In this document: positions 1 through 57,411 of the stretch, piece after piece
Layout: each line of letters starts with the position of its first letter
How positions within the stretch are numbered: position 1 is the stretch's first letter
DNA from: Chloroflexota bacterium
GTDB taxonomy: Bacteria; Chloroflexota; Dehalococcoidia; Lucifugimonadales; JADFKI01
DNA length: 57,411 bases
Assembly (NCBI GenBank): GCA_009840355.1
Contig: VXNZ01000024.1
Coordinates: 41,599-99,009, forward strand
Direction of reading: 5' to 3'
Notes under the pieces: model-generated
The model's database searches: none
Told to the model about the DNA's origin: nothing
Seen by the model: the letters and a program-made list of their open reading frames with translations, nothing else
Made by a program: the position numbers and the translations under genes

Positions 1-34
1 GGGCAGGTGAGGGGAAAGGGCAGGTGAGGGGAAA
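1..34. repeat. Two tandem copies of a 17-bp purine-rich unit
   Basis: The unit GGGCAGGTGAGGGGAAA occurs twice head to tail (1-17, 18-34) and is cut by the window edge, so the array may be longer outside. The GGGG-rich sequence resembles the G-rich arm of the dispersed CCTTCCC/GGGAAGG palindromes found elsewhere in the window. Confidence 0.8.
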
Positions 35-415
35 GGCAACGAATGATAACTGCCCCCTGGCTCGATTCTATACTTTGCCAAAGGGCCACGGAGCACAGAG
101 TCTGAGCTTGCGCTTAGGCGTCCGGAAGTCAATTCTGAATGGATGATTGACGTTTTATGACACTTGGCACGAAACGCAACCGGATTTTGGATAGACGGTG
201 TATCTTATACCATGAAGCCGTTCATAGATGCGTTGAATGAGCGGCAGCGTATTGGAGGAATCGAGCCTAAAGTTGCCGAAGGACAGGGGCTTACCGGATA
301 GGCGCGGTATATTGATTTGGCAGCCATAATTCCTACCTGCTAAAATCACATGGGCGCAAGCAACGATTGACAGTCTGACCGACTGATTTACCTACAAACT
401 GAAAGGTGTACGCCG
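35..415. other. Leader region without a recognised gene
   Basis: I see no convincing coding sequence here. A TTGACA hexamer lies at 367-372, about 45 nt before the first gene, but no good -10 box follows at a usable distance. The ribosome binding site of the first gene is probably the GAAAGG at 401-406. Confidence 0.4.
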
Positions 416-1189
416 ATGCCGATACATAACGATGGCTTGGAGCAGGAATTGCAGTGGGTTACCAAGCCGTTCGAGGTCAAGCACATTCGTGGGTTGTTCG
501 AGGAGACGACCCCTCTGATGCACGACATCGCATACAACCTGATCGTCGGGGCGCACCTGGAGGTTGACAGTCTGGTGCAGCAGGCGCTCGCGGAAGGATA
601 TTCGGCGAACGATGTGCTGGACGACGGCTTAATTTCCGGCATGGCTGTGGTCGGAATCAAGTTCCGCGATAACATCATCTTCGTGCCGGAAGTGCTGGTT
701 GCGGCGCGGGCGATGAAGGCAGGCATGGCTTATATCGAACCTATCCTGTCGGCGTCCGGTATCGAGCCGGTCGGCACTGTCGTTATGGGCACGGTGAAAG
801 GCGACCTGCACGACATCGGCAAGAACCTGTGCATTATGATGCTGCGCGGCGCCGGCTTTATCGTCCACGACCTCGGAGTTGACACCAAGCCGGACGAGTT
901 CATCGACGCGGTGATGGAACACGAAGCGGATGTGCTGGGCATGTCCGCGCTGCTGACGACCACGATGCCGAATATGGGCAGGACCATCGAAGCGTTCGAG
1001 GAGTATGGGCTACGCGACATGGCGAAAATTATGGTGGGCGGCGCGCCGGTGCGCCAGGAGTTCGCGGACGACATGGGCGCGGACGGCTACGGCGAGAATG
1101 CAATGGCGTGCGTTGACCTCGCCAAATCCTTTATGGGCATTGGCGAAGTGGAAGGCCTTGAATCCGTGCCTGTTGCCGGGGCGGATTAG
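416..1189 (+). CDS. Corrinoid (B12)-binding methyltransferase subunit, MttC/MtbC-like
   Basis: Small corrinoid protein that would carry a methyl group on cobalamin between a substrate methyltransferase and an acceptor enzyme. Residues about 25-115 form the helical cap typical of this family, and residues 120-245 the Rossmann B12 domain. The cobalt-ligating motif DLHDIG (D130-x-H132-x-x-G135) and the downstream Ser in GMSALLTTTM and the GGAP turn are all present. At 257 residues it is slightly longer than typical MttC/MtbC proteins. No cognate substrate methyltransferase (MttB, MtaB or UroD-like) lies in the window, so the substrate is unknown. The next gene, a Cys-rich small protein, starts 15 nt downstream and is likely co-transcribed. 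Confidence 0.9.
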   Translation: MPIHNDGLEQELQWVTKPFEVKHIRGLFEETTPLMHDIAYNLIVGAHLEVDSLVQQALAEGYSANDVLDDGLISGMAVVGIKFRDNIIFVPEVLVAARAMKAGMAYIEPILSASGIEPVGTVVMGTVKGDLHDIGKNLCIMMLRGAGFIVHDLGVDTKPDEFIDAVMEHEADVLGMSALLTTTMPNMGRTIEAFEEYGLRDMAKIMVGGAPVRQEFADDMGADGYGENAMACVDLAKSFMGIGEVEGLESVPVAGAD

Positions 1190-1204
1190 GCGAGATTGAC
1201 TAGC

Positions 1205-1453
1205 ATGGCAGATAATCAGAGAATAGACAAAGACCGCTACCACGCTAGCCTGTCGCGCCTTGACGCCATTTTTCGCGACATGTCGGACACGGTGACAGAG
1301 GTGTCGCAGTGGCGCTGCCCGTACAAGAATGTGCAAGATCGCTGCACGGCAAAGTTCGGCTGCCGCAACCAAGACCGCAAAGTCCCCACCGGCGAACTGT
1401 TCATCTGCACCGGCGATGACAAACTAGACTACCGCAGCGCGTGGGATGTCTAG
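1205..1453 (+). CDS. Small Cys-rich protein paired with the corrinoid protein
   Basis: Protein of 82 residues beginning MADNQRIDKD; the ATG at 1205 is preferred over an in-frame TTG nine bases upstream. It has four cysteines spaced C-x8-C-x4-C-x14-C in the central part (RCPYK, RCTAKFGC, FICTG), which could bind zinc or an Fe-S cluster. I do not recognise a named family. Its position directly after the corrinoid protein suggests a role in the same methyl-transfer pathway, for example reductive activation or partner docking, but that is inference from adjacency. Net charge is mixed and there is no signal peptide or membrane segment. Confidence 0.7.
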   Translation: MADNQRIDKDRYHASLSRLDAIFRDMSDTVTEVSQWRCPYKNVQDRCTAKFGCRNQDRKVPTGELFICTGDDKLDYRSAWDV

Positions 1454-1482
1454 GGGTGCGCTAATTTCGCTAATTTTCCGGA

Positions 1483-2202
1483 TCACCACCACTGCTCGTA
1501 GATGATGCGCTCATCCGGCACACCGATTTCCCGCAATGTGTTGGCGATGTCGCGTATCATTTCAGGCGGCCCACAGATGTAACAGCGGGTGTTGCCATCC
1601 ACGCTGGCGCCTAGCAGCATATCGGCATCGATTCTCCCGACATTGCCCTCCCACAATTCTCCCGCCGACCGCGTAACCGTGAAGTATTTGCGAAACTCCG
1701 GGTTGCGTGCGGCAATCGCCTCAAACTCGTCACGAAACAGTAGCTCCGCGGGCGCACTCGCACTGTAAAGCAGCGTGGTAGGGACATCCGGCATGGACTT
1801 GTCCATAAACCGCACGATGCTAGCAATCGGCGTTATCCCAATCCCGCCCGCAATAAGCGCGATTGGATTATCCTTACCATCACCCGCGGTCGCAGGGTCA
1901 AAGTAAAAATCGCCCTGTCCACCATCCACGACCAGCGTTTCGCCAACCGCTGCCTGCTCGTGCATATAATCGGTGACCACATTATCGCCCACCAGCTTGA
2001 CCGCAATCGAAAACCATCCCGCCTCGGTCGGCGACGATGTAATCGAGTACCCTGCGACCTCAGTACGCCCGTCTATCTCCACAAAGCAGTCAATCCATTG
2101 ACCTGCCAGGAACGAGAACGCTTGTCCCTGCAAATCCAGCACAAAAGCCTTCACCGTAGGCGAAATATCCTGTACTTCAGCGATTCTAACCTGTATCTTC
2201 AT
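1483..2202 (-). CDS. FNR-like FAD/NAD(P)-binding oxidoreductase
   Basis: About 239 residues with the two-domain ferredoxin-reductase fold. An N-terminal FAD-binding barrel carries the YSITSS flavin motif, followed by a NAD(P) domain with IAGGIGITPI and a C-terminal CYICGPPEM motif. No 2Fe-2S domain is attached, so it must pass electrons to a separate partner. The usual Arg before the flavin YS is not obvious (AGYS). The ATG at 2202 (MKIQVRI) is chosen because homologues begin at this strand; the upstream extension lacks a better site. It converges with the corrinoid gene pair, 29 nt between stops. A link to corrinoid reduction is possible but unproven. Confidence 0.85.
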   Translation of the reverse strand: MKIQVRIAEVQDISPTVKAFVLDLQGQAFSFLAGQWIDCFVEIDGRTEVAGYSITSSPTEAGWFSIAVKLVGDNVVTDYMHEQAAVGETLVVDGGQGDFYFDPATAGDGKDNPIALIAGGIGITPIASIVRFMDKSMPDVPTTLLYSASAPAELLFRDEFEAIAARNPEFRKYFTVTRSAGELWEGNVGRIDADMLLGASVDGNTRCYICGPPEMIRDIANTLREIGVPDERIIYEQWW

Positions 2203-2323
2203 GCGTCCATAGCCTGCCTTGCGTTTATAAATCAGCGAAATCAAGAGTCTCTTCCCACTGAGGGAGTAGGTTAGGATGGAGGCGATACATCATCATACAG
2301 ATGCCGGTTTTCTATAATGCGCG

Positions 2324-3250
2324 TCATTCCGACCCCGCCATCGCTCGCGCCGCAAATTTGGGCCGCACCAGCCGCTCATACGGATGTCGCCCGCGCACAA
2401 GACCGCCGTCGATGAGCACCTGCCGCATAGCGTCGTACCCGTCAACGCCTATTTCCGGCGTATCCGCCCATGTGCCTAGCGCCTTGTACTGCGCGATGCT
2501 CGCCTGCAGCACCGAGTCCGTAGCGTCCGGGAAGAATGGCTTGACTCGCTCTGCAACGGCTGCGGCATCTGCGGATGCAAGCCACCGTTGCGCCTTGTAG
2601 AATCCGCGCACGAAACGATGCACGACATCGGGCTGCGCTTCGATAAACGCAGGCATTGCGGCGAACGAGCTGTAGCACAAATATCCGTGCTCGCTGCCTA
2701 GCGAAGCGGCGAGATAGCCTGCCCCTTCTTCGACGAGCGTCTGCGCTTGCGGATTTGGCATGTGTATGTAGTCGGCATCGCCGTTGCGGAATGCGGCGAG
2801 CGCGTCGTCGGCGGACAAGCCCGTGAGCATTGTGATGCTGTCGATGTTCATGCCACGCTTGCGAAGCGCCGCGGTCAGCGAAGTTAGCGGCACTGGCGTA
2901 AAGCCGATAGGTATGACGCGTGCGCCTTCGAGTTCGCTCCATTGCCAAGTAGTCGTTGGAGTCCTACTGACGAGAAAAAAGCCATCGCCACGGTTAATCT
3001 CCGCGATGTGCAGAGGCGCGTCATCCTCGCCATCGTCGAGCGCCATCAGGCTGCGGCTTATGCCAGTCTGAATAATATCCGCCTCACCCTGACGCAACAT
3101 ATCGAACGGCGCGCGGTCGGCAGGTACCGTGCCAAACAGCACATCAAGTCCTTCCTCATACAAAAACCCACCCGCAACCGCAGAGTAGATTGGCGTGTAA
3201 AACAGATTGCGGTAAGTGTCCATCAACCGCAGGCGGTGGGGGCGCTGCAT
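2324..3250 (-). CDS. NMT1/THI5-like ABC transporter substrate-binding protein
   Basis: About 308 residues with the periplasmic-binding type II fold of the NMT1/THI5 group (pyrimidine, taurine or nitrate-type ligands). Typical elements are the early FYTPIYSAVAGGFLYEEGLDV segment, a repeated FRNGDADY patch, and the domain-swap region around GFTPVPL. The start at 3250 is supported by GAGAGG eight bases upstream. No signal peptide is apparent after this start, and no permease or ATPase gene is adjacent, so it may be an orphan binding protein or a cytoplasmic sensor or enzyme of the THI5 type. The ligand is unknown. Confidence 0.75.
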   Translation of the reverse strand: MQRPHRLRLMDTYRNLFYTPIYSAVAGGFLYEEGLDVLFGTVPADRAPFDMLRQGEADIIQTGISRSLMALDDGEDDAPLHIAEINRGDGFFLVSRTPTTTWQWSELEGARVIPIGFTPVPLTSLTAALRKRGMNIDSITMLTGLSADDALAAFRNGDADYIHMPNPQAQTLVEEGAGYLAASLGSEHGYLCYSSFAAMPAFIEAQPDVVHRFVRGFYKAQRWLASADAAAVAERVKPFFPDATDSVLQASIAQYKALGTWADTPEIGVDGYDAMRQVLIDGGLVRGRHPYERLVRPKFAARAMAGSE

Positions 3251-3341
3251 TTTGTGTCCTCTCGCTATTTCGGTTAAGGATAAATTAGGTAGCATTTCCA
3301 ATTAAGTGATAGAGTCCCTTCCCCAAGGAGACGGGTTAGAG

Positions 3342-3367
3342 CCTGCCCCTGCGAAGACAGGGGCAGG
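3342..3367. repeat. Perfect 10-bp inverted repeat, REP-like
   Basis: CCTGCCCCTG and CAGGGGCAGG flank the loop CGAAGA, giving a strong hairpin in the gap after the NMT1-like gene start. The core resembles the CTGCGAA-type intergenic hairpin also seen near 50151-50170. There is no T-tract, so it is more likely a repeat than a terminator. Confidence 0.6.
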
Positions 3368-3417
3368 GAGGAATTGTTATTCAACCCTATTTGGAAATTT
3401 TATCGGTAAGTCAATAG

Positions 3418-3743
3418 GTGTTACTACGATGGAATGAAGTGAGGTATGCCAAAGATTATAATATCTCATTAGAAGAAAAATACGAATGGGACGAAACCAA
3501 ACAGGCTTCTAATGGAGGAAAGCACGAGATTGACTTTGCGGATGTAGAAAACTTCGATTGGGACGCCGCTGCCTATCAATGTGTTCAGCGCAGTGGGGTG
3601 CCAAGGGCTATTGCAACTGGACTTATCGGCGGCGGCCCCATGTAGTCGTGTACACAATGCGAGGCGACTCAAGGCGTATCATCAGTGTGCAAAGGGCAAG
3701 TGCAATAGAGCGAAGGCGATATGAGCAAAGAAGTGGACATTGA
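3418..3743 (+). pseudogene. brnT: BrnT-family toxin remnant, frameshifted
   Basis: The first frame encodes YEWDETKQASNGGKH and a DFADVENFDWD segment, matching the start of BrnT/DUF497 toxins (RelE-fold RNases). It runs out of frame near 3628-3640, in a GGCGGCGGCCCC tract. The next frame continues with HVVVYTMRGDSRRIISVQRA and ends ERRRYEQ, the conserved BrnT C-terminus. One single-base shift therefore splits an otherwise recognisable gene. BrnT is normally followed by the antitoxin BrnA, and a decayed BrnA-like sequence follows here. The 5' part is more AT-rich than the surroundings, consistent with acquired DNA. A sequencing error in the GC tract is the alternative explanation. Confidence 0.75.
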
Positions 3744-3869
3744 CAGACTACTATTTGACGAATACACCAGAATCATGGTGGAAAGGGCTGCCGCCGTGCA
3801 CGGCAACTCAGACATGCCTAAGTTGACCTTCTAGCAAATTTCGGGAGCGACCTGGCATTACGTGAAATT

Positions 3870-4190
3870 GAATGGGAATATGGCGGATAGACCGCTATCA
3901 ATGCTGGCATTACCATAGACCCTGACACCCGGGAACTTACCATGGAAGATTTTCACGGACATGTCCGCAAGTGAGGTTGTTCCTGGGAATCGTTGAGGCG
4001 CGCAAGCAAGGGCCACATAAGCTGCCTGAGAACTACAAACCGATGCCCGTAAAAGAGCGGTCGCGGTCTGGCTGGACGAGGACGTCGCGGCATACTACCG
4101 CTCAGGCGGCTTGAACACCTGGCGGCAGCGCGTCCACGAGGTCCCGTGTGAAGCGATGCGCGCCGAGCAACAGAACGGCAAGCAGCCCTA
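3870..4190 (+). pseudogene. brnA: BrnA-like antitoxin remnant, several lesions
   Basis: Pieces of a BrnA antitoxin can be read across three frames. The first is AINAGITIDPDTRELTMEDF, preceded by an in-frame TAG. Next comes IVEARKQGPHKLPENYKPM. The last is AVWLDEDVAAYYRSGGLNTW, the ribbon-helix-helix DNA-binding end that normally reads IRLDxDVxxxFRxxGxGWQ. A short open frame at 3721-3834 (MSKEVDIDRLL) overlaps the BrnT remnant end and may be the original start region. At least one nonsense codon and two shifts make this a dead gene. The terminal TAG overlaps the stop codon of the convergent M16 peptidase. Confidence 0.65.
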
Positions 4191-6845
4191 GCCTATCTCC
4201 GCGCCTTCGTAGCCTATGTGCACTATGGGCAAACCCAATTCGCGCAGCGCAGGTTCAACGGTTGCGGCGTCGCCAGCGACTACGATTTTCAGAGCGCCGC
4301 TCTTTATGTGCGTCTCCGCGACACGGTGAATATCGGCAAGCGTCAGCTTAGACACAGCATCTCCGTATGTGCTGAAGTAGTCGTCCGGCAAATCGAAGGC
4401 GACTAGGCGGACAAGCTGCGACAGCATCTGCCCGTGTGTCTCGAACTGACTTGGCAAGCCGCGCAGTATGCCGCCAACGGCATCGTCGAACTCTTCCTGC
4501 GTAACCGGACGCGCGCTGCGGATTTCATTGAACTCCTTTATGGTCTCGGCGACCGATTCCTTCGTAACCTCAGTCTGCACCGATCCGCCAGCCGCGAGCG
4601 CCGACGCCCGCGTCAGCCAGTCGATGCTGGACATGTAGCCGTAGCTATAGCCCTTGTCCTGTCGCAGGTTCATATTCAGGCGCGCGGAGAACTGCCCGCC
4701 GAGGATGTAGTTCAGCAGGTTGAGCGCCAAATAGTCCGGATGGTGGCGTGGTATCGTCAGGTAGCCTGCGCGGATAACGGACTGCGGAGCGCCCGGCTTG
4801 TCCGCTAAGTAGATGGTGGTCGTGCCGTCCGCAGGCTGCTCGTCTGAACCGGAGTCGGAATCGGACGCGCTACCAGCCTTCCACGCGCCAAACGCGCTCT
4901 CAGCCTGCTCAAGCGCCTCGTCGTGCCGTATATCGCCGACCAGAATCAGCGTCGCACCGTCCGGACCGAAGTGCGCGCCGTGATGTGCCATCAGGTCGTC
5001 GCGGCTGACCGACTTGACCGCCGCTTCGTTGCCGCTCATCGGGTGCCCGTAGCGTGTGCCCGCGCCGAACAGTATTGCTTGCGACGCACGCCCGGCGATC
5101 GCCTGCGCGCTGTCCGAAATGCGGCTGAGGTCGGTCAGGCGCTCGCTGCGAACGCGCTCGAATTCCTGCTGCGGGAATGTCGCGTTCTGCGTAACATCCG
5201 CCATAATTTCGAGCGCGTGCTGCCAGTGCGATGTAAGCGTCTCGACGGCAAGCGTGGCGAACTCGCGCGATACGCTTGCCCGCAGTTGTGCGCCGAGAAA
5301 CTCCATCTCGTCCGAAATCTGCTGGCTGCTGCGTGTCTTTGTGCCTTCCGCGAGCATCGTTGCCGTCAGACTCGCCACGCCGGGCTTGTCCGCAGGATCG
5401 GTTATGCCGCCCGCGCGAAGCAGCAACCCTTGTGCCACGATGGGCATTCCCGGCTTTTCCATGATGACCACGCGCATGCCGTTCGACAGCGTGTCGTGCG
5501 TTGGCACGGGCGGGCTGAAGCTCGGCGACGCTGCGGCGTCCGGCATCGTTGTGCGGTCAAGCGTATCGGTCGCCGGGGACAATTGCTCTTCCGGCAGCAC
5601 GGCGAGTCGCACCATATTCGAGCCGAGTGCAGTCTTCGCGGCACGGCGCACATCGTCCGCGCTGACCGCGAGATAGCGGTCCAAGTCGGTGTTGATGCCC
5701 GACGGGTCGCCGGTATAGGTGTTGTAGAAGTTGAGCTGGTCCGCTCTGCCGCCGAAGCCGCCCACGCGCTCCAATTGCCGCACATGCTGGCTTTCGATGC
5801 GGTTCTTCGCGCGCTGTAACTCGTGCTCGGTTGGACCGGATTCGCGCAAGCCGTCTAGTTCGCGCTGCACAATATCTTCTACTTCTTCGAGGCTCTTACC
5901 CGCGTTCGCCGTAACTTGAATGAAGAACTCGCCGGCGATTTCCTGTCCATAGTGGAAGACGGCGACATCGCGCGCAATCTGCCGTTCAATTACTAGATTG
6001 CGATACAACCTGCTGCTCTTGCCATCGCCTAGAACGGCGGAAAGCACTTCGAGAGCCGGTTGTTCGTCATCGAACGCTGCGCCCGTGGGCCAGACAAGGT
6101 AGAGTCTCGGCAGCTGTACGCGGTCGCGCAGAACGAGCGACGCCGTGCCTTTCAGCTCCGAGTCCATGCGCCGTATGCGATTGATGGGTGAACCCGGCGG
6201 AAGGTCGCCGAAGTAGCGCTCGACAAGGCGTCGCGTGCTGTCCATATCGATGTCGCCGGCGATTGCGATGCTGGCGTTCGACGGCGCGTAGAACTTTCGG
6301 AAGAAGTTCTGCACATCTTCCAATGCGGAGGCGTCTAAGTCTTCCTGCGAGCCGATGGTTGGCCAGTTATACGGGTGTGGCGTAGGGAAGACTGTCGGCT
6401 GCAACTCCAGGTACGCCATGCCGTAGGGGCGGTTTTCGTAGCTCTGCCGGCGCTCGTTCTTCACCACATCGCGCTGTATGTCGAACGCCTTCTGGTCCAC
6501 CGCGTCCAGCAGATAGCCCATCCTGTCCGATTCAAGCCACAGCGCGAGTTCGAGATAGTTGGACGGCACATTCTCCCAGTAGTTCGTTCTGTCCGTCGAG
6601 GTCGAGCCGTTGAGGTTCGCGCCCACCTTTTGCAGCGGGTCGAAGAAACTGCCCTTGTGGTGCTTCGACCCCTCGAACATCAGATGCTCGAAGAGGTGCG
6701 CGAAGCCCGTGCGTCCCGGCTCTTCGTTCTTCGAGCCGACGTGATACCAGATATTAACTGCGGCGACAGGCATAGAATGGTCCTCGTGCAGGATGACATC
6801 CAAGCCATTTGGCAGGGTGAACTTGTCGTAAGAGATGGATACCAT
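4188..6845 (-). CDS. M16 (insulinase/pitrilysin) zinc peptidase, double-length
   Basis: About 885 residues containing two M16 halves in one chain. The N-terminal unit has the inverted zinc motif HLFEH (H50, E53, H54) and a downstream glutamate near VVKNERRQ, so it should be catalytic. The second unit (from roughly residue 440, NGMRVVIMEKPGMPIVAQG) lacks HxxEH and is the inactive partner that closes the peptide chamber. Many bacteria encode the halves as two adjacent genes, so this is a fused form. The ATG at 6845 with GGAGAG five bases upstream is preferred to an upstream in-frame start. No signal peptide is evident, which suggests a cytoplasmic peptide-degrading role. Confidence 0.92.
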   Translation of the reverse strand: MVSISYDKFTLPNGLDVILHEDHSMPVAAVNIWYHVGSKNEEPGRTGFAHLFEHLMFEGSKHHKGSFFDPLQKVGANLNGSTSTDRTNYWENVPSNYLELALWLESDRMGYLLDAVDQKAFDIQRDVVKNERRQSYENRPYGMAYLELQPTVFPTPHPYNWPTIGSQEDLDASALEDVQNFFRKFYAPSNASIAIAGDIDMDSTRRLVERYFGDLPPGSPINRIRRMDSELKGTASLVLRDRVQLPRLYLVWPTGAAFDDEQPALEVLSAVLGDGKSSRLYRNLVIERQIARDVAVFHYGQEIAGEFFIQVTANAGKSLEEVEDIVQRELDGLRESGPTEHELQRAKNRIESQHVRQLERVGGFGGRADQLNFYNTYTGDPSGINTDLDRYLAVSADDVRRAAKTALGSNMVRLAVLPEEQLSPATDTLDRTTMPDAAASPSFSPPVPTHDTLSNGMRVVIMEKPGMPIVAQGLLLRAGGITDPADKPGVASLTATMLAEGTKTRSSQQISDEMEFLGAQLRASVSREFATLAVETLTSHWQHALEIMADVTQNATFPQQEFERVRSERLTDLSRISDSAQAIAGRASQAILFGAGTRYGHPMSGNEAAVKSVSRDDLMAHHGAHFGPDGATLILVGDIRHDEALEQAESAFGAWKAGSASDSDSGSDEQPADGTTTIYLADKPGAPQSVIRAGYLTIPRHHPDYLALNLLNYILGGQFSARLNMNLRQDKGYSYGYMSSIDWLTRASALAAGGSVQTEVTKESVAETIKEFNEIRSARPVTQEEFDDAVGGILRGLPSQFETHGQMLSQLVRLVAFDLPDDYFSTYGDAVSKLTLADIHRVAETHIKSGALKIVVAGDAATVEPALRELGLPIVHIGYEGAEIG

Positions 6846-6975
6846 TAAGCGCTCTCCGGTGCTAGTAATGTAATGCCGATAATGACTCTGTGCCGTTAAC
6901 AACCCCGACCATTCAAGCATCATTGTTTGAACGCAAGAATGCCACGAGTGCGAGGTCTATATTCCCCCATTGGCC

Positions 6976-7005
6976 AATTCCCATTGGGAGAAGGCTGGGA
7001 TGGGA
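6976..7005. repeat. Dispersed short palindrome, copy 1
   Basis: The sequence TTCCCATTGGGAGAAGG followed by CTGGGATGGG lies between the divergent M16 region and the pncC-like gene. It matches the family of CCYTTCCC/GGGAARG palindromes with a TGGGATGGGG tail found in several gaps of this window. Confidence 0.5.
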
Positions 7006-7080
7006 CAAAACCGCCGATCCGCACAGAATCAGAATAGATTAGGCTATCACACTTGGACAGCGATGTTCCATAGCCGGCGC

Positions 7081-7557
7081 TCAACCCGCCGACAAATGCT
7101 TCCCGAGCAAGTCAATCGCAGCCTGCGCCGCAGCACGCTTATTCGCGTCGCGGTCAGTCGCGCCAGTCTCGATGCGCTCTGCCTCTTCAAGCCCATCCGG
7201 TCCCGCGATGCCGATGTAGAACGTGCCAATCGGAATGCCCGGACGTCCGCCCGTCGGACCGGCTACGCCCGTAACGGACAGCGCGTAGTCCGTGGATGTA
7301 AGGTCTCGCGCACCCGCTGCCATAGCGATAGCGACCTCCGGGCTGACGCTGCCCTTGTTCTCGTAAACTTCGTCCGGCACGCCGAGAACGGACTGCTTCA
7401 GCCCGCCCGTATAGGCGATAACGCCTCCCGGAAACCAGCGAGAGCTGCCCGGCACGGTGCTAAACAGATAGCCAAGTAGCCCGCAAGTGTCCGCCTCCGC
7501 CACCGAAACGCGCCTATCCTGCGCCGTAAGCATTTCTGCGACTTGTTCTACATTCAT
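7081..7557 (-). CDS. CinA C-terminal/PncC-family protein, nucleophile missing
   Basis: 158 residues, the normal size of nicotinamide mononucleotide deamidase PncC, which salvages NAD. The family landmarks GSSRWF, AYTGGLKQSVLGV, TGVAGPTGG and PIGTFYIG are all present, including Tyr49 and Lys54 at the spacing of the catalytic Y and K. The canonical AESCTGG loop reads AEADTCG, however, so the nucleophilic Ser is Ala22 and the following Cys and Gly are altered. Either the enzyme uses a different chemistry or it is no longer a deamidase. GGAAAG precedes the ATG. The gene stands alone. Confidence 0.85.
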   Translation of the reverse strand: MNVEQVAEMLTAQDRRVSVAEADTCGLLGYLFSTVPGSSRWFPGGVIAYTGGLKQSVLGVPDEVYENKGSVSPEVAIAMAAGARDLTSTDYALSVTGVAGPTGGRPGIPIGTFYIGIAGPDGLEEAERIETGATDRDANKRAAAQAAIDLLGKHLSAG

Positions 7558-7752
7558 TTGACTTTCCTCCGTTTCTGAATATGCAGGTAGATATTAGAGG
7601 GAATTGACATGGATGTACAGGAATGGACGGGATTTCTTGAAATAGCGTGAAAATTGGCGCGAAAAGGGGGAACAATAGTAGAAATCGCATCGTTCTAGGA
7701 TTATATCGGCAAGTTTCCGCTTGCGAAAAACCCTAACCGGGAGGTTATTGAA

Positions 7753-9564
7753 ATGAAGGAGAAGATACGAAATCTGTCAGTTATTGGGCTGGCGTTGGCG
7801 ATTGGATTGGCTGTGGTGGCATGCGGCAGTTCGGCTGCGCCTGCGCCTGCTGCTCCGTTGCCGCCGGTTGCTCCACAACCTCCACAGGCTGCTGTGCCGG
7901 CTGCAGCCGCGCCTGCATCAATGCCAACCGTGGCTGCGGTAATGGCAGCGCCAGCCGCGCCCGCACCTGCCCCGGCAGCTACCACCGCGCCCGCGCCCGC
8001 GATGATGGAGGCGGAGGAGACAGGCGAAGTCCAAAAGCCCATATCCAGGTCGGCAGCTGCGGCAGCGCCGGCTGCGCCTCAAAGTTCGGGCGGTCAAACG
8101 GCACAGTCACAGTTGCCGCCCGACCGCAAGGGTGGTCAGCCCGGAGCGACGACTTTCGCGGACTACGAGCGCACTCCGTTCGTATATGCGTCCGATGACA
8201 ACGTTTCGACCTTCAGTCTGGACACCGACCGCACTTCGTATCACCTTGCGCTGAACTGGGCGCGCGAGGGCTACGATGTGGAGCCGGATTCGGTGCGCGC
8301 GGAGGAGTGGATAAACGCTTTCAATTACGGGTACGCGCAGCCCTCGCAAGATGACAGCTTCGCGGTGCATACGGATGTCATTCCTCATCCGCTGGACGAT
8401 CGCATGGCACTGGCGCGCATCGCTTTCCAAGCTCCTGAACTGCGCGATGACGGCAGGCCCCTTAATGTAACGCTGGTGCTGGACGCCTCCGGCTCTATGG
8501 CGGATGGGGACAGGGTGGACATCGCGCGAGAAGCCGCTGAGAGCATCCGTAATAGCCTGCGCCGGGACGATCGAATCGCGGTGGTGCATTTCACGGATGA
8601 GGTTATCGACAAGCTCACCGTAGAGCATTCGAAACCGGACAGCAGGGATGTGCGCAGGTCTATTGACAGGCTTGACCACGGCGGCTCGACGAATGTTCAG
8701 GCCGGGCTTGACCTAGGCGTGCAGTTGGCGCATGAAGCGCGGTGGGAACGTCCTAATTCACATAACTATGTGATACTGATGTCGGACGGAGTGGCAAATG
8801 TCGATGCAACGAACCCGTTCGCAATACTGGAGTCTGCCGGAGACTATGACAACAGCAATCCGCTCCGGCTCATCACGATTGGCGTGGGCATACAGAACTA
8901 CAACGACTACTTGCTTGAGCAGTTGGCGCAGCACGGCAACGGCTGGTATCGCTATCTCGACGACACCGGGCAGGCGCGCGCGACCTTCAGCCGCGAGAAC
9001 TGGCTTGCGCTGTCGATTCCGTTCGCAGACCAGACGCGAGCGCAGGTTACTTGGAATCCGGAAGTTGTGCAGTCGTGGCGGATCGTAGGATACGAAAACC
9101 GAGTAACGGCTGACGAGAATTTCGCGCAGGCGCGCAAGGAATTCGCGGAGATACCTTCCGGCGCTGCGACTACTGTGTTCTATGAGTTGGAGTTGGTAGA
9201 GTATGCGAGACGGGGCGATGTACTGAATATGGGAGATGTCGAGGTGCGCTGGGTAACGCCGGTGAGCAACGAATCGAACCGTCAGCACGCGCAAGTACTG
9301 GCGAAGTACGACGATGCACCTAACGATAGGGATGGCGCTCTGCTGGAGCTTGGGGCGCTTGTCGCGCTGGCGTCAGACAGGTACAGCAGCCTGCCGTATC
9401 CGGATGCGCCGTATGACGTGCATGAAGACCTTGCTGTGCTGAAAAGTGACCTGCGGGACCTTGACAGACACGTCGGGGAACTGGCGGCTTACAGGGACTT
9501 CTCGTTCCTAATAGAGCACATCGCGCGGGATATTCCGAAGCAGGCTTCGGGGTATAGCCGTTAG
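7753..9564 (+). CDS. VWA-domain lipoprotein, YfbK-like with C-terminal DUF3520 region
   Basis: 603 residues. A type II signal peptide ends at VVAC (Cys24), so it is a lipid-anchored surface protein. Residues 26-130 are an Ala/Pro-rich linker. From about residue 135 there is the YfbK-type N-terminal region (FADYERTPFVYASDDNVSTF). A von Willebrand A domain follows, with an intact MIDAS motif DASGS at 244-248, GGSTN and MSDG. The C-terminal third matches the DUF3520 part of these proteins. The function is unknown; VWA domains bind metal and protein partners. The start is fixed by GGGAGG eight bases upstream. The gap before it (7558-7752) holds no other gene. Confidence 0.9.
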   Translation: MKEKIRNLSVIGLALAIGLAVVACGSSAAPAPAAPLPPVAPQPPQAAVPAAAAPASMPTVAAVMAAPAAPAPAPAATTAPAPAMMEAEETGEVQKPISRSAAAAAPAAPQSSGGQTAQSQLPPDRKGGQPGATTFADYERTPFVYASDDNVSTFSLDTDRTSYHLALNWAREGYDVEPDSVRAEEWINAFNYGYAQPSQDDSFAVHTDVIPHPLDDRMALARIAFQAPELRDDGRPLNVTLVLDASGSMADGDRVDIAREAAESIRNSLRRDDRIAVVHFTDEVIDKLTVEHSKPDSRDVRRSIDRLDHGGSTNVQAGLDLGVQLAHEARWERPNSHNYVILMSDGVANVDATNPFAILESAGDYDNSNPLRLITIGVGIQNYNDYLLEQLAQHGNGWYRYLDDTGQARATFSRENWLALSIPFADQTRAQVTWNPEVVQSWRIVGYENRVTADENFAQARKEFAEIPSGAATTVFYELELVEYARRGDVLNMGDVEVRWVTPVSNESNRQHAQVLAKYDDAPNDRDGALLELGALVALASDRYSSLPYPDAPYDVHEDLAVLKSDLRDLDRHVGELAAYRDFSFLIEHIARDIPKQASGYSR

Positions 9565-9734
9565 AGCATGAACCAACCGGATTTTCACGATGGGCAGGAC
9601 AGAGAGCGTTCGCATTCCTCTGTGCTGCCCTCAGGATTTTGGTTGAAGGCGTGCTGTCGGCTTTGTTACACTTTCAAGCAGTGTTCGGCGAGGCAAGGGT
9701 AACCATCCGTGGCGAATGACGAGGTTTCAGGCTT

Positions 9735-10034
9735 ATGGCAGAGGGTACGCGGCTGACAACGGACGAAGTGCGGCATATTGCGCTGCTGGCGCGCGTGGGG
9801 ATGACCGATGACGAGGTGGAGCTGATGCGCGACAATCTGTCGGACATTCTAGAGCAGTTCGAGGCGCTGAGTGGCGTGGATACGGGCGATCTGGAGCCTA
9901 CCGGACATTCCGTTGACCTGCTGTCCGTGATGCGCGCGGACGCGGCGCGACCATCGTTCGCGCGCGAAGACACGCTCGCCAACGCGCCGAACCGCGAAGG
10001 CGACCTGGTGCGTGTGAAGGCGGTATTGGAGTAG
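9735..10034 (+). CDS. gatC: Asp-tRNA(Asn)/Glu-tRNA(Gln) amidotransferase subunit C
   Basis: 99 residues with the GatC signature: [21 protein letters not shown] at the start, [21 protein letters not shown] in the middle and a [14 protein letters not shown] segment with a RxDxxxPS-like stretch. GatC is the small clamp subunit that stabilises GatA on GatB in transamidation of Glu-tRNA(Gln) and Asp-tRNA(Asn). It is 71 nt upstream of gatA on the same strand. gatB is not in the window and must be encoded elsewhere. Confidence 0.93.
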
Positions 10035-10105
10035 GGCGGTACGACACGCGCGGACATTGGCGGACACATATATGCCGGATATACGCCGGATATGATTGGG
10101 GATGT

Positions 10106-11575
10106 ATGAGCGATAGCTGGCTTGCCGGGCTTACGGCGCATGAGGCGAGAAGGCTGCTGGACGGCGGCGATATTACATCGGTGGAGCTTACTTCTGCCGT
10201 GCTTGGGCGCATCTCGCAGGTGGAAGACAGCGTGAGGGCGTTCGTTACGGTCACCGAAGACACTGCGATGGAGCAGGCAGAGCGTGCGGACGCGCGAATC
10301 GCTGCCGGCGACGCCATGCCGCTGACCGGCGTGCCGATGCTGCTCAAGGACAATATGATCACCAAAGGCATCCACACCACTTGTTCGTCGCGCATGCTCG
10401 AACACTTCGTGCCGCCATACGACGCGACCGTTACCGAAAGGTTGTACGCACAGGGCTCAGTACTAGTCGGCAAGGGTAATCTCGACGAATTCGCAATGGG
10501 TTCGTCGAATGAGAACTCTGCCTTTTATCCCACGCACAACCCGTGGTCGCTCGACCGCGTACCGGGCGGCAGCAGCGGCGGTCCTGCTGCTGCGGTCGCG
10601 GCTGACGAATGTCTATTCGCGCTCGGCTCGGACACCGGCGGCAGCATACGGCAGCCGGCATCGCTGTGCGGCGTCGTGGGAATGAAGCCGACATACGGCC
10701 TTGTCAGCAGATTCGGACTCGTCGCGTTCGCCAGTTCGCTCGACCAGATAGGCCCGATAACAAAAGACGTGCGAGACTGCGCTATCACGCTAAGCGCCAT
10801 CGCGGGCAATGACCCCAACGACTCGACATCTCTGAGCTTGGATGTGCCGGACTACACGCAGGCGCTTGGCGAAGACTTGCGCGGGCTGCGGATTGGCATC
10901 CCGGTCGAATACTTCGTGGACGGGCTGGACGCCGGCGTGGAGAGCGCGGTGCGAGACGCCATGGATGTGCTGCGTTCGCTAGGTGCTGAGGTGGAAGAGA
11001 CGTCGCTGCCGAGCACGCCATACGCGCTTGCAGTGTACTACATCATCGCGCCATGCGAGGCATCCGCGAATCTGGCGCGCTATGACGGCGTGAAGTACGG
11101 CTTTTCAGTGCAAGATGCGGACGGCGTATGGGACGCGCTGGAAAAGACGCGGCAATATGGCTTTGGCCCCGAGGTCAAGCGGCGCATAATGCTGGGCACA
11201 TACGCGCTGTCGGCGGGCTATTACGACGCATATTACTTGCAGGCGCAGCGCGTGAGAACGCTGATACGCCGTGAGTTCGAGCAAGCCTTCTCGCAGTACG
11301 ACGCGGTGGTAATGCCGACATCGCCAACAGTGGCATTCAAGCTTGGTGAGAAAACCGCAGACCCGCTGCAAATGTACCTAAACGACATCCTGACGATCCC
11401 CGCGAACATCGCCGGCATACCGGGCATATCCGTGCCGGCAGGAATGTCCGACGGACTGCCCGTAGGCATGCAAATAATGGGCCCCGCCCTAAGCGAAGAA
11501 ACGCTGCTGCGAGTAGCTTACGCCTACGAACAAGCCACCAACTTCCGCGCCACTTACGGCACGCCCCCGCTGTAA
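10106..11575 (+). CDS. gatA: Asp-tRNA(Asn)/Glu-tRNA(Gln) amidotransferase subunit A
   Basis: 489 residues, full length for GatA, the amidase-signature subunit that releases ammonia from glutamine for tRNA-dependent amidation. The Ser-cisSer-Lys triad is complete: Lys81 in LLKDN, cis-Ser156 in PGGSSGG and the nucleophile Ser180 in DTGGSIR. The GatA-type segments [19 protein letters not shown] and [21 protein letters not shown] separate it clearly from the three generic amidases near 45-50 kb. The ATG at 10106 follows a GGGGA-rich stretch. It probably forms an operon with gatC. Confidence 0.95.
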
Positions 11576-11603
11576 CCCGTGGGCACGCCTCAATATGCAG
11601 GCG

Positions 11604-11627
11604 GATGGTTAGCCATGCCTAACCATC
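11604..11627. terminator. Inverted repeat after gatA, possible terminator
   Basis: GATGGTTAG and CTAACCATC form a perfect 9-bp stem with loop CCATGC about 28 nt after the gatA stop. No T-tract follows, so an intrinsic terminator is uncertain; it could equally be a repeat unit. Confidence 0.4.
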
Positions 11628-11682
11628 GTTAGGATGGATGGCAATAATGCGCTCCGATCCGCTTGTCCCGCCATTCGCAGTT

Positions 11683-12465
11683 TTATTCAGCATCCCTACG
11701 CCGCAACTCTTCCCGCAGGCGTGCGATTTCAGCTTCATTAGCCATGCGCACTGCACGATGTTCGGCGATTTCGTTCTCATGAGCCTCGCGCTCATTTTCG
11801 CGCGCCTCACGCTCGGCACGGAGTCGGGCTCGTTGGTTGTCGCGAGCCATGCGCTCAGCAAGGAGTTCGGCGCGTGTCTCTTCCAGGCTGTCGTGCGCTT
11901 CTAGCGCCTCATAACCGCCGGGTATAATTTTGCGGGCGTCGCGGTCATACACATCCAGCCGATCGTCGCCCCAGTAGATGTCGATGTTCAGCAGCGGGCT
12001 GTATGACCAGATGTTGCCGTCTTCGTTCGTATGCACCTCGAACGGCTGGTATTCGCCGTCCACTAGCCTCTCTCCCAGCAGCGGAAAGCCATAGAAGTCC
12101 CCGCCGGTCGAGTCGTAGCGCCAGTATTCGCTGATACCGATGTTCGCGTACAGATCGCGCTTGCCGGCGCCGTCGTAGTTCGCAGTGCGCTCGGACGCGA
12201 TTCCCTGCACGAAATCGGGCTACTTACCCACTTCCCAAATCAGGTATCCGTGCCGATCGTGGATGCCACCCGTATCCACGCCGAGCGCCACAGGCAGGTC
12301 CGGCGATACTCGGTGATTTCTGTCCGTGCGGTCATAGTACACGGATGTGTTGAAGTCCGTGAACACAGGGAACTCGCATAGGCGGTAGATGAGTGCTAGG
12401 GCAGTGTATAAGAGCGTGGGATTTTGATGCATGGCTTCGGGCAAAGTGCCGGGGTCGCCCAACAC
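11683..12465 (-). pseudogene. Uma2 family (DUF820) nuclease-like gene with one in-frame TAG
   Basis: Reads from MLGDPGTLPEAMHQNPTLLY through VYYDRTDRNHRVSPDLPVAL to EVGK, meets TAG at 12220-12222, then continues in the same frame with PDFVQGIASERTANYD. The rest is AGKRDLYANIGISEYWRYD, the conserved core of Uma2 proteins (PD-(D/E)XK fold). A single nonsense codon interrupts an otherwise complete gene of about 257 codons. The C-terminal 70 residues are a charged Glu/Arg-rich coiled coil typical of the family. The distal part could only be made by readthrough or by re-initiation at the GTG at 12210. Uma2 genes are common multicopy accessory genes of uncertain role. Confidence 0.8.
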
Positions 12466-12552
12466 TCCATCTTCTCACCATCGCCGATGTGCGGTGCGCC
12501 TTTGCCGGCAATTGTAGAAGGTGTCTAGTGCGAATGCCGTCCCGAACCTTTT

Positions 12553-12590
12553 AGCCTCTTCCCACTAACGTGGAAGGCTAAGATGGGAGG
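12553..12590. repeat. Dispersed short palindrome, copy 2
   Basis: AGCCTCTTCCCACTAACGTG followed by GAAGGCTAAGATGGGAGG forms an imperfect hairpin between the Uma2 remnant and the next gene. It has the same CTTCCC/GGAAGG core and G-rich tail as the other copies. Confidence 0.55.
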
Positions 12591-12630
12591 CAAGGCCACG
12601 GCGATCGAAACTCCGCGTCGTTACGCACGC

Positions 12631-13716
12631 CTACCGCGCCGCCAGCCGCTTCACCGCATCCTCATCTAGTTCAACGCCGAGACCGGGCCCCGTTGGCACG
12701 GCTAGATAGCCGTCAACGACTTCCAGAGGCTCTTTCAGCACGGGGATCTCGTCGCGGATGGAGATTGGCTCGATGTTGTATTCCTGCGAGTATGGGACGA
12801 CATCGGCGTATGCGGCGCAGAAGTGTAGGTGCGCGACGGTGCTGATGATGGGCTGCGTGTTGTGCACGGTGATAGGCTTGCCAAACGCCTTGCACAATGC
12901 GGCGATGCGCTGGAATTCGGTGAAGCCGGGCGCCTTCACGATGTCCGGCTGTATGATGTCCACCTTGCCCCGCAGTATCAGGTCGCGGTATTCGTACTGT
13001 GTGTAAATCATCTCGCCCGACGCGATGGGGATGTCGAGAGCGTCCGCGATGGTCGCAAGTCCCTCTAGGTCGTAGTGTGGTCGCGGCTCTTCAAAGTGGA
13101 ACACGCCCAGCGATTCGAGTGCCTTGCCGATTTCCATTGCGTGGTGCACGGAGTACGCGCCATTCACATCGACGAGTATGTCTATATCATCGCCGACAGC
13201 CGCCCGCACCTCGGTCACGGTGGCGATGGTGTAGTCGCGCGCGTCGTCCATCGCGCCGGGTATTGCGCTGTGCAGCTTGTATCCGGAATAGCCTTGTTCG
13301 ACGAAGGACGCCGCCCTGCGCCCTTCGTCGAGCGGTGTCATATCGCGGCGCATGGAGCTTGCGTACATGCGAATCTTGTCGCGCTTCATGCCGCCGAGCA
13401 GGTTGGATATGGGCTGTCCGAGCGCCTTGCCCTTGATGTCCCAGAGCGCGATGTCCAAGCCCGATATGGCGCACCAAACCGCGCCGCCAAGCTCATACCC
13501 ATTCGCCGCGCGCTCCATATCGTCGAAGCGCACCGCCGTCTCCGTGGGGTCTTTGCCGACGAGCGAGGGCTTGAGCAAGTCTTCTACCAGCGCCTTTATG
13601 ACGGTGGGCTGCCGGCGAAAGCACTCGCCTATGCCCACGATGCCCTCGTCCGTATGGACGCGCACGAACGGGAAACTGCGGTCGAGTATCAAGCATTCCA
13701 CATCGGTGATCTTCAT
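12631..13716 (-). CDS. Enolase-superfamily dehydratase/racemase (MR/MLE group), paralogue 1
   Basis: 361 residues with the two-domain mandelate racemase/muconate lactonizing fold, acting by metal-assisted proton abstraction alpha to a carboxylate. Predicted Mg ligands are Asp183 (VDVNG), Glu209 (FEEP) and Glu235 (SGE). The base positions are Lys147 in YKLH (KxH rather than KxK) and a His285-Asp258 dyad (TVHNTQ, QPD). The His/Asp dyad points to acid-sugar dehydration or racemisation rather than cycloisomerisation; the substrate cannot be told. GGACG lies before the ATG. One of four superfamily genes in the window, and distant from the pair near 38-42 kb. Confidence 0.88.
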   Translation of the reverse strand: MKITDVECLILDRSFPFVRVHTDEGIVGIGECFRRQPTVIKALVEDLLKPSLVGKDPTETAVRFDDMERAANGYELGGAVWCAISGLDIALWDIKGKALGQPISNLLGGMKRDKIRMYASSMRRDMTPLDEGRRAASFVEQGYSGYKLHSAIPGAMDDARDYTIATVTEVRAAVGDDIDILVDVNGAYSVHHAMEIGKALESLGVFHFEEPRPHYDLEGLATIADALDIPIASGEMIYTQYEYRDLILRGKVDIIQPDIVKAPGFTEFQRIAALCKAFGKPITVHNTQPIISTVAHLHFCAAYADVVPYSQEYNIEPISIRDEIPVLKEPLEVVDGYLAVPTGPGLGVELDEDAVKRLAAR

Positions 13717-13844
13717 AGCGAATCGTCCTTATCTCCCTTCCCCGTTGATGAGGCAGGTCAGGATGGCGTGTCTGTATAGGCCCAACCAAAACGCGGATGC
13801 AGGTTCAAACAGGCTCACGCAGGCAGGCTCACGCAGCGACAGGG

Positions 13845-14186
13845 TTAAACCGCGTCAACACCGCGTTCGCCCGTGCGCACTCTGATGGTGTCTTCGATGG
13901 GCTGTATGAATATCTTGCCATCGCCAATCTCGCCGGTGCGTGCGGACTCGACGATGATGTCCACCACCTGATCGACATCGGAATCGTTCACCACCAGTTC
14001 CAACTTGACCTTCGGCAGCATATCCACGACGATCGGCTGCCCCGCGCGCCCGGTGTGCACGATGCCGCGCTGCCCGCCGCGTCCCGTAACCTGCGTGGCA
14101 TTCAGTCCGTAGTAGCCCGCTTCGCCCAGCGAGTCCTTCACGGCAGTGAGTTTTTCGGGCCTTATGATTGCTTCTACCTTCTTCAC
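13845..14186 (-). CDS. glnK: PII nitrogen regulatory protein GlnK/GlnB
   Basis: 113 residues, starting MKKVEAIIRPEKL and containing LPKVKLELVV and the GEIGDGKIFI motif that binds ATP/ADP. PII trimers report 2-oxoglutarate and energy status and plug ammonium channels with their T-loop. Here the T-loop reads VHTGRAGQPIVVD, so the position of the uridylylated Tyr51 is Ile52 and the Ser49 site is also absent; control by UMPylation is therefore unlikely. It lies 147 nt downstream of the ammonium transporter on the same strand, the usual amt-glnK pairing, which suggests GlnK rather than GlnB. Confidence 0.93.
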   Translation of the reverse strand: MKKVEAIIRPEKLTAVKDSLGEAGYYGLNATQVTGRGGQRGIVHTGRAGQPIVVDMLPKVKLELVVNDSDVDQVVDIIVESARTGEIGDGKIFIQPIEDTIRVRTGERGVDAV

Positions 14187-14333
14187 GCTTCACCTCCCCG
14201 CGCTGCTGTCCGCGCTGTTGCCTGTGCGATTGGTTGTACAATTTGGCATAAGATTGACCATTTTCTTGTCAGATATGGTTATGTGCGTCCCTTCCCTCAC
14301 GAGAAGGAATGGACAAAGAAAATGCGGCGAATG

Positions 14334-15539
14334 CTAGAGCCTGTATGCAGGCTCTTCGTGTTCCGCCAAGTCCAAGCCGATAGCCTCGCTGTTTTCGGAG
14401 ACGCGCAAGCCAATGGTGTACTTCAGCGCCAGCAGGATTATCGCGGTTACTGCGAATGCCCAGCCCCATGTGGCGACGATGGATATGAGCTGAATGCCAA
14501 TCTGCGAGAAGCGGGATACCCCTTCCTCCAATGCGCCAAAGCCGATTCCCACGAACAGTCCGGTCGCGATGCCGCCCCAAGTGCCGCCGATGCCGTGCAC
14601 GCCCCAGACGGACAGTGCGTCGTCAAGCTTCATATTGATTAGGAAGCGCGCCGCGATCGCGCAAAGCACGCCGCCTACGACACCGATGATGATTGCGGGC
14701 ATAGGTCCGACGAATCCAGCCGCCGGTGTTATCGCCACAAGCCCTGCGACCGCACCGGATGCCGCGCCGATGACGGATACCTTGCCGTCTTTTATCCAAG
14801 AGAAGCCCGCCCAGCCGATTGCGCCTGCCGCTGCCGCCGTGTTCGTTACGACGAATGCGTTGACCGCAGTGCCATCTGCCGCGAGCGCAGAGCCTGCGTT
14901 AAAGCCGAACCAGCCGAACCAGAGCATGCCAGTGCCAAGCACGACCATCGGCACATTGTGAGACTCCATCGGTTCGGAGCCGAAGCCAAGCCGCTTACCC
15001 ACGATGAGCGCCGCGGCGAGCGCGCCTACGCCGGATGTGATGTGAACGACATTGCCGCCCGCGAAGTCCAGCGCGCCCAGATTGAATATCCAGCCGCCTT
15101 CTGCCCAGACCCAGTGCGCGACCGGCGCATAGACCAGAGTAACCCACAGTATCATGAACAGCACATAAGCGCTGAACTTCATGCGCTCCGCGAACGCGCC
15201 CGTGAGTATGGCAGGGGCAATGATGGCGAACATGCCCTGAAACATCATGAACAGAAGGGGCGGTATGCCTCCGTCAGTCCCGACCTCGGGGCTCACGCCG
15301 CTCAGCCCGAATAGGCTGAAGTCGCCGAACAGCCCTCCGACGGATGGTCCGAAGGCGATTGTGTAGCCCCATAGTACCCAAACTACGCCAATTATCCCCA
15401 TACTCATGAGGCTGTGCATAATCGTGGCGGAAGCGTTCTTGCTGCGTGCCAGGCCTGCGTAGAACAACGCCAGCCCCGGTGTCATGAAAAGCACCAGCGC
15501 AGAAGACACGAGCATCCAAGCTATATTTCCCTGTTCCAA
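14334..15539 (-). CDS. amt: Ammonium transporter Amt
   Basis: About 401 residues and 11 predicted membrane segments. The twin pore histidines are present in GGNVVHITSG and in VWGVHGIGGTWG, equivalent to His168 and His318 of AmtB. Other landmarks are ALFYAGLARSKN near the N-terminus and VLGTGMLWFGWFGFNAGSA. The protein conducts NH3 or NH4+ into the cell. I choose a TTG start at 15539 because GGGAGG sits seven bases before it; an upstream in-frame TTG has no such site. The order amt then glnK implies PII-controlled ammonium uptake. Confidence 0.93.
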   Translation of the reverse strand: MEQGNIAWMLVSSALVLFMTPGLALFYAGLARSKNASATIMHSLMSMGIIGVVWVLWGYTIAFGPSVGGLFGDFSLFGLSGVSPEVGTDGGIPPLLFMMFQGMFAIIAPAILTGAFAERMKFSAYVLFMILWVTLVYAPVAHWVWAEGGWIFNLGALDFAGGNVVHITSGVGALAAALIVGKRLGFGSEPMESHNVPMVVLGTGMLWFGWFGFNAGSALAADGTAVNAFVVTNTAAAAGAIGWAGFSWIKDGKVSVIGAASGAVAGLVAITPAAGFVGPMPAIIIGVVGGVLCAIAARFLINMKLDDALSVWGVHGIGGTWGGIATGLFVGIGFGALEEGVSRFSQIGIQLISIVATWGWAFAVTAIILLALKYTIGLRVSENSEAIGLDLAEHEEPAYRL

Positions 15540-15749
15540 AATCAATCCCTCCCGATGTGATGCAACGACCAAGTCGCGTGTTACTTGACCGCGTGAGTAT
15601 AAACAACCACAGTCTCGATTGTCTATCCTGCCAGCCCGGAATTGAGATGACCGTACAAGAAGATTCTACGTAACACTGGCAACCACAAACCATCTTACAC
15701 GCATACCACAAGCCCTCTAGAGCCCTTCGATTATTCATCTATTCAATTT

Positions 15750-15843
15750 CATTTCGAGCGAAGCGAGAAATCTAATCTCGTTGACTTCGGACAGGCTTGT
15801 TTCGATACGGAGATTTTATGCCCTTCACGTCGTTCAGGGTGAC
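15750..15843 (-). repeat. 94-bp intergenic repeat, copy A
   Basis: Its reverse complement matches 27465-27557 over the whole length, including GTCACCCTGAACGA, GTGAAGGG, AAACAAGCCTG, AGTCAACG and TCTCGCTTCGCTCGAAATG, with scattered substitutions. It occupies the gap between amt and the methyltransferase gene. The two copies are inverted relative to each other, about 11.7 kb apart. Confidence 0.8.
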
Positions 15844-15943
15844 AACTGAAATGCCCTGACAACCCCTCTATCCATCGTGTTACTATTACTTGTTAAGAAG
15901 ATAATTGCTTAACAATGTCCAATATGAAAGGCGGTCAAAATCC

Positions 15944-16573
15944 GTGAACAGCGAAAACAAGGTGCAATGGGTCTATGCATCCGAGAACAACCAACAGCTC
16001 CAAGAGCGATACGACGAATGGGCGGAGGAATACGACGGCGATCTGACGGACGACTTCGGCTATGTGATGCCGCGAATGGCTGCGGAGATATTCGAGCGTT
16101 TCGTACCGAAAGACGGAAAAGTGCTAGACGCCGGCGCAGGCACCGGACTTGTAGGTGTGGAGCTGAACCGGCTCGGATATGCGGACATCGAGGCGATGGA
16201 CATGTCGAGCGGGATGCTGGAGCAGGCATCCGCTAAGGGTGTGTACGGCGCGGTGCACCGCATGGTCATGGGCGAGACGCTCGGCTTCGACACCGACACA
16301 TTCGACGCAGCCATCGGCGTTGGCGTGCTGACGCTCGGACATGCGCCGGCTAGTTCGCTCGACGAACTAGTGCGTGTTACCAAGCAGGGCGGCTGCGTCG
16401 CCTTTACGCTGCGGCCGGATATCTACGAAGAGAACGGCTTCCGCACCAAGCAAGAGCAGCTCGTATGCGATGGCAAGTGGGAACTCGTCGAGGCAACGGA
16501 CGCATTTTACGGCATGCCAAAGGGTGAACCGGATGTGCAGTTTCAGGTCTGGATTTACAGGGTGACCGCCTAA
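15944..16573 (+). CDS. Class I SAM-dependent methyltransferase
   Basis: 209 residues from a GTG start with GAAAGGCGG ten bases before it; the open frame extends further upstream but without a site. Motif I is VLDAGAGTGLVGVEL, followed by an acidic loop at DIEAMDMSSGML and a FDAAIGVGVLTLGHAP motif. The opening ERYDEWAEEYDGDLTDDFGY resembles the WBSCR27/Mettl27-like group of small-molecule methyltransferases. The substrate is unknown. The stop TAA overlaps the ATG of truD (TAATG), so translation of the two genes is coupled. The preceding gap (15540-15943) holds the repeat above and nothing else recognisable. Confidence 0.85.
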   Translation: MNSENKVQWVYASENNQQLQERYDEWAEEYDGDLTDDFGYVMPRMAAEIFERFVPKDGKVLDAGAGTGLVGVELNRLGYADIEAMDMSSGMLEQASAKGVYGAVHRMVMGETLGFDTDTFDAAIGVGVLTLGHAPASSLDELVRVTKQGGCVAFTLRPDIYEENGFRTKQEQLVCDGKWELVEATDAFYGMPKGEPDVQFQVWIYRVTA

Positions 16574-17685
16574 TGACCGCTGCGTCGCTCGAATCATTCC
16601 CTGCGACCGGCGGCGACGCGCAGCCTGGCGCAGGAATTGTCACACAGACCGATGTAAGTGAAGAACTGCTCCGATTCTCGTGGGACGACCTGCCGGCGGC
16701 GAGTGTGAACTTCGCGGGAACGGGCGGCGCTCTCCGCGCAAGCATCGACGACTTCATCGTTGAAGAAATCCCCAGCTACCTGCCAAGCGGCATCGGCGTG
16801 CACGCATACGCCCATATCGAAAAGCGCGGACTGACTACGATGGACGTCCTATCCGCGCTCGCGGCGAATGGCGTTCCACGCGGCGCAGTGGGATTCGCAG
16901 GGCAGAAGGACAAGTACGCGGTCGCGCGGCAGTGGATAAGCGTGCCAGCCGAACACGCCGCCGCATTCACAACACTCGACGATGTGGACGGCTTGACTGT
17001 GCTAGAAACATCGCTGCACCGTAACAAGCTCGGACTGGGACACCTGCGCGGCAACCGCTTCACTGTGCGCGTCCGTAATCCCCGCGACGATTGGCGCGAC
17101 ATTGTCGAGCCTACGCTCGAACATCTGCGTCGAGTTGGTGTGCCCAACTACTTCGGGCCGCAGAGATTCGGCACATTCAACACGAACATCGCCGACGGCC
17201 TGCGCCTAATCAAAGGCGAACGGATGCGAGTTGACCGCAGGATGAAGCGTTTCTACCAGTCCGCATTGCAATCTCACCTGTTCAACCTGCTGCTCAAGCG
17301 GCGCATCGAAACCGGGTTGTTCGATGCGGTGGTGCTGGGCGACCGGGCACAGCGCCACGACAGCGGCGGCATGTTCGTCGTCGATGACCCGGCTATCGAA
17401 TCAGAGCGCGCCAAGCGTCTGGAAATCAGCGCGGCATTGCCGCTGTTTGGGCGCAAGGTGCGCATCAGCGAAGGTGCTGCCGGCGAGATGGAATCTCAAG
17501 TACTGGCGCAATTCGCGCTCGAATACGACCAATTCCGCCGCATACCCGGCGCGCGACGTATCAGCCGTATCCGCTTAGACGCCGCCGCAATCTCGTCTGC
17601 CGAAGACGGCTACTTCGTGCAATTCACCTTGCCCAAAGGCGCCTACGCAACCAGCCTGATGCGCGAACTGATGAAGTCCGCCTGA
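16573..17685 (+). CDS. truD: tRNA pseudouridine synthase TruD
   Basis: 370 residues. TruD makes pseudouridine at tRNA(Glu) position 13. The catalytic motif FAGQKDKYAVARQW is intact with Asp113, and the motifs NYFGPQRFG, FYQSALQSHLFN and the C-terminal FTLPKGAYATSLMREL are characteristic. There is an N-terminal extension of some 30 residues compared with the Escherichia coli enzyme; its ATG is fixed by overlap with the upstream stop, although an internal start is possible. Co-translation with the methyltransferase gene may hint at a shared RNA-modification role, but that is only positional. Confidence 0.95.
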   Translation: MTAASLESFPATGGDAQPGAGIVTQTDVSEELLRFSWDDLPAASVNFAGTGGALRASIDDFIVEEIPSYLPSGIGVHAYAHIEKRGLTTMDVLSALAANGVPRGAVGFAGQKDKYAVARQWISVPAEHAAAFTTLDDVDGLTVLETSLHRNKLGLGHLRGNRFTVRVRNPRDDWRDIVEPTLEHLRRVGVPNYFGPQRFGTFNTNIADGLRLIKGERMRVDRRMKRFYQSALQSHLFNLLLKRRIETGLFDAVVLGDRAQRHDSGGMFVVDDPAIESERAKRLEISAALPLFGRKVRISEGAAGEMESQVLAQFALEYDQFRRIPGARRISRIRLDAAAISSAEDGYFVQFTLPKGAYATSLMRELMKSA

Positions 17686-17725
17686 CCCGAATTGGCGAGC
17701 GTGAACAGAATAGTGCAACTCTCTT

Positions 17726-18775
17726 CTACAGCAGCGCCTCGTTCAGCGTTACGCCGAAGCCGGGCGCGTCTGATGGCGAGATGTAGCCGTCGATTGGCGC
17801 CGGTTCGTTAATCCACAGGATGTCGCGCTCGGCTCGGATGTGGTCGGAGTGAAACTCGGCTAGGTCGGAGCACGCTGAACCCGATATGAGATGCAAGCCC
17901 CACACTTCGCCGCCCCTGTGTGGCGCGACGGGTATTCCGTGCTTCTCCGCAATCTCCACTATCCTCATTCCCTCCGTGATGCCGCCGCACCAGGTGATGT
18001 CCGGCTGCCACAAGTCCATCGCGCCCGCCTTTGCAATTGCGTCGAAGCCGTGCCGTGTGAACTCGTGCTCTCCGCCCGCAATCAGCGTCGGCTTCACATC
18101 GTGGATAAGCGCCGCCTGCCCTTCGAGGTCGTCCGGCGTCAATATGTCCTCGAACCAATACAGATTGTAATCCGCAAGCCGCTTTGCCATCTCCAGTGTT
18201 ACGTCGGCGTCCCAAGACATATACACATCGACCATAATCGTCGCTTCGTCTCCGAATACGCTGCGCGCGCGCTCAGCCGACCGCACCGCCGTGTCGTAGT
18301 CGTCATCGCTGCCCGTCCATCGGTGTCCGAACTTGTTCGCTGTGTACCCGATACTATGATATAGCTCGGCGTCTTCGCCGGTCGCGTATGCGCGAATTCG
18401 CCGCTTTGGCGCATCGCTCAGCAGGGCGCACACCGGAACATCGCGCGCCTTGCCAAGCAGGTCATACAGTGCGAGGTCTATGCCGGAGATAGCCATCACG
18501 CCCAAGCCCTTGCGTCCGTAGGGCAGCGATTCGATATACAGCATGTCGTATGTCGCCTGTATGTCCGCCACGCTCTCTATCTCGCGTCCGATAAGCAGGT
18601 CGCGCAGGTGCCCGTTGACGACTGCCACACCAGCCACGCCACCGCCGCCGTAGCCGTAGCCTGTAACGCCCGCATCCGTGTCCACGCGCACAACAATCTG
18701 CCAAAAGTGCGTCCGCCAAGACGGCGCAAGGTGCTGGTACTTGGGATAGATTGCATTGACTTCGGTGATTCTCAT
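17726..18775 (-). CDS. Enolase-superfamily enzyme, L-rhamnonate dehydratase-like, paralogue 2
   Basis: 349 residues. Metal ligands are Asp183 (VDVYMSWD), Glu209 (WFED) and Glu236 (GGEHE); Lys148, His286 (VAPHRGG) and Asp259 (QPD) supply the acid/base groups. The APHRGG and KFGH motifs resemble the rhamnonate dehydratase branch of the mandelate racemase group, which dehydrates six-carbon sugar acids; the exact substrate remains a guess. A GAGGGAG site precedes the ATG. It stands between convergent truD and divergent crotonase genes with no sugar transporter near. Confidence 0.85.
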   Translation of the reverse strand: MRITEVNAIYPKYQHLAPSWRTHFWQIVVRVDTDAGVTGYGYGGGGVAGVAVVNGHLRDLLIGREIESVADIQATYDMLYIESLPYGRKGLGVMAISGIDLALYDLLGKARDVPVCALLSDAPKRRIRAYATGEDAELYHSIGYTANKFGHRWTGSDDDYDTAVRSAERARSVFGDEATIMVDVYMSWDADVTLEMAKRLADYNLYWFEDILTPDDLEGQAALIHDVKPTLIAGGEHEFTRHGFDAIAKAGAMDLWQPDITWCGGITEGMRIVEIAEKHGIPVAPHRGGEVWGLHLISGSACSDLAEFHSDHIRAERDILWINEPAPIDGYISPSDAPGFGVTLNEALL

Positions 18776-18907
18776 GCGGCTCCCTCGCGCCCTAGTGGGA
18801 TGTATATCAGGATGTACAGGATTGCCAAATTAGATGGATAAGATGCCCGCCATGTTATCATAGGAATGTCTGATAGGAATCGGACAAGCACGATAGGGAG
18901 TTGGCGA

Positions 18908-19696
18908 ATGGCGCATGAACAAATCCTAACCGAGACCCGGGGGCGCGTCGGCATTATCACGCTGAACCGGCCGGATAGCCTAAACGCGTTCACCGGCGTG
19001 ATGCAGTCCGAAATACAGGCGCAAGTGCAGGCGTGGAATGCGGACGACACAATCGGCGCAATGGTGCTGACCGGCGCGGGCAGGGCGTTCTCCGCAGGTG
19101 CGGATGTCGGCGGCTTCGAGGACTTCGTGCGCGGCGAGGGCGATGCGCGTCCGGCGCCTTCAAGACCTACCGACATTAGCTGGGTCGATCTCGCGCGTGA
19201 TTCTAAGCCGATTGTTTGCGCGCTGAACGGCGTCGCCGTCGGGCTGGGCATAACGCTGCCGCTGTCGTGCGATGTGCGGCTGGCGGCGGAAGACGCGCGC
19301 ATATCTTTTCGATTCCTGCGCATTGGTTTGACGCCGGAATACGGCAGTACCCACTTCCTCGTGAATCTGGTCGGGCTTGGTCGCGCGCTGGAATATATGC
19401 TCACCGGCAAGTTCATCACCGCGCAGGAGGCGAAGGACGCCGGCTTCGTGAACCATGTCAGTCCTGCCGAAAATCTGCTCGCCGATGCAGTGGCGCTTGC
19501 GCAGGAAATCGCCGACAACCCGAACTGGCACTTGGCAAAAGTCAAGCGCCTCATCCACGAAAATTACATGGAAAAAGACCTGGCGCTGGTGCTCCGCCGC
19601 GAATCCGAGACGCTGCGAGAGGCGCGTTTCACGCCAGAGCACAAAGAGGCGCTGACCGCCTTCCGGGAACGCCGGCAGCCGAACTTCCACGGGTAG
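18908..19696 (+). CDS. Enoyl-CoA hydratase/isomerase family (crotonase) protein
   Basis: 262 residues from the ATG at 18908, selected because AGGGAG lies eight bases upstream (an in-frame ATG at 18866 lacks one). The crotonase oxyanion-hole segments FSAGADVGGF and NGVAVGLGITLPLSCD are present. Glu144 in GLTPEYGSTHFL corresponds to the second catalytic Glu, while the first is not conserved. This pattern is common in hydratases or isomerases of unspecified CoA esters. It probably takes part in fatty-acid or aromatic side-chain breakdown. No beta-oxidation partner is adjacent. Confidence 0.88.
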   Translation: MAHEQILTETRGRVGIITLNRPDSLNAFTGVMQSEIQAQVQAWNADDTIGAMVLTGAGRAFSAGADVGGFEDFVRGEGDARPAPSRPTDISWVDLARDSKPIVCALNGVAVGLGITLPLSCDVRLAAEDARISFRFLRIGLTPEYGSTHFLVNLVGLGRALEYMLTGKFITAQEAKDAGFVNHVSPAENLLADAVALAQEIADNPNWHLAKVKRLIHENYMEKDLALVLRRESETLREARFTPEHKEALTAFRERRQPNFHG

Positions 19697-19790
19697 GCGA
19701 CAATGTGGGATAAGGTGGGATTCACCCCCCCACAGTAACCTTAACTCATCAAGGTCAGCGGGGAAGGGAAACCGACTAGGCGGATTGATA

Positions 19791-20189
19791 GTGATAAACG
19801 GCGAGCGCAACTACTACGATGTTCTTGGCGTGCCGCCTGACGCGAGCCAAGCGGACATCAAGCGAGCATATCGCAGGTTGGCGAAGATGCACCATCCCGA
19901 TGTCAGCCGCGAACCCGGCGCCGTCACGCGCTTCAAGCAGGTTAACGAAGCGAACAGAACCCTATCCGACCCATCCCGTCGCGCCGAATACGACCGCCAA
20001 GCGCTGCTAGTGAACATGCACAAGCAGCACGAATCGCAAAAGCGCGAGCGTTTCGAGCAGTGGCGAAACTCGCAGTCAAATGGCTCCGGTCGTGGCGTGA
20101 GCAGATTAAGAAATCGCATACGGCGAAATGTCCGTTGGAGCGCGATCAACAGGATGAAAAATCGCCTGCGCTGCTTCCTACTGAAATAA
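19791..20189 (+). CDS. J-domain (DnaJ-like) protein
   Basis: 132 residues from a GTG at 19791 with AGGCGG seven bases before; a TTG two codons upstream is too close to that site. Residues 7-68 are a J domain (YYDVLGVPPDASQADIKRAY) with the essential HPD motif at 35-37, so it can stimulate the ATPase of an Hsp70. The C-terminal half is short, strongly basic and lacks the Gly/Phe, zinc-finger and CTD regions of DnaJ, suggesting a dedicated adaptor, perhaps binding nucleic acid or ribosomes. No dnaK is in the window. Confidence 0.88.
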   Translation: MINGERNYYDVLGVPPDASQADIKRAYRRLAKMHHPDVSREPGAVTRFKQVNEANRTLSDPSRRAEYDRQALLVNMHKQHESQKRERFEQWRNSQSNGSGRGVSRLRNRIRRNVRWSAINRMKNRLRCFLLK

Positions 20190-20238
20190 AGCGCTCGATA
20201 GTAAGGCGAAACTCTTGGTAGTCAGTACATTTACTTGT

Positions 20239-20273
20239 TCCTTCTCCCTCATGGGAAAGGCTTGCATGGGGGC
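20239..20273. repeat. Dispersed short palindrome, copy 3
   Basis: TCCTTCTCCCTCATGGGAAA with the tail GGCTTGCATGGGGGC fills the short gap between the J-protein gene and the next gene. It has the same core and tail design as copies 1, 2, 4 and 6. Confidence 0.5.
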
Positions 20274-20283
20274 AAATTAGCCC

Positions 20284-20991
20284 ATGCCCTCATCGCCCAC
20301 AATAGGCATACTATCTGCGGCGGACAAACATGCGCGCATGAGTGCCGCCGCAATTGAACGGTTAGGCGGCATCGCTTTTCGCCTTGACGCCGCCGATGGC
20401 GCATCCCCAACGCTCTCATTGTCCCTTGTTGACTCGCTCGTCTGCGCCGACGACTGCGGACAGGACGGCGACGCGATAACGCTTCTCCGTGCCGCGCTCG
20501 ACGACGATATGCCTACCTACGCGCTCGGCGGCGGCTTGCACCTGCTGAACACCGCATTCGGCGGCAAATCTGCCGTCCCCGTTTCCGACCACAGCGCCGA
20601 TAGCCCTGACAGAGATGGTAATGCTGGAGATAGTGATGATGCTGATACCGAAGCAGACACGGACGGCACGGAATCCGCATACCACCAAATCTACATCGCG
20701 CCGGGCAGCAGACTTGCCGCGGTTGTTGGCTCCGGCGGGTTCGTTCGCGTCAATAGCCGGCATGCTGTCGGACTTCGTGAGGCGCAGAAGTCGCCGCTGC
20801 TGTTGGCGTCCGCGTATTCGCTGGAAGACGGTGTCATCGAGGCACTGGAGAGCGCGCGGCATCGCTGGGTCATCGGCGTGCAGTTCCGCCCGGAGCGGCG
20901 CATGGAATTGCCGCCGCACTTCGACCGTCTATTTCAGTCGCTGCTAGAACGCGCCGTTGAGCGCGCGGATGGCGCTTACGACAGGGCGTAA
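20284..20991 (+). CDS. Class I glutamine amidotransferase-like (PuuD fold) pseudoenzyme
   Basis: 235 residues with the gamma-glutamyl-GABA hydrolase (peptidase C26) layout: an IGIL start, the nucleophile-elbow region, VNSRHAVGL and a final GVIEALE...WVIGVQFRPE. The elbow GICRG reads ALGGG, so the Cys is Gly82, and the WHPE histidine is Arg (FRPE). Two of three catalytic residues are thus lost while the fold signatures are kept. A low-complexity Asp/Ser/Gly-rich insertion occupies about residues 100-127. It may bind a gamma-glutamyl ligand or act as a scaffold. No strong ribosome binding site is visible before the ATG. Confidence 0.75.
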   Translation: MPSSPTIGILSAADKHARMSAAAIERLGGIAFRLDAADGASPTLSLSLVDSLVCADDCGQDGDAITLLRAALDDDMPTYALGGGLHLLNTAFGGKSAVPVSDHSADSPDRDGNAGDSDDADTEADTDGTESAYHQIYIAPGSRLAAVVGSGGFVRVNSRHAVGLREAQKSPLLLASAYSLEDGVIEALESARHRWVIGVQFRPERRMELPPHFDRLFQSLLERAVERADGAYDRA

Positions 20992-21105
20992 TCTCGTTTG
21001 TCTGTATGCGTTTTGCCCCATTTTATAACCCTTCCTAAAGGGGCGGAACTATGGTGCGTCGCCTCTGTATTAGGGCATAAATCTCACCGAAAATCTTGTG
21101 CTTCA

Positions 21106-21114
21106 TGATATAAT
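21106..21114 (+). promoter_or_regulatory. Extended -10 promoter candidate for gyrA
   Basis: TGATATAAT provides a perfect TATAAT hexamer with the extended-minus-10 TGn. No consensus -35 is found at 16-18 bp, as expected for extended -10 promoters. It would give a leader of roughly 155 nt before gyrA in the 20992-21273 gap, in which I see nothing else. Confidence 0.5.
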
Positions 21115-21273
21115 AAGTACAGATTTTTCAATTGGAATTCAGTTAGGCAATGTGCCAATTTCCACCACCTAACCGCTCATATTACCGCCTTAAATCGCTG
21201 CTGCTTTGGAACTATTTCCTCACGGCTTTCGGTCGTCCGCAGCCATCGCTGTCCCGAACCATAGGAGACCTTC

Positions 21274-23961
21274 ATGACTACACTGAAGACTGATTACGGT
21301 TTCATCAAGCCCACGCAGATAGAAGAGGAAATGCGCACTTCGTATCTCGACTACGCGATGAGCGTAATCGTGGCGCGCGCATTGCCGGATGTGCGCGACG
21401 GGCTGAAACCTGTGCAGCGGCGCATCCTGTACGCGATGGACGAACTCGGCATGAGGCCCACGCAGCCTTACAAGAAGAGCGCGCGGCTCGTGGGCGAGGT
21501 GTTGGGCAAATATCACCCCCACAACAACGATTCCGTCTATGAGGCGATGGTGCGGATGGCGCAGGATTTCACGATGCGCCTGCCGTTGGTGGACGGGCAG
21601 GGCAACTTCGGCAGCGTGGACAACGATCCGCCAGCCGCGATGCGATACACCGAGGCGAGGTTGCGCGCCGTCGCCGAAGAGATGCTGGTCAACATCGACG
21701 AGAACACCGTTGACTTCATCGACAACTTCGACGGCACTCTGCGCGAACCCGTTGTGCTGCCCTCGCGCCTGCCGAACCTGATGATTAACGGCGCATCGGG
21801 CATCGCCGTGGGTATGGCAACAAACATCCCGCCGCATAACCCGAACGAGATTTGCGACGCCATCGTGCATCTCATCGACCGCCCGAATGCCACCGCCGAA
21901 GACCTGATGAAGTTCGTGCAAGGACCGGACTTCCCCACAGGCGCGACCATCATGGGACGCGAGGGCATCCGCAACGCATACACGACCGGACGCGGGCAGA
22001 TTATCGTGCGGGCGAAGGCGGAAATCCAGCCTATGCGCCGCTCCAACCGCATGCAGATAATCGTCTCCGAGTTGCCGTATCAGGTGAACAAAGCCGCGCT
22101 GGTGGAGAAGATTGCCAGCCTGACGAAGGACAAGCGCTTGCAGGGCATATCCGAGGTGCGCGACGAATCGGATCGCGAGGGCATGCGCATCGTCATCGAA
22201 CTTCGCACCGGCACGCAGCCGATGGTAGTCCTGAACAACCTGTACAAGCTCACGCCGATGCAAAGTTCGTTCTCCGCGAACATGCTCGCGCTGGTCGAGG
22301 GCATGCCGCGCGTGATAACGCTGAAGACCGCGCTGCAATCGTTCATCGACTTCCGCCGCGAAGTCGTGCGAAGGCGCGCCGAGTTCCAGCTCGAAAAGGC
22401 GCGGCAGCGAGCGCATATTCTCGCCGGACTGCGAATCGCCGTCAGCAACTTAGACGAGGTTATCGCGCTGATACGCGGCGCAGCCGACACTCCCTCTGCC
22501 CGAGACGCCCTTATGACCCGCTTCGACCTCGACGAGCCGCAAGCGCAGGCAATTCTGGACATGCAGCTGCGACGCATATCCGCACTTGAACGCGAACGCC
22601 TTGAAGAAGAGTACGCGCAGATTCAGGAGACGATTCGCGGGCTGGAAGAGCTTCTTGGCGACGAGAAGAAGATTCTGCTCGAAATCAAAAAAGAGACCCG
22701 CTCGCTCAAGAAGAAGTTCGGCGAAGAGCGTAAGACGGACATCAGCCTAGACGCGCACGACATCAGCCGCGCCGAGCTCGAAGCACATGAACAGGTTGTC
22801 GTTACGCTGAGTCAGGGCGGCTACATCAAGCGCATTCCGGCGAACACCTACCGCAACCAGCATCGTGGCGGCAAGGGCGTCGTCAGCATGAATACGCGCG
22901 AAGACGACCCGGTGAAGCACCTGCTAGTCGCGGACACGCACGACACGTTACTGTTCTTCACGAACCGCGGTCGCGTGCTGAAACTCACCACATTCGAACT
23001 GCGACCAGACACATCGCGCAACACTCGTGGCGTGCCCGTGGTAAATGTTATTCAACTGGGCGCGGACGAAACCGTGAGCGCAGTAGTCGCCGTGGACAGC
23101 CTAGACCACGATGACACATTCCTTATGCTCGGCACGCGCAACGGCAAAATCAAGCGCATCGCGCTCAGTAGTATCGGCAACATTCGCCCGTCCGGACTCA
23201 TCATAATGAATATGAACTCCGGACCGCCCGACGAACTTGTCGGCGCATGTCTCGCAAAGATAGAAGACGACGTGGTGATGGTGTCCGAGCAGGGCATGTC
23301 TATACGCTTTCCTATTGAGGATGCGCCGCAAAGACAGCGCAACGCAGGTGGCGTCATAGGGATACGGCTGGAAAAAAAGGGCAGCAAAATCGGCAGGAGA
23401 ACGCTGACTCAAGACGACCGTGTAATCGGCATGTCCGTTATCTCCGATGGCAGCGACAGCCGTCTGCTTGTCATCAGCAAGAAGGGCTTCGGCAAGCTCA
23501 CTGCTGTGAGCAAGTACAGAAAGCAAGGCAGGGGCGGCAAGGGCTTAGTAACATTCGACATTCAGCCGCGCAAGACAGGTCCTGTTGCCGTTGCAGAGGT
23601 TGTGGACGACAGCAAGGAACTATACCTCGTATCGGAGCAGGCGCAAGTTCTGCGGACCAACCTGTCTGAAATCAAGACGACCATAGGCCGAAAGGCACAG
23701 GGCGTAACGATATTCAGGCTGGACAAGAGCGACTACGTAGCATCAATAGCGTGCGTAGGCGACCTAGCTGATAACGGCGCCAGTGCCACCCATAACGGCA
23801 AAGCGAATGCAGAAAGCGCCACCGAAACAACGGCAGAAAAGCCCGCATCCGCCACGAGAAAAGGCGCTGCCAAAGGCTTGGGCAACGGCGCCGCAAAGCA
23901 GGCGAAGCTGAAAAACCAGCAACTCTCACTAGACGATGTTGAGCAAGCTGACAACGAATAG
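21274..23961 (+). CDS. gyrA: DNA gyrase subunit A
   Basis: 895 residues. GyrA breaks and rejoins DNA during negative supercoiling; the catalytic Tyr125 lies in [12 protein letters not shown]. The N-terminal winged-helix and tower regions are followed by a coiled coil (about 430-490) and a C-terminal beta-pinwheel with GyrA-box-like motifs QHRGGKG and QGRGGKG, which favour gyrase over topoisomerase IV. The quinolone-pocket segment reads [12 protein letters not shown] instead of HPHGDSxVYDAM, giving Asp86 and Glu90 where E. coli has Ser83 and Asp87. The last 60 residues are an Ala/Lys-rich tail. AGGAGA precedes the ATG. gyrB is not present. Confidence 0.96.
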
Positions 23962-23989
23962 CGACAAGGCGCTGAAATAACGGCGCAAA

Positions 23990-24026
23990 GCAGCCCCCTT
24001 CGCAATCGCTGAAGGGGGCTGCTTTT
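23990..24026. terminator. Strong intrinsic terminator after gyrA
   Basis: A perfect 12-bp GC-rich stem, GCAGCCCCCTTC with GAAGGGGGCTGC, closes a 9-nt loop and is followed by TTTT, 28 nt after the gyrA stop. It separates gyrA from the convergent ricT-like/holB genes. Confidence 0.9.
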
Positions 24027-24096
24027 GTGGCATCGAATTAGACCCGTATGTCTCTATTCGCGGTGCAAGCTAGGTTGCGGGCAGTACGAACGCCAC

Positions 24097-24309
24097 TCAC
24101 TCCGATTCTACCTTACGTACCACCCGGTCAAGCTCCCCACGCAAGTCCGAGTGCAGTGCCTGGTCCGGCGCAATAGCAACCACAGCTTCTCGCTCGCCAT
24201 CCCAAGTCTCCACGACAACGCGCTCTCCGGCCACGAGTTTTAGTTCGCCGGCATCAAAAAACTGCACTTTGTCAGACGGCTTGAATTGCACGCCGGTGAG
24301 TTTGGGCAT
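24097..24309 (-). CDS. Stand-alone N-terminal RicT/YaaT (PSP1) domain
   Basis: 70 residues beginning MPKLTGVQFKPSDKVQFFDA and ending DRVVRKVESE, matching the first quarter of RicT (PSP1-family proteins). The KVxxFDxGxLxLxxGxRVVVET pattern and the PVVRK-like end are recognisable. Full RicT is about 270 residues and its conserved PSP1 C-terminal domain with the Cys-rich cluster sites is absent; only 135 bp separate this gene from gyrA, so no fragment remains. The neighbouring holB is the same neighbour as in Bacillus (holB-ricT), supporting orthology. GGAGA before the ATG at 24309 supports expression. It could be a natural short form or a truncated relic. Confidence 0.7.
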   Translation of the reverse strand: MPKLTGVQFKPSDKVQFFDAGELKLVAGERVVVETWDGEREAVVAIAPDQALHSDLRGELDRVVRKVESE

Positions 24310-24385
24310 AGTCGGGTCTCCGGTTGGGTGGAGTTGGGACGGCATTTGTGTTCTGCTCTGTAAAAGTATAGGCGATTTACCGGCG

Positions 24386-25549
24386 CTATTTGCCGGCTTG
24401 CGCCACGGGCAACCGCCCTTCCAATTCAGGCATGCGCAGCATCATGCCTTCGATGCACAGGCGTGCGTTGACATTGCTTTCCAGCATTGCGGTGGTCTCT
24501 TGTACGGCGCGGATGGCGGTTACTATTTGCCGCGAAGCGCACGCTGACGCCGCTGCCTTCAAGGTGGCTAACCGCGATAGGTTCAGTACGAGGTCTTCGT
24601 TGCCTTCGTTCACAACTAGCACATCGCGCCACCAGCCTAGCCAGAGCTGCACCTCGTCATAAACCGCGTCGCGACTACGGCCGAAGGACAGCGCCATATG
24701 CTCTGCATACTTGAACTTGTCCGCCAAATCACTGTTCAATGCCGCTTCGATTTCGTCCAATCGTTCACTCCGTTTGGTCAGCACCTGTGGATCTGCCGCC
24801 GCCTGCAACGCCCAGCCTAATCTTCCGGCGGAGAGTCGCGCAATCTCGGTCGTGTCCTCAGGCGGCAGGTTGAAGCGGCGGTCGAGTTCGCTTTGCACTT
24901 TGGCTATCGGCAGCGGGCGCAATTGCAGCACTTGGCAGCGCGACAGGATTGTCGGCAGTATGCCGCCGACTTGCGGCACTGCGTTCAGCATCGCAGCTAT
25001 CCGGTCTTGCTCGCGCCCGGCGTCGTAGGCGACCGCCCCTGCCGATTCGTCCGCCGTGTTTTCTCGCACCTCGGCGGCGAGCAGCACGAATATCACATCG
25101 TCCGGCGGCTCTTCCAGCATCTTCAGCAGCGCGTTCGCCGCTTCCTGCGTGAAATTGTCCGCATCTTCGATGATGAACACGCGTCGTCGTCCCTCGTATG
25201 GCTTCAGCATCGCCTCGCGCTGCAACTCGCGTATCTGATCGACGCTAATTGCCGTGCGCCGTGTTCCGCCATCCTGTGAAATCACGCGCACATCGGCGTG
25301 CAAAGCGTCCGTGATACGACGGCACTGTCGGCATTCTCCACAGGGCTTGCTGTCGGCGTCGTTCGCCGTGCAATTCACCAGCCGCGCAATGTCCATCGCC
25401 AGCGTCATCTTGCCAACATGCGCCGGACCCGCCAGCAGCCAAGCATGCGCAAACCGCCCGTCCCGCGCACTGCGGGCAAGCGTATCCACCGCCTTCTCAT
25501 GCCCAACCGTCCGCCAATCTGTCGTCGTTATAGTCGATGAAGTAGTCAT
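24386..25549 (-). CDS. holB: DNA polymerase III delta-prime subunit
   Basis: 387 residues with the clamp-loader AAA+ fold. The Walker A region is GPAHVGKMTLA. The four-Cys zinc module is C(x10)CGECRQC. The Walker B-like segment is VFIIEDADNFTQEAANALLKMLEEPP, followed by LSRCQVLQL (sensor 1/SRC motif). Delta-prime is the stator of the DNA polymerase III clamp loader. About 20 residues of insertion (about 160-185, Ala/Glu-rich) interrupt the region after Walker B. The gene lies 76 nt upstream of the RicT-like gene on the same strand, an ancestral Gram-positive-type order. Confidence 0.92.
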   Translation of the reverse strand: MTTSSTITTTDWRTVGHEKAVDTLARSARDGRFAHAWLLAGPAHVGKMTLAMDIARLVNCTANDADSKPCGECRQCRRITDALHADVRVISQDGGTRRTAISVDQIRELQREAMLKPYEGRRRVFIIEDADNFTQEAANALLKMLEEPPDDVIFVLLAAEVRENTADESAGAVAYDAGREQDRIAAMLNAVPQVGGILPTILSRCQVLQLRPLPIAKVQSELDRRFNLPPEDTTEIARLSAGRLGWALQAAADPQVLTKRSERLDEIEAALNSDLADKFKYAEHMALSFGRSRDAVYDEVQLWLGWWRDVLVVNEGNEDLVLNLSRLATLKAAASACASRQIVTAIRAVQETTAMLESNVNARLCIEGMMLRMPELEGRLPVAQAGK

Positions 25550-25654
25550 ACGTTCATGCTAACAGGATAAACAGGATAGGCAATATGTATCGCAGCGACA
25601 GACAGACTGAAATATTGAAATACCGACTTGTCACGGACGCCCCGCTCGTTCATG

Positions 25655-25660
25655 TATAAT
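25655..25660 (+). promoter_or_regulatory. TATAAT box before htpX
   Basis: A perfect TATAAT lies 33 nt before the htpX ATG. A TTGTCA at 25628-25633 could be the -35 but the 21-bp spacing is long, so the pairing is doubtful. The box is suitably placed for a short leader with AGGAGG. Confidence 0.4.
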
Positions 25661-25692
25661 GGAATCAGGTTCCCCCCTAGGAGGATATTTCA

Positions 25693-26616
25693 ATGAGACA
25701 AAGAAACTACGGACGAGACTTTGAACTGACCTTCCGCATGGGCTTCACGCTGCTGCTGCTCGCGCTTGTGTATGTGTTCTTTCTTGGACTGCTGATGTTC
25801 GCCGGCATTCCGTGGGAGTTCGTGCTGATACTGGCAATCGGTATGGCGTTCTTCCAGTACTTTATGTCCGACAAGCTCGTGCTTGCGACAACCGGCGCGA
25901 AAGAGGTTAGCGCAGAGGAAGAGCCACGCCTGCATGCCACAGTTGAGCGGCTGGCGGCGATCGCGGACATTCCGAAGCCTAAGAAGATCGCGGTTATGGA
26001 GACGCATGTACCCAACGCATTCGCCACCGGACGTAACCCGAAGAACGCCGTCATCGCAGTAACGCGCGGGCTGATGTCGCGGCTCAACGAGCGCGAACTA
26101 GAAGCGGTGCTCGGACACGAACTGGCGCATGTGAAGAACCGTGATGTTATGGTGCTCACCTGGGCGAGCATCATCGTGATAGCGGCGGGCTTCCTATTGC
26201 AGATGCTATTCTGGATAAGCCTGTTCGGTGGATTAGGCGGCGGTGGCGGCGATCGACGCGATGCCGGTCAGTTTTTCGTCGTGATTATAGCGGTCTATAT
26301 TGGTACCATCATAGTGTACTTCGTCAGCCAGATGCTTATAATGACGCTGTCGCGTTACCGCGAATACGCGGCGGACAGAGGCGGCGCGGAGATAACCGGC
26401 GCGCCGCTGCAATTGGCGTCCGCATTGCAGAAGATAAGCAACGACATGTACCGCATACCGGAGAAGGACCTGCGGCAGGTTGAGCATGCCAGCGCGTTCT
26501 TCATCGTACCTGCGCTGAAGGGCAATACCATCGCCACGCTGTTCTCCAGCCACCCGCCGGTCGAAGATCGCATCGAACGGCTGCAGAATATGCAGCGCAA
26601 CATAGAACGCGTGTAG
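25693..26616 (+). CDS. htpX: HtpX membrane zinc metalloprotease (M48B)
   Basis: 307 residues. HtpX degrades damaged membrane proteins. Two N-terminal membrane helices (about 16-36 and 41-58) precede the catalytic motif HELAHVKNRD (His142, Glu143, His146), and two further helices lie at about 153-175 and 195-220. The third zinc ligand Glu is in YREYAADRGGA. AGGAGG precedes the ATG. The neighbours pspAB, pspAA and pspA show that it belongs to the PspA-type envelope-stress system found in Chloroflexota, Actinobacteria and haloarchaea. Confidence 0.95.
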   Translation: MRQRNYGRDFELTFRMGFTLLLLALVYVFFLGLLMFAGIPWEFVLILAIGMAFFQYFMSDKLVLATTGAKEVSAEEEPRLHATVERLAAIADIPKPKKIAVMETHVPNAFATGRNPKNAVIAVTRGLMSRLNERELEAVLGHELAHVKNRDVMVLTWASIIVIAAGFLLQMLFWISLFGGLGGGGGDRRDAGQFFVVIIAVYIGTIIVYFVSQMLIMTLSRYREYAADRGGAEITGAPLQLASALQKISNDMYRIPEKDLRQVEHASAFFIVPALKGNTIATLFSSHPPVEDRIERLQNMQRNIERV

Positions 26617-26760
26617 GGTAGCGTTTCCATTAAGGTGGTTTGAATCAAAAACCCGTTTGTCCTGAGCTTGTCGAAGGACGAGAACTCGGGACGCGTGGTT
26701 CGACAAGCTCACCACGAACGATAGTAGAACACCCTTGAACACCTAGAAGGAAACGCTATC
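26617..26760. mobile_element. 144-bp MITE-like element with inverted ends
   Basis: It starts one base after the htpX stop with GGTAGCGTTTCC and ends with GGAAACGCTATC. The similarity of the ends extends inward for about 26 bp (AGGTGGTTTGAA against TTGAACACCT). A second inner inverted repeat, TGAGCTTGTCGAA (26663-26675) and TTCGACAAGCTCA (26699-26711), forms a cruciform. No coding capacity. The size and nested inverted repeats fit a non-autonomous element or a REP cluster, between htpX and pspAB. Confidence 0.7.
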
Positions 26761-26762
26761 GT

Positions 26763-26870
26763 ATGGATATGGACTGGCTTGCCCTCCACACATCCACTCC
26801 GTACAAGCGCATTCACAAGCTGCGGATGATGCAGCGCGTCTTGGAGCGCAAAGGCGAGGAAAGGGCGTAG
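26763..26870 (+). CDS. Possible 35-residue leader peptide before pspAB
   Basis: ATG at 26763 opens a 35-codon frame (MDMDWLALHTSTPYKRIHKL, then a basic helix) that stops two bases before the pspAB start. AAGGA lies about ten bases upstream. The stop region supplies the GAGGAAAGG ribosome binding site of pspAB, so translation could be coupled. I recognise no family; it may be fortuitous. Confidence 0.35.
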   Translation: MDMDWLALHTSTPYKRIHKLRMMQRVLERKGEERA

Positions 26871-26872
26871 CA

Positions 26873-27442
26873 ATGGGGCTATTTAGCACACTGTTCGGGC
26901 GAAACAAGCTCAAGAAGCCGGATCGCGAGAAGTTCTTCTCCATCATCACTGCGGAGGTCTCGCTAAGCGGTAGGATGGACTTGCGCAGCACGCATAAGGC
27001 GGGCATCGTGTTCAACCCGGTCGAATCGTCGTTCTTCGAGAATCTGGACAGCGAAATCAGGTCGCTGTTAGAAGTGAGCGAGACCGCCACCGGCACGCAA
27101 TTCGAGGTCGTGGACGACACATTCGGCACGCGCTGGGCGTCGCTGGAAGACCGGGACTTCGAGGATCTCGTATCCACGATTCACCTGATAAGCGAGACGG
27201 TGATAGAGCACGGCTTCGCGGAGCGGCTGCTCGCGGCGGTGTTCGGCGTTCAGTACGAGGGTAGGGATGCGTACTGGATATACAACTACAAGCGCGGTAG
27301 ATTCTACCCGATGGTAATCACCGCGCCGCAGACGCGCGACAACGCCGCGGAAATGCGCCTCAGCGCCGTGATGGAACAGGAGAAAATCCCTGTGGAGCGC
27401 AGCCTAGAAAACTGGTACTCGCTCTGGGGCATTCCTTTTTAG
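26873..27442 (+). CDS. pspAB: PspA-associated protein PspAB
   Basis: 189 residues beginning MGLFSTLFGRNKLKKPDREK, with the conserved FEVVDDTFGTRWASLEDRDFEDLV centre and a YWIYNYKRGRFYPM segment, as in the PspAB family. The biochemical function is unknown; the family co-occurs with PspA, PspAA and HtpX. The start has GAGGAAAGG upstream. It follows htpX on the same strand after the inverted-repeat element and converges with pspAA. Confidence 0.8.
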   Translation: MGLFSTLFGRNKLKKPDREKFFSIITAEVSLSGRMDLRSTHKAGIVFNPVESSFFENLDSEIRSLLEVSETATGTQFEVVDDTFGTRWASLEDRDFEDLVSTIHLISETVIEHGFAERLLAAVFGVQYEGRDAYWIYNYKRGRFYPMVITAPQTRDNAAEMRLSAVMEQEKIPVERSLENWYSLWGIPF

Positions 27443-27464
27443 CGTGTTCAGCCCTTCCCCAAGT

Positions 27465-27557
27465 GTCACCCTGAACGAAGTGAAGGGTCTAAAATCGCTG
27501 TGTGGAAACAAGCCTGTTCGTAGTCAACGCGTTTAGAATTCTCGCTTCGCTCGAAAT
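27465..27557 (+). repeat. 93-bp intergenic repeat, copy B
   Basis: Second copy of the repeat at 15750-15843, in opposite orientation. It lies just after pspAB in the gap between the convergent pspAB and pspAA genes. The ends GTCACCCTGAACGAAGTGAA and CTCGCTTCGCTCGAAATG carry internal palindromes (TTCGCTTCGCTCGAA type). Confidence 0.8.
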
Positions 27558-27654
27558 GGCATGAACAATCGAAAGACCCTATGTCCCTCCCCCGATATAG
27601 GATGGTAGGTGGGCGTGAAACGCCTCGGCAGCCATATACTCGCTGCCCTGCCGG

Positions 27655-27933
27655 CTACCCCGCCACCAGTCCCTCTCCCACGAACATCTCTTCCGCTTCA
27701 AGCATCGTGATGTCCGGCTGTGGTAGCACAAGGTCGGATTCTACGAGTTCGTCTAATGGCACGGGGCTGCCTTTCTCGCGCACTAGGTCAAGCATCTGCT
27801 TCAGCACGCGGGCAAAGCCTTCGGCATCCTCTGCCGCGACGATTTCCACGAGTTCGTTGTCGATGGCGTTCAGGTCGTCGATGAACGCGCCGGGCAGGTC
27901 GTACTGCCCTTCCGTCAATATGCGGACTATCAT
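27655..27933 (-). CDS. pspAA: PspA-associated protein PspAA
   Basis: 92 residues, MIVRILTEGQYDLPGAFIDDLNAIDNELVE at the start and a C-terminal VESDLVLPQPDITMLEAEEMF with GEGLVAG, which is the PspAA pattern. PspAA proteins pair with PspA in membrane-stress response; the mechanism is unknown. It follows pspA on the same strand after about 205 nt, a gap that carries a palindromic repeat (27979-28010). Acidic and without membrane segments. Confidence 0.82.
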   Translation of the reverse strand: MIVRILTEGQYDLPGAFIDDLNAIDNELVEIVAAEDAEGFARVLKQMLDLVREKGSPVPLDELVESDLVLPQPDITMLEAEEMFVGEGLVAG

Positions 27934-27978
27934 ATAGTCAGTGCCTCTTCAGTCATTCCTATTCATAAATCCCTTTAT

Positions 27979-28010
27979 CCCTTCCTCCACCATGGAGGAA
28001 GTTTAGGGGG
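27979..28010. repeat. Dispersed short palindrome, copy 4
   Basis: CTTCCTCCA-CCA-TGGAGGAAG is a perfect 9-bp inverted repeat (27981-28001) followed by TTTAGGGGG, between pspA and pspAA. This is the cleanest copy of the family in the window. Confidence 0.65.
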
Positions 28011-28138
28011 CAGAACCTCGCAATGCATGCATGCCAGATTTCGCGGTAAAACTCTCGTCAGGCAATGCTTCGTCATTGCAAGGCATTCAGCAAGTCGTCT
28101 CAGCATCATTCGCGCGTTGCCATCATCGGCAACAGCGC

Positions 28139-28924
28139 TTATGTATCATCTCGTCTATTCCGTAGTGCGGCAAGTTCTTCTTCCACCGCATCGCCGGACG
28201 ACTGCGGCAGCGCCTGTCGTTCACCCGAGGGCACCTCGCCCTTGAGCGCGGCGAGTTCATCGTCCACATTCTGCTCTGCCATAAGCTGCGACAGTTCGCG
28301 GCTGAGCGGGTCGCCGCCTTGTCCGCTATAGTCGTCTAGCACGCCCAACTCGGCGAGTTCGTCGATGGCGCCTGCGCGCGCTCGCATATTCTCGGTCTTG
28401 TTCTCCGCGCGCTCTATGGCGAGCGAGACATCGCTCATCTCCTCAGAAATGCCCGACAGCGCCGAGCCGATCCGCACTTGCGCCTGCGCCGCGTTGTACT
28501 GCGCCTTCACCACTTCCTTGCGAGTGCGGAATGCCGCTACCTTCGCCTGCAAGCGCTGCTCCGCCTGCGTGAGCTTTTCCTGTTCCACTTCCAGGTCGGC
28601 AATCTGGTTGTCCAGCCCTTCGAGTTCCATCAGCGACGCCTGCTTGCGCTGCAACGCCATCCGAGCAAGGTCTTCGCGGCCTGCGCCCATCGCCTGCCGC
28701 GCCTGCCCGTCCAGCTTCACGATGCTGTCCTTGACCTTGGACGCTTGCAGTTCCAGACGGCGCTTTGCGGTAACCATCTCGACCACGCCGCGCTTCACAT
28801 CGCGCAGAGTTTCCATCTGCTTTTCGTACGCGTAATCCAGCGTCTCGTTAGGGTCTTCCGCATTGTCCAAAATTCGGTTCATCTTGGATTTCACGACCGT
28901 TGACATTCGGGAAAGTATGCCCAT
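28139..28924 (-). CDS. pspA: PspA/IM30 (ESCRT-III-like) membrane-stress protein
   Basis: 261 residues, MGILSRMSTVVKSKMNRILD amphipathic N-terminus followed by the long helical hairpin of PspA/Vipp1 (DYAYEKQMETLRDVKRGVVE, then heptad-rich coiled coils to about 180). PspA assembles on damaged membranes and maintains the proton barrier. The C-terminal 60 residues are an acidic, less ordered tail (LSRELSQLMAEQNVDDELAALK). GAGGTG precedes the ATG. It is upstream of pspAA and convergent with htpX-pspAB, so both transcription units probably respond to the same envelope signal. Confidence 0.93.
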   Translation of the reverse strand: MGILSRMSTVVKSKMNRILDNAEDPNETLDYAYEKQMETLRDVKRGVVEMVTAKRRLELQASKVKDSIVKLDGQARQAMGAGREDLARMALQRKQASLMELEGLDNQIADLEVEQEKLTQAEQRLQAKVAAFRTRKEVVKAQYNAAQAQVRIGSALSGISEEMSDVSLAIERAENKTENMRARAGAIDELAELGVLDDYSGQGGDPLSRELSQLMAEQNVDDELAALKGEVPSGERQALPQSSGDAVEEELAALRNRRDDT

Positions 28925-28987
28925 TTTTCACCTCGTCTTGCTTATGGGGCTTGCTGACTCTAGCTTGCTGAAATGCTGTGAAGTGCG

Positions 28988-29167
28988 CTAATACCGGTCT
29001 TTATTGCCACTAAACACTTGGATAAGCCCCACCACGCCAAAGACCACGCCGGCGACAAGCGCAATCCAGCCCAATATGGTCAGAATGAATTGCAGAATGC
29101 CGACAATAAGCAAAATGCCCACTCCCACGAGGATAAGCCCCGCAACAATCATCGCGCCACTGCTCAC
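28988..29167 (-). CDS. Small two-helix membrane protein
   Basis: 59 residues from a GTG at 29167, chosen because AGGAGG lies five bases before it; the frame is open much further upstream but lacks coding character. Two hydrophobic helices (about 6-27 and 28-50) end in a polar GNKDRY tail. It resembles small DUF6131-type proteins. It sits just upstream of pspA on the same strand (63 nt) and may be part of the stress operon. The 29168-29443 gap beyond it holds no recognised gene. Confidence 0.65.
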   Translation of the reverse strand: MSSGAMIVAGLILVGVGILLIVGILQFILTILGWIALVAGVVFGVVGLIQVFSGNKDRY

Positions 29168-29443
29168 AGCCGCCTCCTGTTTGTATGCTGAATAGAATTT
29201 TGTATCCTGAATTAGGATTAGAATATATCCCAATTCTATCACAATGGAACAAGCCACATTTAGCGGCAATCTCAACCCATCCGTCCCATCAATTCTTGTC
29301 AAATCCGCCAAAGCGCTAATCGTCATTCGGACCGGCGTGAGGGAATCTGAGGAGCGTGTCATGAAAGCCGCGTCAGGTATGATGGGGCAGTCTGATAAAC
29401 TCGCCCAAATGCGCAGTCCATTAACTTCGTAGGAACCGGAGGA

Positions 29444-30694
29444 TCAGAACACAGTTACTGGGTGCGGCAGAGGCTGGTTGAACAGATAGCCTTTTTCGTT
29501 GAAGGGTATGGCGTCCGGCTGGGTGTTCCCCTGAGTATCGGTGGCGCGCGTCATTATCGTATGTTCGCCGGATTGGGCGTTCCAAGCGAACTCGAATCGC
29601 GCCCATGAGTATTGCACTTGTGGCTCCAGAATAGTTGCAGAATGCCACGCACTGCCGGAATCGTCGCTCCACTCTACAGAGGCAATACTGCCGTTAGGCG
29701 AATGCGCGTATCCGTGTATTCGGTGCGAGCCTACAGTTAACTTGGCGGGCCATGGCAACGCAAGGGCGCTTTTGATATTTTGGGTGGTTACCACTTCGCC
29801 CTGCGCCTCGCCTTGCGCGGGATAATCGTCTCCGATCAGCACATAAGACGTCGTGTTGTTGCGCGTCCAGATGTCGGCATACGACACCTCGATGCGGCCG
29901 AGCCACTTTATGCTGGAACTGCCCACCCATCCGGGTAGCAAGGCTCGAAGCGGATAGCCGTGGTCTTTCGGTAGGACATCTCCGTTCAGAGCGTAAGCCA
30001 GTAGGGTGTCGGGGTGCATCGCCTTATCGACAGGTACGACACGGCGGAAACCGCCTTCCGGGGATTCGGTGTCCTGTCCAATCAAGAGAACACTGGTAGC
30101 GTCGTCCGTGATACCTGCCAGAGTGAGCACATCCCTGAGCGAGACGCCTGTCCACTCAGCGTTGCCGATGGCGCCTGTCATCCACTGGGTGCCCTTTGCC
30201 GCTTGCCCGTTTACGAGGTCGAACATGGCGCGGTGGTTGCCGGCGCATTCCAAGTATGACACTACCGTACGGCTGGGGAGATTTCTTATGCGGTCGTATG
30301 ACAGTTGCATAGGGTTGGCAACGGCGTCTCCCTCGATTGCCAATCGCCATTGCGATGCGTCTATGTCCACGCTCACGGAATTGTTACGCACGAAGAAGAG
30401 ATGGCGGGGAGTTATCAGTCCCTGCATGTTCTCAAGGTGGGCTTCAAGGCCCTTGTCCTCATGCCGGATAAACGTCGCCGTGTCCTTAAACCAAGCGGAC
30501 TTCTCCTCGGATGATACGGGCTGCCCTTGTTCGAGGGCGGGCGTTGCAGCTTTGTCGGATGCGCTCCAATCACCGCATGCGGCAAGCACTGCGGCTGCGC
30601 CACCGGCGGATAGCAGCGCTAGGAACCGGCGGCGGGTGATGCCATGCGCCTTCGCAGACTTCCATAGATGGCGTGATTCTATTGATGCGGTCAT
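29444..30694 (-). CDS. Tat-exported molybdopterin oxidoreductase, sulfite oxidase-like
   Basis: About 416 residues. A twin-arginine signal (ITRRRFLALLSAG) ends in LAAC, suggesting a Tat lipoprotein anchored outside. The Mo-pterin domain carries the ligand Cys150 in YLECAGNHR and the pattern GVSLRDVL...GQDTESPEGGFRRVVP, and ends with a Mo-co dimerisation immunoglobulin-like domain (SVEWSDDSGSAWHSATI). The family oxidises sulfite or reduces oxidised methionine; a cytochrome partner is not visible. The ATG at 30694 has GAGAGG close upstream (2-base spacing), a weak point in the start call. Confidence 0.9.
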   Translation of the reverse strand: MTASIESRHLWKSAKAHGITRRRFLALLSAGGAAAVLAACGDWSASDKAATPALEQGQPVSSEEKSAWFKDTATFIRHEDKGLEAHLENMQGLITPRHLFFVRNNSVSVDIDASQWRLAIEGDAVANPMQLSYDRIRNLPSRTVVSYLECAGNHRAMFDLVNGQAAKGTQWMTGAIGNAEWTGVSLRDVLTLAGITDDATSVLLIGQDTESPEGGFRRVVPVDKAMHPDTLLAYALNGDVLPKDHGYPLRALLPGWVGSSSIKWLGRIEVSYADIWTRNNTTSYVLIGDDYPAQGEAQGEVVTTQNIKSALALPWPAKLTVGSHRIHGYAHSPNGSIASVEWSDDSGSAWHSATILEPQVQYSWARFEFAWNAQSGEHTIMTRATDTQGNTQPDAIPFNEKGYLFNQPLPHPVTVF

Positions 30695-30806
30695 TTCCTC
30701 TCGGCACACTTCCTAGATGTACTCAGGCGGCGCAATCAAATAATGGGCGCAGGGCAACAAGCGCAGGGAATGGTTGAATATAGGTAAGATAATACATGGA
30801 GCGTGG

Positions 30807-30835
30807 TTGTCAAGATTTAGAATTGCTTATATCAG
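30807..30835 (+). promoter_or_regulatory. Sigma70-type promoter candidate for the coxMSL-like operon
   Basis: TTGTCA (30807-30812), 17 bp spacer and TATCAG (30830-30835), about 140 nt before the first gene. The -10 is a moderate match. A GGTAGCGTTTC end-sequence follows directly at 30841. Confidence 0.4.
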
Positions 30836-30840
30836 TAGTA

Positions 30841-30851
30841 GGTAGCGTTTC
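30841..30851 (+). repeat. Solitary copy of the GGTAGCGTTTC element end
   Basis: Identical to the first 11 bases of the inverted-repeat element at 26617-26760, here without a matching opposite end. It may be a remnant or single end of the same family. Confidence 0.45.
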
Positions 30852-30972
30852 GGCTTCCCAATGCGTTGTCCAATAAAAGAAGGTTTGATATACTTACCGC
30901 GTTTGTGGGAGAATGCCCAAATGCAGGCGTGAACAGAAAACTTCGCGCAAATTCGAGAAAGGAGGTGGGATA

Positions 30973-31848
30973 TTGCACTGGATAGATTTCACCAGTCCCC
31001 ACTCGGTTAGAGAAGCGGTTGAACTGCTAAGCGACGCAAACGGAAGCGCGCGCGTGTTGGCGGGAGGAACCGACCTGTTGGTCCAGCTTAGGGGCGGCAG
31101 GTTTGACGACGTAAACCTCGTCGTGGACGGCAAGAACATACCCGAGCTCAACGAGATTACCTACGACCCGGAGGGGGGTCTGACTCTCGGCGCGGCTGTT
31201 CCTTGCTACAGGATTTATGGCAACGCGGCGATTTCGCGCGCGTACCCCGGGCTTATAGACTCCGCATCCCTCATCGGAGGTACACAGATTCAGGGCAGGG
31301 CGTCTTTCGGCGGCAACCTCTGCAACTCCACACCCAGCGGAGACTCCATTCCGGCGATGATCGCGCACAGCGCCGTCGCCAATATCGCAGGTCCCGATGG
31401 TCATCGGCATGTGGCGGTAGAGGACTTCTGCACGGGTCCGGGCAGCAATGTGCTCGGTAACGGCGAGATGCTGGTATCCATCAGTTTCCCTGCTCCGACC
31501 AGCGGATTTGGCGCGAACTACATGCGCTTCATCCCGCGCAACGAGATGGACATCGCAGTCGCCGGCGCAGGCACCTCGATCGTGCTTGATGGCGATACCA
31601 TCAAGTCGGCGCGCGTGGCTCTCGCAGCCGTCGCACCCACGCCGCTCTATGTATCCGCAATTGGCGACGCCATAGCAGGCAAGCCCGCCAACGATGATAC
31701 GCTGGCAGAGGCGGGACAGATGGCGAAGGACGCCGCTACCCCCATCACCGACATGCGCGGTACCATCGAATATAGAAAGCATCTGTGCGATGTGCTTACC
31801 CGGCGCTCGCTGCAGATTGCGATTGACCGAGCTAAGGAGAATGCTTAA
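30973..31848 (+). CDS. FAD-binding subunit of a xanthine dehydrogenase-family enzyme (CoxM-like)
   Basis: 291 residues from a TTG at 30973 with AGGAGG seven bases before. The FAD domain shows VLAGGTDLLVQLRGG, IGGTQIQGRASFGGNLCNSTPSGDS and a C-terminal CO-dehydrogenase flavoprotein region. It transfers electrons from the 2Fe-2S subunit to an acceptor. The stop overlaps the next start (TAATG), so the three subunit genes are translationally coupled. This is a molybdenum hydroxylase set, not necessarily a CO dehydrogenase. Confidence 0.9.
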   Translation: MHWIDFTSPHSVREAVELLSDANGSARVLAGGTDLLVQLRGGRFDDVNLVVDGKNIPELNEITYDPEGGLTLGAAVPCYRIYGNAAISRAYPGLIDSASLIGGTQIQGRASFGGNLCNSTPSGDSIPAMIAHSAVANIAGPDGHRHVAVEDFCTGPGSNVLGNGEMLVSISFPAPTSGFGANYMRFIPRNEMDIAVAGAGTSIVLDGDTIKSARVALAAVAPTPLYVSAIGDAIAGKPANDDTLAEAGQMAKDAATPITDMRGTIEYRKHLCDVLTRRSLQIAIDRAKENA

Positions 31849-32333
31849 TGCCCGGAAAGACTTATGTTCAGACCAGAATCAACGGCGAACCCGTGGACTT
31901 CCTCGCGGAGCCGCGTCAGAGCCTGCTCGAGTGCCTGCGTGATGTCATAGGCCTGACCGGTTCTAAGGAAGGCTGCAACGACGGCAACTGCGGCGCCTGC
32001 ACCGTCGAGATGGATGGCAGAATTGTCACACCCTGCCTCGTGCTCGGCGTCGAAGCCGAGGGCAGCGACATTACCACCATCGAAGGCATCGCTGACGGCA
32101 GCGAGCTCCACCCCGTACAGCAGGCGTTCCTGGAGAACGCGGCATTGCAGTGCGGTATCTGCACGCCCGGCTTCATAGTAGCGACGAAAGCGCTGCTTGA
32201 TCACAACCCCGACCCGACCGAACACGAGATACGCTTCTGGCTGGCGAACAATCTCTGCCGCTGCACCGGCTACGACAAGATTGTGCGCGCAGTCCAGGAC
32301 GCGGCGAGCCGAATGCAGGAGGCGAGCGCATGA
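31848..32333 (+). CDS. 2Fe-2S subunit of a xanthine dehydrogenase-family enzyme (CoxS-like)
   Basis: 161 residues with two 2Fe-2S clusters. The plant-type cluster uses Cys43, 48, 51 and 63 (GCNDGNCGAC) and the second Cys102, 105, 137 and 139 (QCGICTPGF, NLCRCTGY). It links the molybdenum site to the FAD subunit. Its ATG overlaps the coxM-like stop, and its end overlaps the large subunit start (ATGA). Confidence 0.95.
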   Translation: MPGKTYVQTRINGEPVDFLAEPRQSLLECLRDVIGLTGSKEGCNDGNCGACTVEMDGRIVTPCLVLGVEAEGSDITTIEGIADGSELHPVQQAFLENAALQCGICTPGFIVATKALLDHNPDPTEHEIRFWLANNLCRCTGYDKIVRAVQDAASRMQEASA

Positions 32334-34627
32334 CGACTACGACCGACTACGAGAGAAATATGATCCTCTCCAGCCAGGAATACAATGTGGTCGGTACTCG
32401 ACCCATTCGACACGACGGCGCGGATAAGGTGACGGGTCGCGCGCTCTACGGAGCGGACTTTGACACGGCCGGTCTGCTGCACGGCAAGGTGCTGCGAAGC
32501 CCCCATGCACACGCGAACATCGTGTCCATCGATACCAGCGCGGCGGAAGCGCTGCCCGGCGTTCATGCCGTGGTTACCTTCGACGACTTCCCGCAGGTGA
32601 CGGACGACACCGTTGACTTCGGCGAAGAAGTTACGACGCTCCACGACTTGCAGTCCAACATACTCGCCCGGCATAAGGCGCTGTATAAGGGACACGCAAT
32701 CGCGGCGGTTGCGGCATCCAACCCGCACATCGCCGAAGAAGCGGTAAAACTCATCAAGGTCGATTACGAAGTGCTGCCGTCCGTGATGACCGCGCCGGAA
32801 GCCATGGCAGACGACGCGCCCATCCTTCACGAAAGCATGCGCACGAACGAACTCGGCGCCACCGTTGACGACAAGCCGAGCAATGTCGCGCAGCACTTCC
32901 AGCATGTCAAGGGCGACATCGATGCAGGCTTTGGCGAAGCCGATGTCATCGTGGAACGTGAATTCAACACCGTAACGGTTCACCAGGGCTACATCGAGCC
33001 GCACGCGGCATCCGCGTTCTGGAACACCGACGGCAGGCTGCATATCTGGTGCAGCACGCAGGGCGCATTCCCTGCGCGCGACGCCACGGCACAGGTGCTT
33101 ATGCTGCCCGTGTCGCAGGTGCGCGTAACACCGATGGAAATCGGCGGCGGCTTCGGCGGCAAGATTCCCGTTTACCTAGAGCCGGTCGCCGCGATGCTCT
33201 CTAAGAAGAGCGGCAGGGCGGTCAAGCTCGTTATGAGCCGCGCGGATGTGTTTGAGGCATCCGGTCCCACCTGTGGCTCCAACATGAAGGTGAAGATTGG
33301 CGCAAAGCACGACGGTACGATTACCGCGATGCAGTCCTACCTCGCATTCGAGGCGGGCGCATACGCCGGCTCGCCCGTTGGCGCAGGCGCGCAGTGCGTT
33401 TTCGCCGCATACGATGTCGAAAACGCCGTTATCGACGGCTACGATGTCGTGGTCAACAAGCCGAAGACCGCGGCATACCGAGCGCCCGGTGCGCCAAACG
33501 CCGCATTCGCTTGTGAGCAAGCCGTCGACGAGTTGGCTATTAAGCTCGGTATGGACCCGATAGACCTCCGCCTGAAGAACGCGTCCGTGGAAGGCACGCG
33601 CAGGCCCGACGGCACGGTCTTCCCGCGCATCGGCTGCGTGGAAGTGCTGGAAGCGATGAAGAATCACCCGCACTACAGCGCGCCGCTTGGCGAGAATCAG
33701 GGTCGCGGCGTTGCCGTTGGCTACTGGTTCAATGTCGGCTTTGAGTCCGCGGTGAACATCGCGGTCAACGCGGACGGCACGATTACGCTGGTCGAAGGTT
33801 CGACCGACATCGGCGGCAGCCGCGCGTCCATCGCGATGCAGGCGGCTGAAGTACTAGGCATCCCCGCAGAGAGCGTTCGCCCGTCCGTCGTGGACACCGA
33901 CTCCGTTGGCTTCACTGCCGTAACGGGTGGCAGTCGTACAACATACGCCACGGGTTGGGCAGCATACGACGCGGCCATGGATGTCAAGCAGAAGATGATC
34001 GAGCGTGCCGCGACTATCTGGGATGTGGACGCTGATTCCATCGAAATGAAGGACGGCGTGTTGCAGTCTGCCAGCGATCCTGAACTCAATATGAGCTTCA
34101 GCGACCTCGCCGCTCAGATGGGCGGCACAGGCGGTCCGATCGTTGGCACGGCAAGCCGCAATGCAGGCGGCATGGGCGTTGGCGGCGGCTCGTTCGCCGG
34201 CAACATCGTGGATGTCGAGGTGGACCCGGCAACCGGCAAGACCGAAGTTACGCGCTTCACCGTCGTGCAGGACGCCGGCAAGGCTATCCACCCGAGCTAT
34301 GTCGAAGGGCAGATGCAGGGCGGCAGCGTGCAGGGCATCGGCTGGGCGCTCAACGAAGAGTATTACATGACCGACGATGGCACTATGGCGAATTCCACGC
34401 TGCTGGACTATCGCATGCCCACCTCGCTTGACCTGCCGATGATCGACACGGTCATAGTGGAAGTGCCGAGCGACCATCCCTTCGGCGTGCGCGGCGTGGG
34501 CGAAGCGAACATCGTGCCGCCTACCCCGGCTATCGCCAACGCTGTCCACAGCGCCACCGGCATTCGCATGGAAAGGCTGCCGATGAGCCCGGTCGCGATT
34601 ATGGAAGAGACTTGGAAGCAGAGCTAG
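32330..34627 (+). CDS. Molybdopterin-binding subunit of a xanthine dehydrogenase-family enzyme (CoxL-like)
   Basis: 765 residues. Molybdopterin cytosine dinucleotide site motifs include GGGFGGK, the substrate-loop AYRAPGAP and the catalytic Glu in GVRGVGEANI near residue 725. The loop is not AYxCSFR (form I CO dehydrogenase) or AYRGAGR (form II), so CO oxidation is unlikely; the AYRAPGAP type is shared by many hydroxylases of N-heterocycles, aldehydes or aromatic acids. It is the third gene of a coupled operon and is followed four bases later by a MoaD/ThiS-like protein, perhaps for cofactor sulfuration. Confidence 0.93.
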   Translation: MTTTTDYERNMILSSQEYNVVGTRPIRHDGADKVTGRALYGADFDTAGLLHGKVLRSPHAHANIVSIDTSAAEALPGVHAVVTFDDFPQVTDDTVDFGEEVTTLHDLQSNILARHKALYKGHAIAAVAASNPHIAEEAVKLIKVDYEVLPSVMTAPEAMADDAPILHESMRTNELGATVDDKPSNVAQHFQHVKGDIDAGFGEADVIVEREFNTVTVHQGYIEPHAASAFWNTDGRLHIWCSTQGAFPARDATAQVLMLPVSQVRVTPMEIGGGFGGKIPVYLEPVAAMLSKKSGRAVKLVMSRADVFEASGPTCGSNMKVKIGAKHDGTITAMQSYLAFEAGAYAGSPVGAGAQCVFAAYDVENAVIDGYDVVVNKPKTAAYRAPGAPNAAFACEQAVDELAIKLGMDPIDLRLKNASVEGTRRPDGTVFPRIGCVEVLEAMKNHPHYSAPLGENQGRGVAVGYWFNVGFESAVNIAVNADGTITLVEGSTDIGGSRASIAMQAAEVLGIPAESVRPSVVDTDSVGFTAVTGGSRTTYATGWAAYDAAMDVKQKMIERAATIWDVDADSIEMKDGVLQSASDPELNMSFSDLAAQMGGTGGPIVGTASRNAGGMGVGGGSFAGNIVDVEVDPATGKTEVTRFTVVQDAGKAIHPSYVEGQMQGGSVQGIGWALNEEYYMTDDGTMANSTLLDYRMPTSLDLPMIDTVIVEVPSDHPFGVRGVGEANIVPPTPAIANAVHSATGIRMERLPMSPVAIMEETWKQS

Positions 34628-34631
34628 TGCT

Positions 34632-34898
34632 ATGGCGACAGTATTCGTTCCTTCTCTGATGCAGAGCCTCACGGACGGCAAGACGCGAGTGCAGATTCCG
34701 GGCGCGACAGTTCGACAGATCATCAACAATCTGGAGAGCGAGTACCCGGGGTTCAAGGCGCGGCTGGTCGAAGACGATCGCGTCAAGCCGAACATATCTG
34801 TAGCGGTTGACGGCGAGGTTACGCCCTTGGGCATGCTGGAAAAGGTGAATGAAGACAGCGAGGTGCATTTTTTGCCCGCCATCGGTGGCGGCGCATAG
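34632..34898 (+). CDS. MoaD/ThiS-family sulfur-carrier-like protein
   Basis: 88 residues with the ubiquitin-like fold pattern MATVFVPSLMQSLTDGKTRV, GATVRQIINNLESEYPGF and a C-terminal VHFLPAIGGGA. Sulfur carriers normally end in a free Gly-Gly that is thiocarboxylated; here an Ala follows GGG, so the terminal residue must be removed or the protein has another role. It starts four bases after the large hydroxylase subunit, so it is part of that operon and may supply sulfur for the molybdenum cofactor. Confidence 0.82.
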   Translation: MATVFVPSLMQSLTDGKTRVQIPGATVRQIINNLESEYPGFKARLVEDDRVKPNISVAVDGEVTPLGMLEKVNEDSEVHFLPAIGGGA

Positions 34899-35003
34899 CG
34901 CCCTCATTGCCGCGAGCCAAGGCACATATAGACGGGCCGATGACACCGAAATGCGGTGCGTCGGCTCGTTCTGCATACAAATGATCCTTGAATTGGAAGT
35001 GAA

Positions 35004-35708
35004 ATGGACGAAATGGAAATGTTGAGTTTAGATGTACTTGCTGAACTGGATATAGAAACGCTTGACAAGCTTACACGCGTTAGCCCATTTAGAGGACCGC
35101 AGAGGTACTTTCATATTAAAACCATCCAGCGAAGAGACTTCTTTTGTCTTCCCAGTAAAGCAAGCGATGATAATCTTTTCGTAGAGCATCTCTACGCAAC
35201 ATTGTCAGCTTGGGGCATTGGTGCCCGTGGTAACAGACTTATTGAGTTCGATGAATTCAATGCACAAATCAGACAAGCGGGGGGGAATCTTGATCCTTTG
35301 GGGAACAAACGTATTGAAGAATTATCCCAGAGCCAAGTTTCTGCTGTATCTGAAACACTTTGGGAAGTGATTAGCAATTTGAGTATCGTTGTGCGTTCAA
35401 AAGACGGCTCACCCACAAAGGCAAAAATAGTTGCAGGTTCCAAAACCATTCACCATTTGCTTCCAGATCTAATGCCGCCAATGGATAATGGATATACGGG
35501 CGAATTCATTTTAGGGAGCGGGATAGGTCAGCGAGGAAAAGGGACTTTCATCAGATTGTTCTCAAGTTTTGCTGATCTATCCAAAAAACTTGAACCGAAA
35601 GCGAACTCACTTGTCGATCGCAACTCATTCAATTCATCGATCCCTAAACTACTAGATAATGTAATCGTTGGATCAGTGGAACTGAGTAAACGAACAACAG
35701 GAGGATAA
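35004..35708 (+). CDS. AT-rich orphan protein of unknown function
   Basis: 234 residues, unrelated to any named family I can recall. The codons are much more AT-rich than in the flanking genes, suggesting recent acquisition. There is no signal peptide or membrane helix. A conserved-looking segment is IVVRSKDGSPTKAKIVAGSK then TIHHLLPDLMPPMDNGYTGE, of a kind seen in scattered bacterial hypothetical proteins. The end lies six bases before the DapA-family gene and the frame gap suggests co-transcription with it. It breaks an otherwise GC-rich metabolic stretch. Confidence 0.75.
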   Translation: MDEMEMLSLDVLAELDIETLDKLTRVSPFRGPQRYFHIKTIQRRDFFCLPSKASDDNLFVEHLYATLSAWGIGARGNRLIEFDEFNAQIRQAGGNLDPLGNKRIEELSQSQVSAVSETLWEVISNLSIVVRSKDGSPTKAKIVAGSKTIHHLLPDLMPPMDNGYTGEFILGSGIGQRGKGTFIRLFSSFADLSKKLEPKANSLVDRNSFNSSIPKLLDNVIVGSVELSKRTTGG

Positions 35709-35713
35709 GGAAA

Positions 35714-36634
35714 ATGGCAGACAAAGAAATCAAAGGCGTAATTGTTCCCATACTCACGCCGCTGAAGTCCGACGAGAGCGTGGATGTACCATCGCTGCGC
35801 CGCTTGGTGAACTACCTGATAGACAACGGCGTGCACGGAATATGGGTGTCCGGCACGACCGGCGAATTCGCGAACCTGTCGGACAAAGAGCGCCTAGTCA
35901 GCATGGATGCCGTTGTCGATGAAGTGAACGGGCGAGTGCCGATTATCGGTAATGTGTCCGGCGCTAGCACGCAGCTCTCCATCAACATGGCGCTTGAAGT
36001 GCAGGAAATGGGTATGGACGGAGTCGCCGTTACTCCTCCGTACTACTATCCCAACGCGCAGGACGAAATTCTCGACCATTATCGGCACATCAGCGCGCGC
36101 GTCGGCACGCCACTCTGGGTGTACAACATACCGCAGACGGTCAAGTCCGCCGTCGCGCCCGGCACGATAGCCACGCTCGCAGGCGAAGGCGCGGTCGTCG
36201 GCGTCAAGGACAGCTCCGGCGCAGGCGAATTGCTAGCCGAGCTTAATGTGCTCTGTCAGCAGGGCGACATATCACTGCTGCGCTTCCTCGGCACGGCATT
36301 CCGCATCACGACTGCTGGCTCGGTCGGCGTGCAAGGTGTCATCCCCGGCATCGCGAACTTGATACCCGCCGCGGCGTCTGCAGGCTGGGAAGCGGGCGAG
36401 GTAGGCGACACCGAAGGAGTACGCAAGAGCAACGCGACCATCATGGCCGCTGGCAAGATTTCCCGCTTGGCGCAAGGCGGCGGCGCAAATGCTGCAAGCT
36501 TCGCAGGCATGAAGTCGGCGCTCAAGCACATGGGCGTCATCGACGACGACACCGTATCCCGCCCACTGCGCCCGCTAACCGCCGAAGAGAAGCAAGGCAT
36601 CCCCGCCATTCTCGAAGAACTGGAACTGGCGTGA
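35714..36634 (+). CDS. Dihydrodipicolinate synthase/N-acetylneuraminate lyase family aldolase
   Basis: 306 residues, a TIM barrel class I aldolase. The pyruvate-Schiff-base Lys165 (VVGVKDSS) and Tyr137 (WVYNIP) are present, with the carboxylate-binding GTTGE at 47-51. A true DapA and catabolic lyases or dehydratases (such as 2-keto-3-deoxy sugar acid aldolases) share these residues; the neighbouring enolase-superfamily genes make a sugar-acid role attractive, but this is inference. AGGAGG-like GGAGGATAAGG precedes the ATG. Confidence 0.88.
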   Translation: MADKEIKGVIVPILTPLKSDESVDVPSLRRLVNYLIDNGVHGIWVSGTTGEFANLSDKERLVSMDAVVDEVNGRVPIIGNVSGASTQLSINMALEVQEMGMDGVAVTPPYYYPNAQDEILDHYRHISARVGTPLWVYNIPQTVKSAVAPGTIATLAGEGAVVGVKDSSGAGELLAELNVLCQQGDISLLRFLGTAFRITTAGSVGVQGVIPGIANLIPAAASAGWEAGEVGDTEGVRKSNATIMAAGKISRLAQGGGANAASFAGMKSALKHMGVIDDDTVSRPLRPLTAEEKQGIPAILEELELA

Positions 36635-36727
36635 TCAGTAGTCGAACATATTCGCTTTAAGCGCGTTTCCCTGTGCTAGAATATGGGAAACGCGCGCGCT
36701 GATTGAGGTTTGGAAGGTGTGAAATGG

Positions 36728-36964
36728 TCAAGTCCATGGAACGACCGAAAAGATGAAGGCGATTGCCGAAAGAATTGCGAAAATCCACGAATCCTATGTT
36801 ATTTCACCACCGCCAAAGTTGGCTGTAACCAACCCTGCCACGCCGATTAAAGCTATGCTTAAAGTCAGTAAGAACCGCGCTTTTCCTTCAGTAGATTGTC
36901 TGCGTGCGTCTTGTTCTTGAATCTGCGAAAGCGCGTAGATGTAGTAAAGCTCAAACCTATCCAT
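36728..36964 (-). pseudogene. Two-helix membrane protein gene with in-frame stop
   Basis: The frame MDRFELYYIYALSQIQEQDA continues through an Arg/Gln-rich region and a hydrophobic helix, ending at TAG 36794-36796. After the stop the same frame reads DSWIFAILSAIAFIFSVVPW, a second membrane helix, up to TGA at 36728. A protein of about 78 residues with two helices is the likely ancestor. The N-terminal helix plus transmembrane hairpin design recalls SLATT-like or other small membrane effectors, which is only suggestive. The rest of the 36635-37041 gap holds nothing recognisable. Confidence 0.45.
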
Positions 36965-37041
36965 CCATAAATCCGTTGCCAAATTTTTGCAGCCGCATTA
37001 TACCAGCGCATAGCCGTAACAATGCGGCAAGAGGAGTGCAT

Positions 37042-37887
37042 TTGAAACAGCCGACAAGCCACAAAATCAGCGCGCGCGGCATTACACTTCGCTATGTTGA
37101 CTGGGGCGGCGACGGTCCTGCGATGCTGCTGCTACACGGCGACATGCGCACGAGCCGCAGCTGGGACGCGGTGGCACGCAGGCTCGTGGACGAGTACCGC
37201 ATCATTGCGTTGGACATGCGCGGACACGGCGGCAGTGATTGGACGCCACGCGGCTACCGGTTCGCTGAGCGCGTGGACGACCTCGCCGCATTCTGCGATG
37301 CGTTGGACTTGCGCGGCGTATTTGGCGTGGCTCACTCCACGGGGGGCGTGGTCATGTCGCTTTGCGCGCAGAAGCGTCCAGGCATGTTCTCGCAGCTCGT
37401 GCTGATGGAGCCTATGGTCGTGGTTGACGAGCGCTTTCACAAGATGGTAGCGGGCAGAGAACACGCAGAACGCAGCACTTGGCAAAGCCGCGAAGATCTA
37501 CACGGTTATTTGAGCAAGCACCGGGCAGCATCAAGCTGGCATCCCGAAGTGTTAGACGATGTGGTGGCGCACGAAGCATACCGGCGCGACGACGGCTTGA
37601 TAGACATGAAATGGTCGTCGTACACATTCAACTGGCTCGACCGTGACGGTGACAATGTCGACCTAAAGCCCGTGTTCGCCGAACTTGGTTTGCCCATCCT
37701 GTTCATCCGCAGCAGCGGGCATAGCACGCGCATCAAGGAACTCAACGAGGTGCAGGACGGCATCCCCGATTTCCACCGACTGATCATCGAAAACACCGGG
37801 CACAATATGTATATGGAACGGCCGGACGCGATTGCACATTCGATACGCGAATTCGCCGCCGGACACGATTTGCCGCAATCCATCTGA
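37042..37887 (+). CDS. Alpha/beta hydrolase
   Basis: 281 residues from a TTG at 37042 with AGAGGAG five bases upstream; the frame extends 46 codons further without a site. Oxyanion region LLHGDMRTSRSW, nucleophile Ser99 in AHSTGG and the catalytic His in NTGHNMYMERPD are intact. The acid residue is probably within FIRSSGHST or just before. It could be an esterase, epoxide hydrolase or lactonase-like enzyme; the next gene is an enolase-superfamily dehydratase, so a lactone substrate is plausible. Confidence 0.85.
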   Translation: MKQPTSHKISARGITLRYVDWGGDGPAMLLLHGDMRTSRSWDAVARRLVDEYRIIALDMRGHGGSDWTPRGYRFAERVDDLAAFCDALDLRGVFGVAHSTGGVVMSLCAQKRPGMFSQLVLMEPMVVVDERFHKMVAGREHAERSTWQSREDLHGYLSKHRAASSWHPEVLDDVVAHEAYRRDDGLIDMKWSSYTFNWLDRDGDNVDLKPVFAELGLPILFIRSSGHSTRIKELNEVQDGIPDFHRLIIENTGHNMYMERPDAIAHSIREFAAGHDLPQSI

Positions 37888-37998
37888 TACCTGAGAGACA
37901 GTCGCTCGGCAAATCATCGTGCCGCACCCTGTCCTAATGTCGTTCGCGTCATAAATGCAGCATACCAAACACACTACATTAAGCAGGGGAGAACGAAT

Positions 37999-39162
37999 TT
38001 GAAAGTTACCGCTATCGACACATTTGCAGTGAAGTCGCTGACTCGCCCATGGCTGTACTGCGCCGTCCGCACGGACGAAGGCATCACCGGCTACTCCGAG
38101 TTTGGCGTGGGCGACCTTGCCAAAGGCTTGGCAGGGCTTGTCGAAGACCTATCGCTCCACATAATTGGCAAAGACCCGCGCAGCGTGGAGCAGCATTACA
38201 CGAATATGGTGCGCTCGTCGCGCTCGTCATACGGCGGCGCGACATGGATGGCAATCGCTGGAATCGAGCTCGCTCTCTGGGATGTGAAGAGCAAGGCGAT
38301 GGGCGTTCCTGTGCACGAACTCGTCGGCGGACCGACACGCACCGAGCAGAAGGTCTATTGGTCGCACCTGATTAGCTACCAGTCCAGCAACTACAAAGCG
38401 CTGGGCAGGGAGCCGATCCGCAACTATGACGACATCAAGTCGCTCGTCCGCCAGGCGCTGGATGCCGGCTATGACACGATGAAGACGAACATCCAGATTC
38501 CCGGCGACCCGTTCCGCACGATAAGCCAAGGCACGACAGGACCGCACGACCAGGTAATGGAGCGCGCGCTTCGCAAGGCTGCCGTAGATCAGATAGCGGC
38601 GATGCGCGAAGAGGCGGGACCGGATGCCAGCATCTGCCTAGACGTCAATGTGAACTTCAAAGCGGAGGCGCAGATACGGCTGGCTCAGGCGCTTGAGCCG
38701 TACGACCTGATGTGGATGGAAATCGACAACCTCGACGCTGATAGTCTCCGTATGGTCAAGGACGCCACGCGCACGCCGATATGCTCCGGCGAGCAGAAGC
38801 TTGGTCCGCTGAACTATCTCGAACTCTTGCAGAACCGCTCCATGGATTTCATGAAACTCGATGTGCAGTGGCAGGGCTTCATCCCCGCGCGCCGCGCCGC
38901 GAACATGGCGGAGCTGTTCGACATAAATGTCGCGCCACACAACTACAACAGCCATCTGTCGAACTTCCAGACGATGAACCTATGCGCCTCCGTGAACAAC
39001 GTGCGCATAAGCGAGAGCGACCCGGTGCAGGCGCCATGGCGCGAGGAGCTGTTCACCGTCCTGCCCGAAGTCAACAACGGCATGATGAAAATACCCACAG
39101 CCCCCGGCTGGGGCACCGACCTCCGTGAGGATGTGGCGAAGAAGTACGCATGGACGGGGTAA
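37999..39162 (+). CDS. Enolase-superfamily dehydratase (MR group), paralogue 3
   Basis: 387 residues from a TTG with GGGGAGAA before it. Metal ligands are Asp215 (LDVNVNF), Glu241 (MEIDN) and Glu265 (CSGEQ); Lys162 in MKTNI and His314 in VAPHNYNSH are the acid/base pair. The KTN rather than KxK or KxH motif and the APHNY signature are shared with paralogue 4, which identifies a close pair. Both resemble galactonate/gluconate-type dehydratases; the exact substrate is unknown. Confidence 0.87.
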   Translation: MKVTAIDTFAVKSLTRPWLYCAVRTDEGITGYSEFGVGDLAKGLAGLVEDLSLHIIGKDPRSVEQHYTNMVRSSRSSYGGATWMAIAGIELALWDVKSKAMGVPVHELVGGPTRTEQKVYWSHLISYQSSNYKALGREPIRNYDDIKSLVRQALDAGYDTMKTNIQIPGDPFRTISQGTTGPHDQVMERALRKAAVDQIAAMREEAGPDASICLDVNVNFKAEAQIRLAQALEPYDLMWMEIDNLDADSLRMVKDATRTPICSGEQKLGPLNYLELLQNRSMDFMKLDVQWQGFIPARRAANMAELFDINVAPHNYNSHLSNFQTMNLCASVNNVRISESDPVQAPWREELFTVLPEVNNGMMKIPTAPGWGTDLREDVAKKYAWTG

Positions 39163-39255
39163 CAAATTAAACACAGCGCATAATACAGACAGGGCGGCGA
39201 TAATTCGTCGCTCTTGTCGCAGCGGCAACTGTCGAGTTTACTGTGGTAAACAAAA

Positions 39256-40509
39256 TTAACCGGCTGCCGACTCTTGATCGCTTTGAGTAGCATACCGAGA
39301 GAAGCGTACAGGATTTTCGACTCTTTCAGGAATCCTGTACGCGTCTTCATCCCCGACTACCAGCTGGGAGAACTTCCTTCCCTGTGGGATAATACGACGA
39401 TCGAATGAACCAACCGAGTCATTGAATCTATTGACAACTCTGTTCAAGTCCCTACCAACATCTTGATAACGGCTGATAAATGTCAGCATTCTGTTGTGCA
39501 TTTCTTCGCCGGCTTCTTTGATTTCTTGGGCGTTCTCGGCGAATCTGAGCTGCTGCCAGCCGTTCTGAATTGCCCACAGCATGGCTATAAGCGATGCGGG
39601 CGTAGCAATGGCGATCTGTTTGCTCATCGCATGTTCCACCAAATTCGGGTCTGCCCTTAGCGCTGCAGCCAGAAATTGGTCGCCTGGTACGAACATCACC
39701 ACAAAGTTCAATGATCCTTCGACCTGATTGCCGTAATTCTTGCCCGCCAAACTATCCACTTGCTTCTTCAGCGCGCTGGCGTGCTTTGTCAATGCCGCGC
39801 CCGCCGCGCCTTCGTCGTCCGATTGCCTAGCCTCCAGGAATGCCGCAGTGGACGCTTTGGCATCTACGACAACTGACCGGCGTTCAGGCAGCGTTATGAC
39901 CATATCCGGCTTGCCGTCGTTAGTCGTAACTTGCTCTTGAAATTCGCAGTACGCAGTCATGCCGGCAATCTCAACGACGCGTCGGAGTTGTATTTCGCCC
40001 CAATTCCCCACAGCCTGATTGTCCGTAAGCGCACCTGCTAGGCGCGCGGTTTCCGTCGTTATTGTTCGGACTTCCGAAGTCAGCGATTCAATCTGCGGGT
40101 TCAGTTTGCCATAGTTTTCGGCTAACGGCTTCACCAACTCTTGGAATTGTTGATGCCTTTGGTTGAACTCGCTCTTGGCAGATTCCATAGTTTTTCCCAT
40201 ATCCGCCTGCGCCAATTGGAGAAATTGTTCATTGTTGTTCTGCAGCGCACGGCTTGCTGCAGCTTGGAACTCGGTGTTGAGTTGCTCTTTGGCAGCATCG
40301 ACAATTGATTGCGTGTCATCGACTTGCTGCAATCTGCCTTGCAATTCCGCCACTTCTTCTCGGTGCTCGGCAGTGATGCTGCTCACCGATTCCTTGTGCT
40401 CGGCAACCAATGCCGCGGCTTCGCTCGTGGCGCTTGCGCTCCGCACGAGCCAACTAGCAACACCGCCGACAATCAATCCCACGATTATGCCGACAACCAT
40501 GAATTCCAT
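39256..40509 (-). CDS. rmuC: DNA recombination protein RmuC
   Basis: 417 residues with an N-terminal membrane anchor (residues 3-23), a coiled-coil region (about 30-130) and the RmuC nuclease-like domain. The landmarks VGNWGEIQLRRVVEIAGM, DMVITLPERRSVVVDAKAS and FVPGDQFLAAALRADP match the family. RmuC limits recombination at inverted repeats and hairpins. GAGGAGT lies before the ATG. It is divergently or convergently isolated from both neighbouring enolase-family genes. Confidence 0.95.
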   Translation of the reverse strand: MEFMVVGIIVGLIVGGVASWLVRSASATSEAAALVAEHKESVSSITAEHREEVAELQGRLQQVDDTQSIVDAAKEQLNTEFQAAASRALQNNNEQFLQLAQADMGKTMESAKSEFNQRHQQFQELVKPLAENYGKLNPQIESLTSEVRTITTETARLAGALTDNQAVGNWGEIQLRRVVEIAGMTAYCEFQEQVTTNDGKPDMVITLPERRSVVVDAKASTAAFLEARQSDDEGAAGAALTKHASALKKQVDSLAGKNYGNQVEGSLNFVVMFVPGDQFLAAALRADPNLVEHAMSKQIAIATPASLIAMLWAIQNGWQQLRFAENAQEIKEAGEEMHNRMLTFISRYQDVGRDLNRVVNRFNDSVGSFDRRIIPQGRKFSQLVVGDEDAYRIPERVENPVRFSRYATQSDQESAAG

Positions 40510-40693
40510 AGATTACTCCTCGAGGCGAGTCAGGCGCTTTCGCATGAATGCTATTCTGCCAACCACTGCTGAATCCTCTAAAACAGCCTTGCCAGACTCA
40601 GCCCATCACTTATCAAGATGCCAACACTCACAGCATAAATCAGTCTCGTCAGCCAAGCCTCCGTCCATGATGTCCGCTTTGGTCGCCAGACGA

Positions 40694-40717
40694 GGCAAGG
40701 GCGCATCGACCCTTGCC
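40694..40717. repeat. Perfect 8-bp inverted repeat downstream of paralogue 4
   Basis: GGCAAGGG and CCCTTGCC flank the loop CGCATCGA in the 40510-40782 gap between rmuC and the next gene. There is no T-tract, so it may be a repeat or a weak terminator of the upstream enolase-family gene. Nothing else is recognised in this gap. Confidence 0.5.
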
Positions 40718-40782
40718 GTGCGTTCTGCCGTGCTTGGAACTTTTACAACGCCTGATTCAGTTGTGGCGCTACTGTTTAACCC

Positions 40783-42000
40783 CTACCGCACCGGCACCTT
40801 ATACCCCGCCGTCTGCACTTCCGACAGGCTGTTCTCGTCCCACGGATGCGCCAGCGCGACCTCTTCGTTGATGTCCGCGCCCCAGCCGGGGACGGTGGGG
40901 ACGGTCATGTAGCCGTCGATTATTTCGGGGACGGTGGTCGTGAGCTCGTCCTTCCACGGGATGTCGTCGATGTCGATTTCCATAATGCGCACATTCGGCA
41001 GCGTGGCGCACAGGCTCGCGCTGACGAAGCTCGACAGGTGGCTGTAGTAGTTGTGCGGCGCGACATTGTGCTGATACACCTCTGCCAAATCGCCGACTTT
41101 CTTAGATTGGCTGAACCCGTTCCACGGCACGTCAATCATGAACATATCCGCCGAGTGGTTCTCGAAGTAGGGGATGTAGTCGCGCATGTAGAACAGGTTC
41201 TCGCCGGTGCAGATGCGCGTGGTCGTGGAGTCCTTAATCTGGCGCAGGCTCTTCGGTTCGTACATGTCGATTTCCATCCACAGCATGTCGAACTGCTCCA
41301 GCACCTTGGCGATGCGCAGCGCGCCCTCCGTCTTGAAGTGGAAGTTCAAGTCTAGGTTGATGTCGATGTCATCACCCACGGCGTCGCGGAATGTGCCGAT
41401 GAGCTTCTCGATGTGCGGCATCAACCACTTTGGCGCGTACTGGTCGGTCGAGCCTATACCGCCGCTGAACCCGCCGCCAAAAGTCGCACCTTCGCCCGGC
41501 ATGATAATGTTCGTCTTCAGCGCCGTGAAGCCGCGCTCCTTGACTTCATGCCCAAGGTCTGTGATCGACTGCCAGGAATCTATCGGCGGCACGCCAAGGA
41601 TGTCGTGATGGCGCACGCGCGAACTGCCGCAGTGTGACCAGTAAACGCGCACCTTCTCGCGCGTGGGACCGCCGAACAACTCCGCGACCGATATGCCGAG
41701 CGCCTTTGCCTTGATGTCGATGAAGGCGCAGTCGAGTCCGGCGATTGCCTTAGCCGCGATGCCGCCCGGACTTTGGCGTGTAATGCGGTACATGTCCTGG
41801 AAGCGCATCTCGAACGCGCGCGGGTCCTTGCCGATGAGCAGCGGCTTCATGTCGCGTATAGTGCCCTCGATGCCGTGAGGGGAGCGCCCGTCGCTGCACT
41901 CGCCCCAGCCTGTGATGCCCTCGTCGGTCTCGACTTTGACGAACATCCAGGGTCGCCAGCCCGCGTCCACTATGAAAGTTTCGATATTGGTAATTTTCAT
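40783..42000 (-). CDS. Enolase-superfamily dehydratase (MR group), paralogue 4
   Basis: 405 residues; the ATG at 42000 (MKITNIET) is preferred over one nine bases upstream because GAGAGG then lies at a normal distance. Metal ligands are Asp217 (LDLNFHF), Glu243 (MEIDM) and Glu267 (CTGEN); Lys162 (LKTNI) and the His of VAPHNYYSHLS complete the site. It shares the YWSH, KTNI and APHNY motifs with paralogue 3, so the two are recent relatives although they lie on opposite strands. The promoter likely lies in the direct repeat at 42022-42057. Confidence 0.87.
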   Translation of the reverse strand: MKITNIETFIVDAGWRPWMFVKVETDEGITGWGECSDGRSPHGIEGTIRDMKPLLIGKDPRAFEMRFQDMYRITRQSPGGIAAKAIAGLDCAFIDIKAKALGISVAELFGGPTREKVRVYWSHCGSSRVRHHDILGVPPIDSWQSITDLGHEVKERGFTALKTNIIMPGEGATFGGGFSGGIGSTDQYAPKWLMPHIEKLIGTFRDAVGDDIDINLDLNFHFKTEGALRIAKVLEQFDMLWMEIDMYEPKSLRQIKDSTTTRICTGENLFYMRDYIPYFENHSADMFMIDVPWNGFSQSKKVGDLAEVYQHNVAPHNYYSHLSSFVSASLCATLPNVRIMEIDIDDIPWKDELTTTVPEIIDGYMTVPTVPGWGADINEEVALAHPWDENSLSEVQTAGYKVPVR

Positions 42001-42021
42001 GTCATGCATCCTCTCTCGTGA

Positions 42022-42057
42022 GTGTTGATTTCAGCGCGGATGATACCACAAAACAGG
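42022..42057. repeat. Direct repeat DR-A at the left edge of the DGQHR island
   Basis: GTGTTGATTTCAGCGCGGAT followed by GATACCACAAAACAGG. A second copy at 44766-44802 differs by a few substitutions and one indel. On the minus strand both copies contain an extended -10 type box, TGGTATYAT, so a duplicated promoter is an alternative to an insertion-type target duplication. Confidence 0.75.
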
Positions 42058-42109
42058 GGTGCACGGAGAAAGGATACGATGCACCCTAATCAACATCCCG
42101 AAAAGCAGG

Positions 42110-42151
42110 AACGCCATACGGCTGCGCTTCGGTGCGCGGCAGTATGGCGTT
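42110..42151. repeat. Strong hairpin with about 17-bp stem
   Basis: The outer 10-bp arms AACGCCATAC and GTATGGCGTT are perfectly complementary. The inner GCTGCGC pairs with GTGCGGC-like bases around a TTCGGT loop, with one mismatch near the junction. It lies within the island, between the direct repeat and the hicB gene. Function unknown. Confidence 0.7.
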
Positions 42152-42225
42152 GCTGGTGTGCGTATAGCGGTTCGGTTGCGTCCTCGTCATCAACAAATAC
42201 CTCAGCAATTGGAGCGAGCGCGCCT

Positions 42226-42477
42226 CTACTGCAAGACTCCGACTAGCGAAATAGAGGTAAGCGTGCTGCCGGAAGGAACCGCGATAGATTCCAAAGAACT
42301 CGGCTCAGGAACCCTCTGCCCGTTTGCCTCCATACTGGCAATCCAGTCGCGCATAGAATCTTCCGCATTGCGAACGACCTCATCCACGGTACAGCCCATA
42401 GCCACGCAGCCCGGCAAATCCAGGAATACCGCTCCGTAAGCGCCAGCCTCCCCGTCAATTAACGCTGGATACTTCAT
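42226..42477 (-). CDS. hicB: HicB-family antitoxin, orphan
   Basis: 83 residues starting MKYPALIDGEAGAYGAVFLD, then LPGCVAMGCTVDEVVRNAED and MRDWIASMEANG, the standard HicB partial RNase-H-like fold. The usual C-terminal DNA-binding helix-turn-helix or ribbon-helix-helix segment is absent; the frame ends PSGSTLTSISLVGVLQ. No hicA toxin gene lies beside it, so it is either a truncated antitoxin or an orphan. The 42478-42783 interval upstream holds no coding sequence, only the promoter of the next gene. Confidence 0.7.
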   Translation of the reverse strand: MKYPALIDGEAGAYGAVFLDLPGCVAMGCTVDEVVRNAEDSMRDWIASMEANGQRVPEPSSLESIAVPSGSTLTSISLVGVLQ

Positions 42478-42679
42478 GCCCCAATTATAGCCAGCGGCGT
42501 AACCACAAACAACAAGTTCGCCGCCCCTGCTCCCAAAGGCACCGCGCCCACCGAATTGCACCCGCCACCCGATGACGCATCAGCGTCAGGCCTGGGTGTA
42601 GCCGTCACCATCATGACCACCACCTGCGGCGACCTGTAGCGGAGTGACCGTTTATTACCTTGTCGCCCATCGCCTACTA

Positions 42680-42749
42680 TATCTTATGGGTATTTTGCTG
42701 TCAAAACTTGACATAAGATAACCGCCTGTGGTACAATTAAAATAAGATA
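42680..42749 (+). promoter_or_regulatory. Sigma70 promoter embedded in a three-half-site operator
   Basis: The -35 TTGACA (42708-42713) and -10 TACAAT (42732-42737) are 18 bp apart. Around them lie TATCTTATG (42680-42688), its exact reverse complement CATAAGATA (42712-42720, overlapping the -35) and a further ATAAGATA (42742-42749) after the -10. This arrangement suggests repression by a dimeric factor covering the promoter; the downstream gene product is a possible autorepressor. Confidence 0.65.
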
Positions 42750-42783
42750 GTAAATAATATGTTATTTAGGAGGTGAAAACACC

Positions 42784-44034
42784 ATGATGGTTATGCCCGC
42801 AACACAGGAACAGTATTTCCGGATACCTGCACACAGGTTCAATCAAGGAAGACGGAGCGTGTTTACATTCGCGCTCACTCTGGAACAGCTGGACGGCATG
42901 TTGCCCCAGAGAATTGACGAGGATGTGGTTCGTGAAGCAAATCGACGCCTCACCCCGTCTCATGCCAGAGTGATAGAAACATACTTGGACGACCATTCGG
43001 ACGATTGGATATCTGGCTCCATATTAGTAGGTATTGACCCTAACGGTGTGGAGTTCGAAGGCTTTCCTGACGAAGATGGCAACGTGAGCCAAGCCTTTGG
43101 CCAACTGAAAATACCATTCAACCGGTTGAACACCCTGAGGTTGTTTGACGGGCAGCATAGACGAAGGGCAATACAGGACCTCCTGACAAACCTTCGTGAA
43201 AAAGAATCCGGCGTGGCCAGTTCCTTGAATTCCGCCAAGCGGAATGGGCAGAATCCGGACGTTATCAAATTGTTGAATAAACAGCTGGTCGATATACGTT
43301 CGAAGCGCGAATCGCTTCAACGTCAATCCGTGCCTATAGTCCTGTATTTGGAGGGAGAGATCAAGGCTCTTCAGCGAATGTTCTCCGATGCCGCTAAGAC
43401 CAAACCTATCGAAGCGATTACCAAGGCACGTTTTGATGACCGCGACCCTTTCAATTTGGCTGCAGCAGAAGTCATGGGACAGAGCGAATTCTTGCGAGAT
43501 CGCATCGATATGGAACGCAGTACCGTTGCTCGTACCGCTCCATATCTACTGTCCTTCAATCAACTCGCAGTAGTTTTGAAGACACTGATGGTGGGGTACG
43601 GCGGTCGAATTAGTAGGGTTCGTAACGATGAGTTTATGGCAGATTATGAGCCTGTCATTAAACGCAGCCTTGAGTGGGCAGACGATTTCATGCCTTCTTC
43701 TTGCGAAGAATACGACAATCTCTTGAATGGGGACGTTGAGGCCTCGGAATTCATTCCGGACCGACGGCGAGAGACATTTGCATTTAACGCAACGATAATC
43801 AGAGTGCTCGCTGGATGCTTCTACAGTTGGCAAGTCGAAGTGGGTGAAGATACTGAACCAATGGCGCGCTACATACGCAAGCATTCATTTGAGAACACTA
43901 TTAAGAGGTCGCTATGGGTTAGAGCAGGACTCGTGGCAGAAGGTGGTACAACCCCTGTTGCCAGGGCACAGGAAGTCAGGGGTGCCATACGCTTCATCGT
44001 TGACAACGCGAAGAAGTCTTTGAATGCCAAGTAA
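42784..44034 (+). CDS. DGQHR-domain protein, DndB-like
   Basis: 416 residues with the defining DGQHR motif at 122-126 (LFDGQHRRRAI). DndB-type proteins are associated with phosphorothioation modification of DNA, in which DndB acts as a regulator, but some DGQHR genes stand alone in other defence islands. No dndACDE or other modification gene is in the window. The promoter carries an operator-like inverted repeat, consistent with self-repression. AGGAGG precedes the ATG. The lower GC of its 5' region, the direct repeats around it and broken neighbours point to an acquired segment. Confidence 0.85.
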   Translation: MMVMPATQEQYFRIPAHRFNQGRRSVFTFALTLEQLDGMLPQRIDEDVVREANRRLTPSHARVIETYLDDHSDDWISGSILVGIDPNGVEFEGFPDEDGNVSQAFGQLKIPFNRLNTLRLFDGQHRRRAIQDLLTNLREKESGVASSLNSAKRNGQNPDVIKLLNKQLVDIRSKRESLQRQSVPIVLYLEGEIKALQRMFSDAAKTKPIEAITKARFDDRDPFNLAAAEVMGQSEFLRDRIDMERSTVARTAPYLLSFNQLAVVLKTLMVGYGGRISRVRNDEFMADYEPVIKRSLEWADDFMPSSCEEYDNLLNGDVEASEFIPDRRRETFAFNATIIRVLAGCFYSWQVEVGEDTEPMARYIRKHSFENTIKRSLWVRAGLVAEGGTTPVARAQEVRGAIRFIVDNAKKSLNAK

Positions 44035-44105
44035 CATGTGAACGGGGCTGTTTCAGCAGCCCTGGAAACAAACGCTGTAAGCGTCCTTGAGTTCATACCC
44101 TTTAG

Positions 44106-44454
44106 TTAGTCTATCACATCATCTACGATACGAAGTTCTTCGGTGCTAAACTCTTTCGAGTCAGGTTGACGTACTGCAATGACCCTATGCTGACGTCCTT
44201 GAGCTAGACGCACTGATCCTTCGTCGATTAGTGATTGACGGATCTCGTCGAAATCTTGATTAGCTGGGATTCCACCAAGGCGCAGATACTTGTATGGCGT
44301 TCCGGTTATTGATTTCCTCGACGGCTGATAGGCGTAAAGATCTGCTAAGAATAATGATAGCCTTCAATTTCATAGTGCCAAATCGACTATCATCTTTGCA
44401 TTGATCTGCGATATAGACAATCAGTTCGCGATACTTCGTAGTCTGCTCGTTCAT
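44106..44454 (-). pseudogene. Panacea/DUF4065-like antitoxin gene, single frameshift
   Basis: The start MNEQTTKYRELIVYIADQCK, with SRFGTMKLK after it, is the Panacea N-terminus. The second part, ITGTPYKYLRLGGIPANQDF and IRQSLIDEGSVRLAQGRQHR, continues in another frame to a TAA. One net single-base shift near 44340-44360, in the ILSRSL region, joins YAYQPSRKSITGTPY to the first half. Panacea proteins are antitoxins in hyperpromiscuous toxin-antitoxin systems; no partner toxin was recognised. AGGGGA precedes the ATG. Confidence 0.75.
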
Positions 44455-44510
44455 AAGTCCCCTTGTGTACGCCCGTATTGCCAAAGCATGGGTATTGGTC
44501 GGAGTGATAT

Positions 44511-44702
44511 TCATCCATCGGTAGATTGGGCCACGGCCGCACTCCGCTCTTGACAGAAACTAAGGCACTGCCGCACCGCATCCAGCTGCTCCAGCCACTC
44601 GATCTCAATCAGCCCGTCATCGTCCGCGTCATAGTCCACCGCCGACTGCGCCCCCACACCATTCATCCCTGCCAGGACTTCAAGATAACATTCTCCATCC
44701 AC
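44511..44702 (-). pseudogene. Fragment of a DxDxDGLIEI calcium-motif repeat protein
   Basis: About 63 codons with VLAGMNGVGAQSAVDYDADD, DGLIEIEWLEQLDAVRQ, a repeat found in large surface proteins of Chloroflexota and other bacteria, cut off at both ends. It is too short for a complete protein and sits at the right edge of the island before DR-B. No other coding sequence is recognised between 44455 and 44878. Confidence 0.45.
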
Positions 44703-44765
44703 GCTGCGAATTCGTCCCTGTCCCCAGCCATCTCGCGCAGTATTGTCTCGCGCCCTCTCTGCCGG

Positions 44766-44802
44766 GTGTTGATTTCAAACTCGGATAATACCACAAAACA
44801 GG
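44766..44802. repeat. Direct repeat DR-B at the right edge of the DGQHR island
   Basis: GTGTTGATTTCAAACTCGGA followed by TAATACCACAAAACAGG, the partner of 42022-42057, 2.74 kb away in the same orientation. The similarity runs a few bases further (GCACG). Confidence 0.75.
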
Positions 44803-44878
44803 AGCACGAACATGGATGGACAAGGTGAGCGACTGCCGATAGGATTATGTGCATCTTTGTTAGGTAAAGGAGCGTTGA

Positions 44879-45259
44879 ATGGCAAACCCGGTAGTGTATT
44901 TCGAGATAGGTGGCAGGAACGCGGAGGGGCTGAGAGAGTTTTACAGCGACCTGTTCGGCTGGAACATCAGCGAAGCGGAGGCAGCATCGGCTGCCGTCAG
45001 CCCGTACTTGTTCATTCAGAACGAAGAGGGCGGCATTCCCGGCGGCATCATCAAGACAAACGAGAATATGCCGCCCAATTATGTGATGTTCTATGTGCAG
45101 GCGGACGACTTGCAGGCTACGCTGGATAAGGTAGTCAGTTTGGGTGGCAGTGCAGTCGTGCCTCCCACCGACATTCCCGGCGGCATGGGGCAGATTGCCG
45201 TGTTTATGGACCCTGAGAACAATGTCATCGGCTTGCACAAGTGGAACGAGAAGGGATGA
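44879..45259 (+). CDS. VOC-family (glyoxalase-like) protein 1
   Basis: 126 residues with two beta-alpha-beta-beta-beta modules, of the VOC fold; features include FEIGGRNAEGLREFYSDLFG at the start and a C-terminal FMDPENNVIGLHKWNEKG, the pattern of YgiM/PhnB-like small VOC proteins. GGAG precedes the ATG. The substrate is unknown. It lies just upstream of a second VOC gene (gap of about four bases), an apparent two-gene operon. Confidence 0.85.
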   Translation: MANPVVYFEIGGRNAEGLREFYSDLFGWNISEAEAASAAVSPYLFIQNEEGGIPGGIIKTNENMPPNYVMFYVQADDLQATLDKVVSLGGSAVVPPTDIPGGMGQIAVFMDPENNVIGLHKWNEKG

Positions 45260-45263
45260 AGAA

Positions 45264-45626
45264 TTGGAACTCGGAAATTTTTCGATAAGCCTTGCCATTA
45301 AGGACATGGAGAAGTCTCTGGACTTCTACGGGAAGTTTGGCTTCAAGGTGATAGACGGCGGTCATCAAAACGAGGAGTATGCGGACACTGAGACGGAGAA
45401 GTGGCGCATTCTCCAGAACGAGAGCGCGACTATCGGCCTGTTTCAGGGTATGTTCGACATGAATATCCTGACTTTCAATCCAGAAGACCTGCGCCCCATT
45501 CAGGCGGCATTGAAGAAGCACAATCTTGAATTCGATTATGAGGCAGACATGATGACGTCTGGTCCCTGCAGCGCCTCACTGAAGGACCCCGACGGCAACG
45601 TGATACTTCTCGACCAGCACTACTAG
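45264..45626 (+). CDS. VOC-family (glyoxalase-like) protein 2
   Basis: 120 residues from a TTG at 45264 with AAGGGAT before it. It has the LGNFSISLAIKDMEKSLDFY start, a central FNPEDLRPIQAALKKHNL and the SLKDPDGNVILLDQHY end. It shares the fold but not close sequence with VOC 1. Candidate dioxygenase or isomerase of small molecules, or a bleomycin-resistance-like binder. Followed by the amidase array after 26 nt. Confidence 0.83.
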   Translation: MELGNFSISLAIKDMEKSLDFYGKFGFKVIDGGHQNEEYADTETEKWRILQNESATIGLFQGMFDMNILTFNPEDLRPIQAALKKHNLEFDYEADMMTSGPCSASLKDPDGNVILLDQHY

Positions 45627-45652
45627 ACGCTGTGGGCATTTGGAGGCTTACC

Positions 45653-47080
45653 ATGCCGAACATCGACGAAAACCTCGCATTCACTCCGGCGTCCGAACTT
45701 GCCGCGCTTATCGCCGATAAGCAAGTGTCGCCCGTTGATCTAACGCAACTGTATTTTGACCGCATCGACAGACTGGACTCGCAGCTGAACTCATACCTGA
45801 CGCTAACGCAGGATGAGGCGATGCAGGCTGCGAGGGATGCGGAGAGTGCGGTAATGCGCGGCGACGCTCTCGGCACACTGCACGGCGTGCCAATCTCCAT
45901 CAAGGACCTGGAGTTGACCAGGGGCATACGCACAACGAGCGGCTGTCTTGTGTTCAAGGACAGGATACCTGATGAGGATTCGATAGTGGTCGAGCGAGTG
46001 AAGGCATCGGGCGCGATCATTCTTGGCAAGACGAACACGCCGGAGTTCGGACACAGGGGCACGACTGAGAATCTGCTGGGTGAGCCATGCCGCAATCCGT
46101 GGAATACGGAGCGCACACCGGGCGGGTCGAGCGGGGGCGCGGCAGCCGGACTGGCAGCCGGGCTTTGCGCCATTTCGACTGGAAGTGATGGGGGAGGCTC
46201 AGTTCGTATTCCCGCAAGTTTTTGCGGGCTGTACGGCATCAAGCCCACGCAGGGGCGGGTGCCGCGCTATGGCGGTCGTGCTGCGCCCGCCGTAGCCAAT
46301 CAACTAAGCCAGTCGGGTCCGATTACGCGCACGGTGCGGGATTCGGCGATTCTATTGCAGGCGCTTGCAGGGCGGGACGCGCGCGATGCAGGATCATTGC
46401 GGGACACACCGGGCGACTACATCGCCGCGCTCGACCGCGACATCAGCGGTCTGCGAATCGGGTGGAGTCCTGATTTCGGATACGCTGCGGTTGACCCGGA
46501 GGTCGTGGATGTTTGCGGCAGCGCGGCGCAGGTATTCGCGGAGATGGGCTGCGCGGTCGGTGAAAGCGGGTTTGCGCTCGACTCGCCGCAGGAGGCGTTC
46601 CGCGTGCTCTTCGCCGTGAACACATACGCGTCGTCAGGTTATCTGCTGCACGAGCATGGCGGCGACCTGACGGACTACTTCCGCGCCAATATGGAGTTTG
46701 CAGCCACACAGACCGCAGCCGATTACGCCAGGGCAATCGGCGAGTTGGATATCGTCAAGGCGCGGTTTGACGAATACTTCGAGAATTACGACCTGCTGCT
46801 CTCGCCAACGATGGCAGTGCCCGCATTCGAGATAGAGCAGCATCCGACAAGCGTGGCAGGGCAGGAAGTCGATCCGTTCTTCGGTTACCTGCCGTTTACA
46901 TATCCGGTCAACGCCATCGGGCATCCCGCCGCAAGTGTGCCGTGCGGCTTTTCGTCAGACGGCATGCCCATCGGCTTGCATATCGTGGGACGACATGGCG
47001 ATGAGGAGACGGTATTGGCTGCGTCGGCGGCGTTCGAGCGTGTGATGCCCTGGGTGCACAAGATGCCACCGGTGAGTTAA
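45653..47080 (+). CDS. Amidase (amidase signature family), tandem copy 1
   Basis: 475 residues from the ATG at 45653, preceded by GGAGG. The Ser-cisSer-Lys triad is Lys84 (SIKDL), cis-Ser159 (PGGSSGG) and Ser183 (GGSVRIP). It hydrolyses a carboxamide, and the family ranges from fatty acid amide hydrolase to aryl-amidases. Its loop PGGSSGG differs from GASSGG in copies 2 and 3, and its region around 350 is more diverged. The copy lies after the VOC genes and begins a three-copy array with near-identical starts (MPNIDENLAF). Confidence 0.92.
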   Translation: MPNIDENLAFTPASELAALIADKQVSPVDLTQLYFDRIDRLDSQLNSYLTLTQDEAMQAARDAESAVMRGDALGTLHGVPISIKDLELTRGIRTTSGCLVFKDRIPDEDSIVVERVKASGAIILGKTNTPEFGHRGTTENLLGEPCRNPWNTERTPGGSSGGAAAGLAAGLCAISTGSDGGGSVRIPASFCGLYGIKPTQGRVPRYGGRAAPAVANQLSQSGPITRTVRDSAILLQALAGRDARDAGSLRDTPGDYIAALDRDISGLRIGWSPDFGYAAVDPEVVDVCGSAAQVFAEMGCAVGESGFALDSPQEAFRVLFAVNTYASSGYLLHEHGGDLTDYFRANMEFAATQTAADYARAIGELDIVKARFDEYFENYDLLLSPTMAVPAFEIEQHPTSVAGQEVDPFFGYLPFTYPVNAIGHPAASVPCGFSSDGMPIGLHIVGRHGDEETVLAASAAFERVMPWVHKMPPVS

Positions 47081-47129
47081 ACTCACATCGATGTACAGGA
47101 TAGACAAGGATGGATAGGAGATTTGACCA

Positions 47130-48566
47130 ATGCCGAACATAGATGAGAATTTCGCGTTTGCGCCGTCTTATGAACTTGCCGCTCTAATTGCCGACAAGCA
47201 AGTATCGCCGGTTGAAGTCACGCGGCTTTATTACGATCGAATCGAGCGGCTGGACTCGCAGCTAAACTCGTACCTGACGCTGACGCAGGACATGGCAATG
47301 GAGTCAGCGCGGGCTGCGGAAGATGCCGTGATGCGGGGCGATGAGCTTGGGCCGCTGCACGGTGTGCCGATATCCATCAAGGACTTGCAGATGACGGCAG
47401 GCGTTCGCACCACCTTGGGGTCGCTCGCCTACAAGGATAATGTACCGGAAGCGGATTCAGCGGTGGTGGAGCGCGTGAAGGCTACGGGCGCGGTGATACT
47501 GGGCAAGACGAATACGCCTGAGTTTGGGTTGCTGGGCGCGAATGAGAACCGTCTTGGCGACGACTGCCGCAACCCGTGGAACACAGAGCGTACATCGGGC
47601 GCGTCCAGCGGTGGCGCGGGCGCGGCGGTGGCGGCGGGTCTGTGCTCGCTGGGAACAGGCGGAGACGGCGGCGGCTCTATTCGCATTCCTGCGAGCTTCT
47701 GCGGCATCTACGGCATAAAGCCGACGCAGGGACGTGTCTCTAGCTTCAGCGGCGTTCCTCCGGCGGCGCCTCTCCTGAATATCACCAGCCAGCAGGGACC
47801 GATGTCGCGCACGGTCAAGGACTCGGCGATATTGTTGCAAGCACTGGCGGGCTTTGATCCGCGAGACTCGGCGTCGTTGCGCGAGCCGGTGCCTGACTTT
47901 GTTGGAGCAGTGGACAAAGACATTAGTGGATTGCGTATCGCGTGGAGTCCTGACTACGGGTATGCGGGCGTTGACGCGGAGGTCGTTGAGGTGAGTGCGG
48001 GGGCAGCGCGCGTTTTCGAGGGACTGGGCTGCACAGTGGAGGACAGCGATCTGGCGCTGGATGACCCGTTCGGGACATGGTGGGTCTTCTTTGCCTCGAA
48101 TGTGTTCGTAACACAGGGGCACTTGCTGGACGATCCTTCTGATCCCCTGTCGTGGTACGGACGTATGGCAATCGAGGATGGCAGTAAATTCAGCGCTGGC
48201 GACTTCATCAAGGCGATGGGTGGGCGCGACCGTATGATAAACCAGTTTGCTGACGTGTTCGATGAGTATGACCTGATTCTGTCTCCGACGATGCCCACGA
48301 CAGCGTTCCCGGTGCGGGAATATCCTCACGTTATAGGCGGCAAAGAAAATGCCAACAGGAAGGGCTGGAGCTTCGTGCCGTTCACTCATCCCATCAATAC
48401 AATCGGGCATCCTGCAGCGAGCGTGCCTTGCGGTTTCTCGTCGGACGGCATGCCTGTTGGACTCCACATCGTGGGGCGCAAAGGTGACGAGGAGACGGTT
48501 CTGGCTGCGTCTGCGGCGTTCGAGCGCGCGATGCCTTGGGCGGACAGGAAGCCGCCGGTGAGTTAA
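47130..48566 (+). CDS. Amidase, tandem copy 2
   Basis: 478 residues, MPNIDENFAFAPSYELAALI, with the triad Lys84, Ser159 (SGASSGG) and Ser183 (GGSIRIP). Copies 2 and 3 are the closer pair, sharing long stretches such as GDDCRNPWNTERTSGASSGG and LVGHLLDDPSDPL-type motifs. GGAG lies before the ATG. The intergenic sequence CACATCGATGTACAGGATA recurs before copy 3 with small changes, showing that the duplication unit included the gap. Confidence 0.92.
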   Translation: MPNIDENFAFAPSYELAALIADKQVSPVEVTRLYYDRIERLDSQLNSYLTLTQDMAMESARAAEDAVMRGDELGPLHGVPISIKDLQMTAGVRTTLGSLAYKDNVPEADSAVVERVKATGAVILGKTNTPEFGLLGANENRLGDDCRNPWNTERTSGASSGGAGAAVAAGLCSLGTGGDGGGSIRIPASFCGIYGIKPTQGRVSSFSGVPPAAPLLNITSQQGPMSRTVKDSAILLQALAGFDPRDSASLREPVPDFVGAVDKDISGLRIAWSPDYGYAGVDAEVVEVSAGAARVFEGLGCTVEDSDLALDDPFGTWWVFFASNVFVTQGHLLDDPSDPLSWYGRMAIEDGSKFSAGDFIKAMGGRDRMINQFADVFDEYDLILSPTMPTTAFPVREYPHVIGGKENANRKGWSFVPFTHPINTIGHPAASVPCGFSSDGMPVGLHIVGRKGDEETVLAASAAFERAMPWADRKPPVS

Positions 48567-48614
48567 ACTGACATCGATGCACAGGATAAACAAGATGGAA
48601 TGGAGTTAAAGCCG

Positions 48615-50051
48615 ATGCCGAACACTGATGAAAATCTCGCTTTTGTCCCGTCCCATGAGCTTGCCTCGCTGATTGCGGACAAGCAAATCTCGCCGGTCGA
48701 GATTACGCAGCTCTATTTCGACCGGATCGAGCGACTGGACTCCCAGCTGAACTCGTACCTGACACTGTTGCCGGACATGGCAATGGAGGCAGCGCACGCA
48801 GCCGAGGATGCCGTGATGCGGGGGGATGAGCTTGCCCCATTGCACGGCGTTCCGATTTCGATAAAAGACCTTGTGATGACGAAGGGCGTGCGTACTACCT
48901 CAGGTTCGCTTGCTTACAAAGATCACATTCCCGCGGCGGACTCTGCCGTTGCGGAGCGGGTGAAGGCGAGCGGGGCAATCCTGTTGGGGAAGACCAACAC
49001 GCCGGAGTTCGGCTCCCTTGGCGCGAACGAAAACCGCCTGGGGGATGACTGCCGTAACCCGTGGAACACCGAGCGCACATCGGGCGCGTCGAGTGGCGGC
49101 GCGGGCGCATCGGTAGCGGCCGGGCTGTGCTCGCTCGGCACGGGCAGTGACGGAGGCGGTTCGATACGGATTCCCGCGAGTTTCTGCGGCATATACGGCA
49201 TCAAGCCAACGCAGGGGCGCGTCTCCGGCTTCAGTGGCGTGCCGCAGGATGTTCCGCTCGTCAACCTCTTGGGTCAGAATGGGCCTATGACGCGCACGGT
49301 GAAGGACTCCGCTATACTCTTGCAGGCACTGGCAGGATACGACCCGCGAGACGCTTCATCCTTGCATGCGCCTGTGCCCGAATTCGTGGCTGCGGTGGAC
49401 AGGGACATCAATGGGCTGCGTATGGCTTGGAGTGCGGACTTCGGCTATGCCGGAGTTGATGCAGAGGTGGTGGAAGTGTGCGCCGCGGGTGCGCGAGTGT
49501 TCGAGGGGTTGGGGTGCTCCATTGATGAGAGCGATTTGATGCTGGAGGACCCGTTTGAAATCTGGTGGGTCATGTCAGGGTGCAATTCTTACCTTACGCA
49601 GGGGCACCTGCTCGACGACCCGTCGGACCCACTGACTTGGTATGGTCGCATGCTCATCGAGGATGGCAAGGAGTTCAGCGCGGGGGACTATGTGAAGGCG
49701 CTGGGCCGCCGAGACCGGATGATAAACCAATTCGCCGATGTGTTCGAGGAGTACGACTTGCTGCTGTCGCCCACGATGGCGACGACCGCGTTCCCGGTGG
49801 GTGAGTACCCCGAGGTGATAGAAGGCAAGCGCAACGCCCATGTCAAGGGCTGGAGCTTCTTGCCGTTCACCCATCCCATCAATATGATAGGACATCCTGC
49901 CGCGACTGTGCCGTGCGGCTACTCGGCGGACGGCATGCCCATCGGGCTGCACATCGTGGGGCGCAAGGGCGACGAGGAGACGGTGCTGGCGGCATCCGCG
50001 GCATTCGAGCGCGCGATGCCGTGGGCGGACAAGAGGCCTGTTGTTAGCTAA
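48615..50051 (+). CDS. Amidase, tandem copy 3
   Basis: 478 residues from the ATG at 48615 with GGAG nine bases before; an in-frame ATG at 48600 is less well placed. The triad Lys84, Ser159 and Ser183 is intact. It closes the array. Very similar to copy 2, with a divergent central segment and FTHPINMIGHPAATVPCGYS end. Three intact copies imply selection for dosage or for different amide substrates. Confidence 0.92.
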   Translation: MPNTDENLAFVPSHELASLIADKQISPVEITQLYFDRIERLDSQLNSYLTLLPDMAMEAAHAAEDAVMRGDELAPLHGVPISIKDLVMTKGVRTTSGSLAYKDHIPAADSAVAERVKASGAILLGKTNTPEFGSLGANENRLGDDCRNPWNTERTSGASSGGAGASVAAGLCSLGTGSDGGGSIRIPASFCGIYGIKPTQGRVSGFSGVPQDVPLVNLLGQNGPMTRTVKDSAILLQALAGYDPRDASSLHAPVPEFVAAVDRDINGLRMAWSADFGYAGVDAEVVEVCAAGARVFEGLGCSIDESDLMLEDPFEIWWVMSGCNSYLTQGHLLDDPSDPLTWYGRMLIEDGKEFSAGDYVKALGRRDRMINQFADVFEEYDLLLSPTMATTAFPVGEYPEVIEGKRNAHVKGWSFLPFTHPINMIGHPAATVPCGYSADGMPIGLHIVGRKGDEETVLAASAAFERAMPWADKRPVVS

Positions 50052-50148
50052 ATTACATCTATGAACGGGATGGGGCAGGGTAAGATGACCGGCAAAAAGG
50101 TATTCTTACCATAGGGGGATATTGCGCGCGTAAGCAGCGCAAACTAGT

Positions 50149-50175
50149 GGATTCCTGCGAAAGTAGGAATGACGA
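50149..50175. repeat. REP-like hairpin
   Basis: ATTCCTGCGAAAGTAGGAAT followed by GACG is an inverted repeat of a type widespread in intergenic regions of bacteria. It lies in the 50052-50271 gap between the amidase array and the DUF1501 terminator. Confidence 0.55.
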
Positions 50176-50216
50176 ATTGAAAAACACTGCATAGTGAGAA
50201 TATCGGCAAAGAAATA

Positions 50217-50244
50217 GGGATGCCCGTTGAAATGCGGGCATCCC
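50217..50244. terminator. Bidirectional intrinsic terminator
   Basis: GGGATGCCCG pairs perfectly with CGGGCATCCC around TTGAAATG, 27 nt from the DUF1501 stop. T-rich flanks follow in both directions (CTCTTT on plus, TATTTCTTT on minus). It ends the minus-strand block and possibly the amidase transcript. Confidence 0.85.
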
Positions 50245-50271
50245 CTCTTTATGCCAAACTCCGGTTGGCGA

Positions 50272-51411
50272 TTACTTCGAAATGAAGTCGAACTGCTCGT
50301 ACTTGCCGTTGGTGGTCAGCACCGGGTCGATGCCAAGCCAGCGCTCTGCGATGGTGGAGTATGTGCTGCGGAAGTCGTTGCTGAAGTGCAGGTCGCCTTC
50401 CAGCTGCTTGTCGTCGTCAAGCGACGGGAAGTCGCCGTACATTCCGCCATTGACATCGCCGCCGATGACGAACGCCACGCCGCCGGAACCGTGGTCGGTG
50501 CCAGCGCCGTTGTCGCGGATGCGCCTGCCGAACTCGGAGAACAGCAGCACCACGACATCCTTGTCCATGTCGTGCTCCTTCATGTCGTCCATAAAGTCGC
50601 CGACTGCGCCGGACACGTCCTGCCACAGCTTGGCGTGGCTGGTCAGCTCAGAGGCGTGCGTGTCGAAGCTGCCGTGCTGCGTGTAATAGACGCGCGTACC
50701 GAGACCGGCGGTCATCACCTGCGCGATGGACTTCATATTCTCGGCGATGGGGTTGTCCGCATACTCGATGCTGGACGAATAGCGCTGCGGCGCAACTCGC
50801 AGAACATCGGCGCCCTTGAGCGCGTCCGTGCCGGTCTGCGAGATGAAGTTGGCGATGATGTCTCTGCCGCTGCCGCCGTACATCTGTGTGAAAGCCTCAA
50901 GCGCGAGGTTGCGCGCCGCTTCGTCCTTGATGTCCGGGAACAGTCCGTATGTCTCGAGGTTGCCGACTGATGCGACGGGCACGCCCTTGGCGTACAGCGC
51001 GCGCGGCAGACCGCGACCGAAGTTAACGCCTGTCAGCACATTCTCCGCCTGCGGGTCAAGCTCGCGGATAGCCCTGCCGAGCCAGCCATCGTCGCCGACC
51101 TGCTCGCTCTCGGCAGTGTGCCACACATCCATCGAGCGGAAGTGCGACCGGTTGGGACTCGGATAGCCGACGCCGTTAATGAGTGCGACCTTGCCATCGT
51201 CCCACAGCGACTTGATTGGCGCCATCGCAGGGTTAAGACCGAGCTTGTCGTCCAACTTAAGCACTTCGTCCTGCGGAATGTTCACGAAGGGCCTGTTGTC
51301 GTAATACTGTCCGTCGTTGTACGGAATGACCGTGTTCAGGGCATCGTTGCCGCCGGAAAGCTGCAAGACTACCACCGTCTTCTCGTGATGACCGTTGCCG
51401 TTAGTCGCCAT
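50272..51411 (-). CDS. DUF1501 protein (alkaline phosphatase-superfamily-like)
   Basis: 379 residues. The pattern VVVLQLSGGNDALNTVIPYN at the start, then SHFRSMDVWHTA, THASELTSHAKLW and a SEFGRRIRDNG-D-HG ending identify DUF1501, related to sulfatase/phosphatase folds. No Tat signal is visible, in contrast to many family members. The function is unknown; DUF1501 and DUF1800 are normally adjacent, and the DUF1800 partner is 4.2 kb upstream here on the same strand. Confidence 0.9.
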   Translation of the reverse strand: MATNGNGHHEKTVVVLQLSGGNDALNTVIPYNDGQYYDNRPFVNIPQDEVLKLDDKLGLNPAMAPIKSLWDDGKVALINGVGYPSPNRSHFRSMDVWHTAESEQVGDDGWLGRAIRELDPQAENVLTGVNFGRGLPRALYAKGVPVASVGNLETYGLFPDIKDEAARNLALEAFTQMYGGSGRDIIANFISQTGTDALKGADVLRVAPQRYSSSIEYADNPIAENMKSIAQVMTAGLGTRVYYTQHGSFDTHASELTSHAKLWQDVSGAVGDFMDDMKEHDMDKDVVVLLFSEFGRRIRDNGAGTDHGSGGVAFVIGGDVNGGMYGDFPSLDDDKQLEGDLHFSNDFRSTYSTIAERWLGIDPVLTTNGKYEQFDFISK

Positions 51412-51546
51412 TTTCCCTCTCCTATCAAGTGCCTATCAAGTGACTGATGCCCCGCTCTTTCTCATTACTCGTATAATCGCTTAATTTGCGGGTTTCGTCA
51501 AGCCATGCAGTCCGAAATCTTGCTAATTCTCTACCGATTAGCCATT

Positions 51547-52572
51547 TCAGAGCTCGTAATCAGGGTTAATCTTATGTCCGATGCTCTTCAATTTTCTCAC
51601 CACTGCATCAAGGACAGTGTCGTATTCCACACCTGTAGGAAGGTGAATCGGGATGAATGCCTTGTCATCAGTTAGGTTCAACCTGCGGCGCGCTTCAGCA
51701 GGTTTGATTTGGCCGTTCTTGGCTGTGCGGAAATCCAGCCATATAGGTGTGCCGTCTTCGAGCACCCATAGTTCGAAATTGATACCGAACCAAACATTTG
51801 TCCCTCCTAACTTAATCCACCGCCCATATCCGGTTACCCATGGAGTGACCATCAATCCACTCGTGCTCACAAATCCGTCGGCACGTGCCTTGTCTGTCGC
51901 TGCATCAACAAGGTGTCTCAAATTAAGCATGCGGCGAGGAAACTCAGGCGCGAGTTCGGTTGGCCGAATAGGCAGAAATGCATCTTCATCCATATGCTCG
52001 GTTAGCCCTTGCAGTTGGCGAATGTCGTTCCGTTCGGGCGACCCTTCTCCTGTGCTATTTTCCATCTGACTGAGCAACGATCGCCAACTCGTCAGCATCA
52101 GATAGCGTTGACTGCCTATGACCGCTGCGCTCCGCAGCCCGCCTTCTTCCGCGCTATCTCTCAGTTCGAAACTCACACGGCGGCGCAACTCAGCCCAAAG
52201 GGTATCGCGTCTCGCTTCCGGCGCGACGAACAGCAGCGCGGATGGTCCGTCTTTCGGGAGCCTTTCCAGATAGCCGTTTGGCTGGTTTTCGGTGAGTCCC
52301 GCCCAGAACTTGGCTTCAATCAGTACGCGCTCTGCGTCATCAGCGTCGAAGCCGACAAGGTCCGGACGCGCTCCGGTGTCGCCGGTAACCTGAGTTCGCA
52401 CTTGCTCGACAGATTTGATTTCCGGCACGCCACTCTGAAGCATAAGGTTTAGGGCGTTTCTGGACGCCGGTGACTTGGACAGAATGTACCCAAGCGCCTC
52501 GACCGCCATATCTTCTACGCGGTCAGTCAGCATCGGAGTAAGGTGGGCAAGCAATGTTGGTTCCAGGGTCAT
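51547..52572 (-). CDS. PD-(D/E)XK nuclease-fold protein
   Basis: 341 residues. After a helical N-terminus (LLAHLTPMLTDRVEDMAVEA) comes GARPDLVGF with Asp71 and VLIEAKFW with Glu86 and Lys88, the PD-(D/E)XK pattern of restriction-like nucleases. The C-terminal part includes WFGINFELWVLEDGTPIWLD and a final KLKSIGHKINPDYEL. It is the second gene of a tight pair: the upstream gene ends five bases before this start. A role in DNA restriction or repair is plausible; the family is poorly characterised. Confidence 0.78.
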   Translation of the reverse strand: MTLEPTLLAHLTPMLTDRVEDMAVEALGYILSKSPASRNALNLMLQSGVPEIKSVEQVRTQVTGDTGARPDLVGFDADDAERVLIEAKFWAGLTENQPNGYLERLPKDGPSALLFVAPEARRDTLWAELRRRVSFELRDSAEEGGLRSAAVIGSQRYLMLTSWRSLLSQMENSTGEGSPERNDIRQLQGLTEHMDEDAFLPIRPTELAPEFPRRMLNLRHLVDAATDKARADGFVSTSGLMVTPWVTGYGRWIKLGGTNVWFGINFELWVLEDGTPIWLDFRTAKNGQIKPAEARRRLNLTDDKAFIPIHLPTGVEYDTVLDAVVRKLKSIGHKINPDYEL

Positions 52573-52577
52573 AGCAA

Positions 52578-52970
52578 TTATTCTCCCATCTTGTAATACG
52601 CACTGGGCGCAATCTCGAACACCCCGTCTATCTCGCTATCGCGTCTGCCATCGTCGCCACCCCGTATCAAAAAATCGCGGCGGTCGCGGTATATCAGGGC
52701 GCGATTGAGAACATAGTCGTGATTGTCGAAGTCCATTTTGTCGCAGGGCGTCATCAGCCAATACTTGTAGTCGCCGATGAACAGGTACTTGTTCTTCATG
52801 CGGAAGAACCTGCCGTCAACGCCCTCGCCGGCGCAGAAGCGCTTGCATACGGCGGCGAGCAGTTCCTCTTGTCCGTCCTTCTTGATTACGACATACTCGT
52901 GCGGCCAGGTGTCGCGATATGTGCTGGCTTCTCGCCACGGAGCGCGTTTGATGAGTTCGGTCAATTCCAT
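52578..52970 (-). CDS. Conserved hypothetical partner of the nuclease
   Basis: 130 residues beginning MELTELIKRAPWREASTYRD with PHEYVVIK, followed by a KYWLMTPCDKMDF-like region and a LNRALIY segment. The APWR...PHEY...YW...NRA pattern matches a small widespread family of unknown function (recalled from memory, not verified). There is no membrane helix. The close spacing with the nuclease gene suggests a functional pair, perhaps a two-component defence system; nothing proves this. Confidence 0.7.
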   Translation of the reverse strand: MELTELIKRAPWREASTYRDTWPHEYVVIKKDGQEELLAAVCKRFCAGEGVDGRFFRMKNKYLFIGDYKYWLMTPCDKMDFDNHDYVLNRALIYRDRRDFLIRGGDDGRRDSEIDGVFEIAPSAYYKMGE

Positions 52971-52999
52971 GTTAGTGTCTGCTCTCTTTGCAATATCGA

Positions 53000-53119
53000 T
53001 TACTTCGGATCGTCATCGTTGTCGTCCTGGAACGGCGGCGGCTCGTTGAAGTCTCTGCTTTCCTTCTTGGCTTGCTTCGTGCGAGTGTACCAGTCCGCAT
53101 TAACGCGGCTTCTGCGCAA
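53000..53119 (-). CDS. Possible 39-residue acidic protein
   Basis: A TTG at 53119 opens a short frame, overlapping the end of the methyltransferase gene, that reads ADWYTRTKQAKKESRDFNEP then PPFQDDNDDDPK and stops before the hypothetical partner gene. The composition (basic then acidic with prolines) looks coding, but the start is weak. It would be the first gene of the nuclease operon. Confidence 0.35.
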   Translation of the reverse strand: MRRSRVNADWYTRTKQAKKESRDFNEPPPFQDDNDDDPK

Positions 53120-53924
53120 TCACTTCGCCGAAAGCCAGCCCGCCGACGGCGCCGGGGGCGTCCTTTAGCTCGTCCATGTCAATCCGCCACTGGTCGAATT
53201 GCGATTGCGTCGCCAAGCCGAACTGAATTGCCGCCTGTACCACACGGGGCATGAAGAACCAGTCGCTGACGAACTTGTGCAGGAATGCAACTTCTTTCTC
53301 CGAGCTGAAGTAATCGAACGAGCCTGTACCGTAGATGTCGCTAAAGCCTGCTTCGATCATCTTCGACTTTAGCTGCCTGCCCATCTCCGGGTGTCCGCCG
53401 TTTGCCATCAGCAACTTGCTGAAGGTTCGCCACGCTTCGGGTGTGGTCTCCCCTTCCGGCTCTACGAAGCACGACGATGTTATCAGCTCGCGTGCGGAGA
53501 TGATGCCGCCGGGCTTGAGCACGCGCTTTACTTCGGCGAGTGCGCGCTGCGTGTCGGGCACATGCATCAGCACTGTGTGGCAGTGCGCTATATCGAAGTA
53601 GTTGTCCTCGAATGGCATTTCGCACACATCGCCGACATGCAGGGTGATATTGTCATGTCCGCCGTCTGCCGCTGCCAGCCTTGCCAACTCGATTTGCGAC
53701 TCTTCCATGTCGATGCCATGCACTTCGCCCGGATATGCGGCTTCCGCGAGCCCTACGGTAATGGTTCCGGGCCCGCATCCAAAGTCCAGCACGCGCATGC
53801 CGCTCTCGATGTGCGGCAGCAGATGCATGGCGTGGTCTTCCACTCTACGCCACTCCAACAGCTGCGTGAACTCATCGCTGTATCCCATCGTGTATTCGGT
53901 CGGTGTCTCTGTCTGCTGTGCCAT
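53100..53924 (-). CDS. Class I SAM-dependent methyltransferase (UbiE/ArsM-like)
   Basis: 274 residues from the ATG at 53924 with AAGGAG ten bases upstream. Motif I VLDFGCGPGTITVGL, HGIDMEESQIELAR, and DIAHCHTVLMHVPD with LKPGGII define the fold. The C-terminal region (SSEKEVAFLHKFVSDWFFMP) is typical for arsenite- or small-molecule methyltransferases but lacks an obvious Cys-rich arsenic site. The substrate is unknown. It is followed by the hairpin terminator of the upstream genes. Confidence 0.87.
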   Translation of the reverse strand: MAQQTETPTEYTMGYSDEFTQLLEWRRVEDHAMHLLPHIESGMRVLDFGCGPGTITVGLAEAAYPGEVHGIDMEESQIELARLAAADGGHDNITLHVGDVCEMPFEDNYFDIAHCHTVLMHVPDTQRALAEVKRVLKPGGIISARELITSSCFVEPEGETTPEAWRTFSKLLMANGGHPEMGRQLKSKMIEAGFSDIYGTGSFDYFSSEKEVAFLHKFVSDWFFMPRVVQAAIQFGLATQSQFDQWRIDMDELKDAPGAVGGLAFGEVIAQKPR

Positions 53925-53962
53925 GTGTATTAGTCTCCTTGCAAATTGCTGCACCTAAACGA

Positions 53963-53997
53963 AAAAGCGTCACCCTTAAATGTAAGGGGACGCTTTT
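53963..53997. terminator. Strong terminator of the NHL/DUF1800 transcript
   Basis: AAAAGCGTC pairs with GACGCTTTT and CCCTTA with TAAGGG, with one bulged A and loop AATG. On the minus strand the stem is followed by TTTTT, as expected for an intrinsic terminator downstream of the NHL gene (stop at 54193). The interval 53998-54192 holds a palindrome and no gene. Confidence 0.85.
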
Positions 53998-54110
53998 AAT
54001 TGTAATAGTAGTTCAAGTATAGGTCTATGTATATTGCTACATAGCACCCTAAATGCCGATGCGTATTGGTTTTATAGAAGTTTATGAAGGTCTTCGCATC
54101 CATCCTGACA

Positions 54111-54130
54111 TTTCCCCGTCAAGGGGAAAG
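54111..54130. repeat. Dispersed short palindrome, copy 5
   Basis: TTTCCCC and GGGGAAA flank GTCAA, between the terminator and the NHL gene end. It has the CCCC/GGGG core of the family but a shorter tail. Confidence 0.45.
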
Positions 54131-54192
54131 GACAAAGTAACGCAAATCACGCCTTGCTACGGCAAGGTGACAATTGACACAAGCGGGCAAGA

Positions 54193-55209
54193 TTACGCGT
54201 CGTCGTTTACGCGATAGACTTGGACGCGGTGGCGGTTGCTTTCCGTTACGAACAGCCTGCCCTTGCCGTCTAGCTTGACGGACATTGGCGCCCAGAAGTA
54301 CTTTTCGATGTGCGACGATACCTCGTGCGGGTCGTCCGGGTCGAAGAAGTCGATGTCGCGCTCAAGGTCTGCGCGCGACCGCGCCTCGCCTTCTTCTCGA
54401 TTGATACTGAGAAAGTTCGTCGCCCACGGGGACAGCGTAGCCTCGCCGCGCAGCAACTGCTGGAAGTTGCCCGCATCGTCGAACGCTTGCACACGCTCGT
54501 TGCCCCAGTCCGCGACATACACATTGCCCTGCGCGTCCACCGCCACGCTCGCCGGTTTGACGAGCTGCCCTTCGCCGCGACCGGGCTCGCCATACGCCGC
54601 CACGAACTCGCCGCCCTGCGTAAAGCGTGCGACTCGGTCGTTGCCCCAGTCCGCGACATAAATGTCGCCGCTTGGCGCGATGGTCAGCCCCCAGGGCATA
54701 GACAGCGCGCCCACGCCGAACGAGGCGAGATGCACGCCGCCCGCCGTGAACTTCTGCACACGGTTGTTGTATGTGTCGCTGACATACAGGTTGTCGTCCG
54801 CGTCGAAGGCGATACCGCATGGGCCGTCGAGTTCGCCCTCGCCGCTGCCGTGTGTTCCCCAGACTTGCAGGAAGTTCCCATCAGCGTCGAACGCAGTCAC
54901 GCGGTGCATATATTCGTCGGTCAGGTAGATGTCGCCCGCGCTGTTCTTCGCGCCGGAGGTCAGCCAGATAAACTGCCCGTCGCCCTCGCCATACGCGCCG
55001 AAAGTGCCGTAGTATTCGCTTTCGATGTCGCAGACGGTAACGCGAACGCCCCTGTCCACGCTCTCCAGCGAGCGGTTGACGACATACAGCCGCCCGTTGT
55101 CGCCGATGACGGCGTCCGCCGGATAGTAGAACCCGCGCCCTTCCATCACGGACAGCCCGAGCGTGCGGTCATATTGCAGTAATTCGGTCGTGGTAGTAGC
55201 GGTGGTCAT
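54193..55209 (-). CDS. NHL-repeat six-bladed beta-propeller protein
   Basis: 338 residues with at least five NHL blades, seen as GDIYLTDEYMHRVTAF, DNLYVSDTYNNRVQKF, GDIYVADWGNDRVARF, GNVYVADWGNERVQAF and GRLFVTESNRHRVQVY. Between blades five and six there is an insertion (about 270-300, acidic) not found in simple propellers. No signal peptide, so it is likely cytoplasmic or secreted by another route. NHL propellers bind protein or RNA; a lyase or peptidyl-glycolate role is also known in the wider family. Confidence 0.9.
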   Translation of the reverse strand: MTTATTTTELLQYDRTLGLSVMEGRGFYYPADAVIGDNGRLYVVNRSLESVDRGVRVTVCDIESEYYGTFGAYGEGDGQFIWLTSGAKNSAGDIYLTDEYMHRVTAFDADGNFLQVWGTHGSGEGELDGPCGIAFDADDNLYVSDTYNNRVQKFTAGGVHLASFGVGALSMPWGLTIAPSGDIYVADWGNDRVARFTQGGEFVAAYGEPGRGEGQLVKPASVAVDAQGNVYVADWGNERVQAFDDAGNFQQLLRGEATLSPWATNFLSINREEGEARSRADLERDIDFFDPDDPHEVSSHIEKYFWAPMSVKLDGKGRLFVTESNRHRVQVYRVNDDA

Positions 55210-55265
55210 GGTGAAGTCCTTCAGTTTGTCAGTACTTCAGTCAATCAGTCGTCAGTTGACAGAAT

Positions 55266-55524
55266 TCAGATTTGGCGATCGAACGAGACTGTCTCTTGTG
55301 CGAGATTCAGGCTGTGCGTCCGCCAGCCCAAGGATAGCCAAGCTTGTGCATAGTAATGTCCAGTCGTGTCATTCGACCACCAAGCATTGTACTGGCGAGT
55401 GGAAGGGGGCAGTGTATCACCGATAATCTTTTCGATTTCAGTGAAAGATGCTTGCCACTCCCGAACTCCGCTCTTATCAAGTCTGTGAATTATGGTCGTA
55501 GAGCGGCCCGTATTTGCCGTCCAT
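55266..55524 (-). pseudogene. DUF7662-like small gene with frameshift
   Basis: An AAGGAG site and ATG at 55524 open MDGKYGPLYDH. One net single-base shift at about 55485-55495 then moves to the frame of HRLDKSGVREWQASFTEIEK, LPPSTRQYNAWWSNDTTGHY and YAQAWLSLGWRTHS. This ends at TGA 55266-55268. The FTEIE, LPPS and WWSN signatures match the DUF7662 family (number recalled from memory). Without the shift it would be an intact protein of about 85 residues. The rest of the 55210-55594 gap holds only short repeats. Confidence 0.65.
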
Positions 55525-55539
55525 ATGATAGCTCCTTAC

Positions 55540-55550
55540 GAAACGCTACC
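55540..55550 (-). repeat. Solitary copy of the GGTAGCGTTTC element end (inverted)
   Basis: GAAACGCTACC is the reverse complement of the element end seen at 26617 and 30841. It lies ten bases upstream of the tandem GCCAGACTGACGA repeat and no matching partner is near. Confidence 0.45.
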
Positions 55551-55564
55551 TTACTGACAAGTTT

Positions 55565-55596
55565 GCCAGACTGACGAACTGCCAGACTGACGAGCT
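55565..55596. repeat. Two tandem 16-bp units GCCAGACTGACGARCT
   Basis: The unit occurs at 55565-55580 and 55581-55596, differing by one base, overlapping the stop of the DUF1800 gene. A related TTACTGACAA segment precedes it. Confidence 0.6.
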
Positions 55597-57016
55597 AACT
55601 CCGCTGGAACTCGTGAGTTGCGGTTGCTAGGCGCAGCAGGTTGGCGACCTTTTCGCGGGTGCGAGATTCGCCGGACTGCTCCGCGAAGCGCTCTAGCACT
55701 TCGCGCGTCTCGTCCGATACTTCGATGACGCCGAGTTGGTCTAGGCACGCTTCGACAAGACGCGCCGGGGAGACTGCATATTCGTCTGCCATCACATCGT
55801 CGATCATGCGCTTGACGCCGGACTTATCCGCATCACCGAACTGCTCAGACGCGAAGTTGATACGCTCAACCAGCGTGCCGGTGTCCACCCATTCCGCGCC
55901 CTGGTGCCAGCCTTCCACGCTGGGCGGGTTGTTCAGCATCTGCCCCATGAAATTCATCTGCAGCGCCCTGTCCATGATTTCGCGGCGCGGCCTATCGAAC
56001 TCGCCCGTAAGCCGCAAAACGCCCGCGACCAGTTCCGCCGGGCTTTTCACCTTCTCGTAGCGCGCGCCTTCGTCCTTGAAGAAGTCGGAAGTGAACAGCG
56101 TGCGCAGCATCTCGCGGATGTCGTAGCCGCTGTCGAAGTAGGCGTCCATCAGCGTCTTGATGGCGGCTTCGTCGCGCGGTGGCGTGTAGGGCCATGCCGG
56201 TACGGGCGGCTCGTCCGCGACGAAGAAGTGATACATGTGCCGCGCGATGAAGTACGCCGTCGCTTCCTGCTGGCAGATGATGTCCACAATGTCTTCGCCG
56301 TTGAAGTTGCCCGTCTGCCCGAGGAAGGTCTTCTCGCCTTCGTCGTGGTCTTCCGGGCGGTAGTCGAAGTGCCACGAAATCCTGCCATAGGGCCAGTCGG
56401 AATCGCGCTCGGAGCGCAGCACCATGTACTCGGTGTTGCCGATAGTCCAGCCCGTGAACGCGCGAGACGCTTCCTTGATGTCCTCTTCAGAGTAATGCCC
56501 GACGCCCATGCTGAACAGCTCGAGCAGTTCCCGCCCGTAGTTCTCGTTGATGGCACCCTTGTGGTTGTCGTAGTTGTCCAACCAGACAATCATCGCCGGG
56601 TCTTTAGACAGCTCGATAAGCAAGTCCTTGAAGTTGCCCAGCCCGTGCCTGCGGAACATGCGAATCTGATTCCATAGCACCTTGCCGTGGATGACCTTAG
56701 GGTAGCCGGTGGCGAAGATGCTGTGCCAGAACAGGCACATCTTTTCCTGCAGCTGCGCTTCGGATGTGACCATGCGGTAGAGCCAGTTCTCGCCGGACGC
56801 TCGCGGTCCCATCATCCCGGACTGCTCATGGTGGAAGCGGCGCACCATGTAGTCGCCTAGCCACGTGGCGTTCTCGGGCGGGTTGAGCAGGTCATCGACA
56901 ACCGCGTCGTAGCCCTTCGCATCGAGTTCTTCGATCTGCGCGCGTGTCGCGCCAAAGCCGGCGCGGCGCATCAGGTGTGCCAGCAGTTCAATGTCCTTTT
57001 TCGTCTCAACAACCAT
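55595..57016 (-). CDS. DUF1800 protein
   Basis: 473 residues from the ATG at 57016 with AGGAGGG upstream. The family pattern is present: HLMRRAGFGATRAQIEELDA, GYDAVVDDLLNPPENATWLG, NPPSVEGW, and a central KMCLFWHSIFATGYPKV. DUF1800 is a wide family of unknown function, normally adjacent to DUF1501 (here 4.2 kb downstream). No signal peptide is visible. Four or more accessory genes separate the pair, an unusual arrangement. Confidence 0.9.
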   Translation of the reverse strand: MVVETKKDIELLAHLMRRAGFGATRAQIEELDAKGYDAVVDDLLNPPENATWLGDYMVRRFHHEQSGMMGPRASGENWLYRMVTSEAQLQEKMCLFWHSIFATGYPKVIHGKVLWNQIRMFRRHGLGNFKDLLIELSKDPAMIVWLDNYDNHKGAINENYGRELLELFSMGVGHYSEEDIKEASRAFTGWTIGNTEYMVLRSERDSDWPYGRISWHFDYRPEDHDEGEKTFLGQTGNFNGEDIVDIICQQEATAYFIARHMYHFFVADEPPVPAWPYTPPRDEAAIKTLMDAYFDSGYDIREMLRTLFTSDFFKDEGARYEKVKSPAELVAGVLRLTGEFDRPRREIMDRALQMNFMGQMLNNPPSVEGWHQGAEWVDTGTLVERINFASEQFGDADKSGVKRMIDDVMADEYAVSPARLVEACLDQLGVIEVSDETREVLERFAEQSGESRTREKVANLLRLATATHEFQRS

Positions 57017-57112
57017 TAGCACCCTCCTGTCGTTTCAGAGCATAAGTATATAGGCCACAAGTCTGCTTGGAGTGTATCACACCATCCCATCCCATACATC
57101 ATGTAAGGCTCT

Positions 57113-57138
57113 GCCCTTCTCCCAATGGGAGAGGGGGC
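57113..57138. repeat. Dispersed short palindrome, copy 6
   Basis: GCCCTTCTCCCAATGGGAGA, followed by GGGGGC, in the gap upstream of the DUF1800 gene. It has the standard core and a G-rich tail. It lies near the promoter region of the last gene. Confidence 0.55.
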
Positions 57139-57226
57139 AATCTGTGGCAAATTATGCCACTGCCTAAGAAAATCACATAAAGTCATAGATAAATCACGCA
57201 TAATCATACAATAATTATACAAAGAG

Positions 57227-57235
57227 TGGTATAAT
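57227..57235 (+). promoter_or_regulatory. Extended -10 promoter candidate for the terminal gene
   Basis: TGGTATAAT has a perfect TATAAT with an extended TGn. No clear -35 is found at the usual distance. About 95 nt of leader then precede the ATG at 57331; nothing else is recognised in 57139-57330. Confidence 0.5.
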
Positions 57236-57330
57236 CAGCCCGTATCTTGCCCCGAAGTGGCAGGCGGCGCCTCGGTCTGAAGCGCTGAGGAATCTATAAC
57301 CACGCATCCGGCGTCAAAGGAGCAGGTGGA

Positions 57331-57411
<81 letters not shown>

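Follow-up and report, generated by a model that had tools for sequence, protein, structure and literature searches.

The island and its empty site

We analysed a window of 57,411 nucleotides from the genome of a Chloroflexota bacterium (3.28 Mb in 57 contigs, 97% complete). Within it, 2.7 kb of DNA lies between two direct repeats and holds, from left to right, a hairpin, an orphan hicB-like gene, the C-terminal remnant of a surface-protein gene, an intact gene of the DGQHR family, a broken Panacea-type antitoxin gene and the N-terminal remnant of the same surface-protein gene. The left repeat (42010-42057) is the upstream region of an enolase-superfamily gene (40783-42009, minus strand), and the right repeat (44754-44802) that of a glyoxalase-type gene (44879-45259, plus strand). 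A previous sequence-only reading of this DNA had described the repeats as near-identical over 36-37 bp. They are real, with a best local alignment score of 56 against at most 27 for 3000 pairs of 100-mers drawn at random from the window, but with 41 of 49 columns identical (84%) they are less than near-identical. Their core, GATRATACCACAAAACAGG, is present in 2 copies in the whole 3.28-Mb genome, even with two mismatches permitted.

The island is missing from two genomes of the same genus, G001 and G003. In both, the enolase-type and glyoxalase-type genes are directly divergent with a single copy of the repeat separating them, and about 25-32 bases there are matched by both the left and the right flank. 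This single copy identifies the repeats as the boundaries of an insertion and shows that genomes either have or lack the 2.7 kb at one exact position. The proposal of an insertion unit was thus borne out by the very comparison named earlier as its check, a one-repeat site lacking the island in related genomes. What was duplicated is the intergenic stretch common to both divergent genes in the empty-site genomes, and each flank now has its own copy. The idea of duplicated promoters was therefore partly right, in that the repeat is an upstream region common to both flanking genes, but the repeats mark insertion boundaries. The island was also absent from G004, where the enolase gene adjoins an amidase gene, and from G002, where it has another neighbor, making it absent from all four congeners. 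A separate feature of the window is a tandem array of three amidase-type paralogues at 45632-50051, which sister genomes have too. A second example of the same insertion was not found.

In its direct repeats and empty site the locus resembles direct-repeat-bounded genomic islands. It differs from them in that the repeats have already diverged and no integrase or transposase lies inside. Neither these nor any other recombinase was found among the ORFs of the island (ORF list and profile search), so that present-day mobility lacks this sign; the insertion itself stands on the empty sites. A tRNA target, as found at such islands, was ruled out, there being no tRNA in the window.

A foreign segment in the wreck of a surface-protein gene

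The two outer gene remnants, both on the minus strand, belong to one GLUG-repeat surface-protein gene. The C-terminal remnant (42479-42650), anchored by GGGCNSVGAVPLGAGAANLLFVVTPLAIIG, corresponds to residues 652-713 of an intact paralogue at 63% identity, and the N-terminal remnant (44571-44680), with the calcium-type motif DYDADDDGLIEI, to residues 21-60 at 83% identity; the DNA of the two remnants matches C37 of the same genome at 76% and 93%, respectively. The latter had been noted as a calcium-motif fragment, which is real and is now recognizable as the N-terminal part of this surface protein. In a DNA search of the genus, 42479-42631 and 44571-44674 both matched the same intact genes (C37 and C19 in the island genome, C4 and C6 in G004), which carry the matching pieces about 2 kb from each other, with order and orientation as in the island. 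These intact paralogues encode GLUG-repeat proteins (PF07581) of 700-770 aa, about 720 aa for those of the broken gene, with a DYDADDDGLIEI start, a TPTPT-rich stretch and a GGGCN-hydrophobic C-terminal end. The island copy of the gene lacks its middle part, and the segment with the DGQHR and Panacea genes occupies that place. This cargo is foreign by composition: its GC content is 0.50 and 0.47, and 0.37 immediately upstream, compared with 0.56-0.60 in the flanking genes, and its GC3 is 0.53 against 0.69-0.84.

Genes of the GLUG surface-protein family are present in several copies per genome (L024 4490-6649, L025 4707-6863, L026 5353-7650, L027 4577-6688). The hairpin with 29-nt arms at 42099-42162 is weakly similar to two intergenic sites in L024 and L026. 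We considered repeats flanking the intact paralogues and rejected them, as those listed (at two loci, only part of the repeat families) fall within coding sequence. We also rejected terminal inverted repeats for the cargo, because the left arm of the 9-bp inverted match close to the cargo ends lies within the surface-gene homology and such a match is equalled in 1.7% of random pairs. Between the N-terminal remnant and the right repeat, the minus strand at 44681-44743 reads EMAGDRDEFAAWMENVILKSWQG, which may be the end of a further gene that has been lost.

The HicB-like antitoxin gene (42226-42477, minus strand; PF15919, E = 1.1e-11), with a likely start at the ATG at 42477, is an orphan as previously stated: the ORF list of the island holds no second ORF of the hicA kind, and there is no HicAB pair. 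The Panacea gene (SocA/Panacea-type; 44106-44514, minus strand; PF13274, E = 5.3e-4, below cut-off) carries the frameshift recognized in the sequence-only reading as well as an in-frame stop, located where intact relatives read on. Neither its C-terminal half nor a toxin gene remains, leaving no antitoxin-toxin pair. G002 and G007 have intact antitoxin relatives of 184-186 aa that are followed by a small toxin-like ORF, which by eye we read as a RelE-like toxin. These relatives are thus like known Panacea toxin-antitoxin modules (PMC8832971), unlike the island with its broken antitoxin and lost toxin gene. The locus is therefore a real, acquired but decaying island, and the 42479-42650 remnant, the nesting in a broken surface gene, the extent of decay and the absence of a recombinase add to its earlier description, which had missed them.

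The empty sites could also have arisen by loss. If the island were ancestral, recombination between the direct repeats in G001 and G003 would give exactly the observed single-copy site. We consider this improbable, since the island is absent from all four congeners, no relative of the DGQHR gene was found in the 7 other genomes of the family sampled and the composition of the cargo is foreign. Acquisition is thus the reading that we follow below.

The DGQHR gene and its promoter

The one clearly intact gene of the cargo (42784-44034, plus strand) encodes a protein of 416 aa. It passes the cut-offs for PF14072 (E = 3.4e-37; 128.7 bits against 29.1) and for the DGQHR domain TIGR03187 (86.8 bits against 58.85), in agreement with its first description as a DndB-like DGQHR gene, and fails that of the DndB equivalog TIGR03233 (58.9 bits against 328). 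By these profile scores, it is a member of the DGQHR/PF14072 family and not DndB proper. DndB is usually discussed as a regulator of DNA phosphorothioation. DndC had no match in this 97%-complete genome, while the control matched below cut-off in 5 genomes; a search for DndE, in which no control gave a match, carries no weight either way. The protein has cysteines at residues 307 and 345 only, with none at the place corresponding to the regulatory Cys29 of Salmonella DndB (PMC4507180). It is therefore very improbable that an orphan DndB acts here in trans on phosphorothioation; the DGQHR domain match above cut-off would fit such a role, but the equivalog score and the lack of a DndC match argue against it.

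Structural comparison gave no significant match. The predicted structure has a pLDDT of 77.8 and no Foldseek match at E ≤ 0.001, with sulfiredoxin appearing at E 4.9; in a fold comparison, SspE chains were found at Z 5.8-5.9 amid unrelated rows, and sequence searches of solved structures gave no useful match. A DndB-like protein binds ATP and GTP (PMC12704722), an ATP-dependent regulatory role has been described for DndB (PMC10853773), and DUF262 proteins with the related DGQQR motif have a role in restriction (PMC4619093, PMC12137116). Together with this literature, from which the nucleotide part is taken, our analysis suggests that the island protein is most likely an NTP-binding DNA-binding protein of the ParB/sulfiredoxin superfamily.

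The region upstream of the gene (42652-42783, plus strand) contains a predicted near-consensus promoter, TTGACA-18-TACAAT at 42708-42737 (11 of 12 consensus positions), and a ribosome-binding site, AGGAGGTG, that by direct inspection is a good match. Three copies of ATAAGATA are found within 70 bp around this promoter, one of them inverted (42680-42687, minus strand; 42713-42720 and 42742-42749, plus strand), and the window holds 4 in total against 0.55 expected. They resemble the repeats bound by DndB at its self-repressed promoter in the dnd operon (PMC4507180). The island protein thus probably represses its own promoter through these predicted sites, as DndB does at its operon. Relatives share just the promoter layout and do not have the ATAAGATA repeats, so the case for autoregulation comes from one sequence.

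Relatives of the DGQHR gene and the origin of the island

The DGQHR gene is rare, being found in 2 of 301 sampled genomes of the phylum, the island genome included. Its best relatives belong to a different phylum, Candidatus Dadabacteria (62% and 61% identity), followed by one at 55% on a Chloroflexota contig that ends just past the gene. In a tree, support was obtained for the Dadabacteria pair, for two genes from actinobacterial plasmids and for groups inside the set adjoining recN only; the branch joining the island protein to the Dadabacteria pair was unsupported. An origin from a virus was considered and rejected, as relatives of the DGQHR protein were absent from the viral contigs and phages searched, and likewise those of the GHKL-type protein described next.

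In both Dadabacteria (L035 7995-11523 and L036 7989-11556) the DGQHR gene shares about 11 bp with an overlapping gene, whose 760-aa product has the GHKL-ATPase motifs ELLTNSDAAY, RDRAEGMS and GYFGLGAKD. The HATPase_c match of this protein (E = 6.7e-4) is below the Pfam cut-off, and its N and G box motifs were read in the sequence; it had no PADLOC match, and its fold model (pLDDT 36) was unusable. A PDC-S06 gene comes after one copy of the pair and abiE genes come before the other, placing both in defence neighborhoods. Among 58 phylum genomes, the GHKL-type gene was found in two, the two Dadabacteria only. It was not found in the island genome or its genus with the same query that recovered both Dadabacteria copies. 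In G100, a more distant relative (L049 7819-13015), one run of genes comprises a Swt1-HEPN-DGQHR fusion, another DGQHR gene and a gene for a UvrD-like helicase; the HEPN match falls slightly short of its cut-off. We found no description of a pairing of DGQHR and GHKL genes in the open-access literature.

The earlier suggestion that the DGQHR protein may serve a system other than dnd is therefore plausible, given that DndC had no match and that its nearest relatives pair with a GHKL-type gene and not with dnd. The DGQHR and GHKL pair in these relatives is the best lead. From this pairing, we think that the island gene is probably the leftover half of a conflict or defence module, whose function is judged from its neighbors. 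Comparable parts are known from anti-phage systems (PMC4619093, PMC12137116): GmrSD, GrwAB and SspE (DUF262, DGQQR motif) have a ParB/Srx-type NTPase motif, and VcSduA (GHKL Shedu) has a GHKL ATPase. Unlike these, neither the DGQHR protein (profile search) nor the GHKL protein of its relatives has a recognizable HNH or Shedu nuclease domain. In its most specific form, which we put forward as a rather doubtful conjecture, the protein would act as the sensor or regulator in an undescribed, phosphorothioation-independent anti-phage pair with the 760-aa GHKL-type ATPase, and related DGQHR proteins would have been swapped between effectors, namely the GHKL ATPase and the Swt1-HEPN fusion with its UvrD-like helicase.

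Solitary genes of this family are also found. Several Chloroflexota have copies about 39% identical that converge on a recN-like gene (L038, L039, L040 and L042, at about 7980-11000), and Hoyosella, Streptomyces and Serratia plasmids carry copies without dnd genes; a lone DGQHR gene is thus not unusual. Since lone genes are common elsewhere, the island gene may never have needed a partner, and could be a complete gene with its own function, for example a DNA-binding regulator or a nucleotide-dependent anti-invader protein. That the gene is intact and has its own predicted promoter fits this explanation. It is a possible one that we nonetheless think unlikely, as the closest relatives (61-62%) overlap the GHKL-type gene and the solitary group adjoining recN is more distant from the island protein than they are.

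The history that we favor makes the DGQHR protein one half of a conflict or defence module, stranded without its partner. The presence/absence polymorphism is observed directly, and we infer that a surface-protein gene and the hicB next to it were inserted between the divergent enolase-type and glyoxalase-type genes. Its entry would have duplicated about 49 bp, leaving each flanking gene with a copy of its own upstream sequence, and may have occurred through a single crossover of a circle with about 50 bp of homology or through duplication during break repair. Foreign DNA with the DGQHR gene and a Panacea toxin-antitoxin module has replaced the middle of the surface gene, presumably at a later time, and everything except the DGQHR ORF, and perhaps hicB, has decayed. 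In its original setting the DGQHR protein, by way of NTP and DNA binding, would have gated an ATPase effector. We consider this account as a whole, from insertion and later foreign cargo to a stranded, self-repressing protein, to be on balance probable.

With the empty site as a reference, this locus shows that an insertion can duplicate a common upstream region so that both flanking genes retain it. The DGQHR subfamily spans phyla without adjoining dnd genes, and operons of relatives hold a GHKL-type ATPase, or a helicase together with a HEPN fusion. These settings suggest a general role for DGQHR proteins as a nucleotide-dependent module in the conflict systems of bacteria.
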